Shown one piece after another: positions 1 through 35,016 of a stretch of 35,016 nucleotides of DNA. Position numbers and translations under genes: made by a program. Where the stretch lies: contig JADGPU010000028.1 in the NCBI GenBank assembly GCA_017882305.1, forward strand, positions 1 through 35,016, read 5' to 3'. The stretch's first letter is position 1; each line of letters starts with the position of its first letter. The notes beneath the pieces are model-generated. The model searched no databases. It was not told the DNA's origin and worked only from the letters and a program-made list of their open reading frames with translations. Source of the stretch: Bacteroidales bacterium (lineage in GTDB: Bacteria > Bacteroidota > Bacteroidia > Bacteroidales > VadinHA17).

Positions 1-469
1 CCCGGGAAACCCAATAATCAGCCATTGAACTGTTATTACTGATCCCGCTTATTGTAATATTCTCAGTAAAGTTGTTTGTTCTGTTATATGAATAAGCGAC
101 ATTTAAATTTACCAGGCCTTTATCCTTACCGGTGGAAAGAATGTTGGATACAATTCCTATTTGACTCATATTAAATACAGAACTGATGTCTTTAGATGCT
201 GAATTATTCCAGAGAGAAGATGTACTGTTATAAACCAGTTGTGGGGTAAGACTGAATTCAAAAGATCTGAATACACCAGTACCTGCAGGATTCAGGCTGA
301 TGGCAGATAAATCTCCGCCGAGAGCTGTGAAAGCACCACCCATTGACATAAACCTTGCTGTTCCTCCATAAAATATCTGGGAGTACCTCAATGCATCATC
401 TGTGTTTTGGGCAGTAACCCCGATGAACACAGACAATATTGTGAATATTAATAAACTTATCCTTTTCAT
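1..469 (-). CDS. OmpP1/FadL-like outer membrane protein (3' end outside window)
   Basis: This is the 5' portion of a gene whose ATG is at 469; about 156 residues are visible before the window edge. My translation starts MKRISLLIFTILSVFIG, a signal peptide probably cut after VTAQ. The mature start contains ALRYSQIFYGGTARFMSMGG, followed by AFTALGGDLSAISLNPAGTG. This is the N-terminal hallmark of Bacteroidota OmpP1/FadL/TodX-type beta-barrels, where an N-terminal plug precedes the barrel. These families move hydrophobic compounds across the outer membrane, but the substrate cannot be read from sequence. The gene lies 81 bp downstream of two exported low-complexity protein genes on the same strand and could be co-transcribed with them. 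The family call is confident; transport of a particular substrate is inference. Confidence 0.75.
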   Translation of the reverse strand, partial: MKRISLLIFTILSVFIGVTAQNTDDALRYSQIFYGGTARFMSMGGAFTALGGDLSAISLNPAGTGVFRSFEFSLTPQLVYNSTSSLWNNSASKDISSVFNMSQIGIVSNILSTGKDKGLVNLNVAYSYNRTNNFTENITISGISNNSSMADYWVSR

Positions 470-550
470 AAAATTTCTATTTTTTGTAAGACTATCCCTG
501 CACTCCTATTATCAGAATGAACGATTTTATAAATATTATATTGTTTTCAA

Positions 551-1993
551 CTATCTCCTACCCGAAGAAGAAGAATGGCCAGATGAAGAACCAGAGGAAG
601 ATCCTGATGAGGAAGATCCTGATGAGGAAGATCCTGATGAGGAAGAACCGCTGGATCCGGAAGATCCGCTATAAGATGAGGAAGATCTGCTACTGCCAGA
701 AGAAGAACCACCATAAGAACCTGAGGAATAACTGCTTCTTGACGGCACAGAATAGCTTCCGGAACTTCTGTAAGAATTCGATCTGGATTGACTGGCTGGA
801 GAATAAGACCCTGAAGGTGAATCACTTCTCCTCTGCATACTGTTCCCTGAAGAGTTGCTTCTGCCACTATTGGAAGAATTCTGGTAAGAACCCTGACTTC
901 TTGAAGGGGTCCTGACAGAACCGGAGTTATTGTAAATCCTGCTGTTATTGGTTGCACCACTATTCCGGTTGACATTGGAATTTGCCCCTTCTGATACTCT
1001 GCTATTGTTATATGATGGCCTCGTACTCATCCTGGGATTATTATAACTGGGTGTATATGTCCTGTTAACACTATTATATGCGGGTTTTACATTTGCGGAG
1101 TTCCTCTGGACAGGAGTACTGGAACGGGTATATACTCCTTTGGTCTGATCCTGAGAAGATTTTCTGCTTACCTGATTAACTGCCTGTTGTGAATTTATAC
1201 CGGATGAAACAGCTCGCCTCTGACCTGCGCCCACTATCTGTGATCCGGAAGTTCTTCCATCAACTCTGGAATTTCCCCCGGCGAGATAAGAATCTCTTCT
1301 TGAAGAGCCCGTAGCAGAGGCATTATTATTCAATCTTGAAGAAAGCGTACTTGCTCTCTCTCTCCTGTGATAAGTCACACTATTTCTCCCGTCATTGCGA
1401 AAGTAACCTCCCGAATAACCGTAAGCATAGTAAGGAGAAAAATATGAACCAAAGCCACCATAATAACCACCATAATAACCTGGGTAGCCTCCATAATAGT
1501 CACCGTATAATCCTCCATAACCCATACCATAACCATAACCCATACCATAACCCATACCATAACCCATACCATAACCCATACCATACCCAAAACCCATGCC
1601 CATCCCATAGTCAAGATAGAAAGGATCTCTCCAGAAAGGATCAAAATAATTTCCGTAAAACATTCTTAACCTGTTGGAATATGGGTAGTCATTATAATAA
1701 TCGTAGCCCTGGTTATTATTATAGTCATTATTATTAACCTGATTATCATAATTAACTGCATCCGAATACTGGTCTGAAACAAGAGTATCAGCTGCATATT
1801 TATTATCATAATAGTCTTTATTCTTTAAAGTGCCTTGGTTAATCTGTTCATTTACAGTCGGATTGTTTTTAGCAACCGGCTTATCTGAAGGCAAATAATA
1901 AAGATCATCGTACTCTGCTCCGGTATAAAGACTTGAGGTACAGGAGCCAAGAGTAAGAACTGCAAGGACTAATATTTGAGATAATGTTTTCAT
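551..1993 (-). CDS. Exported lipoprotein-like Tyr/Gly- and Ser/Arg-rich low-complexity protein
   Basis: This 480-residue protein is not assignable to a named family. It starts MKTLSQILVLAVLTLGSC, a lipoprotein signal with lipobox LGSC, so the mature N-terminus would be Cys18. Residues about 20-115 are rich in Asn, Asp and Tyr. About 125-200 is almost only Gly, Tyr and Met, with GYGM tandem units. The remaining half or more is Ser/Asn/Arg-rich and ends in SSG repeats and SSSSGRR. The segment NRLRMFYGNYFDPFWRDPFY resembles the matching part of the neighbouring gene at 2125-3213, so the two look like diverged paralogues. The strong composition suggests a disordered or aggregating surface protein. 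No catalytic motif and no type IX C-terminal domain is visible. Opposite-strand open frames here are shadows created by the repeats. Confidence 0.7.
   Translation of the reverse strand: MKTLSQILVLAVLTLGSCTSSLYTGAEYDDLYYLPSDKPVAKNNPTVNEQINQGTLKNKDYYDNKYAADTLVSDQYSDAVNYDNQVNNNDYNNNQGYDYYNDYPYSNRLRMFYGNYFDPFWRDPFYLDYGMGMGFGYGMGYGMGYGMGYGMGYGYGMGYGGLYGDYYGGYPGYYGGYYGGFGSYFSPYYAYGYSGGYFRNDGRNSVTYHRRERASTLSSRLNNNASATGSSRRDSYLAGGNSRVDGRTSGSQIVGAGQRRAVSSGINSQQAVNQVSRKSSQDQTKGVYTRSSTPVQRNSANVKPAYNSVNRTYTPSYNNPRMSTRPSYNNSRVSEGANSNVNRNSGATNNSRIYNNSGSVRTPSRSQGSYQNSSNSGRSNSSGNSMQRRSDSPSGSYSPASQSRSNSYRSSGSYSVPSRSSYSSGSYGGSSSGSSRSSSSYSGSSGSSGSSSSGSSSSGSSSSGSSSGSSSGHSSSSGRR
597..641 (-). repeat. 15-bp tandem repeat coding Ser/Gly units
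   Basis: Three consecutive perfect copies of GAAGATCCTGATGAG (plus-strand reading) occupy 597-641, with degenerate copies on both sides. On the coding (minus) strand they give SSSSG-type pentapeptides near the C-terminus of the low-complexity lipoprotein. The 15-bp unit is a multiple of three, so gain or loss of copies keeps the frame. Confidence 0.85.
1516..1610 (-). repeat. 12-bp tandem repeat coding GYGM units
   Basis: The plus strand shows repeated CATACCATAACC-like 12-mers, in part with 6-bp interruptions. On the coding strand they read as GYGM tetrapeptides in the Gly/Tyr/Met-rich centre of the exported protein at 551-1993. The unit is a multiple of three, so length changes would stay in frame. 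Confidence 0.8.
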
Positions 1994-2096
1994 TTTATAT
2001 TCCCCCTATTGTTTTCTAATTAACACGCAAATATTGTACCAAAGAAACAAATTTAATTAACTAACTGTTACTATTCAATAAATATATTGTTTTTTT

Positions 2097-2104
2097 CAAA
2101 GATA
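2097..2104 (-). promoter_or_regulatory. Candidate Bacteroidota -7 element (TATCTTTG) for the 551-1993 gene
   Basis: Read on the minus strand this is TATCTTTG, a full match to the Bacteroidota -7 consensus TAnnTTTG. It lies between the stop of the 2125-3213 gene and the start at 1993, implying a leader of roughly 100 nt. I see no good TTTG -33 box at the usual spacing, so the call is tentative. Confidence 0.35.
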
Positions 2105-2124
2105 GGGACATATCATGTATCTAT

Positions 2125-3213
2125 TTATCTTCGTCCTGATGATTTGGAGCTGCTGTGTGAGGAACCTGATTTAGATCCTGAGGATCTGGAGCTGCTGTGT
2201 GAGGAACCTGATTTAGATCCTGAGGATCTGGAACTGCTGTGTGAGGAACCTGATTTAGATCCTGAGAATCTGGAGCTGCTGTGTGATGAACTGCTTCTTG
2301 CAACAGAGCCGGAATTCCTCGATCCTGAAGAAAATGAGCGTGCCATGGGAGCACTCATTGTCCGGGATGAATTTGAGGTCATCCCTCTATTCGAACGTAC
2401 ATTCCTGCTGCTGCTAATACCCTGGGTTACATTATCGCTAACCTGCCTTCTGTTGACGGCCGGAGCGCCTATTCTTCTGGTTTCACTTGTATTGATACTA
2501 TTGTATGATCTTACTACCGGTCTGCTGTTGTTGACTTCATTCCTTGCATAACTGGCCGATAAGCTTTCCCTTCTTGATCCATTATTATTATGAGTTGATG
2601 TTTCAGAATTGTTCCCATGGTTTCTCCGTGACGGGTAACCGGAGGACAAAGACCTGTTTGAATTATAACCATGATAATCGTTATTTGCATAATAACCCGG
2701 TCTGTAATCATAGTAGCCATGACTATGGTAACGGCTATGACCATTCCATCCATAATAGTTATTGCGCCATATGTTCCCGAAGTTAAAACTGAATATAAAA
2801 GGTGAGTACCAGCTATTGTAATAAAAAGGATCATAACCCCAGTAATAATTGCTTCCGAAATAAGGATCGTATCCATAATAATCTCCATAACCATAATTAT
2901 AAACCGGCCAATTATAAGAATATCCCAAACCTAAACCTCCGCTTCCGTAAATGTTTAATCCCCCGGAAAAGGGGCCGTAATCATACAAGTAAGAATCTGT
3001 ATATATTGGAGAATAATAATCGAAAGCAGCATAAGATCTGTGAAACCTGTTAATCCTTGATGCAAAGTAATTATCATAGTCATTATAATAATTATTTACG
3101 ACCAGTCTGGCATCATCATTCCTGAAGGCTCTCGAATCATCCCTCTGGGCTTTTATCGTTGAAGCTGTGAGAAGAAGTATTAATAAGATTCCGATATGAT
3201 ATTTTGCTTTCAT
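2125..3213 (-). CDS. Exported Tyr/Asn- and Ser/Arg-rich low-complexity protein, paralogue-like to 551-1993
   Basis: This 362-residue protein has no recognisable function. I chose the ATG at 3213 (MKAKYHIGILLILLLTASTI): the longer frame begins with a GTG at 3225 whose AGTGAGG context looks more like the ribosome binding site. A signal peptide ends near IKAQ. Next comes an acidic Asn/Tyr stretch including SRINRFHRSYAAFDYYSP, then an aromatic Gly/Tyr/Trp/Phe region to about residue 180, then an Asn/Arg/Ser-rich region. The tail has tandem SGSKSGSSHSSSRS units and ends KSSGRR. The order of segments and the SGRR ending match the downstream neighbour, but this copy has a signal-peptidase-I-type leader rather than an obvious lipobox. 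It is likely envelope-associated or secreted; beyond that I infer nothing. Confidence 0.7.
   Translation of the reverse strand: MKAKYHIGILLILLLTASTIKAQRDDSRAFRNDDARLVVNNYYNDYDNYFASRINRFHRSYAAFDYYSPIYTDSYLYDYGPFSGGLNIYGSGGLGLGYSYNWPVYNYGYGDYYGYDPYFGSNYYWGYDPFYYNSWYSPFIFSFNFGNIWRNNYYGWNGHSRYHSHGYYDYRPGYYANNDYHGYNSNRSLSSGYPSRRNHGNNSETSTHNNNGSRRESLSASYARNEVNNSRPVVRSYNSINTSETRRIGAPAVNRRQVSDNVTQGISSSRNVRSNRGMTSNSSRTMSAPMARSFSSGSRNSGSVARSSSSHSSSRFSGSKSGSSHSSSRSSGSKSGSSHSSSRSSGSKSGSSHSSSKSSGRR
2141..2290 (-). repeat. 42-bp tandem repeat, about 3.5 copies, coding 14-residue Ser-rich units
   Basis: Units run 2141-2182, 2183-2224 and 2225-2266, with a partial copy from 2267. Copies differ at only one or two bases. 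On the coding strand each unit gives the 14-residue block SGSKSGSSHSSSRS near the C-terminus of the exported protein. The near-identity suggests recent duplication or homogenisation. It is coding and has no spacers, so it is not CRISPR. Confidence 0.9.
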
Positions 3214-3314
3214 GATGAACCTCACTTTCTTTTTTGAGTAATAACTGATCTTTTTATCTATTTTTACGCAATCTATTTCTTTAATACTAATGAAACAAAT
3301 ACCATACCAAAAAA

Positions 3315-4790
3315 ATGGCGAAGTTTTTAACTAACAGGGACGAGAATTATTCACAATGGTATAACGATCTGGTTATCAAGGCAGATCTGGCAGAAAATTC
3401 AGCTGTCCGTGGATGCATGGTTATTAAACCTTATGGCTATGCAATCTGGGAAAAAATTCAGGCTGAACTCGACAGACTATTTAAGGCCACAGGTCATGTC
3501 AATGCATATTTCCCATTATTTATTCCGAAATCGTTTTTCAGTAAAGAGGCAGCACACGTAGAAGGATTCGCAAAGGAGTGTGCAGTAGTAACTCATTACC
3601 GCCTTAAAAATGATGAAAATGGGAAAGGAATTGTTGTTGATCCCACAGCAAAGCTTGAGGAAGAACTCATTGTACGTCCTACCTCAGAAACAATAATCTG
3701 GCACTCATATAAAAACTGGATCCATTCATACAGAGATCTGCCTATTCTCATCAATCAATGGGCCAATGTCGTAAGATGGGAAATGAGGACAAGACTATTT
3801 CTCAGAACTACAGAATTTCTCTGGCAGGAAGGACATACGGCCCATGCAACACGTGAGGAAGCTATAGAAGAGACTGAAAAGATGATCAATGTTTATGCAG
3901 GCTTCGCTGAAAATTCAATGGCTCTTCCTGTAATTAAAGGATATAAGAGTGAAAATGAGCGGTTTGCAGGAGCTCTTGAAACATTTGCAATAGAAGCACT
4001 GATGCAGGATGGAAAAGCTTTACAGGTGGGGACAAGCCACTTTCTTGGACAAAACTTCGCTAAAGCATTTGATGTTCAGTTCACCGACCAGACAGGAAAG
4101 CTGGATTATGTATGGGCTACATCATGGGGCGTTTCAACAAGGCTTGTGGGCGCAATAATTATGGGTCATGCCGATAACCACGGGCTGGTATTACCTCCGA
4201 AGCTTGCTCCCATCCAGGTTGTAATTATACCTATTTATAATAATATTGAACAACTCGGTGCATTATCCGACACAGCAATTAAAATCAAAACAGGATTGGA
4301 AGCATTGGGGATATCAGTAAAATATGACGACAGAGATAATAATAAGCCGGGATGGAAGTTTGCTGATTATGAGCTTAAGGGAGTTCCTGTCCGTCTTGCA
4401 ATCGGACCACGCGACCTTAAAAACAATACAGTTGAAGTTGCCCGGAGGGATAATCTTACGAAAGAGACGATACCGAACGATAAAGTATATGAATATATCC
4501 CAAAGCTCCTTGAGGAGATCCAGACTAATATCTACAATAAGGCTCTTAATTTCAGGGAAGAAAATACTTTTTATATTGATAAATGGGATGACTTTTTGAA
4601 AGTTCTTGATAACCAGGGTGGTTTTATCATGGCACACTGGGACGGAACAGCTGAGACAGAAGAAAAAATTAAAGAAGAGACCAAAGCCACTATCAGGTGT
4701 ATTCCTATCGATAGCCCTGAAGAACAAGGCAAATGCATTTATTCAGGAAAACCGTCTAACAGAAGGGTCCTTTTTGCAAGATCCTATTAA
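3315..4790 (+). CDS. proS: Proline--tRNA ligase (archaeal/eukaryotic-type ProRS)
   Basis: ProS attaches proline to tRNA-Pro in the cytoplasm. The 491-residue length fits the shorter ProRS type that lacks the bacterial editing insertion. Class II synthetase signatures are present: motif 1 around [17 protein letters not shown] (residues about 34-50), motif 2 around [20 protein letters not shown] (about 153-172) followed by GHTAHAT, and motif 3 near [17 protein letters not shown] (about 278-295). [18 protein letters not shown] is the Pro-binding loop region. An anticodon-binding domain follows (VVIIPIYNN...). The C-terminal domain retains two Cys ([13 protein letters not shown]) and ends RSY; a terminal Tyr is typical of this type. 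It is transcribed divergently from the low-complexity gene at 2125-3213. Confidence 0.97.
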
Positions 4791-4839
4791 TTAAATTCTT
4801 ATTTTAGATGCCAAAATCTCACTTAACTCTACGTTCACT

Positions 4840-5550
4840 ATGACAGATCAGAATGATAAGAAAGTGGCAATAATAGGAACACTTAAAGAAAAATCGCTTC
4901 TGAAGCAAAAAGTATTCGATAATACTTTTGAGTCATTTTGTATGGCGAAGGATGTTCTTAAGAATATGTCAAAAGAGGTAAATACAAGTTTAAGCGGTAT
5001 GGATTCGAGGATAAGACTCGAATATACCGACAGGAGTAATTTTGATGCCCAGATTAAGGTTGCCGGAGATATATTGCTTTTCAGTATGCATTCCAACATT
5101 TTTCAGTTCGACAGGGAACACCCTGCCTGGAAAACAGCCTATATACAGAAAAACAAGTACAATGCATATTCCGGAATAATAAATATTTACAACTTTCTCA
5201 GCGACTCATTCAAATACTCACGCCTCGAAGACCTGGGATATCTTATTGCCAGGATCTTCATTAATCATGAGAAACAGTATTTTGTCGAAGGTAAAAGGCA
5301 AATGGGAATGTTGTTTACAAATTATGGAAATGAAGAGATCAGCAAGCAATCATTACAGTTGATCATTTCAACTGCAATTCAGTACGCACTTGAATTTGAT
5401 CTGCTTGTTCCACCATATGATGCAGTAAAAATTGCTACTGTGGGTCAGGCAGAAGCGAAGATTCAGCATTCAAGAGTTATAACAGGGAAACGGCTAGGAT
5501 TTCAGTTTAATTCTGATGATGTGTTGATTAGCAATCCTCAGGAAACCTGA
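4840..5550 (+). CDS. Conserved-looking cytoplasmic protein of unknown function
   Basis: This is a 236-residue protein I cannot assign. It has no signal peptide or membrane segment and normal mixed composition. The N-terminus begins TDQNDKKVAIIGTLKEKSLL; the middle contains aromatic-rich FQFDREHPAW and IINIYNFLSDSFKY; the C-terminal half looks alpha/beta. Its TGA stop at 5548-5550 overlaps the ATG of the next gene by one base (TGATG), which points to translational coupling with the POTRA-barrel outer membrane protein. It starts 49 bp after proS and may belong to that transcript. A soluble partner made in step with an outer membrane protein is the only functional hint, and that is inference from position. 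Confidence 0.75.
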   Translation: MTDQNDKKVAIIGTLKEKSLLKQKVFDNTFESFCMAKDVLKNMSKEVNTSLSGMDSRIRLEYTDRSNFDAQIKVAGDILLFSMHSNIFQFDREHPAWKTAYIQKNKYNAYSGIINIYNFLSDSFKYSRLEDLGYLIARIFINHEKQYFVEGKRQMGMLFTNYGNEEISKQSLQLIISTAIQYALEFDLLVPPYDAVKIATVGQAEAKIQHSRVITGKRLGFQFNSDDVLISNPQET

Positions 5551-7490
5551 TGTGCAAAATTCTGAGAAAATGCAGGAGTTCGTTAAGGCCATGGATTTTT
5601 ATGGCCCTTCTGTTTTCTTGTAACATCGCATATCCTCAATATCGTTTAGAAAACGACACATTAAAAAAAATTCCACCTGACATCATTAATAAAATCACAT
5701 ACCTTATCACTCTTTTTTCAAAGAAAGCATTGTTTAGCATACCAACTTCAATAATCCCCGCCCCCATTCCGGTCAGAGATAGAAACCTTGTATTCTTCGA
5801 CTCACTGAAGACTAGAGCTTCAAAGAATCAACTAACAAGAAGACTCTATAGTTTTGTAGTGGTTCACCCCGACACCATTTTTAAGAAACATTTCACAGGA
5901 ACAAGCGATGCCAACTATGTAAGCTATTCAGGAAAAAAGATCAGGAAAATTATTATACAACGGCTTAATGTTTTCGGAGCTGATATTAATAATCCAACGT
6001 CAAATAATCCAAAAAAGATTGAAAACATATTAAATAAGACCCATTTCAATACAAATGAAAATATTATAAGAAAAAACCTTCTCTTTTCAGAGGGTGATAA
6101 GATTTCTCCATTGGTGCTCAGCGATAATGAGCGAATTTTACGACAACTTCCCTACATTGATGATGCCAGAATATTAGTAGTTCCTATATCGGATGAAGAA
6201 GCCGATATTGTAGTTTTTACAAAAGATGTTTATTCACTTGGTGGCTCATATACATATGAAGGGCTCAATAAAGGTAATGTTTCCATTTTTGATAAAAATA
6301 TTTTTGGAATGGGACATGAATTTGGACTCGAAATGCCTTTTGATAATAAATCTTCCGATTCCCCGGGATTTGGAGCTCACTATCTTGAAGATAATATTGC
6401 AAAATCTTTTATAAACCTGAAGGTATACTTTCTCAATGGGCTGGGAGAAAAAACATTTGGATTCGATTTAAGCCGGAAACTAATCAGCTCAACCACAAAA
6501 TATTCCGGAGGTATTTCTATCCGGATGATGTACACTTCTGAGGATCTTGATACACTTCCGGTTCCTGCACCTCTTAAATACAATTTACAGGACTACTGGT
6601 TATTAAGATCGTTCCTGATTAATAAGGAGTCAGTATCAAGAATTATACTTGGTGTACGTTATACTAATAATAATGTATTCGATCACCCTTTTATATTGCC
6701 TGAGTCTTACCATAACCTCCAGAGATACATGATTTATCTGGGGTCAGCTGCTCTATCCATTCAAAAATACACTAAAACGAACCTGATCTATAGTTATGGC
6801 CGCACCGAGGATATTCCATATGGCGCCTTATTCAAGATCACTGCAGGACGAGAATTTAATGAATTCAAGCAAAGAACTTACGTTGGTGGTGAAGTATCCT
6901 TCAGTAAATCAAGTAGAGCCCTGGGGTACTTTTATACATACACCGGATTATCGACCTATTTGAATAAAAATCAAACCGAACAAGGAGTTTTATCATTAGG
7001 GATAAATTATTTTTCAAACCTTATATATCTAGGAAGGTCCAGGATCCGGAACTTTGTTTATTTTAACTATATACGAGGATTTGGAAGATATTCGAATGAA
7101 TTCCTGAAGTTCGTTACTGATAATGGATTCTCGGGGTTTAAAAATGACTCGGTAAACGGCACCCAAAGATTATCTGTAAGCCTTGAATCTGTCTTGTTCA
7201 GCCCTGTAAATCTGTATGGTTTCAGGTTTGCGTTTTTCGGGTTTACTGATTTATCATTTCTTTCCGGTACAAATGAAATTTTGGGAAGAGGTTATTCACT
7301 TTCAAGCATTGGACTGGGTATCAGGATAAGGAATGACAACATGATATTTAATACTCTGCAAGTAAGGATCGGTTATTTTCCAAACCCTCCATCTTATTCA
7401 ACTATCTCCCCCGTTACTGTTTCCGGGGAGCAACTATTGCGGCCTGTTAATTTTGAACCAGGCCCTCCCTCTGTTATACCATACAGGTAA
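5550..7490 (+). CDS. BamA/TamA-like outer membrane protein with one POTRA domain and a beta-barrel
   Basis: This 646-residue protein resembles two-partner-secretion or Omp85-like proteins found in Bacteroidota. A signal peptide covers residues about 1-30 (WIFMALLFSCNIAYPQ). Residues about 130-228 look like a POTRA domain: IRKIIIQRLNVFG, then IIRKNLLFSEGDKIS, then NERILRQLPYIDDARILVVP, then ADIVVFTKDVYS. The rest alternates polar and aromatic residues as in a beta-barrel, for example GLGIRIRNDNMIF and LQVRIGYFPNPP. It ends in a Pro-rich tail, FEPGPPSVIPYR, rather than a terminal Phe or Trp strand. It is about 200 residues shorter than a typical BamA and has only one clear POTRA, so assembly or export of specific partners is more plausible than general barrel insertion. 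Its ATG overlaps the upstream stop by one base. Confidence 0.75.
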   Translation: MCKILRKCRSSLRPWIFMALLFSCNIAYPQYRLENDTLKKIPPDIINKITYLITLFSKKALFSIPTSIIPAPIPVRDRNLVFFDSLKTRASKNQLTRRLYSFVVVHPDTIFKKHFTGTSDANYVSYSGKKIRKIIIQRLNVFGADINNPTSNNPKKIENILNKTHFNTNENIIRKNLLFSEGDKISPLVLSDNERILRQLPYIDDARILVVPISDEEADIVVFTKDVYSLGGSYTYEGLNKGNVSIFDKNIFGMGHEFGLEMPFDNKSSDSPGFGAHYLEDNIAKSFINLKVYFLNGLGEKTFGFDLSRKLISSTTKYSGGISIRMMYTSEDLDTLPVPAPLKYNLQDYWLLRSFLINKESVSRIILGVRYTNNNVFDHPFILPESYHNLQRYMIYLGSAALSIQKYTKTNLIYSYGRTEDIPYGALFKITAGREFNEFKQRTYVGGEVSFSKSSRALGYFYTYTGLSTYLNKNQTEQGVLSLGINYFSNLIYLGRSRIRNFVYFNYIRGFGRYSNEFLKFVTDNGFSGFKNDSVNGTQRLSVSLESVLFSPVNLYGFRFAFFGFTDLSFLSGTNEILGRGYSLSSIGLGIRIRNDNMIFNTLQVRIGYFPNPPSYSTISPVTVSGEQLLRPVNFEPGPPSVIPYR

Positions 7491-7563
7491 TGAACAAAAC
7501 AATCTTTTGTTTGTAATCATGTATAGTTCAAATATTTATTAATATCAAATTAAATTTTAAGAA

Positions 7564-8196
7564 ATGGCTGTTTTAGTTGGAAAAAAAGCCCCGGCTTTTA
7601 CTGCATCTGCAGTTATAAATGGTGGTGAAATTATCGAGGGGTTCTCAATTGAACAATACATTGGGAAAAAATATGTATTATTCTTCTTCTACCCTTCTGA
7701 TTTTACATTTGTCTGCCCCACTGAACTTCTTGCTTTCCAGGAAAAATTAAAGGAATTCGATGAAAGGAATGTTGCAGTTGTTGCCTGCTCAGTCGATTCA
7801 AAGTTCTCGCACTGGAAGTGGCTCCAGACCGAATTAAACCAGGGTGGAATCAAGGGTGTAATGTACCCGGTTGTCTCGGATCTCTCAAAGACAATTTCAG
7901 AAAACTATGATGTCCTGGCTGGTGATTATGATTATTCAGAAGATGGAGATGTTACTTTCAAAGGTGACCCGAGGGCTTACAGAGGATTATTCCTGATTGA
8001 CAAAAAAGGGATTGTACGATATCAGACAGTAAATGATATGCCTTTGGGAAGGAGTGTTTTAGAAACCCTGAGAATGGTAGATGCATTACAGTTCTTCGAG
8101 GAAAGCGGTGAAGTATGTCCTGCCGACTGGCACAAAGGAGATAAAGCAATGAAGGAAACTCAGCAAAGTGTTGCTGATTATCTCTCAAAACAATAG
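7564..8196 (+). CDS. ahpC: Typical 2-Cys peroxiredoxin (AhpC/Prx1 family)
   Basis: A 210-residue thiol peroxidase that reduces hydrogen peroxide, organic hydroperoxides and probably peroxynitrite in the cytoplasm. The peroxidatic Cys is C51 in DFTFVCPTELLAF and the resolving Cys is C185 in GEVCPADW; the end-to-end length and the KGDKAMKET segment match the AhpC/Prx1 class. The usual GGLG motif reads GGIKG and the usual C-terminal YF reads YL. In eukaryotic Prx these motifs mark peroxide sensitivity, so this enzyme is probably of the robust type (inference). No ahpF-like reductase is adjacent, so the electron donor is unknown. A hairpin terminator follows at 8219-8250. The symbol is given for the family rather than proven orthology with E. 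coli AhpC. Confidence 0.93.
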   Translation: MAVLVGKKAPAFTASAVINGGEIIEGFSIEQYIGKKYVLFFFYPSDFTFVCPTELLAFQEKLKEFDERNVAVVACSVDSKFSHWKWLQTELNQGGIKGVMYPVVSDLSKTISENYDVLAGDYDYSEDGDVTFKGDPRAYRGLFLIDKKGIVRYQTVNDMPLGRSVLETLRMVDALQFFEESGEVCPADWHKGDKAMKETQQSVADYLSKQ

Positions 8197-8218
8197 ATAA
8201 TAAATAATTTTAATGTAG

Positions 8219-8250
8219 AGGTATCCCCTGAAAGGATACCTTTTTCTATT
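8219..8250 (+). terminator. Intrinsic terminator after the peroxiredoxin gene
   Basis: An 8-bp perfect stem (AGGTATCC at 8219-8226 with GGATACCT at 8234-8241) encloses a 7-nt loop, and its 3' arm runs into TTTTTCTATTTTT. It sits 22 bp past the peroxiredoxin stop and just before tilS, so tilS probably has its own promoter or depends on read-through. Confidence 0.85.
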
Positions 8251-8273
8251 TTTACAGTTCATTCCGGCATAAT

Positions 8274-9626
8274 ATGATTAATGAGTTTAAAAAGTTCATT
8301 TCCGAAAACAACCTTATAAAACCAGGGGATAAAATTCTACTCACAGTCAGTGGAGGCATTGATTCAATGGTTATGACTTATCTGTTTCACAAACATGATT
8401 ATAGGATAGGTATCGCTCACTGCAATTTCTCCCTTCGAGCAGGGGAATCTGATAAGGATGAAGAACTTGTGCGTCAGTTTGCATCTGATTATAATATTCC
8501 ATTCTATACGATAAGGTTTGACACAAAAGCTTTTGCGAAAAAAAACAGATTATCGGTTCAGATGGCCGCGAGGGATCTGAGATACAAATGGTTTGAAGAG
8601 ATCAGAAAAAAAAATGGATACGATTTGATAGCAGTTGCCCATAACCTCAATGATAAAATTGAAACTCTTTTAATAAATCTTACAAGAGGTACAGGATTGA
8701 CAGGAATGGCAGGAATGAAACCCGTAAGCAACAGGATTATCCGACCATTGCTTTTCGCAACCCGACAGGACATATCGACTTTTCGTAATCAGCACAAAAT
8801 TATTTTTCGTGAAGACAAGTCAAATGCTGATACCAAATATACCAGGAACAAAATAAGACATCTGGTAATACCGGTTCTTAAAGAGATAAATCCTTCCATT
8901 GAAACGACACTTAATGAAACAGCCGAAAGATTCTCCGGATTTAATGAAATTGTTTATGAGTATATATCAAGATTGAGGGAACGTATCTCAGAGGAGAAAG
9001 AGCAATTCATCACATTTAATATTAGCCAGTTAAAAACCTTCTTACACAACAAAGCGGTATTATATGAATTATTTAGGCCATATGGTATAACTAATGCCCT
9101 GTTAATTGATCTGATAAAAGTAATTGAAGGCAAGACCGGCGGCCAGATCATTACAGATACACATAGAATAATTAAAAACAGGAAAGAGATAGTTGTCTCT
9201 GATGAAGAAATTGCCAGTGAAACTTTTTATACTATTAAGAATGTATCTGGATTTTGCCTTTTCCCCGGAATTTCTTCAGCAAGACGAGTAAGGATAACAG
9301 AATCGTTCGAAATTCCTTCTGATCCTCATATTGCCTGTGTCGATTCTGAAAAAGTATCTTTCCCTGTTATAATCAGAAAATGGAAAGCAGGAGATTCTTT
9401 TTACCCGCTCGGAATGAAGCAGAAGAAGAAACTGAGTGATTATTTTATCGACAATAAATATTCAAAATTTGACAAGGAAAATATTTTTATCCTTGAATCA
9501 AATGGAAAAATTGCCTGGATTATCGGTGACAGAATTGATGATAGATTCAAGATAACCGACTCAACAAAACAAGGACTACTGCTTAAATCAAAAAGAAAAG
9601 CGTTGATAATTAAGCCAATAAAATAA
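8274..9626 (+). CDS. tilS: tRNA(Ile)-lysidine synthase
   Basis: TilS ligates lysine to C34 of the CAU-anticodon tRNA-Ile, making lysidine so the tRNA reads AUA and is charged with Ile. The 450-residue protein begins with the N-type ATP pyrophosphatase domain: P-loop SGGIDS at residues 26-31, then GIAHCNFSLRAGESDKDE and VAHNLNDKIETLLINLTRG, the family's diagnostic motifs. A helical linker follows, and the C-terminal TilS domain shows IRKWKAGDSFYPLGM, KKLSDYFIDNK and IAWIIGDRID. Length and domain order match the family. It is an essential single-copy gene in most bacteria and is not linked in function to its neighbours here. Confidence 0.96.
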   Translation: MINEFKKFISENNLIKPGDKILLTVSGGIDSMVMTYLFHKHDYRIGIAHCNFSLRAGESDKDEELVRQFASDYNIPFYTIRFDTKAFAKKNRLSVQMAARDLRYKWFEEIRKKNGYDLIAVAHNLNDKIETLLINLTRGTGLTGMAGMKPVSNRIIRPLLFATRQDISTFRNQHKIIFREDKSNADTKYTRNKIRHLVIPVLKEINPSIETTLNETAERFSGFNEIVYEYISRLRERISEEKEQFITFNISQLKTFLHNKAVLYELFRPYGITNALLIDLIKVIEGKTGGQIITDTHRIIKNRKEIVVSDEEIASETFYTIKNVSGFCLFPGISSARRVRITESFEIPSDPHIACVDSEKVSFPVIIRKWKAGDSFYPLGMKQKKKLSDYFIDNKYSKFDKENIFILESNGKIAWIIGDRIDDRFKITDSTKQGLLLKSKRKALIIKPIK

Positions 9627-9648
9627 TTATCATCAACCACCCCGTCCT

Positions 9649-9791
9649 CTGACAATAAATGTCAGGGTCCACTCCTCCTTTTCAAAGGGGGTGAAACTAT
9701 TGATTTATAATATATTAGTCCAATTCTCTCCTCCTTTTCAAAGGAGAGCCTGCCCCGCTACAGCGGGGAGTACCCCGAAGGGGGGAGGTGG
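9649..9791. repeat. Cluster of short palindromes (REP-like) between tilS and aroC
   Basis: The 183-bp gap between convergent tilS and aroC holds several perfect stems: CTGACA/TGTCAG around ATAAA (9649-9665), a CTCCTTTTCAAAGG-like segment at about 9674-9690, CTCCTTTTCAAAGGAG (9731-9746), CCCCGC/GCGGGG (9753-9768) and CCCC/GGGG around GAA (9773-9783). The CTCCTTTTCAAAG motif occurs twice. The GC-rich stems stand out from AT-rich surroundings. They could end transcription from both sides, but the chain of distinct stems is more like a dispersed intergenic repeat. Confidence 0.8.
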
Positions 9792-9809
9792 TTTGTTACT
9801 TACTAACAA

Positions 9810-10805
9810 TCAAACATTCCGTTGACCATGTATGCCTCTGTCTATGAGGATCAGATCGGCCATTGCAATTGCTGTAGCAGCCTCGACAATGACAGGCATT
9901 CTTAAGGCAATACAGGTATCATGTCTGCCTTTCACTTTGAGGCTTGTCATTTCCCCCGTCTTAAAATTAAATGTCTTTTGTTCGACTCCGGTTGATGAGG
10001 TCGGTTTAACCACAATTCTGAATATAATTTCGTTCCCGTTTGTAATGCCACCATTAATCCCTCCGGAATTATTGCTAGCAGTCTTTCCATTACTATTAAT
10101 AAACGGATCATTATGCTCTGAACCTTTCATTGCTGCTGAAGCGAATCCGGAACCAAATTCAATACCCTTGATTGCAGGAATTGAAAAAATCATGTGGCTT
10201 ACTGCCGATTTGAATGAATAAAAGAATGGTTCACCAAGTGCCAAAGGAGGATTTTTAACTCTGCACTCGATAATTCCTCCGATAGTATCATTTGACGCTA
10301 TAGCTTCATTAATAGCCTTTTCAATGTCATCTGAACCTCCGGCAGAGATAAGCTTCGCACTCACATCAGCAGATCCTGTTATCTTCTTTGCCAAAACACC
10401 TGCCGCAACCACTCCCCATGTAATTCTTCCTGAAAAATGACCGCTTCCGCGCATATCTGCAAAACCGGAGTGCTTAACACGTGAGACAAAATCTGCATGA
10501 CCTGGCCTTGGAACATTTTTAAATTCATCGTAATCGGAGGAAATTTTATCGCTGTTTCTTGTTATCAAAGTAACAGGAGCACCTGTTGTTGCTCCATCAA
10601 GAACACCGCTAAGTATTTCAGGTAGATCAGGTTCCTGACGCGTTGTGGTTCCAATACTTCCGCTTTGTCGTCTCCTTAGATCCGCCATGAAATCATCAGA
10701 TTTAATAGTTATACCAGGAGGACATCCGTCTATAATCACTCCAATCGCGGGACCATGTGATTCACCAAAGAGGGTAACTCTGAAAACAATTCCGAAGGAA
10801 TTCAT
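9810..10805 (-). CDS. aroC: Chorismate synthase
   Basis: AroC performs the last shikimate step, converting EPSP to chorismate with loss of phosphate and needing reduced FMN. I place the start at the ATG at 10805 (MNSFGIVFRVTLFGESHG), giving 331 residues; the longer frame runs into the end of aroB and has no homologous sequence. Family signatures are GESHGPAIGVIIDGCPPGI, RRRQSG with TTTRQEPD, MRGSGHFSGRITWG, and near the C-terminus RHDTCIALRMPVIVEAA. At 331 residues it is slightly shorter than the common length of about 350-390. It begins 4 bp after the aroB stop, so the two are translated from one message. Confidence 0.95.
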   Translation of the reverse strand: MNSFGIVFRVTLFGESHGPAIGVIIDGCPPGITIKSDDFMADLRRRQSGSIGTTTRQEPDLPEILSGVLDGATTGAPVTLITRNSDKISSDYDEFKNVPRPGHADFVSRVKHSGFADMRGSGHFSGRITWGVVAAGVLAKKITGSADVSAKLISAGGSDDIEKAINEAIASNDTIGGIIECRVKNPPLALGEPFFYSFKSAVSHMIFSIPAIKGIEFGSGFASAAMKGSEHNDPFINSNGKTASNNSGGINGGITNGNEIIFRIVVKPTSSTGVEQKTFNFKTGEMTSLKVKGRHDTCIALRMPVIVEAATAIAMADLILIDRGIHGQRNV

Positions 10806-10809
10806 AATT

Positions 10810-11847
10810 CTATTTTTTATCTCTGAATCTTTTATAAAAACCGAGCACCTCACCAACAGGAACTTTTTCAACTATTGCTTTTCCAATGCCTCGTGTAAAA
10901 ACAAAATGAATATCTGAACCTGTTTTCTTTTTATCATGAAGGACAAGCTTCTCCATCTGATCATCCGTTAAATCAAGCTTTTCAACCAGTTTAAATCTTT
11001 TTAGCAGCTTACTTATTCTCTCTTTTTCATCAACGCTTATGTATCTTCTTTCGAAGGAAAATTCAGTCGACAGTTCCATCCCGGATGCTACTGCAAAGCC
11101 ATGTTTCACACCCTTCTGCATCTCAACAGCATGCCCAAAAGTATGTCCGAAATTTAGAATTCTCCTCAACCCTGTCTCCATTTCATCATTGGATACAATC
11201 AATCCTTTAAATCTCACTGATTTAGCTACAAGCAAAGTTAGCAGGTCAGAGTTCCTCAACATTATCTTATCAAAACTTCTTTCAATAAGATCAAATAATT
11301 CTTTGTCACCTATAATGGCTGTCTTTATTAATTCAGCCAGACCTGATAAATACTCCTGCTCAGGAAGCGTCAGTAACATTGCAGGATCGCAGATCACAAA
11401 CTCAGGCTGTCTGATCGTTCCAAGCATATTCTTTGTGCCGCCAAGGTTAACTCCATTTTTTCCACCTGTGCTGGCATCAACTTGCGATAACAAAGTGGAA
11501 GAGACGTATCCACACCTGATTCCCCTCATATATACAGATGCAAGAAAACCAGTAACGTCACAAATCACTCCTCCTCCTACTGCTAAGACAAATCCCGAAC
11601 GATCAATACCTGCTTTAAGAAGTTTCCCGGCAAGATATTCAATGACTCCCAACTTCTTGCTTCCTTCTCCCGGCGCAAGGGAAAAAACAGGAACTTTTGG
11701 AAATCTGTTGCCATATAGCTGACTTACATTATCATCGGTAATAATTACTGTATTTTTTTCAGGAAGAAGGCCGGATACTGCTTCCCATCTCTCACCGACC
11801 AGTATTTCCGATCTGAAGCCCCGCGTATTAATGGTTATTTTTTCCAA
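10810..11847 (-). CDS. aroB: 3-dehydroquinate synthase
   Basis: AroB makes 3-dehydroquinate from DAHP, the second shikimate step, using NAD+ and a divalent metal. The 345-residue protein has the expected nucleotide and substrate signatures: GEGSKKLGVIEYLAGKLL, VLAVGGGVICDVTGFLA, YVSSTLLSQVDASTGGKNGV, GLAELIKTAIIGD and NFGHTFGHAVE, whose His residues are metal ligands. The only reasonable start is TTG at 11847: an in-frame stop lies 12 bp upstream and the next ATG falls after the conserved GGG loop. aroC follows after 4 bp. A possible promoter is noted at 11868-11896. Confidence 0.95.
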   Translation of the reverse strand: MEKITINTRGFRSEILVGERWEAVSGLLPEKNTVIITDDNVSQLYGNRFPKVPVFSLAPGEGSKKLGVIEYLAGKLLKAGIDRSGFVLAVGGGVICDVTGFLASVYMRGIRCGYVSSTLLSQVDASTGGKNGVNLGGTKNMLGTIRQPEFVICDPAMLLTLPEQEYLSGLAELIKTAIIGDKELFDLIERSFDKIMLRNSDLLTLLVAKSVRFKGLIVSNDEMETGLRRILNFGHTFGHAVEMQKGVKHGFAVASGMELSTEFSFERRYISVDEKERISKLLKRFKLVEKLDLTDDQMEKLVLHDKKKTGSDIHFVFTRGIGKAIVEKVPVGEVLGFYKRFRDKK

Positions 11848-11867
11848 TAGAGCAACTTATTGATTGA

Positions 11868-11896
11868 TAAAGTTAAAAAATCTGACTTAATTCAAA
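11868..11896 (-). promoter_or_regulatory. Candidate promoter for aroB-aroC
   Basis: On the minus strand a TTTG (11896-11893) is followed after 17 bp by TAACTTTA (11875-11868), a 7/8 match to the Bacteroidota -7 consensus TAnnTTTG. It lies about 20 bp upstream of the TTG start of aroB. The spacer is slightly shorter than the usual ~19 bp. Confidence 0.4.
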
Positions 11897-11926
11897 ACCT
11901 ATTAAAGTAAAATTGAGTGTTATAAA

Positions 11927-13801
11927 TCATTTCTCACTTAACTCAAGCCATCTTAACTCCTTTTCATCCAGTATCTTCATAATTTCTCCATGTCTTATGG
12001 ACTTTGATAATAATTCCTCATTATTAAGCTCCCCCCGGCTCATTTCAGTCTCAATAAGTTTTTTTTCCGACTCGAGATTCTCGATTTCATTAGACAATTC
12101 CTCAAATTCCCTCTTTTCTTTAAATGTCAGACCCTGCTTTTTTTCTTTTTTAAATTGAATTTCTACTGATTCCTCAAAATCTGATTTTTTTGAAGGTTTG
12201 ACGATTGCTGTCTGCTTTTCCGTCTCTTTCTGCTTTTCCCTGAGCTGAGTATAATTCCCCGGGAAGTCCTTTATAACTCCGTCTCCTTTAAATTCAAAAA
12301 TATGATCGACTACTTTATCCATGAAATATCTGTCGTGCGATACAACTATTACACAACCTCTGAAGCCGGCAAGATATTCCTCAAGTATATTAAGTGTAAG
12401 GATATCAAGATCATTGGTTGGCTCATCAAGTATCAGAAAATTTGGGTTCTTCATGAGCACAGTCAGGAGGTAAAGACGTCTCTTTTCTCCACCTGATAAT
12501 TTTCTGATTAAAGTATACTGCTTTTCAGGGGGAAAAAGGAAATAGTTCATGAACTGTGTTATTGACAGAACATTACCATCACTGATCACAACTTTTTCAG
12601 CAATATTCTTCACTGCGTCAATAACAGTCATATCGTTGTCAAATTCAATACCCTGTTGGCTGTAGTAGCCAAAAACTATCGTTTCTCCGCGTTCAACCAA
12701 TCCTGAATCAGGTTCAGTGAGCCCGGTAATTATATTGAGCAAAGTTGTTTTTCCTGTGCCATTCCGACCAATAAGTCCTGCTTTTTCAAATCTGTTAAAG
12801 AGATAAGTGAAGTTCCTAAGAAGGACCTTTTCGCCATATGATTTGCTCACATTTTTTATCTCAAGGATCTTACTCCCCATTCTTGAAATGTTTACATTAA
12901 TATTGATGCTCTTCTCATCAGGTCTGTAAGCCGCTTTTTCCTTCAGATCATAAAATGACTCAATCCTCGATTTGGCCTTATGCCTCCGTGCTTTTGGCAT
13001 CCGTCTCATCCATTCGAGCTCAGTCTTTAAAAGGTTTATGGCTTTCTCAGAATTCATCTTTGCTGAAGACTCCCTGCTCTGTTTCTTTTCAAGGAAATAT
13101 TCATAATTGCCCTCATACCTGTACAGTTCGTTACCGGCAAGTTCCAATATCACATTACAGACCCTGTCGAGAAAGTATCTGTCGTGAGTGACCATCAGAA
13201 GAGTCTTTTTCGACTTAATAAGATACTCCTCCAGCCACTCGATCATATCAAGATCAAGATGGTTTGTAGGTTCATCAAGTATAAGAAAATCAGCGTCCTC
13301 AACAAGTATTTTTGCCAGAGCCACTCTTTTCTTCTGCCCTCCTGACAGTGTCCCGATCACTGCATTCAGATCAGTAAGTTTAAGTTTGAAAAGGATCTGC
13401 TTAACTGCAACTTCATAATCCCATGCTTTATGATCATCCATCTTCTGAATCATACGCTGGAGCATTTCAGGAGAACCAGAAATAACACATTCTTCATATT
13501 CCCTTATGACTCTGACAAGCTCACTGTCGGTGCAGAAAAGCTCATCAATTATTTTGTTAGAATCATTCAGAACAGGAGACTGCTGAAGGTATGCTATCCC
13601 CAAATCACGTTTAACAGTGATAGACCCATTATCAGGATTCTCACTGCCGGCAAGTATATCGAGTAATGAGGATTTTCCTGCCCCATTTACTGCAATCAGA
13701 GCAACCTTGTCATCCTTATTTATATTAAAGCTTATATTATCGAAAAGAAGATTGTCTCCTATTCGCCTGGCAATACTGTCTGCCTGAAGGTAACTAATCA
13801 T
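11927..13801 (-). CDS. ABC-F family ATPase (Uup-like)
   Basis: A 624-residue soluble protein with two ABC ATPase domains and no membrane segments, so it belongs to the ABC-F class that acts on ribosomes rather than to transporters. Domain 1 has Walker A NGAGKS at residues 39-44, signature LSGGQKKRVALAKIL and Walker B FLILDEPTNHLD. A basic linker follows (MRRMPKARRHKAKSRIESFY). Domain 2 has Walker A RNGTGKTT at about 345-352, signature LSGGEKRRLYLLTVL and FLILDEPTNDLD. The last roughly 90 residues are highly charged and predicted coiled coil, as in Uup. It could relieve stalled ribosomes or, less likely, protect against an antibiotic. It is transcribed away from nth and lies 79 bp upstream of aroB on the same strand. 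Confidence 0.9.
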   Translation of the reverse strand: MISYLQADSIARRIGDNLLFDNISFNINKDDKVALIAVNGAGKSSLLDILAGSENPDNGSITVKRDLGIAYLQQSPVLNDSNKIIDELFCTDSELVRVIREYEECVISGSPEMLQRMIQKMDDHKAWDYEVAVKQILFKLKLTDLNAVIGTLSGGQKKRVALAKILVEDADFLILDEPTNHLDLDMIEWLEEYLIKSKKTLLMVTHDRYFLDRVCNVILELAGNELYRYEGNYEYFLEKKQSRESSAKMNSEKAINLLKTELEWMRRMPKARRHKAKSRIESFYDLKEKAAYRPDEKSININVNISRMGSKILEIKNVSKSYGEKVLLRNFTYLFNRFEKAGLIGRNGTGKTTLLNIITGLTEPDSGLVERGETIVFGYYSQQGIEFDNDMTVIDAVKNIAEKVVISDGNVLSITQFMNYFLFPPEKQYTLIRKLSGGEKRRLYLLTVLMKNPNFLILDEPTNDLDILTLNILEEYLAGFRGCVIVVSHDRYFMDKVVDHIFEFKGDGVIKDFPGNYTQLREKQKETEKQTAIVKPSKKSDFEESVEIQFKKEKKQGLTFKEKREFEELSNEIENLESEKKLIETEMSRGELNNEELLSKSIRHGEIMKILDEKELRWLELSEK

Positions 13802-13818
13802 AAATAATCAATATTGTG

Positions 13819-13826
13819 CAAAGATA
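13819..13826 (-). promoter_or_regulatory. Candidate -7 element (TATCTTTG) for the ABC-F gene
   Basis: The minus strand reads TATCTTTG, a full match to TAnnTTTG, 17 bp before the ABC-F ATG. A start site a few bases downstream would give a leader of only about 10 nt. No clear -33 TTTG is seen. It sits in the short gap between divergent ABC-F and nth. Confidence 0.45.
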
Positions 13827-13864
13827 AAAAGTGTTACCTTACCTGCACTATTAAATTCAGCCCT

Positions 13865-14515
13865 ATGACCATCAAGGAAAGATTTAGTCGGACTATTGAA
13901 TATTTTCAGACAACCTTTCCCATAGCAGAGACTGAACTTGATTACAAGAATCCTTTTGAGCTGCTCGTGGCAGTTATTCTGTCAGCACAATGCACTGACA
14001 AGAGAGTTAATATAATAACACCTCGTCTGATAGAAAAATATCCGGATGCTGCATCGATGTCAAAAGCTCAACCTGAAGAGATTTTTGAATTTATAAAATC
14101 ATGTACTTATCCAAATAATAAGGCAAAACATCTTTCAGGAATGTCGCGAATGCTGATATCTGAATTTGGAGGAAATGTGCCATCTGAGCCAGAGCTTTTA
14201 CAACGTTTGCCGGGGGTTGGTAGAAAGAGTGCAAATGTTATAGCTTCTGTTGTCTTCAGAAAACCGGTTATGGCTGTGGATACTCATGTTTTCAGAGTCT
14301 CTCACAGGATAGGTCTGGTTAAAAATGCTAAAACGCCACTTAGCGTCGAGCTGCAGCTAACCCGACATATTCCTGTTGAACTGATCCATGAAGCGCATCA
14401 TTGGCTGATTCTGCATGGGCGATATGTTTGTAAAGCAAGGAATCCTCTTTGTGATAAGTGTGGATTAACTGATTTTTGCAATTATTATAGAAAAAGTAGA
14501 AATAAGTTAAAATAG
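13865..14515 (+). CDS. nth: Endonuclease III (DNA glycosylase/AP lyase)
   Basis: Nth removes oxidised pyrimidines from DNA and nicks the abasic site during base excision repair. With the ATG at 13865 (MTIKERFSRTIEYFQ) the protein is 216 residues, matching the family; the longer frame starts at a TTG and adds an unrelated Cys/Lys-rich leader. The helix-hairpin-helix LPGVGRKSANVI carries catalytic Lys121, and VDTHVFRVSHRIGL carries catalytic Asp139. The [4Fe-4S] ligands are C189, C196, C199 and C205 with the canonical C-x6-C-x2-C-x5-C spacing. It is divergent from the ABC-F gene and is followed by the histidine kinase gene after 111 bp. Confidence 0.96.
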   Translation: MTIKERFSRTIEYFQTTFPIAETELDYKNPFELLVAVILSAQCTDKRVNIITPRLIEKYPDAASMSKAQPEEIFEFIKSCTYPNNKAKHLSGMSRMLISEFGGNVPSEPELLQRLPGVGRKSANVIASVVFRKPVMAVDTHVFRVSHRIGLVKNAKTPLSVELQLTRHIPVELIHEAHHWLILHGRYVCKARNPLCDKCGLTDFCNYYRKSRNKLK

Positions 14516-14626
14516 ATTGAAATAAGAGAAAATTATTCATTAGAAGAAAGAAGGAAAATGACTACCGGGAATCGGAATTAAATCAATATTTGCTATTTTT
14601 AAAATGTAATTGAAAAGATCATATTG

Positions 14627-17600
14627 ATGAATTATAAAGAGAGTTATATTGAGCTTCTGGAAACAAATAAAAGACTGGAGAAGGAACTTGAGTTGATCCG
14701 TTCAAAAAGCCAGGAAAAATCTGAGATCGTCAGGGAAACGATCTTCAGAATTTTTCACTCCGCATCCTATTTAATGGCAATCAGCAAGTTAGATACAGGT
14801 CAGTATGTTGATGTAAATGAGACATTTTATAAAACGCTTGGTTACTCGAAAGATGAGATAATTGGAAAAACTTCTGATGATATCCAGATTTTTGCAGATT
14901 TTGAAGAGAGCAACAAGTATATAAAACTGATTTCCAAACTAAAATGCATCAAAGACTATCCGGTAACCCTGAAAACGAAAACCGGTGAAGAGATATCTTA
15001 TCTTTTTTCAGCTGATACTGTTCAGCTTGAAAATGAGATTTATCTCCTTACAATCTTCACAGAGATTAATACATTAAAAGACAGAAAGATAAAAGACAGT
15101 CACGGAAGTTTGCTGGAAGAAATATTTGAAACTGTCAGCAGTTACCTGGCATTATTCAGTGTTGATAGTGATAACAGGTTTTATATAATTGATTTAAACA
15201 GTAAAGTAGAAGAAGTAGAATTAATCAGGAAAAATGAAGTAATTGGTAAATATATTGAGGAAACCCCCCTGGTTGGCAAGTCTAAGCTTATTGAACTTCT
15301 AAACCACCTGCATTTAACCGGTGATGCACATAAATTAACGGTTTCGCCGAATGGAGATGACTCAGAAGGTTATTATATGGGATTTCTGCTCACTTCGGGA
15401 AATTTCGTAGTAACATGGGAACCAGGAAGTCACCAGAGAAACAAGGATGATCAGAATAAACAAGGTATTGTCTTTGAGAAGTTTGCGGATTTGCTTCCGG
15501 AGATGGTATATGAGGTAGATCTCACAGGAAGGATCTTATACGCCAACAGGCAGGGGTTAAATTTTTTCGGATATACAAAAGAAGAGCTGGAATCTGGTAT
15601 TAATATTGCCGCAATATTTCCTGATAATTATAAGGAAATGATTGAAAATCTGAAGTCACTGACTTCGCCTGGCCAAATCTCAAGTAATGAGTATTTTGCC
15701 AAAAAAAAGGATGGAACTTTAACTCCAATAGTAACACATTCCTTTGCACTTTTTTTTGATGAAAGGATAATTGGATACAGAGGTGTAGTAACAGATATCA
15801 GTAAACAAAAAGAATATGAGAATCAGATTATAAGGGAAAAAGCATTTCTCGAACATTTATATAATTCAACTCCTGCTGCTATCGCAATTACAAGTCCATC
15901 GGGCATAGTCTCCATGATCAACCGCGAGTTCACCAATCTTTTTGGCTTTACATTAGAAGAGGCAGTGAATAAAGATATTAATGATCTTGTGGTTCCGGAT
16001 GATTTTAAAGAAGAAGCCATAAAAATCGATAACCTTGCATCTCTTAACCGGAAGGAGGTACGACAAACCGTAAGAAAGGATAAATATGGGAATAATATTC
16101 ATGTCACACTGGTTGCAACTGCGATAGTAATAAATAATGAAATTGTTGCAAATCTTGGTATCTACAGAGATATCACCACTGAAAGGAAAAATCAGCTTTT
16201 ACAGGAGATTTTATTCAATATTTCAAATGCCGCTCTGAAACAGTACGACATCAAGGAAATTTATCCCATCATTGTTCAGGAGCTAAGTAAAATCTGGGAT
16301 ACTAACAATTTTTTTATAGCTCTTTACGATAAGGCTACCGAAACTCTCTCATTGCCCTTTTTTTCGGACGAAAAGGACAACTTCTATGAAATCCCCATTA
16401 AAAAGACTATAACAGGGTGGGTAATAAATAACAACAAGTCAGTTCTTCTTAAAGGAAAAGATCTGAAGTTTCTCGACGAATCAGGAGCTATTGACCTTGT
16501 AGGAACACCATGTAAAGTCTGGATGGGTGTTCCTCTGAAAGTGGAAAATGATACTATTGGGGTAATGTGTCTGCAGGATTATTATAACGAGGATAAGTTT
16601 TCCCAGGATGATCTTTATATAATGGATTTTATTGCAAATCAGATTGCTATAGCTCTACAGCGGAGAATGATGCTCGATAACATCATTCTTGCCCGACAGA
16701 GAGCTGAAGAGGCAGCACAGTCAAAGCAACTGTTCATGTCGACCATGAGCCATGAGATAAGAACCCCGTTAAATGAAGTAATCGGGATCACGAATCTCCT
16801 CCTTCAGGGAAGTCCCCGTGAAGATCAGATGGATTACATCAAAACCTTGAAATTTTCAGGAAATCATCTGCTTACCCTTGTAAATGATGTCCTCGATTAC
16901 AATAAAATGGAATCGGGTAAAATAATTTTCGAACAGACACAATTTAATCTCAGTGACTTTCTCGACGAGATTTTGAGATCATATTCGTTCAGGTCAAAAG
17001 CAAAGAATCTGAGTTTTGATATAAAGAAAGCAAATGATCTGCCTGCTGAGGTAATAGGTGATCCGATAAGGCTAAATCAGATTCTTTCCAACCTGCTCTC
17101 AAATGCTCTGAAATTCACTATTCATGGAAGTATACAAGTACTGGTAAAAGAATTAAGCCGATCAGATAATCAGTCGAAATTGGAATTTACAGTTACCGAT
17201 ACAGGGATTGGTATTCCTAAAGATAAACACTCTTTAATCTTTGACAGCTTTACTCAAGCTTCGTCAGATACAACCCGACATTTCGGTGGTACAGGACTCG
17301 GCCTTGCAATCTGTAAAAAACTGATTGAATTGCAGGGAGGTACAATTACAATCGATAGTGAAGCCGACAAAGGATCGACTTTCCGGTTTGCCATATCATT
17401 TGGAATTTCGGACAAGGGAGCTCAGTCTCAGGCCGTTGAAGTGCCTGAAACCTTTTCCGGACTCGAAGGCAAAAAGATACTTGTTGCAGAAGATAATAAA
17501 ATAAATTTCTTTGTTGCCAATAAATTCCTGATTGGTTGGGGAATAACGGTAACCCACGCTGAAAATGGTCAGATTGCTCTGGATATTCTTGAAAAAGAAG

Positions 17601-17836
17601 ATTTTGATCTTATATTGATGGATTTACATATGCCTGTTATGGATGGTATTGAAGCTACAAGGATCATCAGAAAATCAAATATTCCAAAGATTCAGAACAT
17701 TCCTATTGTCGCACTCACGGCAGCGATTATGTCAGAAAGCCATGATAAAATTGAGGACCTCAAAATTAATGATTACGTCCTCAAACCTTTCAAACCTCAT
17801 GATCTATTTGAGAGAATACTAAAGCACATAAGGTGA
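14627..17836 (+). CDS. Soluble PAS/GAF hybrid histidine kinase with C-terminal receiver
   Basis: A 1069-residue hybrid sensor kinase without signal peptide or membrane segments, so it senses a cytoplasmic cue. Domains: short coiled coil (10-40), PAS (about 42-150), a PAS-like divergent region (165-268), PAS (285-395, DLLPEMVYEVDLTGRILYAN), PAS (405-520), GAF (525-680), HisKA with phospho-acceptor His709 in MSHEIRTPLNEVIG, HATPase (N-box QILSNLLSNALKFT, G-box GGTGLGLAI) and REC (948-1067) with phospho-Asp999 in ILMDLHMPVMDG and Lys1053 in VLKPF. I use the ATG at 14627; a TTG three bases earlier is also open. No output domain or response regulator is adjacent, so it is an orphan. The partner is likely an Hpt protein or a stand-alone regulator elsewhere. 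Confidence 0.93.
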   Translation: MNYKESYIELLETNKRLEKELELIRSKSQEKSEIVRETIFRIFHSASYLMAISKLDTGQYVDVNETFYKTLGYSKDEIIGKTSDDIQIFADFEESNKYIKLISKLKCIKDYPVTLKTKTGEEISYLFSADTVQLENEIYLLTIFTEINTLKDRKIKDSHGSLLEEIFETVSSYLALFSVDSDNRFYIIDLNSKVEEVELIRKNEVIGKYIEETPLVGKSKLIELLNHLHLTGDAHKLTVSPNGDDSEGYYMGFLLTSGNFVVTWEPGSHQRNKDDQNKQGIVFEKFADLLPEMVYEVDLTGRILYANRQGLNFFGYTKEELESGINIAAIFPDNYKEMIENLKSLTSPGQISSNEYFAKKKDGTLTPIVTHSFALFFDERIIGYRGVVTDISKQKEYENQIIREKAFLEHLYNSTPAAIAITSPSGIVSMINREFTNLFGFTLEEAVNKDINDLVVPDDFKEEAIKIDNLASLNRKEVRQTVRKDKYGNNIHVTLVATAIVINNEIVANLGIYRDITTERKNQLLQEILFNISNAALKQYDIKEIYPIIVQELSKIWDTNNFFIALYDKATETLSLPFFSDEKDNFYEIPIKKTITGWVINNNKSVLLKGKDLKFLDESGAIDLVGTPCKVWMGVPLKVENDTIGVMCLQDYYNEDKFSQDDLYIMDFIANQIAIALQRRMMLDNIILARQRAEEAAQSKQLFMSTMSHEIRTPLNEVIGITNLLLQGSPREDQMDYIKTLKFSGNHLLTLVNDVLDYNKMESGKIIFEQTQFNLSDFLDEILRSYSFRSKAKNLSFDIKKANDLPAEVIGDPIRLNQILSNLLSNALKFTIHGSIQVLVKELSRSDNQSKLEFTVTDTGIGIPKDKHSLIFDSFTQASSDTTRHFGGTGLGLAICKKLIELQGGTITIDSEADKGSTFRFAISFGISDKGAQSQAVEVPETFSGLEGKKILVAEDNKINFFVANKFLIGWGITVTHAENGQIALDILEKEDFDLILMDLHMPVMDGIEATRIIRKSNIPKIQNIPIVALTAAIMSESHDKIEDLKINDYVLKPFKPHDLFERILKHIR

Positions 17837-17987
17837 TCAGGGCGCTGCCCCAAACCCAGCTTTGTTTGTTTTATTATGTTCATTTCTTTTGCTCCTCCAA
17901 AAGAACCGAGCAGAACATAAAGTAAGGATTACAAATCCGAAATATCTACTGCGAGCTCGCCAGAGGCAAATGAACTAAAGAAAAGGA

Positions 17988-18078
17988 GTCCGGAAATGCC
18001 AACTTCAGCCAAAACGGCGCCTGCTACACTTGCCTTATTGGCGCTACCGTTTTGTCTGAAGTTCGCGCCATTTCCGGA
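17988..18078. repeat. Long imperfect hairpin within the 17837-18371 element
   Basis: The left arm (17988-18021) reads TCCGGAAATG, then CAACTTCAGCCAAAACGG, then CGCC. The right arm (18040-18078) is its reverse complement with two 3-bp insertions and few mismatches. The apex is an 18-nt loop. The two arms preserve pairing while differing by compensating small insertions, as expected for a structure-bearing repeat. Confidence 0.85.
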
Positions 18079-18303
18079 TTTGCCATCGCGCTACACCTGA
18101 GAATGTTCAGTAACGAGATCAGTATCGATTGGATTTAAAGTGGCCTCAGAGAATTTTGGGATAAAGCGACTGTTTTGAGGTTTGCTGCGATGGCTTATAG
18201 TAAGCAATACTGTTTGAGGAGGACTCAGGACGACGAGTTGTATTGCGTGGGCAAACCGAAAAACAGGAGCCTCAAAATTATCTGCAGCCTTGATTTTTCT
18301 TTG

Positions 18304-18337
18304 GTTACTTTCTTTTTATCAAGAAAAAGAAAGTAAC
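18304..18337. terminator. 14-bp perfect stem, possible terminator downstream of the TPR gene
   Basis: GTTACTTTCTTTTT (18304-18317) pairs perfectly with 18324-18337 around a 6-nt ATCAAG loop. It lies 35 bp past the stop of the minus-strand TPR gene. There is no external U-run on the minus strand, so terminator function is possible but not certain; it may simply be the end hairpin of the larger repeat element. Confidence 0.5.
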
Positions 18338-18371
18338 TTTAGTTGTAGGGTAATGCCCCATAAAAATTAAA

Positions 18372-19574
18372 TTACTTAATGCAGTTTCTGCTGATATAAT
18401 CTGTCACCCGTTTATTTCCAAGATGAAATGATCTTCTGAAATCGTGACAGGCATCTTCCACCTTTCCTGAATTAAGCAGGGCAATTCCTTTATTAAGCCA
18501 TACGTCAGAATTGGCTGGTTTGAGATCCAGCGACATACTGTAGTCATTAATAGCTAAATCCCATGTTTTCGAGACAAAGTATGAATCTGCACGGTCAATA
18601 TAACATTCCGGATCGTTTGGGTGAAGTTTCAGGTTTTTTGAAAAATATTCCAGAGCTTTCAGGTTATCGCCCGATTTAGCTTCGACCTTTCCGGCAAGGC
18701 TCAAAGCTGCACTGTTCTCCGGATAGATTTCAAGGTATTTCGTAAGATCAGACAAAGCCTTATCTGTTTCCCCGGTTTTTCTGTAACAATCGGCTCTCAG
18801 CATCAGCAATCCGGCATCTGCAACTCCGGAACTGAGAAGTTGAGAATAAGTTGTCGATGCACCCGCCGGATCAGACACCCCGATCTGTGCCTTTGCCAGG
18901 ATTCTTAAATACTTTTCATTCCCCGGATTTAAGTTATTCAGACCGGTAATAACCTTCATTACCTCAGGATACTTTCCCGATGCAAGATTGATCAGTGCCT
19001 CCGCATAAAGTATGTCGGTATTGCTCTCATAACTTTTTTTTAGTTCTGCAAGGACCTCTTTTGACTCATCAATTTTACCGGCTAAGATAAAATATTCTAT
19101 TTCCGAAATACTCTTTTCAGTTATGCTGTACCATTCTTTCTTCCAGAACTGACGCCACTCCTGCCTGTTTTCAATAGTACTGAAGGCCGGATCGAGCATA
19201 ATCTCTTTTTCACCTTTCTTATATTTAGAATTCAGGTTCATTTCAAGATGATATAGTGCTGTAGAAGCATCACCTTTTAATGCATAAATTCTTGAAAGGC
19301 CATATTCTCCAGAGAATGGAGTTATTTTATTAGCTTCGTTAAAATCGCTGATTGCACCGGAATAGTCACCTTTCAGAACGTTCGCTTCAGCTCTTTCCGT
19401 ATATAGTCGGCTCTCTTTTGTTACGCTTATTGCCCCGTCGAGCAGGTTTATCGCCTGTTCAGGTTTCCCTGCCTCTGTAAATGCTCTGGCTTTAAGAATA
19501 TAATCAATAGTCTGTTGACCATAAACTATACCGGAACTTAACAAAATCCAAAACAGAGTTATAATCTTCTTCAT
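18372..19574 (-). CDS. Exported tetratricopeptide repeat protein
   Basis: A 400-residue protein with a signal peptide (MKKIITLFWILLSSGIVYGQ) followed by TPR helices across nearly the whole length. Clear units include AINLLDGAISVTKESRLYTE, NVLKGDYSGAISDFNEANKI, RKTGETDKALSDLTKYLEIY, LKALEYFSKNLKLHPNDPEC and DLAINDYSMSLDLKPANSDV. TPR arrays bind other proteins; no enzymatic domain is visible. The gene starts 18 bp after the CHU_C-domain gene stop and is the last of the minus-strand group that begins with aroQ, so a periplasmic scaffold role alongside the secreted protein is possible. The substrate or partner is unknown. Confidence 0.85.
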   Translation of the reverse strand: MKKIITLFWILLSSGIVYGQQTIDYILKARAFTEAGKPEQAINLLDGAISVTKESRLYTERAEANVLKGDYSGAISDFNEANKITPFSGEYGLSRIYALKGDASTALYHLEMNLNSKYKKGEKEIMLDPAFSTIENRQEWRQFWKKEWYSITEKSISEIEYFILAGKIDESKEVLAELKKSYESNTDILYAEALINLASGKYPEVMKVITGLNNLNPGNEKYLRILAKAQIGVSDPAGASTTYSQLLSSGVADAGLLMLRADCYRKTGETDKALSDLTKYLEIYPENSAALSLAGKVEAKSGDNLKALEYFSKNLKLHPNDPECYIDRADSYFVSKTWDLAINDYSMSLDLKPANSDVWLNKGIALLNSGKVEDACHDFRRSFHLGNKRVTDYISRNCIK

Positions 19575-19592
19575 TTTAATTTTACTTCAAAA

Positions 19593-22217
19593 TCATTTCG
19601 TAACCACTTTATTGACCTTTGCATTTAATTCGGTAATAACATGAACAAAACCAGAAAGATGGAATAATTCCAGTCCTGAAATACGATTTTCATAAACATC
19701 GCATTGATAGAAATATACTCCCGGAGATACAATTTTTCCTTTATAGGTCCCATCCCAGTTGATTTTAGGATCTTCTGTCCTGAATAATAGCATACCATCC
19801 CTGTTAAAGAGTTTGAAATCAATTTTTTCAACCAGTCCGGTCGTTTTTGCCATAAGTTTATCATTTATGTTATCTCCATTAGGAGTAAAAACATTCGGGA
19901 TCTCATAAAAGTTGCAGGAATCGATACAAATCATTACAGATTTATCGCCCTCATTGCCTATTGCATCAAAAGCTGAAACTGCATAACATCCTGATATAGT
20001 CTCGCCTGGAAAGTGCTTGTAAGAGAAGGTGTTCTTATCATTGATTGTCAAAAGCAGGGAAAGATTTTCTTCTGATTTCATTTTAGAATAGATCTTATAG
20101 CCTGCAACATCTTCAAAACAAACAGGATCGGCTATTGCCCAGGTAAGAGTATTATATAAGCTATCGCACTTGCTGATAACATTCAGGACCGGAGGACAGG
20201 GAGCTTCATTATCAACAGGAGTAGTACAGGTGCTCTCTGAAAAATTAATCAGGTTCTTTGGCATGTTATCAGCAAGGTAACCACCTGTCGATTTGACAAA
20301 GTAACAATATTCTTTGCCGTTTACCAGACCATTATCGATCCATGTAAGCTGATTTGTTGTGCCAACTGAATCATAAGCATTTGTAGCATCATTCAATCTG
20401 AAGAAATCATACCTGGTATTGATCCATGGAACGTTGCGATTAATAGTGAAACGGGCTTTCCTGTCGCCGGGTGCGATAGCAAGAAAAACTGAGGATGCGT
20501 AGCCCGGGTCACCAATGAGAAATCTGTTACCAGAGCCATTATTCCATAAATCAATCCTGTAAATATAACCTGTTGTTGAAGTATTCAATAAAGTGTCTAC
20601 ATAGACAGTGTCGTTCAGATCTGTTGTTTGTATTGACTTAATCTGCTGAAAATCAGTCCCGCTTACTCCGGTTGCTCTGTAAATCAGGTATTCGTAGGGA
20701 CCAGTTGCAGGAATAGTATCGAGTTTTTGGGGTTTTTTCCATGAAAGGAAAATCGATCCATTTACTGTATTCGTGTTTCTTACGCTGACATTTTTGATTA
20801 CAGGTACTCCCGATACAAGAGTTGATGTAATCTCATTCGAAGCTTTGCTTTCAGTTCCATTAGGATAAACTGCGACTATTCTGTAAGTATATTCCTTACC
20901 GAACTGCAATCCTTGTCCGTTATCATTATCTGTAAATGAGATGGCAGAACTGCCGCCAATATACCCTACTTTTTTAAAACCAGTGGAAGAAGGAATACCT
21001 GCAGTGCATGAATCGGGTTTGAATGTAGATGCTCCTTCCCTCCTGTAGACACTGAATCCGGCTATTACATTCGTCACATAGCCAGACCAGGTTAACCCGA
21101 TAGATTTCCCCAGGGGTACAGCGTTGATAAGATGAGGCGGCGGACCAAGAACTCTGATATTTATATTGCTAATATCCGACAGCCTGACATCAGGATTAGA
21201 GTCATCCGATTTAAAGACCACATTATATGGTTGTTTCCTCACTGCCTCATGACAAGGTATCCATCTGAATCTTGAGGAGGCAGATCCAGCCACAGAATCT
21301 ACTTTAGTAAATGTGGCCTTACACGACTCGAGGCTGAAGACGCCTGAAGAAGAGTTAAGTGTCAGATGATCGTTATCCGGATCAGTCGCCGTAAACAGGA
21401 AATCAATAGTATCTCCTGCCTGTACACAGTAATCTTTAAGAGGGCCGTTTACAGGAGGTTTGTTGTTGGTATTGTAAACTTCTATCTGCATATCCCGTTC
21501 AACGACTCCTATTTTTTTCCCGTTTCGCCATTCATTAATATCCATAGCTACATTAAATTTCCCTGTGTCGGCAGGAGTATCCCAGATAAGGTCGCCGCTT
21601 ATAGAATCTACTCTGATTGAGTGGGTTGCAGGAGGCAAGGTATAACCTATAATAGGTTTTCCATCCTCACGTGTACAGACGGTAAGGTTATATGACAGAC
21701 TGTCTCCGTCGGGATCGAAAGCTGAAGGATTATGAATGAATAAATAATGATAAGCTGCTTTATCATATGGAGGATTAAGCAGCACAGGAGTGTTGTCGCG
21801 CCCCATGGCCGGGTTAACTGTCAGAATTGTTGAGATAGAAAAAACCACATTTACCGAATTTGGAATATTTTTAACTCCTAAATTCCTGTTCGGGTCCTGC
21901 ACCACTATCTTATATATTCCAGGACCAGGATAAGTATGATCTATTACATAGATATTCCTCCTGTAAAAGTTCGGGAGAGTTAAAATACTTTTTCTTGGTG
22001 CAGTGGAAATAGTATTGTCGCCCCATTCAACATCGAGCGTGGGTCTGTCTGCGAAACTTAAGGTATATGTAAAAGTGGTAATCGTGATCTCATAAGTGAG
22101 ATCCGACAATTGGATGTAGGTAATCTCACCAGCTCTGTTGTGGGTAGCATTCAGACTGGCAAAACAAAATGATACCAGTACCAGTAAAAAAAATTTCTTT
22201 GTAATAAGTTTTTTCAC
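19593..22217 (-). CDS. Large secreted protein with gliding-motility-type (CHU_C) C-terminal domain
   Basis: An 874-residue exported protein. It starts with GTG at 22217 (MKKLITKKFFLLVLVSFCFA) and has a signal peptide ending near LNAT. The mature N-terminus HNRAGEITYIQLSDLTYEI, with a PKD-like LDVEWGDNTIS segment, is a recurrent architecture in Bacteroidota surface proteins. Ig/FN3-like modules follow, one near residue 360 (IGLTWSGYVTNVIAGFSVYR) and further ones to about 760. The last 107 residues are the CHU_C type: IPNVFTPNGDNINDKL, FKLFNRDGMLLF, NWDGTYKGKIVSPGVYFYQC, which usually directs export by the type IX system. A 34-residue tail continues past that motif. Likely a surface adhesin or structural protein; the ligand is unknown. 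It lies 8 bp downstream of the DUF6702-like gene. Confidence 0.88.
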   Translation of the reverse strand: MKKLITKKFFLLVLVSFCFASLNATHNRAGEITYIQLSDLTYEITITTFTYTLSFADRPTLDVEWGDNTISTAPRKSILTLPNFYRRNIYVIDHTYPGPGIYKIVVQDPNRNLGVKNIPNSVNVVFSISTILTVNPAMGRDNTPVLLNPPYDKAAYHYLFIHNPSAFDPDGDSLSYNLTVCTREDGKPIIGYTLPPATHSIRVDSISGDLIWDTPADTGKFNVAMDINEWRNGKKIGVVERDMQIEVYNTNNKPPVNGPLKDYCVQAGDTIDFLFTATDPDNDHLTLNSSSGVFSLESCKATFTKVDSVAGSASSRFRWIPCHEAVRKQPYNVVFKSDDSNPDVRLSDISNINIRVLGPPPHLINAVPLGKSIGLTWSGYVTNVIAGFSVYRREGASTFKPDSCTAGIPSSTGFKKVGYIGGSSAISFTDNDNGQGLQFGKEYTYRIVAVYPNGTESKASNEITSTLVSGVPVIKNVSVRNTNTVNGSIFLSWKKPQKLDTIPATGPYEYLIYRATGVSGTDFQQIKSIQTTDLNDTVYVDTLLNTSTTGYIYRIDLWNNGSGNRFLIGDPGYASSVFLAIAPGDRKARFTINRNVPWINTRYDFFRLNDATNAYDSVGTTNQLTWIDNGLVNGKEYCYFVKSTGGYLADNMPKNLINFSESTCTTPVDNEAPCPPVLNVISKCDSLYNTLTWAIADPVCFEDVAGYKIYSKMKSEENLSLLLTINDKNTFSYKHFPGETISGCYAVSAFDAIGNEGDKSVMICIDSCNFYEIPNVFTPNGDNINDKLMAKTTGLVEKIDFKLFNRDGMLLFRTEDPKINWDGTYKGKIVSPGVYFYQCDVYENRISGLELFHLSGFVHVITELNAKVNKVVTK

Positions 22218-22225
22218 ACCTGAGA

Positions 22226-22705
22226 TTATTTTATTTTAAAAGATTGTTCTGTCATATCTGAAGTTAATTTAACTCCTTCTTCAAAATCGTTAATCTTCAC
22301 GAGTATCATATTTGACATGTCGTTATAGAGCCGCGTCATTATAAGACTTTTTACTGAAACAGTCTTTGGCTTCTTACTGGCACCATATTCAAGATTCATA
22401 CTTATTTCATTATCGGCCAGATTCATATTTTGTATTTTTCCAGAAAGTTGTTTGTCATTAACTTTGATTATTACCTTTTCAGCAAGGTACTTCTGCATCA
22501 TGTTTATATATAAGGCGTCAGTTGTTGAAAACTCTTTGTCTTTAATTTCATTCCCATCTAACTTATAATCACGCAGAAAATCATCGAAATACATCCTGAC
22601 AAACACTTTAAAAGAATCAATTTCCGGAATATAATCAATGCTGGTAAGTGTAACATGTACCGGATGAAGAAAAAACCATATTGAAAAAAACAGGGTTTTT
22701 AACAT
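22226..22705 (-). CDS. DUF6702-like exported protein
   Basis: A 159-residue protein with a short hydrophobic leader (MLKTLFFSIWFFLHPVHVTL) and one compact domain. HPVHVTLTSIDYIPEIDSFKVFVRMYFDDF matches my memory of the DUF6702 family in Bacteroidota, small exported proteins of unknown function that begin with HPxxVS and carry the RxFxDD motif. I cannot confirm it by search. The domain would be periplasmic or membrane-anchored. It lies between pyk (53 bp upstream) and the CHU_C-domain gene (8 bp downstream), so it is probably co-translated with the latter rather than related to glycolysis. Confidence 0.65.
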   Translation of the reverse strand: MLKTLFFSIWFFLHPVHVTLTSIDYIPEIDSFKVFVRMYFDDFLRDYKLDGNEIKDKEFSTTDALYINMMQKYLAEKVIIKVNDKQLSGKIQNMNLADNEISMNLEYGASKKPKTVSVKSLIMTRLYNDMSNMILVKINDFEEGVKLTSDMTEQSFKIK

Positions 22706-22721
22706 TATTCTTCTGTTTCAT

Positions 22722-22748
22722 GTCTGATTTATGCAACAAAAATCAGAC
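22722..22748. repeat. 9-bp inverted repeat between pyk and the DUF6702-like gene
   Basis: GTCTGATTT (22722-22730) pairs perfectly with AAATCAGAC (22740-22748) around a 9-nt loop. On the minus strand it follows the pyk stop by about 10 bp and precedes the next ATG by about 16 bp. There is no U-run after it, so it may be an operator, an RNA processing site or a partial attenuator rather than a full terminator. Confidence 0.55.
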
Positions 22749-22758
22749 CAATTATTGA

Positions 22759-24189
22759 TCAATCTTTAATACTCACACGATCTTTAAGATACTGGACGGT
22801 GCCAACCTCGATAAATGAAAATCCCGACCCGCCGGAAAAGTTACCGGCAAGTACAACAACAATATCATCACTTTTAAGATTATGCTTTTTAGTAAGGTTT
22901 TTCAATGCGATATGAATAAACTCATCTACCGATTTTTTCCGTTCCTGGAAACTTGCATAAACTCCATATGAAAGTGCCAGTTGCCTCATGGTACTTTCCG
23001 AATAGCATTGTGCAAGAATCAGATTGATGCCCCTGTAGGAAGCCATATCCCTTATTGTCCTTCCACCGGTAGTATCGGCAATTATTCCTCTCGCTCCTAT
23101 CCTGAATGCAGTTTTAACCGCAACTTTTGCGAGGTATGCCGATATTTCTCCCGTAACATTCAGGTATGGGATATTCATAAATTTTTCCTTATTTTTCTCG
23201 ACCTCAAGAGCTACTTTGGTCATCGTTTTTACAGCTTCCACAGGATATTTCCCGTTAGCGGTTTCTCCACTGAGCATTATTGCATCGGTCTGTGAATAAA
23301 TTGCACTGGCGATATCGCTGACTTCCGCCCTGGTCGGACGGGGATTATTAATCATCGAATGAAGCATCTGTGTTGCAACAATAACCGGTTTTCTGGTAAT
23401 AATACATTTTGTAATGATCATTTTCTGGATCCCGGGAATCTGTTCATAAGGAATCTCAATTCCAAGGTCCCCCCTGGCGACCATAATACCATATACATTA
23501 TCAAGTATATCATCGAGATTGTCAACACCTTCCTGATTCTCGATCTTGGCAATTATCTTAATGCCACTATTAAAAGAATTAAGGACATTCTGAACATCAA
23601 TCACATCCTGTTTTGACCTCACAAATGAATGTGCAATAAAATCAACATTATTCTTTGCACCCATTTCAATAAAGGTTCTATCCTTTTCAGTAAGGGAAGG
23701 GAGTTGAATCTTCACACTGGGAATGTTAACACTCTTTCTTGATGTGAGTATTCCGTCATTTTCAATGGTACATTCCAGCGCGCTCCCATTCTTTCTTAAT
23801 ACCCGTAGCTCTAACTCCCCGTCATCCATAAGAATCAGTGATCCTAGAGGAATATCTGAAGAAAAAGCCTCATAAGTAACATATATTGCTTCTGAGGAGC
23901 TTTTTTTCCCGGGATCTCCTATAATATTTATCGTGGCTCCCTTTTTAAGCGGAATAGGAGCATCACATATAGTGGTACGGATTTCAGGACCTTTTGTATC
24001 AAGAATAATTGCAATTTTATCAGAGATTTCACGGGTATTCTTAATTATCCTGAGGGCACCCTCAATATCAAGATGCGCCGAGTTTATCCTTATAACATCC
24101 ATTCCAGCCTCATATAGTTCCTTAATAAAACCCGATTCACAGTTTTTATCCGAAATAGTGGCAACAATCTTAGTCCTTTTGGCGTCCAT
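22759..24189 (-). CDS. pyk: Pyruvate kinase
   Basis: Pyruvate kinase transfers phosphate from PEP to ADP, giving pyruvate and ATP, the last step of glycolysis. The 476-residue protein matches the family: MDAKRTKIVATISDKNCES and GMDVIRINSAH at the N-terminus (the usual NxSHG reads NSAHL), KIIAKIENQEGVDNLDDIL, IMVARGDLGIEIPYEQIP, VIVATQMLHSMINNPRPTRA and AIMLSGETANGKYPVEAV. The C-terminal regulatory domain continues to GSGFSFIEVGTVQYLKDRV. It begins 3 bp after the aroQ stop, so the two share a transcript. ppdK, which catalyses a related PEP/pyruvate interconversion, is about 1.9 kb away on the other strand. Confidence 0.97.
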   Translation of the reverse strand: MDAKRTKIVATISDKNCESGFIKELYEAGMDVIRINSAHLDIEGALRIIKNTREISDKIAIILDTKGPEIRTTICDAPIPLKKGATINIIGDPGKKSSSEAIYVTYEAFSSDIPLGSLILMDDGELELRVLRKNGSALECTIENDGILTSRKSVNIPSVKIQLPSLTEKDRTFIEMGAKNNVDFIAHSFVRSKQDVIDVQNVLNSFNSGIKIIAKIENQEGVDNLDDILDNVYGIMVARGDLGIEIPYEQIPGIQKMIITKCIITRKPVIVATQMLHSMINNPRPTRAEVSDIASAIYSQTDAIMLSGETANGKYPVEAVKTMTKVALEVEKNKEKFMNIPYLNVTGEISAYLAKVAVKTAFRIGARGIIADTTGGRTIRDMASYRGINLILAQCYSESTMRQLALSYGVYASFQERKKSVDEFIHIALKNLTKKHNLKSDDIVVVLAGNFSGGSGFSFIEVGTVQYLKDRVSIKD

Positions 24190-24192
24190 AAA

Positions 24193-24630
24193 TTATTTCT
24201 TCTTTGATTTGACTATTCCCATCAGCGCCTCAACGGCCAGCCTGTAACTATCCAGTCCAAATCCGGATATACTGCCGGCACAATTTCTCCCGATGAGACT
24301 GGTATGACGGAACTCTTCCCGTGCTGATATATTGGTAATATGAACTTCAATAACAGGTTTGCTTATTGCTGCTATTGCATCGCCGATTGAGACGGAAGTA
24401 TGGGTGTAACCACCGGCATTCAGGATTATTCCATCAGATAAAAATCCCGATTTCTGAATTTCATTAATTATCTCACCTTCTATATTCGATTGATAATAAG
24501 TGAAGTCGATATCGTGATAACGGGATTTAAGAACCAAAAGATAATCTTCAAATGAAGAATGTCCGTACTTTTCAGGTTCTCGCACTCCAAGAAGATTCAG
24601 ATTCGGACCATTTATGATTTCTATATGCAT
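24193..24630 (-). CDS. aroQ: 3-dehydroquinate dehydratase, type II
   Basis: AroQ removes water from 3-dehydroquinate to give 3-dehydroshikimate, the third shikimate step. The 145-residue length is typical of the small dodecameric type II enzyme. Signatures: IINGPNLNLLGVREPEKYG, which holds the catalytic Arg and Tyr; GIILNAGGYTHTSVSIGDAI, with the substrate-binding Asn; and IEVHITNISAREEFRHTSL, with the catalytic His. It is the first gene of the minus-strand block and is divergent from xerD. The 319-bp gap to xerD holds repeats described separately. Confidence 0.96.
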   Translation of the reverse strand: MHIEIINGPNLNLLGVREPEKYGHSSFEDYLLVLKSRYHDIDFTYYQSNIEGEIINEIQKSGFLSDGIILNAGGYTHTSVSIGDAIAAISKPVIEVHITNISAREEFRHTSLIGRNCAGSISGFGLDSYRLAVEALMGIVKSKKK

Positions 24631-24731
24631 ATTAATTTGAGTAAATTATAGCAATTTGGACAGTTTCAGAATTACTATTTATATTATGGTAAAAATAGTC
24701 AAAAATATTCTGAGTACTGATATTTTTTCTT

Positions 24732-24794
24732 TTTCCCGCTGATCTCGATGATTTTCGCAGAGAGTTAAATTTGATCATCGTAATCTGCGGGAAA
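24732..24794. repeat. Imperfect palindrome A in the aroQ-xerD gap
   Basis: The arm 24732-24752 (TTTCCCGCTGATCTCGATGAT) is the reverse complement of 24774-24794 apart from a few mismatches, with a 21-nt loop. It is the first of two adjacent long hairpins in the 319-bp gap between divergent aroQ and xerD. It has no coding potential and no U-run. Confidence 0.8.
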
Positions 24795-24814
24795 CGGCGC
24801 AATTAAATCTTTCT

Positions 24815-24900
24815 TGCCATAAAGACGCTATGACGCTAAGGTATTCCTAAGTGATCATTATTTTTAGTGAATCTTCGTGCCTTTGCGCCTTGGTGGCATA
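24815..24900. repeat. Imperfect palindrome B in the aroQ-xerD gap
   Basis: The left arm starts TGCCATAAAGACGCTATGACG (24815) and the right arm ends TGCGCCTTGGTGGCATA (24900). The outer TGCCA/TGGCA ends match and the middle pairs imperfectly. The rest of the gap (24631-24731) is plain AT-rich sequence that probably holds the promoter of aroQ; I could not single out a clear element there. Confidence 0.7.
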
Positions 24901-24949
24901 ATTCTTTTAACTACTTTTATCAAATAATCAGTCATTCAGAAATAATCAA

Positions 24950-25849
24950 ATGAGCCTCACATGGAAACAGTCATTCAGAAATTTTGAAACCTATCTAAGG
25001 CTGGAAAAGTCATTGTCGGACAATAGTATTGAGGCCTATCAGAATGATGTTTTTAAACTTGAGAAATATTTTATTGAAACAGGAATTGATATTTCACCGT
25101 CCAATGTGACTTATTCAGATCTCAAAGCATTTATAGCATGGTATGGTATCAACAATAAGAACACGAGAACACAATCAAGGGTACTTTCAGGTGTCAGAGC
25201 TTTCTTCAGGTTTCTTCTGATTGAAGGAGAAATCGAGGAGAACCCTGCTTCGCTGATAGAATCACCAAAAATCGGACTTAAGCTACCTGAAGTATTGTCG
25301 GTGATTGAGATTGACCGGATAATCGATGAAATTGATCTCAGTAAACCGGAAGGTCACAGGAATAAAGCAATTATTGAAACACTTTATGGTTGCGGACTAA
25401 GGGTTTCGGAACTGGTGAACCTTCGTCTCACAGATATACATTATGGTGAAGAATTTGTTGTTGTAACAGGAAAGGGTAATAAGCAGAGGCTTGTCCCGGT
25501 CAGCAGGAAAGCATTGAAGGAAATAGATATTTATAAACAGGACAGAAACAGACTTACTGTGATCAAGGATCAGAATATCCTTTTTCTTAACCGTCGCGGA
25601 AGCCGGCTTACAAGGGCAATGATATTTACAATAATTAAGGACCTTGCAGCCAAAGCAGGAATAAGAAAAAATATCAGTCCTCATACATTCAGACATTCAT
25701 TCGCAACTCATATGATCGAAGCAGGTGCTGACCTGCGGGCAGTTCAGGAAATGCTGGGACATGAATCAATACTTACTACTGAGATCTATACTCATATTGA
25801 CAGGAGTTTTTTGCGCGATACACTAATTATGTTCCATCCAAGAGCATAA
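24950..25849 (+). CDS. xerD: XerD-type tyrosine recombinase
   Basis: A 299-residue site-specific recombinase of the XerC/XerD size class, which resolves chromosome dimers at dif together with a partner. The N-terminal SAM-like core-binding domain spans about residues 5-90 (FETYLRLEKSLSDNSIEAYQ). The catalytic domain shows the first catalytic Arg in LYGCGLRVSELVNLRLTDI, the Lys in VVTGKGNKQRLVPVS, the HxxR box in SPHTFRHSFATHMIEAGADL, then LGHESILTTEIYTHID with the final His and the nucleophilic Tyr (YTHID). The length and lack of adjacent mobile genes favour a housekeeping Xer enzyme over an integrase; XerC versus XerD cannot be settled by eye. Confidence 0.9.
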   Translation: MSLTWKQSFRNFETYLRLEKSLSDNSIEAYQNDVFKLEKYFIETGIDISPSNVTYSDLKAFIAWYGINNKNTRTQSRVLSGVRAFFRFLLIEGEIEENPASLIESPKIGLKLPEVLSVIEIDRIIDEIDLSKPEGHRNKAIIETLYGCGLRVSELVNLRLTDIHYGEEFVVVTGKGNKQRLVPVSRKALKEIDIYKQDRNRLTVIKDQNILFLNRRGSRLTRAMIFTIIKDLAAKAGIRKNISPHTFRHSFATHMIEAGADLRAVQEMLGHESILTTEIYTHIDRSFLRDTLIMFHPRA

Positions 25850-25881
25850 AACTTATATTTTTGTCTACCTCATCCCCCTCG

Positions 25882-25907
25882 CCCCCTTCTCCCAGGAGAG
25901 AAGGGGG
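25882..25907. repeat. GC-rich perfect palindrome after xerD (first)
   Basis: CCCCCTTCTC (25882-25891) pairs perfectly with GAGAAGGGGG (25898-25907) around a 6-nt loop. It is 33 bp past the xerD stop in an otherwise AT-rich spacer. It has no following U-run, so it is more likely a dispersed repeat unit than a standard terminator. Confidence 0.85.
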
Positions 25908-25934
25908 TAAAACGCAATATGTTAATCATTTAAG

Positions 25935-25956
25935 TCCCTCCCCCTTGGGGGAGGGA
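25935..25956. repeat. GC-rich perfect palindrome after xerD (second)
   Basis: TCCCTCCCCC (25935-25944) is the exact reverse complement of GGGGGAGGGA (25947-25956), separated by TT. It is followed by GGGAGAGGCC. Together with the stem at 25882-25907 it resembles the CCCC/GGGG-rich palindromes at 9649-9791. Confidence 0.85.
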
Positions 25957-26043
25957 TTTAGGGAGAGGCCTTAATAAAAACTGATACAGAGAAGCACGGG
26001 GTTACACAGAGAAAATCACTTTTCGAAATTCAATTTTTAATAT

Positions 26044-26051
26044 TAACTTTG
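26044..26051 (+). promoter_or_regulatory. Candidate -7 element (TAACTTTG) for ppdK
   Basis: TAACTTTG fully matches the Bacteroidota -7 consensus TAnnTTTG and would give a leader of about 45 nt before the ppdK ATG. A weak TTTC at 26021-26024 is near the expected -33 position. Confidence 0.5.
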
Positions 26052-26103
26052 CGACTTATTTTGCAAAATCAATAATTTAAATTTATCTCAAATCAATAAA
26101 ATT

Positions 26104-28830
26104 ATGTCACAAGTTAAAAGAGTTTACTCCTTCGGAAAGAAAACTGCAGAGGGTAGAACCGACATGAAAAACCTCCTTGGAGGTAAAGGTGCTAACCTTG
26201 CGGAAATGTGTCTCTTAGGATTACCGGTTCCTGCAGGTTTCACAATTACAACTGAAGCTTGTAATGAATATTATAAGAACGATTGTACCCTGCCGGCAGA
26301 ATTGATGCCTGAAGTATGGGCTGCTATGCGGAAAACAGAAGAGACAATGAATATGAAGTATGGTGATCCCGAAAATGCATTACTTGTCTCATGTCGTTCA
26401 GGTGCCCGCAGTTCTATGCCAGGAATGATGGATACAGTTCTTAATATAGGCCTTTGCTCTGCAACCATTCCAGGATTCCTGAAGAAGACCAACAACCCTC
26501 GTTTTGTATGGGATTCATATCGGCGTCTTATTATGATGTATGCCGACGTTGTCATGGAAAAAGCCGAAGGTATTGATCCGGGTGAAGGAAAAGGAATACG
26601 TAAACAGCTCGATGAAAAACTTGATGAGTTTAAAAAGCAGAAAGGTTACAAATCTGATACTGAAATATCGGCTGATGAACTAAAGCTTCTTTCAGAAGAA
26701 TTTAAAAAAATAGTAAAGAGTGCCCTCGGAAAACCTTTCCCTGATGATGCAAAAGAACAACTCGAAGGCAGTATTAAAGCTGTTTTCAAAAGCTGGAATG
26801 GAAAGAAAGCCGTTTCATACCGTCGTATAGAAGGTATACCTGATAACTGGGGAACAGCTGTTAGCGTTCAGTCGATGGTATTTGGCAATATGGGTGACTC
26901 ATCCGCCACAGGTGTAGCATTTACCCGTAACCCTGCAACCGGTGAAAACCTATTCTATGGTGAGTGGCTGGTAAATGCCCAGGGAGAAGATGTTGTGGCA
27001 GGTATCCGCACCCCGAGTCCTCTAAATGATGATACAAAAAATGATCAGAATCAGCATCTTCACAGTATGCAGGAGGCAATGCCAGGTACATACAAGGAGC
27101 TTTGGGATATCCGTAATATCCTTGAAAAGTCGTTCCACGATATGCTTGACATAGAGTTCACAATACAGGAAGGTACTCTTTATATGTTGCAATGCCGTAC
27201 CGGTAAAAGGACAGGAACTGCGGCACTTAACATGGCAATGGATATGCTTCACGAAAAACTGATCGATGAAAAAACAGTCGTTATGCGTGTCGATCCTGCA
27301 CAGCTCGATGAGCTTTTGCATCCGATCTGCGATCCTGGCGCTGAAAATAAAGTTAAAGCGGTTGTAAGAGGGTTACCTGCAGGACCTGGAGCAGCAGTCG
27401 GAAAAGTTGTTTTCAATGCTGAAGATGCTGTTGCATGGTTCCGGAAAGGTGAAAAAGTTATTCTTGTCAGGGAAGAAACTAATCCTGAAGATGTTGAAGG
27501 TATGCGCGCTGCAGATGGCATTCTCACGGCACGCGGAGGTATGACATCTCATGCTGCGCTTGTTGCGCGAGGCTGGGGAAAATGCTGTATTGTTGGTGCA
27601 GGAGCCCTCCATGTTGATGCTTCAAAAAAGATCGCAAAAATCACAGGTTCAGATATAGTAATTAAAGAGGGTGATATTCTAACCCTGAACGGCACAAAAG
27701 GAAATGTTTATACCGGAGCTGTTACCCTGATGGATGCAACAGAAAACCCACGTTTTAAGGAATTCATGACGATAGTTGATAAGTATCGCAAAATGGGTGT
27801 GCGCACAAATGCTGAAACTCCTGAAGATGCTATAATTGCTCGTAATTATGGTGCAGAAGGGATTGGGCTCTTCCGCACAGAACACATGTTTTATGGTAAA
27901 GGATCGGAGACTCCATTATTTCTTCTTCGCAAAATGATCCTGAGTGCAAATGAAACAGAACGCCGTAAAGCTCTTGATGAACTCTTCTCACATGTTAAAA
28001 AAGACATGAAGGAAACTATGGCTGCTATGGATGGCCTACCAGTCACTTTCAGGCTTCTTGATCCTCCTCTCCATGAGTTTGTACCACAGGGAGCAGAAAA
28101 ACAGGAAGAACTTGCAAAATCTCTTGGCATTAAAAAAGAAGATGTTGCCAAACGTGGCGAGGCTCTGCATGAATCAAACCCTATGATGGGCCATCGTGGA
28201 GTACGTCTTGGAATCACATTCCCTGAAATTTCAGAGATGCAGGTTCGCGCAATATTTGAGTCTTCACTGGAACTTATTAAAGAAGGGAAGAAACCTCATC
28301 CTGAAATTATGGTTCCCGTAACAGGTGAAGTCAATGAATTGGACTACACCAAGAAGGTTGTCGACAGAGTCTATGAAGAAGTCTGTAAAAAATTCAGCGC
28401 AAAAGCTATTGAGTACAAATATGGTACAATGATAGAAATACCGCGTGCATGTCTTCTCTCAGACCGCATGGCAAAGAGTGCTGAATTCTTCTCATTCGGA
28501 ACAAACGACCTAACCCAGATGACTTTTGGTTTTAGCCGTGATGATACCGGTGGATTCCTTCACGATTATCTCGACAAAAAGATTTTAACTGCTGATCCGT
28601 TCCAGACTATAGATCAGGATGGCGTTGGTCAACTTATCAAAATGTCGGTTGAAAAAGGCCGGTCTACCAGACCCGATCTTAAAGTAGGTATCTGTGGCGA
28701 GCAGGGTGGTGACCCGGCTTCAGTTGAATTCTGTTTCAAAGCAGGTTTGACTTATGTAAGCTGTTCCCCGTTCAGGGTACCGATTGCAAGGCTGGCAGCA
28801 GCACAGGCTTCAATCAAATTCGGTAAATAA
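26104..28830 (+). CDS. ppdK: Pyruvate, phosphate dikinase
   Basis: PpdK interconverts pyruvate + ATP + Pi and PEP + AMP + PPi in the cytoplasm; many anaerobes use it in glycolysis for PPi-linked energy saving as well as in gluconeogenesis. The 908-residue length matches the family. The N-terminal ATP-binding domain has LLGGKGANLAEMCLLGLPVP and RSGARSSMPGMMDTVLNIGL. The central phosphohistidine domain has GGMTSHAALVARGWGKCC with catalytic His483. The C-terminal TIM-barrel has NYGAEGIGLFRTEHMF, FFSFGTNDLTQMTFGFSRDD and VGICGEQGGDPASVEF with catalytic Cys864; the usual GEHGG reads GEQGG. It ends VPIARLAAAQASIKFGK. A strong terminator follows. It shares the PEP node with pyk and pckA nearby. Confidence 0.97.
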   Translation: MSQVKRVYSFGKKTAEGRTDMKNLLGGKGANLAEMCLLGLPVPAGFTITTEACNEYYKNDCTLPAELMPEVWAAMRKTEETMNMKYGDPENALLVSCRSGARSSMPGMMDTVLNIGLCSATIPGFLKKTNNPRFVWDSYRRLIMMYADVVMEKAEGIDPGEGKGIRKQLDEKLDEFKKQKGYKSDTEISADELKLLSEEFKKIVKSALGKPFPDDAKEQLEGSIKAVFKSWNGKKAVSYRRIEGIPDNWGTAVSVQSMVFGNMGDSSATGVAFTRNPATGENLFYGEWLVNAQGEDVVAGIRTPSPLNDDTKNDQNQHLHSMQEAMPGTYKELWDIRNILEKSFHDMLDIEFTIQEGTLYMLQCRTGKRTGTAALNMAMDMLHEKLIDEKTVVMRVDPAQLDELLHPICDPGAENKVKAVVRGLPAGPGAAVGKVVFNAEDAVAWFRKGEKVILVREETNPEDVEGMRAADGILTARGGMTSHAALVARGWGKCCIVGAGALHVDASKKIAKITGSDIVIKEGDILTLNGTKGNVYTGAVTLMDATENPRFKEFMTIVDKYRKMGVRTNAETPEDAIIARNYGAEGIGLFRTEHMFYGKGSETPLFLLRKMILSANETERRKALDELFSHVKKDMKETMAAMDGLPVTFRLLDPPLHEFVPQGAEKQEELAKSLGIKKEDVAKRGEALHESNPMMGHRGVRLGITFPEISEMQVRAIFESSLELIKEGKKPHPEIMVPVTGEVNELDYTKKVVDRVYEEVCKKFSAKAIEYKYGTMIEIPRACLLSDRMAKSAEFFSFGTNDLTQMTFGFSRDDTGGFLHDYLDKKILTADPFQTIDQDGVGQLIKMSVEKGRSTRPDLKVGICGEQGGDPASVEFCFKAGLTYVSCSPFRVPIARLAAAQASIKFGK

Positions 28831-28854
28831 CCTGATATCATGGTATAAAAATGT

Positions 28855-28894
28855 AATAGGGACATGCCTCGGCATGTCCCTATTTTCTTCTTTT
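28855..28894 (+). terminator. Strong intrinsic terminator after ppdK
   Basis: A perfect 14-base inverted repeat, AATAGGGACATGCC (28855-28868) and GGCATGTCCCTATT (28871-28884), is separated by TC; in RNA the innermost pairs would open into a small loop. It is followed by TTCTTCTTTT. The opposite strand has an A-rich flank, so it acts mainly in the ppdK direction and isolates pckA. Confidence 0.88.
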
Positions 28895-29082
28895 CAAGGC
28901 TGACTGATCTAACCAAATAGTAAAATAGTAAATCCCTTTAACATAGCTATGAGCTTTGAAAAGCACTTTGCCCTATCGCCCGTCGGAATAATTATTAAAA
29001 AAAATGAAGTATATTTCGAGATCATATAAGTTAATGGTTTATAAACTAAGAATTTATTGATTTTCAAACAAATTCTCTTGAA

Positions 29083-30702
29083 ATGATTGATGCCCGGGAT
29101 TTATTAGAATATGGTATTCAGGACGTTACGGAGATTCTCTATAATCCATCTTATAATACCCTGTTTGCTGAGGAGACAAAACCCGGACTTGATGGCTATG
29201 AGAAGGGGATTATAACCCGGACAGGTGCGATTGCTATTGATACCGGGGTTTTTACAGGACGTTCACCAAAAGATAAGTATGTTGTGCTGGATGATAAAAC
29301 CAGGAATACCGTATGGTGGAAATCAGAAAAAGTAAAAGTTTCCGATAACAAACCAATTTCACTTGAGATTTGGAACCATTGCAAAAACATTTCCGCGAAA
29401 CAATTATCCGGAAAAAGACTTTTTGTAGTTGACTGTTTTTGCGGAGCAAATAAAAATACACGGTTATGTGTCAGATTTATTCTTGAGGTTGCATGGCAGG
29501 CCCATTTCGTAAAAAATATGTTTATCCGGCCTGAGCAGGAGGAACTGGATGTCTTCAAACCTGATTTTGTTGTACTTAATGCTTCCAAGGCTAAAAACCC
29601 TGACTGGCACCAACAGGGACTCAATTCCGAGAATTTTGTTTTTTTCAACCTCACTGAAGGCATGTTGGTAATCGGAGGTACATGGTATGGAGGTGAGATG
29701 AAAAAAGGAATCTTTTCTGTTATGAATTATTATCTGCCACTCAAGGGAATAGCCTCTATGCACTGCTCCGCGAATGTTGGTAAAAATGGTGACACAGCCA
29801 TATTTTTCGGTCTCTCCGGAACAGGAAAAACTACACTCTCCGTCGACCCTGAGAGAGCTCTCGTGGGTGATGATGAACATGGCTGGGATGATGAGGGTGT
29901 CTTCAATTTTGAAGGAGGCTGTTATGCCAAATGTATCAAATTAAGCAAGGAGAATGAGCCCGATATCTATTACGCAATAAGGCGTGACGCTCTTCTTGAA
30001 AACCTGGTGGTATTATCTGATGGTACAATAGACTTTAACAATAATTCAAAAACAGAAAATACCAGGGTTGCTTATCCTATATATCATATTCATAACATTG
30101 TAAAACCTGTTTCAAAAGCGGGACCTGCTAAAAAAGTTATCTTCCTTTCGGCGGATGCATTCGGTGTTCTGCCTCCGGTAAGCCGCCTCACTGAGGAGCA
30201 GACGCGATATTATTTCCTCAGCGGATATACTGCAAAAGTTGCAGGAACGGAGAGAGGAATTGTTGAACCGGTACCCTCTTTCTCAGCTTGTTTTGGTTCG
30301 ACTTTCCTTATGCTCGATCCTATCATTTATGCAAATGAACTCATAAGGAAGATGAAAATGAATAATTCAGAAGCCTGGCTGGTAAATACAGGCTGGATGG
30401 GAGGCCCTTATGGTATAGGTACACGGATCGACCTGTCTTCCACCCGGCTGATAATTAATGCAATTCTTGATGGTTCAATCAGTGATTGTGAATTTGTTGC
30501 TCTTCCTGTTTTTAATTTAAATATCCCTGCCCGAATAAAGGGAGTTAATGAAAGCATTCTTGATCCTGCAAAAGCTTGGGACTCGAAATCCAGATGGCGT
30601 GTTGCAGCAACTGACCTGGCGCTGAAGTTCATTAATAATTTCAGTAAATTTACTGCAAATAAAGAGAGTGCCAGGCTGGTCAGCTTTGGACCCGTAATCT
30701 GA
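29083..30702 (+). CDS. pckA: Phosphoenolpyruvate carboxykinase (ATP)
   Basis: PckA converts oxaloacetate + ATP to PEP + CO2 + ADP, and in many Bacteroidota and rumen-type anaerobes runs toward oxaloacetate as a CO2-fixing, ATP-yielding step. The 539-residue length matches the ATP-dependent family. Visible motifs are [14 protein letters not shown] (substrate-binding Arg), P-loop GLSGTGKTT at residues about 243-251, metal and nucleotide motifs [20 protein letters not shown], and [20 protein letters not shown] near the C-terminus. The 188 bp between the ppdK terminator and the ATG is AT-rich with no feature I can name. plsY follows after 56 bp. Confidence 0.97.
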
Positions 30703-30758
30703 ATTATCCGGTCTTTACTTTAAATATTATTTCTGGCATCTTAAAATTGTTTTAGAGT

Positions 30759-31403
30759 ATGAATATACTGAATGCCGTACTCGCAGTTTTACTGGCGTAT
30801 CTGCTTGGATCAATACCATCAGCCGTATGGATCGGAAAACGATTTCACAACATCGATGTGAGAGAACATGGAAGCGGAAATGCCGGTGCGACAAACACTA
30901 TAAGAGTTCTGGGATGGACAACCGGCATCCCGGTTCTGCTTATAGATATAGCAAAAGGATGGCTGGCTTCAATGTTACCGGTCTTTTTTCATCTGGCGGA
31001 CCATGGAAGTGCACTTCTGACAAATCTGCAGATTGCAGCCGGTATTATAGCCATCATCGGCCATATATTTCCTGTTTTTGCCGGATTCAAAGGAGGAAAA
31101 GGAGTTGCAACTGTCTTTGGAGTGTTTCTGGCATTACAACCCTTGCTTACAATATGTTGTATGGGAGTTTTTCTGGTAGTATTATTTCTGTCGGGTATTG
31201 TATCAGTTTCATCAATGAGTGCCGGAATAGCTTTTCCACTTTTCCTTTTTCTATTTTTTGATTCTCCCTCAATATTATTCAAAATATTTGCTCTTCTTGT
31301 CGGAATAGCTCTTCTTGTAACCCACAGGAAGAACATAGGCAGAATATGGAGAGGAGAAGAGACCAGGCTGCTCAAATTCCGTAAAAAGAACAAAGAGTCT
31401 TGA
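30759..31403 (+). CDS. plsY: Glycerol-3-phosphate acyltransferase
   Basis: PlsY moves the acyl group from acyl-phosphate to glycerol-3-phosphate, the first committed step of phospholipid synthesis, at the inner membrane. The 214-residue protein has five or so hydrophobic segments and the three family motifs: GSIPSAVWIGKRF with REHGSGNAGATNTIRVLG, then GHIFPVFAGFKGGKGVATVFG, then THRKNIGRIWRGEETRL. Its start is the ATG at 30759, 56 bp after pckA. It converges with the htpX gene, with a run of heptamer repeats between them. Confidence 0.95.
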   Translation: MNILNAVLAVLLAYLLGSIPSAVWIGKRFHNIDVREHGSGNAGATNTIRVLGWTTGIPVLLIDIAKGWLASMLPVFFHLADHGSALLTNLQIAAGIIAIIGHIFPVFAGFKGGKGVATVFGVFLALQPLLTICCMGVFLVVLFLSGIVSVSSMSAGIAFPLFLFLFFDSPSILFKIFALLVGIALLVTHRKNIGRIWRGEETRLLKFRKKNKES

Positions 31404-31432
31404 AGATTTGAGAAGCTCCCCTGATTTTGTCT

Positions 31433-31467
31433 GTGCCCTGTGCCATGAGCCCTGAGCCCTGAGCCAT
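31433..31467. repeat. Five tandem 7-bp repeats between plsY and htpX
   Basis: Five consecutive heptamers (GTGCCCT, GTGCCAT, GAGCCCT, GAGCCCT, GAGCCAT) fill 31433-31467, 29 bp past the plsY stop and 6 bp from the htpX stop. Consensus G(A/T)GCC(C/A)T. It is non-coding and has no stem structure of note. Confidence 0.85.
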
Positions 31468-31473
31468 ATCCCT

Positions 31474-32415
31474 TTAGAATTGTTCCAGCAGTTGTATCCT
31501 TTTGCTGATAGGTGGATGTGTTGCAAAGAGTGATGTCAGAGAGAAAGAGGATTTTTTCTCCAGGGCCTGGGGATTCTCGATGAACATCTGGGCAATATCT
31601 TTTCTTTTCACTGCTTCAATTGTAGGATCAACTGAAATCTTTCTGAGTGCGGATGCAAGGGCGAGGGGCCTGTGTGTAAGCTCAGCCGAGCCAGCATCTG
31701 CCAGGTACTCCCGTTTCCTTGACAAGGCAAACCTTAAAAGAGATGAGATCAAATAACCAACAAGAGCAAGTAAGAGAGCAATAATTACTGCGCCTCCCCA
31801 ATCCTTCTTACCCCTTCCACCCCCTCCAAATTGTATCCCTCTGAAGATAGCCTGTGAGATGAATGCAAATATCCCGACAAAAACAATTGAAATTATAAGT
31901 AACCTGACATCCCGGTTCTTTATATGGGTAAGTTCGTGGGCAATAACTGCTTCAAGTTCTTCATCATTAAGCTTTTCGATTATGCCCCGTGATAGTGATA
32001 TTGAAAATGTATTTTGATTTATTCCACTGGCAAAGGCATTTAAAGAATCATCTTCAATAATATTAATTTTTGGCGTTGTCATACCTGTAGCTATACACAG
32101 GTTCTCAACCAGGTTATAGATCCTTTTATTATCATTCCTGGCAAGAGGTTTTGAATCAGTTGCAGTGTTAATCATTGCTGAATGAGAAAACCAGGCTATT
32201 GTAAACCAAATAAGTACGCCAAATATTATGAATGGTACAGTTATAAGAAAACTATGGTTAATCTGGCTCATAGTTCGATGTTCTTCCGAACCAAATGATA
32301 AGAAAAAAAAGAATAGCCATGTCAGCACGAAAAAGATGACAGGAAACATCACCAATAACAGCACCGAATTAGAATTATTCCTCCATATCTGGCTCTGCAA
32401 ACCAAAATATTTCAT
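31474..32415 (-). CDS. htpX: HtpX-like M48 zinc metalloprotease
   Basis: HtpX is an inner-membrane protease of the M48 family that degrades misfolded membrane proteins. I use the ATG at 32415 (MKYFGLQSQIWRNNS), giving 313 residues; the longer frame overlaps lemA and adds nothing family-like. Two hydrophobic segments at about 17-40 and 56-76 anchor it, followed by the zinc site HELTH at 160-164, a further pair of membrane segments at 173-190 and 208-230, and the third ligand Glu236 in SRKREYLAD. It ends FATHPPISKRIQLLEQF, a family hallmark. It starts 4 bp after the lemA stop, the common lemA-htpX pairing. Confidence 0.93.
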   Translation of the reverse strand: MKYFGLQSQIWRNNSNSVLLLVMFPVIFFVLTWLFFFFLSFGSEEHRTMSQINHSFLITVPFIIFGVLIWFTIAWFSHSAMINTATDSKPLARNDNKRIYNLVENLCIATGMTTPKINIIEDDSLNAFASGINQNTFSISLSRGIIEKLNDEELEAVIAHELTHIKNRDVRLLIISIVFVGIFAFISQAIFRGIQFGGGGRGKKDWGGAVIIALLLALVGYLISSLLRFALSRKREYLADAGSAELTHRPLALASALRKISVDPTIEAVKRKDIAQMFIENPQALEKKSSFSLTSLFATHPPISKRIQLLEQF

Positions 32416-32419
32416 ATTG

Positions 32420-32980
32420 TCAGAACTGTATTTTGGGAGGTTGTTCTGCTTCAGCCCGCTGATTACCAAGTTCAAACATTGGCTCGCGTTTGAAACTAAA
32501 CAGTGTGGCAATCAGGTTCGAAGGGAACAATTCAATTGCAACATTAAGCTCTTTTGTTGCCGAGTTAAAGAAACGGCGTGCAGCAGCTATCTTGTTTTCA
32601 ATATCTGAAATCTCATTCTGCAGTTCCATAAAATTCTGGCTTGCCTTAAGATCAGGATATGCTTCCACAGACACTTTCAAACCTTCAAGTGCTGCAGATA
32701 ATTTATTTTCGGCTTCTATCTTTTCATTTATAGTAGTAGCCTTCATAGCATTGGAACGTGCATCCGTAATATCTGTAAGCACTCCTCTCTCGTGTCCCAT
32801 ATAACCTTTCACAGAGTCAACCAGCTGAGGTATAAGATCGTGCCGTTGTTTCAGTTGAACATCAACATCAGCAAAAGCCTGCTCCCGGTTATTTCTAAGC
32901 CTGACAAGCCTGTTATATAATGAAACAGCCATCAGAATGAAAAGAACAATGATCGCCAGAAAAAATAGTACAATTATCAT
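32420..32980 (-). CDS. lemA: LemA family membrane protein
   Basis: A 186-residue LemA protein: one N-terminal membrane segment (IIVLFFLAIIVLFILMAVSL) followed by a helical domain beginning YNRLVRLRNNREQAFADVDV and QLKQRHDLIPQLVDSVKGYM, the family's core. The C-terminal helix bundle includes NFMELQNEISDIENKIAAAR and RFFNSATKELNVAIELFPSN. LemA has no known enzymatic activity and is often encoded next to an M48 protease, as here, suggesting a role with HtpX in membrane protein quality control. It is divergent from the rubrerythrin gene. Confidence 0.95.
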   Translation of the reverse strand: MIIVLFFLAIIVLFILMAVSLYNRLVRLRNNREQAFADVDVQLKQRHDLIPQLVDSVKGYMGHERGVLTDITDARSNAMKATTINEKIEAENKLSAALEGLKVSVEAYPDLKASQNFMELQNEISDIENKIAAARRFFNSATKELNVAIELFPSNLIATLFSFKREPMFELGNQRAEAEQPPKIQF

Positions 32981-33082
32981 CTTCGTATTTTTTAAATTAT
33001 TTTTTATCCAACTTTTAAATAGAATAATTTGAAAATAAAGATAGTTATATTTACGATAATTATATTGCGGGTTATATCATTT

Positions 33083-33090
33083 TAAGTTTG
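33083..33090 (+). promoter_or_regulatory. Candidate -7 element (TAAGTTTG) for rubrerythrin
   Basis: TAAGTTTG fully matches TAnnTTTG, 31 bp before the ATG at 33122, giving a leader of about 25 nt. A TTG at 33065-33067 lies somewhat closer than the normal -33 distance. The rest of the 141-bp gap to lemA is AT-rich. Confidence 0.45.
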
Positions 33091-33121
33091 CAATATTTGA
33101 AATTTATTAAAGTTATCTGAT

Positions 33122-33700
33122 ATGGAAAAGAGTTTAATAGGAACAAAAACAGAGCAGAACCTGCTGAAGGCTTTCGCCGGAGAATCGCAGGCTAAGAACA
33201 GATACGAATTTGCAGCAAAGGTTGCAAAAGAAGAAGGTTTTGAACAGATTTCCGGAATCTTTCTTGCAACTGCATTACAGGAACAACAACATGCCAAAAG
33301 ATTCTTCAGGTTTCTTGAAGGTGGCATGGTTGAAATAACAGCATCCTATCCTGCAGGTAAAATTGAAACGACAAAAGATAATCTTTTTGCAGCAACAGAA
33401 GGTGAGCATGAGGAATGGAGTGACCTTTATCCTGCTTTTGCAAGGATAGCAGAAGAAGAGGGATTTAAGAACATTTCAACAGCATTTAAGGCTATAGCTA
33501 CAGCAGAAAAGGGTCATGAAGAAAGATACAGAAAGTTACTGGAGAATGTGATGCAGGATAAAGTATTCCAGCGTGACGAAAAGGTTTTCTGGTACTGCAG
33601 AAAATGCGGTTATATACATTTCGGCACAAAACCACTCAAGAATTGTCCGGCCTGTCTGCACCCTGAGGCTTATTTTGAACTACTTCCAAATAATTATTAA
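33122..33700 (+). CDS. rbr: Rubrerythrin
   Basis: Rubrerythrin reduces hydrogen peroxide using a non-haem di-iron site, protecting anaerobes from oxidative stress. The 192-residue protein has the ferritin-like four-helix domain with iron-ligand motifs in LKAFAGESQAKNRYEFAAK, LQEQQHAKRFF, TEGEHEEWSD and TAEKGHEERY. The C-terminal rubredoxin-like domain has two CxxC knuckles, in WYCRKCGYIHFG and NCPACLHPEAYFEL. Domain order and length match the classical form. The nitroreductase-family gene begins 2 bp after its stop, so the two are translated from one message. Confidence 0.96.
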   Translation: MEKSLIGTKTEQNLLKAFAGESQAKNRYEFAAKVAKEEGFEQISGIFLATALQEQQHAKRFFRFLEGGMVEITASYPAGKIETTKDNLFAATEGEHEEWSDLYPAFARIAEEEGFKNISTAFKAIATAEKGHEERYRKLLENVMQDKVFQRDEKVFWYCRKCGYIHFGTKPLKNCPACLHPEAYFELLPNNY

Positions 33701-33702
33701 TA

Positions 33703-34254
33703 ATGATTGACGGGAAAGATACTCTGGATCTTATAACCAGTCGTCAGAGCGTCAGAAAATACAGTGATAGACTGCTTGAGAAAGAAAAGCTTGACAGGAT
33801 AATTGAAGCTGGCAGAATGGCTCCTTCTGCATGCAATGCACAGCCATGGAAATTCATTGTTGTAACAGATCCGGAGCTTGTTTTGAAGATTGCAGAGGCA
33901 GCTTCTGCAAAACTGATCGGTATGAATAGCTTTGTTGCCGAGGCACCGGTTATTCTTGTTATTGTGAGGGAAAAACCAAACTTCTCATCTAAAGTCGGAT
34001 CTACAATAAAGAATAAGGATTATTCTCTTATTGATATAGGTATTGCAACAGAAAACATATGTCTGCAGGCGAAGGCTGAAGGAATTGGCTCCTGCATAAT
34101 CGGATGGTTTGATGAGAGGATGTTAAAGAAACTGCTTGATATCCCAAAATCAAAACGAGTTGAGCTGATTATCACATTAGGATATTCATTGAGCGAACAA
34201 CGCGAAAAAAGGCGAAAGCCTGCTGCGGAGACTGTGTCATATAATAAATATTAG
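33703..34254 (+). CDS. Nitroreductase-family flavoprotein
   Basis: A 183-residue member of the FMN-dependent nitroreductase superfamily, which oxidises NAD(P)H and reduces diverse acceptors. The N-terminal FMN-binding motif is SRQSVRKYSDRLL with RMAPSACNAQPWKFIVV, and the C-terminal part has ICLQAKAEGIGSCIIGWFDE and IITLGYS. It is on the small side for the family. Its ATG is 2 bp after the rubrerythrin stop; a role supplying electrons to rubrerythrin is an attractive guess but is not shown by sequence. The gene converges on the aminotransferase with only 3 bp between stops. Confidence 0.88.
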   Translation: MIDGKDTLDLITSRQSVRKYSDRLLEKEKLDRIIEAGRMAPSACNAQPWKFIVVTDPELVLKIAEAASAKLIGMNSFVAEAPVILVIVREKPNFSSKVGSTIKNKDYSLIDIGIATENICLQAKAEGIGSCIIGWFDERMLKKLLDIPKSKRVELIITLGYSLSEQREKRRKPAAETVSYNKY

Positions 34255-34257
34255 CTG

Positions 34258-35016
34258 CTATTTCAGCCTTTCCAACGCCCCCTTTATTCTCTTCACAGCC
34301 TCAACAAGCAGATCATCTGATGTTGCATACGAAATTCTCAGGCATTCAGGAGCACCAAAGGCATCACCGCCAACAGTCGCTACCTGTGCCTTATCGAGTA
34401 AGTAGAGCGCCAGATCGTCTGAGTTGGTGATTTTGGTTTCACCATCCGATTTGGCAAAGTAGAAGCTTATATCCGGCATCACATAGAAGGCTCCCTGTGG
34501 AATTCTCAATTTAATTCCTTTTATCTCTTTAAGCAATCCGCATATCAGATCGCGACGGCGGAGAAATGCCAGTTTCATCACCTGTCGGGAATCTCCTTTG
34601 CCTTGTATGGCAGCTAACGCGGCGCGCTGGGCAATTGAACAAACACCTGATGTGAACTGACCCTGCAATTTATCGCATGCCTTTGCTATCCATAATGGTG
34701 CACCAATATATCCTATCCTCCAGCCTGTCATCGCGTATCCTTTTGATACTCCATTGACTGTAATGACCTTGTCGTAGATAAAATCGAAAGAGGCCAGACT
34801 TATATGTTCACCGGTGAAAATAATATGTTCATAAATCTCATCTGAAATTATAAATACTCCTTCATGTTTTTCGACTACCCTGGCAATTTTCTCGATCTCT
34901 TCACGGCTGTATACCATCCCTGTTGGATTTGAGGGTGAATTGAAAATGATTAACCTGGTCTTATTGGTAATTGCAGCCTCAAGCTGTTCTGGTCTGATTT
35001 TGAAATCATTCTCCAG
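34258..35016 (-). CDS. Class I/II aminotransferase (5' end outside window)
   Basis: This is the C-terminal 252 residues or so of a PLP-dependent aminotransferase of the AspC type. The frame stays open to the window edge, upstream of an internal ATG at 34917, and reads into IIFNSPSNPTGMVYS, a conserved fold I aminotransferase motif. Other marks are IISDEIYEHIIFTGEH, which contains the PLP-binding Asp and Tyr, VNGVSKGYAMTGWRIGYIGA with the PLP Lys in SKGYAMTGWR, and LRISYATSDD with the carboxylate-binding Arg. Aspartate is the likely substrate by family, but tyrosine or other amino acids are possible. It converges with the nitroreductase gene. Confidence 0.93.
   Translation of the reverse strand: MENDFKIRPEQLEAAITNKTRLIIFNSPSNPTGMVYSREEIEKIARVVEKHEGVFIISDEIYEHIIFTGEHISLASFDFIYDKVITVNGVSKGYAMTGWRIGYIGAPLWIAKACDKLQGQFTSGVCSIAQRAALAAIQGKGDSRQVMKLAFLRRRDLICGLLKEIKGIKLRIPQGAFYVMPDISFYFAKSDGETKITNSDDLALYLLDKAQVATVGGDAFGAPECLRISYATSDDLLVEAVKRIKGALERLK

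Follow-up and report, generated by a model that had tools for sequence, protein, structure and literature searches.

The window considered here is the whole of a 35,016-nucleotide stretch of DNA from a Bacteroidales bacterium (contig JADGPU010000028.1). Within it, two convergent open reading frames (ORFs), at 14624-17836 on the plus strand and 18372-19574 on the minus strand, border a 535-bp spacer (17837-18371) with no ORF inside. A preliminary description made from the sequence had presented this gene-free stretch as a set of nested inverted repeats, and in its main structural points it is borne out. The imperfect hairpin put at roughly 90 bp spans about 88 bp (17990-18077), the three-level nested hairpin lies at 18142-18289 and the perfect 14-bp stem pairs 18304-18317 with 18324-18337. 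A further hairpin is present on the left (17878-17975), its 3′ arm interrupted by an insert. The repeat finder listed the 14-bp stem only; the imperfect hairpins come from folding and from the comparison of copies.

Each end of the element is a hairpin whose loop pairs upstream, forming a pseudoknot, and the outward units measure 46-55 nt. Read outward, the parts follow one another as the 5′ strand of S1, the loop strand L1, the 5′ arm of S2, the loop holding the S1 partner and the 3′ arm of S2. In the window copy the parts are placed as follows.

17837-18371, no strand assigned: whole spacer with one element copy, from own-genome blastn and from relatives whose flanks lack the element.
17839-17851, no strand assigned: left outer G+C hairpin AGGGC..GCCCC, with counterparts by eye outside the end hairpins in L003, L013, L014 and Caballeronia.
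17878-17975, minus strand: left end hairpin, S2 of the outward pseudoknot, interrupted; arms 17878-17891 and 17898-17905 plus 17970-17975, loop 17892-17897.
17906-17969, no strand assigned: 64-bp insert in the left hairpin arm, of the form CCGA...GGCAA, uncovered by other own-genome matches.
17976-17988, minus strand: purine spacer on the left side, being the complement of L1, and the GGAG at 17985-17988 that pairs in the pseudoknot with the loop CTCC.
17990-18077, minus strand: HP2, the left unit's long hairpin, with greater stability on its outward (minus) strand.
18078-18141, no strand assigned: variable A+T-rich linker joining the two units, from copies compared by eye.
18142-18289, plus strand: nested hairpin HP3 of the right unit, its variable tip closed by GCAATAC/GTATTGC (18204-18210/18240-18246).
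18289-18294, plus strand: S1 5′ strand CTTGAT of the right pseudoknot, pairing with the loop ATCAAG (18318-18323); a covarying helix in other phyla.
18295-18303, plus strand: loop strand L1, TTTTCTTTG, proposed from the mirror rule across ends as the third strand of a major-groove triple helix.
18304-18337, plus strand: right end S2 hairpin with 14-bp stem and loop ATCAAG, from the repeat finder and covariance model R1.
18348-18359, no strand assigned: right outer hairpin (GGGTAATGCCCC), weak in the window copy and stronger in L003, L013 and L014.

The weakly matching termini that had been reported for the stretch are real: a single kind of hairpin stands at both ends, in inverted orientation, and each is flanked on its outer side by a G+C hairpin. 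The right unit of the window copy is complete, and its left pseudoknot is interrupted by the 64-bp insert, so that its two units may have ceased to function as a pair. Model R1 matches 18288-18339 with 71.3 bits (E 5.8e-12), the window copy being also in its training set. In other copies the left S2 arm is uninterrupted (L005, L009 and L013, for example), and among the own-genome blastn matches the pieces of a copy abut across the insert position, as in C89, with a 2-base overlap. Fifteen matches to an insert of this CCGA...GGCAA type, flanked by the same letters of the arm, correspond to 12 distinct places with the window copy included. Such inserts, judged on the arm letters, are also seen in L018, L021, L023, L028, L031, L032 and L034; that of L018 (G031) is close in length to the 64 bp of the window copy.

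The spacer folds beyond chance on both strands. On the plus strand its predicted energy is -172 kcal/mol, whereas 100 shuffles average -136.4 ± 6.6 kcal/mol and none of them reaches so low a value (z -5.4); on the minus strand z is -4.5. Its G+C content is 42.6%. The earlier statement that it is richer in G+C than other spacers holds for eight of the nine others of at least 80 bp (18-37%), counted as gaps between ORFs picked by the analyst from the ORF list, but fails for the spacer at 9627-9809, which has 46.4%. That spacer is made up of short hairpins, CTCCTTTTCAAAGGAG and CCCCGCTACAGCGGGG, and blastn places six more pieces of it in the own genome, including two that overlap on opposite strands.

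The matches found elsewhere identify 17837-18371 as a copy of a non-coding, dispersed repeat. A blastn search of its own genome gave 22 matches, 20 pieces lying on 11 other contigs, and the element was matched in 29 of 60 genomes searched as relatives. End structures were found in 41 of 60 same-genus genomes sampled, using a covariance model of own-genus ends which had been trained on some of the same-genus copies that it later matched; the number of ends per genome in the genus ranges from 0 to 25. Among 149 genomes of the same order, 31 have end structures, in 28 of 132 genera, a count which includes the own genome and one congener. A single decayed copy without covariation, the outcome against which the preliminary description had set its reading, is not what was found: copies are many, and the loop pairing covaries.

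At the window site, ten of eleven same-genus loci have both flanking genes 25 to ~180 bp apart with the element absent, while the eleventh retains one flank only and is uninformative. In Paraburkholderia, one site is filled in 5 of 6 replicons and empty in P. phymatum. Copies therefore come and go; persistence is also possible, since several orthologous sites in Caballeronia and Paraburkholderia are filled in more than one species. Two species carry the element in opposite orientations at a single orthologous site (L002 1502-1893 and L009 1475-1881), showing that copies can be inverted or replaced in place. The breakpoints of this switch lie at the end hairpins, a SAM riboswitch adjoins, and a third species (L018) is arranged as L002. 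Copies from three genomes (L004, L011 and L021) adjoin a gene start that by eye resembles lptF, suggesting a recurrent site. In another genome of the order, G059, the units that were read are solo or in direct order, without inverted pairs, and there are 21 copies of an HP3-like hairpin (by eye) with the pseudoknot. At one locus of that genome (L292, ~1440-1475, minus strand) one unit has shrunk to a short palindrome, GGCATAAAAGCCTGACCCG...CGGGCTTTTATGC, ahead of an intact pseudoknot, resembling an internal deletion.

The same plan recurs well outside the order. When the right part of the element was used as query, matches appeared on plasmids from Ilyobacter (Fusobacteriota) and Pasteurella; the elements there measure ~420-435 bp and are bounded on both sides by ends of this kind. 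Whole elements are thus found in three phyla, Bacteroidota, Pseudomonadota and Fusobacteriota, and a single end at a Selenomonadaceae locus (L178) represents a fourth. A general end pattern matched at least 119 stretches in a genome collection, and among the matches listed (80 of at least 119) are many Burkholderiaceae, other beta- and gammaproteobacteria, a few Selenomonadaceae and one Chitinophaga. The exact end pattern was counted 111 times in Caballeronia fortuita, 276 times in Burkholderia sp. Ac-20365 and 28, 8 and 14 times in three other genomes, with 0 matches to the reversed-pattern control in each of the five. Within its own phylum it matched 3 of 296 genomes, being too strict for most Bacteroidota copies. 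A structural scan of 130 loci from this collection, from viral contigs and from the own phylum, some of them overlapping, kept 188 ends and 58 inward-facing pairs; the distance from end hairpin to end hairpin is 303-757 bp in 56 of the 58, and the inverted ends match perfectly over 101 bp in L215. Two elements of Burkholderia sp. Ac-20365 (L122 3121-3662 and 5387-5927) lie ~1.7 kb apart in mirror arrangement. For E. coli, no match was obtained in a collection of 5,426 genomes with the Pasteurella copy as query, nor was there any match to the HP3 pattern in viral contigs. Carriage by phage was considered and rejected: viral contigs gave 3 end-pattern matches, two of which keep the pseudoknot, and two microvirus records match 31 bases, the one inspected having no such end.

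The mismatches in the end arms indicate which strand folds. Read inward, the arms contain 2632 standard pairs, 75 A.C and 5 G.T mismatches and 73 others; on the outward strand the same mismatches become 75 G.T and 5 A.C, which points to the outward strand as the folded one. The interior hairpins behave likewise. The minus (outward) strand of HP2, in the left half, is the more stable in 23 of 24 copies and the plus strand in one; for HP3, in the right half, 25 of 26 copies favour the plus (outward) strand. Compensatory changes are seen at 13 of 24 shared pairs of HP2 and 14 of 33 of HP3. Across 54 elements taken from the 58 end pairs, at least one of which (L225) comes from the own genome, 91 of 108 halves are more stable as the outward strand (mean -11.5 kcal/mol) and the other 17 are not. 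Wobbles in pairs common to both strands' folds agree in direction but are few (A.C 8 and G.T 3 in HP2, A.C 8 and G.T 13 in HP3). These measures overlap in the data used and the copies are related, hence they are not independent proofs. Taken together, the end mismatches and the preferences of the interior hairpins indicate that the element consists of two outward-reading structured units, head to head. The preliminary description had left the choice between a MITE-like unit and a structured RNA, and each is right in part: the repeat is multi-copy, with inverted ends and no transposase, and it has conserved, strand-specific structure. What that description did not contain is the outward folding of the halves, the interruption of the left hairpin by an insert and the nature of the ends as pseudoknots with a mirror-matched third strand.

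Support for the pseudoknot comes from 190 distinct ends, 46 of them from own-genus loci, which were gathered without use of the pseudoknot criterion, so that the loop-complementarity test on them is not conditioned on it; some of the ends are false and the copies are related, so the counts are not independent. Complementarity of at least 4 nt between the loop and the S1 strand is present in 163 of the 190. Of 66 distinct loops, 51 have it and 15 do not. Re-pairing 2000 times gives 11.5 such loops on average and 22 at most, and shuffling the target letters 500 times gives 15.9 and 24. In a gapless alignment of 39 ends (A2), S1 is 96.9% paired, with changes on both sides at 4 of 5 pairs. Its covariation score is 0.376, as against 0.116 ± 0.012 for shuffled alignments, none of 500 of which reach it, and at most 0.089 for slid versions. 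Two of the five measures on A2 do not stand out, namely two-sided changed pairs (7, with 6.3 in shuffles, 220 of 500 of which get as far) and further pair types (reached by 21 of 500). Since the A2 ends were picked by a scan requiring the pseudoknot, this test of S1 is conditioned. The S1/S2 pseudoknot is supported by covariation.

A second regularity concerns L1. In 62 of the 190 ends the S2 purine tract lacks symmetry around its G, and in these the order of L1 relative to the purine arm is mirror in 56 (47 exactly), direct in 0 and undecided in 6. Thus A4GA3 occurs with T4CT3, A3GA4 with T3CT4 and A2GA4 with T2CT4. Mirror order is the requirement of a Hoogsteen third strand lying parallel to the purine strand, whereas strand exchange or a direct repeat would require direct order. 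The mirror match suggests that L1 runs parallel to the S2 purine strand, and from this we infer that a triple helix actually forms. Between purine tract and spacer runs a lower stem, whose length of 5 nt is shared by 178 of the 190 ends. H-DNA in the duplex also needs mirror repeats; it was rejected, as it accounts for neither the hairpin nor the loop covariation.

An ordinary MITE, moved by cut and paste through a relative's DDE transposase acting on double-stranded terminal inverted repeats and with structure as a by-product of palindromic ends, would explain the many copies, their presence or absence between relatives and the inverted ends with their spacing. It is judged decidedly unlikely, as double-stranded ends need neither strand rules nor mirror rules, and the 75:5 mismatch asymmetry, the mirror order and the loop covariation are unexpected of a double-stranded recognition site. 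Nor was a relative seen with a transposase between such ends. Sequence conservation among 27 Caballeronia copies declines ~70 nt past the end hairpin, and on the outward strand the sequence at 60-70 nt is 59% A and 5% T, this A-rich stretch fading by ~130 nt. No target-site duplication was detected in the 27 copies between 60 and 139 nt outside the end hairpins, the true boundary being uncertain; the best direct repeat was found in 2 copies at k=4, and mispaired controls gave a mean of 2.0 and a maximum of 3. Where filled and empty sites could be compared, among the relatives at the window site and in Paraburkholderia, the flanks are too divergent for a duplication to be read. As had been stated at the outset, the window element contains no transposase. 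A linkage search covering Y1_Tnp tied no transposase, reverse transcriptase or other partner gene to the element, no element was seen to carry one, and two long end pairs (1476 and 3849 bp) have no transposase-like ORF by eye.

The position of the window copy between convergent genes would suit a structured RNA or 3′-end element serving the host, such as a bidirectional terminator or mRNA stabiliser, which is copied passively. Triple helices at RNA 3′ ends do stabilise RNAs in eukaryotes and viruses. Even so, this explanation is thought very unlikely. In ten own-genus end pairs with ORFs on both sides, one is convergent, four are tandem and five divergent, the window copy standing outside the count; the ten remain from 23 rows after removal of 13 (nine being one hairpin on both strands, four without flanking ORFs), and two represent the same site in two species. 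The variation from 0 to 25 ends per genome within the genus also speaks against a host function, as does the lack, by eye, of a U-run outward of the end hairpins.

The main rival to RNA is single-stranded DNA, in a REPIN-like element where the outward strand of the ends folds as such and is recognised by an HUH (Y1) transposase, the knot being DNA. REPINs are built as an inverted doublet of a strand-specific fold, as outlined in the available text of PMC3116915 and PMC8266576. Moreover, Y1_Tnp is matched in 49 of 58 same-genus genomes, and three contigs (L079, L080 and L094) carry both an element and a Y1_Tnp gene, at distances of ~2.9, 3.5 and 7.5 kb. G.T wobble and T.A-T triples occur in DNA as well as in RNA. 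On balance this reading is possible though doubtful. When the end model was applied to 30 stretches around Y1_Tnp genes, 27 had no end, and the other three are the contigs just mentioned, which were included because the element was already known on them and where none of the elements is adjacent to the gene. Three draft genomes (G026, G034 and G020) have 13, 11 and 4 ends and no Y1_Tnp match. There is no GTAG-tagged REP of 20-40 bp, the ends being pseudoknots of 46-55 nt, and the constant short lower stem seems better suited to A-form RNA. An earlier pseudoknot scan of 18 Y1_Tnp stretches gave chance matches only and missed the known L079 element. As candidate partners the Y1_Tnp loci were set aside, five of ten read by eye looking IS200/IS605-like with hairpins of their own.

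Several known systems share features with the repeat. REPINs and the REP-RAYT system have in common with it the inverted doublet of palindromic strand-specific units, the dispersed, non-coding, intergenic location and a presumed mobilisation in trans. According to the available text of two sources, REPs are palindromes of 20-40 bp, mostly tagged GTAG or CGTC (PMC3733652; PMC8266576). No such tag was apparent by eye in the listed end units of 46-55 nt, and the repeat differs further in its pseudoknot with mirror-matched third strand, in its size of 303-757 bp in 56 of 58 pairs and in that no end adjoined a Y1_Tnp (RAYT) gene in the 30 stretches scanned. MITEs are likewise short, non-coding and numerous, with inverted ends and no transposase of their own; here, neither a target duplication nor a parent transposon was found, and the ends follow single-strand and mirror rules. 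Telomerase RNA and the SAM-II and preQ1-II riboswitches contain H-type pseudoknots with a major-groove triple helix. The ends described here share with telomerase-type knots the H-type topology and a pyrimidine L1 proposed to lie in the S2 major groove; unlike them, they are bacterial, dispersed and present at both ends of a repeat, with a longer S2 and a constant 5-bp lower stem, and nothing links the repeat to telomerase or to a ligand. In class, the repeat would appear to combine the inverted-doublet plan of REPINs, the size and ends of MITEs and the end topology of telomerase-type knots.

Other bacterial repeats could be compared by description only. Five families of intergenic repeats in Pseudomonas fluorescens have inverted repeats around a variable core and measure 50-352 bp, with no pseudoknot or triple helix mentioned in the available text (PMC2718517). 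STAXI, as described in the accessible part of PMC2864571, resembles the window repeat in being made of bacterial pseudoknot repeats and differs in its tandem layout, its UUCG loops and its location near DNA-handling genes. The same portion of that source lists Burkholderiales-1, a motif of unclear nature with no Rfam number in the table, which may be the same as the window repeat. Rfam returned 11 matches for the window region up to E 5, all under the gathering score, and across 18 loci (102 kb) only the SAM riboswitches beside L002 and L009 reached the gathering threshold. In a search of mostly open papers, with supplements excluded, no description of the repeat was recognised; it is not claimed to be unpublished.

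Comparison between genomes establishes the dispersion of the repeat, its presence or absence between relatives, the strand rule, the covarying S1 and the mirror rule. The reading that best accommodates these is probably that of a dispersed, non-autonomous, non-coding element made of two head-to-head outward units, each with a triple-helix pseudoknot, whose RNA would be transcribed outward. Each unit would fold on the strand running from centre to outside, forming a long hairpin and then an H-type pseudoknot with an S1 of ~5 bp, an L1 of 8-9 pyrimidine-rich nt, an S2 of 12-14 bp, no L2 and an L3 of ~2 nt. L1 would lie as a third strand along the S2 purine arm (U.A-U, C+.G-C). In many copies a G+C hairpin would come after the pseudoknot, and those of Caballeronia would also have an A-rich tail. 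One or two nucleotides can cross the deep groove of A-form RNA, and RNA is preferred as the molecule because the constant 5-bp lower stem suits this groove and because of the A-rich tails. RNA is thus the first choice. An enzyme supplied in trans would presumably recognise both knots and copy or insert the element.

A bolder version of the RNA reading, which we hold to be unlikely, is that these are RNA-borne mobile elements spanning phyla, in which head-to-head RNAs with a telomerase-type knot and an A-rich tail are recognised in trans. A reverse transcriptase, for instance, might copy the transcript of either strand into new sites, making the element a bacterial counterpart of SINEs.

If the favoured reading of two outward units with triple-helix pseudoknots is correct, at least three phyla carry a repeat whose ends follow one triple-helix pseudoknot plan, with up to hundreds of ends per genome. 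They would form a naturally occurring collection of bacterial triple-helix RNAs or DNAs in which base triples already covary, and the mirror rule could be put to the test at the bench on a 46-nt oligonucleotide. The ends would also offer a handle on the enzyme that spreads them, and would account for a large and apparently unannotated class of repeats in the Burkholderiaceae and the Bacteroidota.
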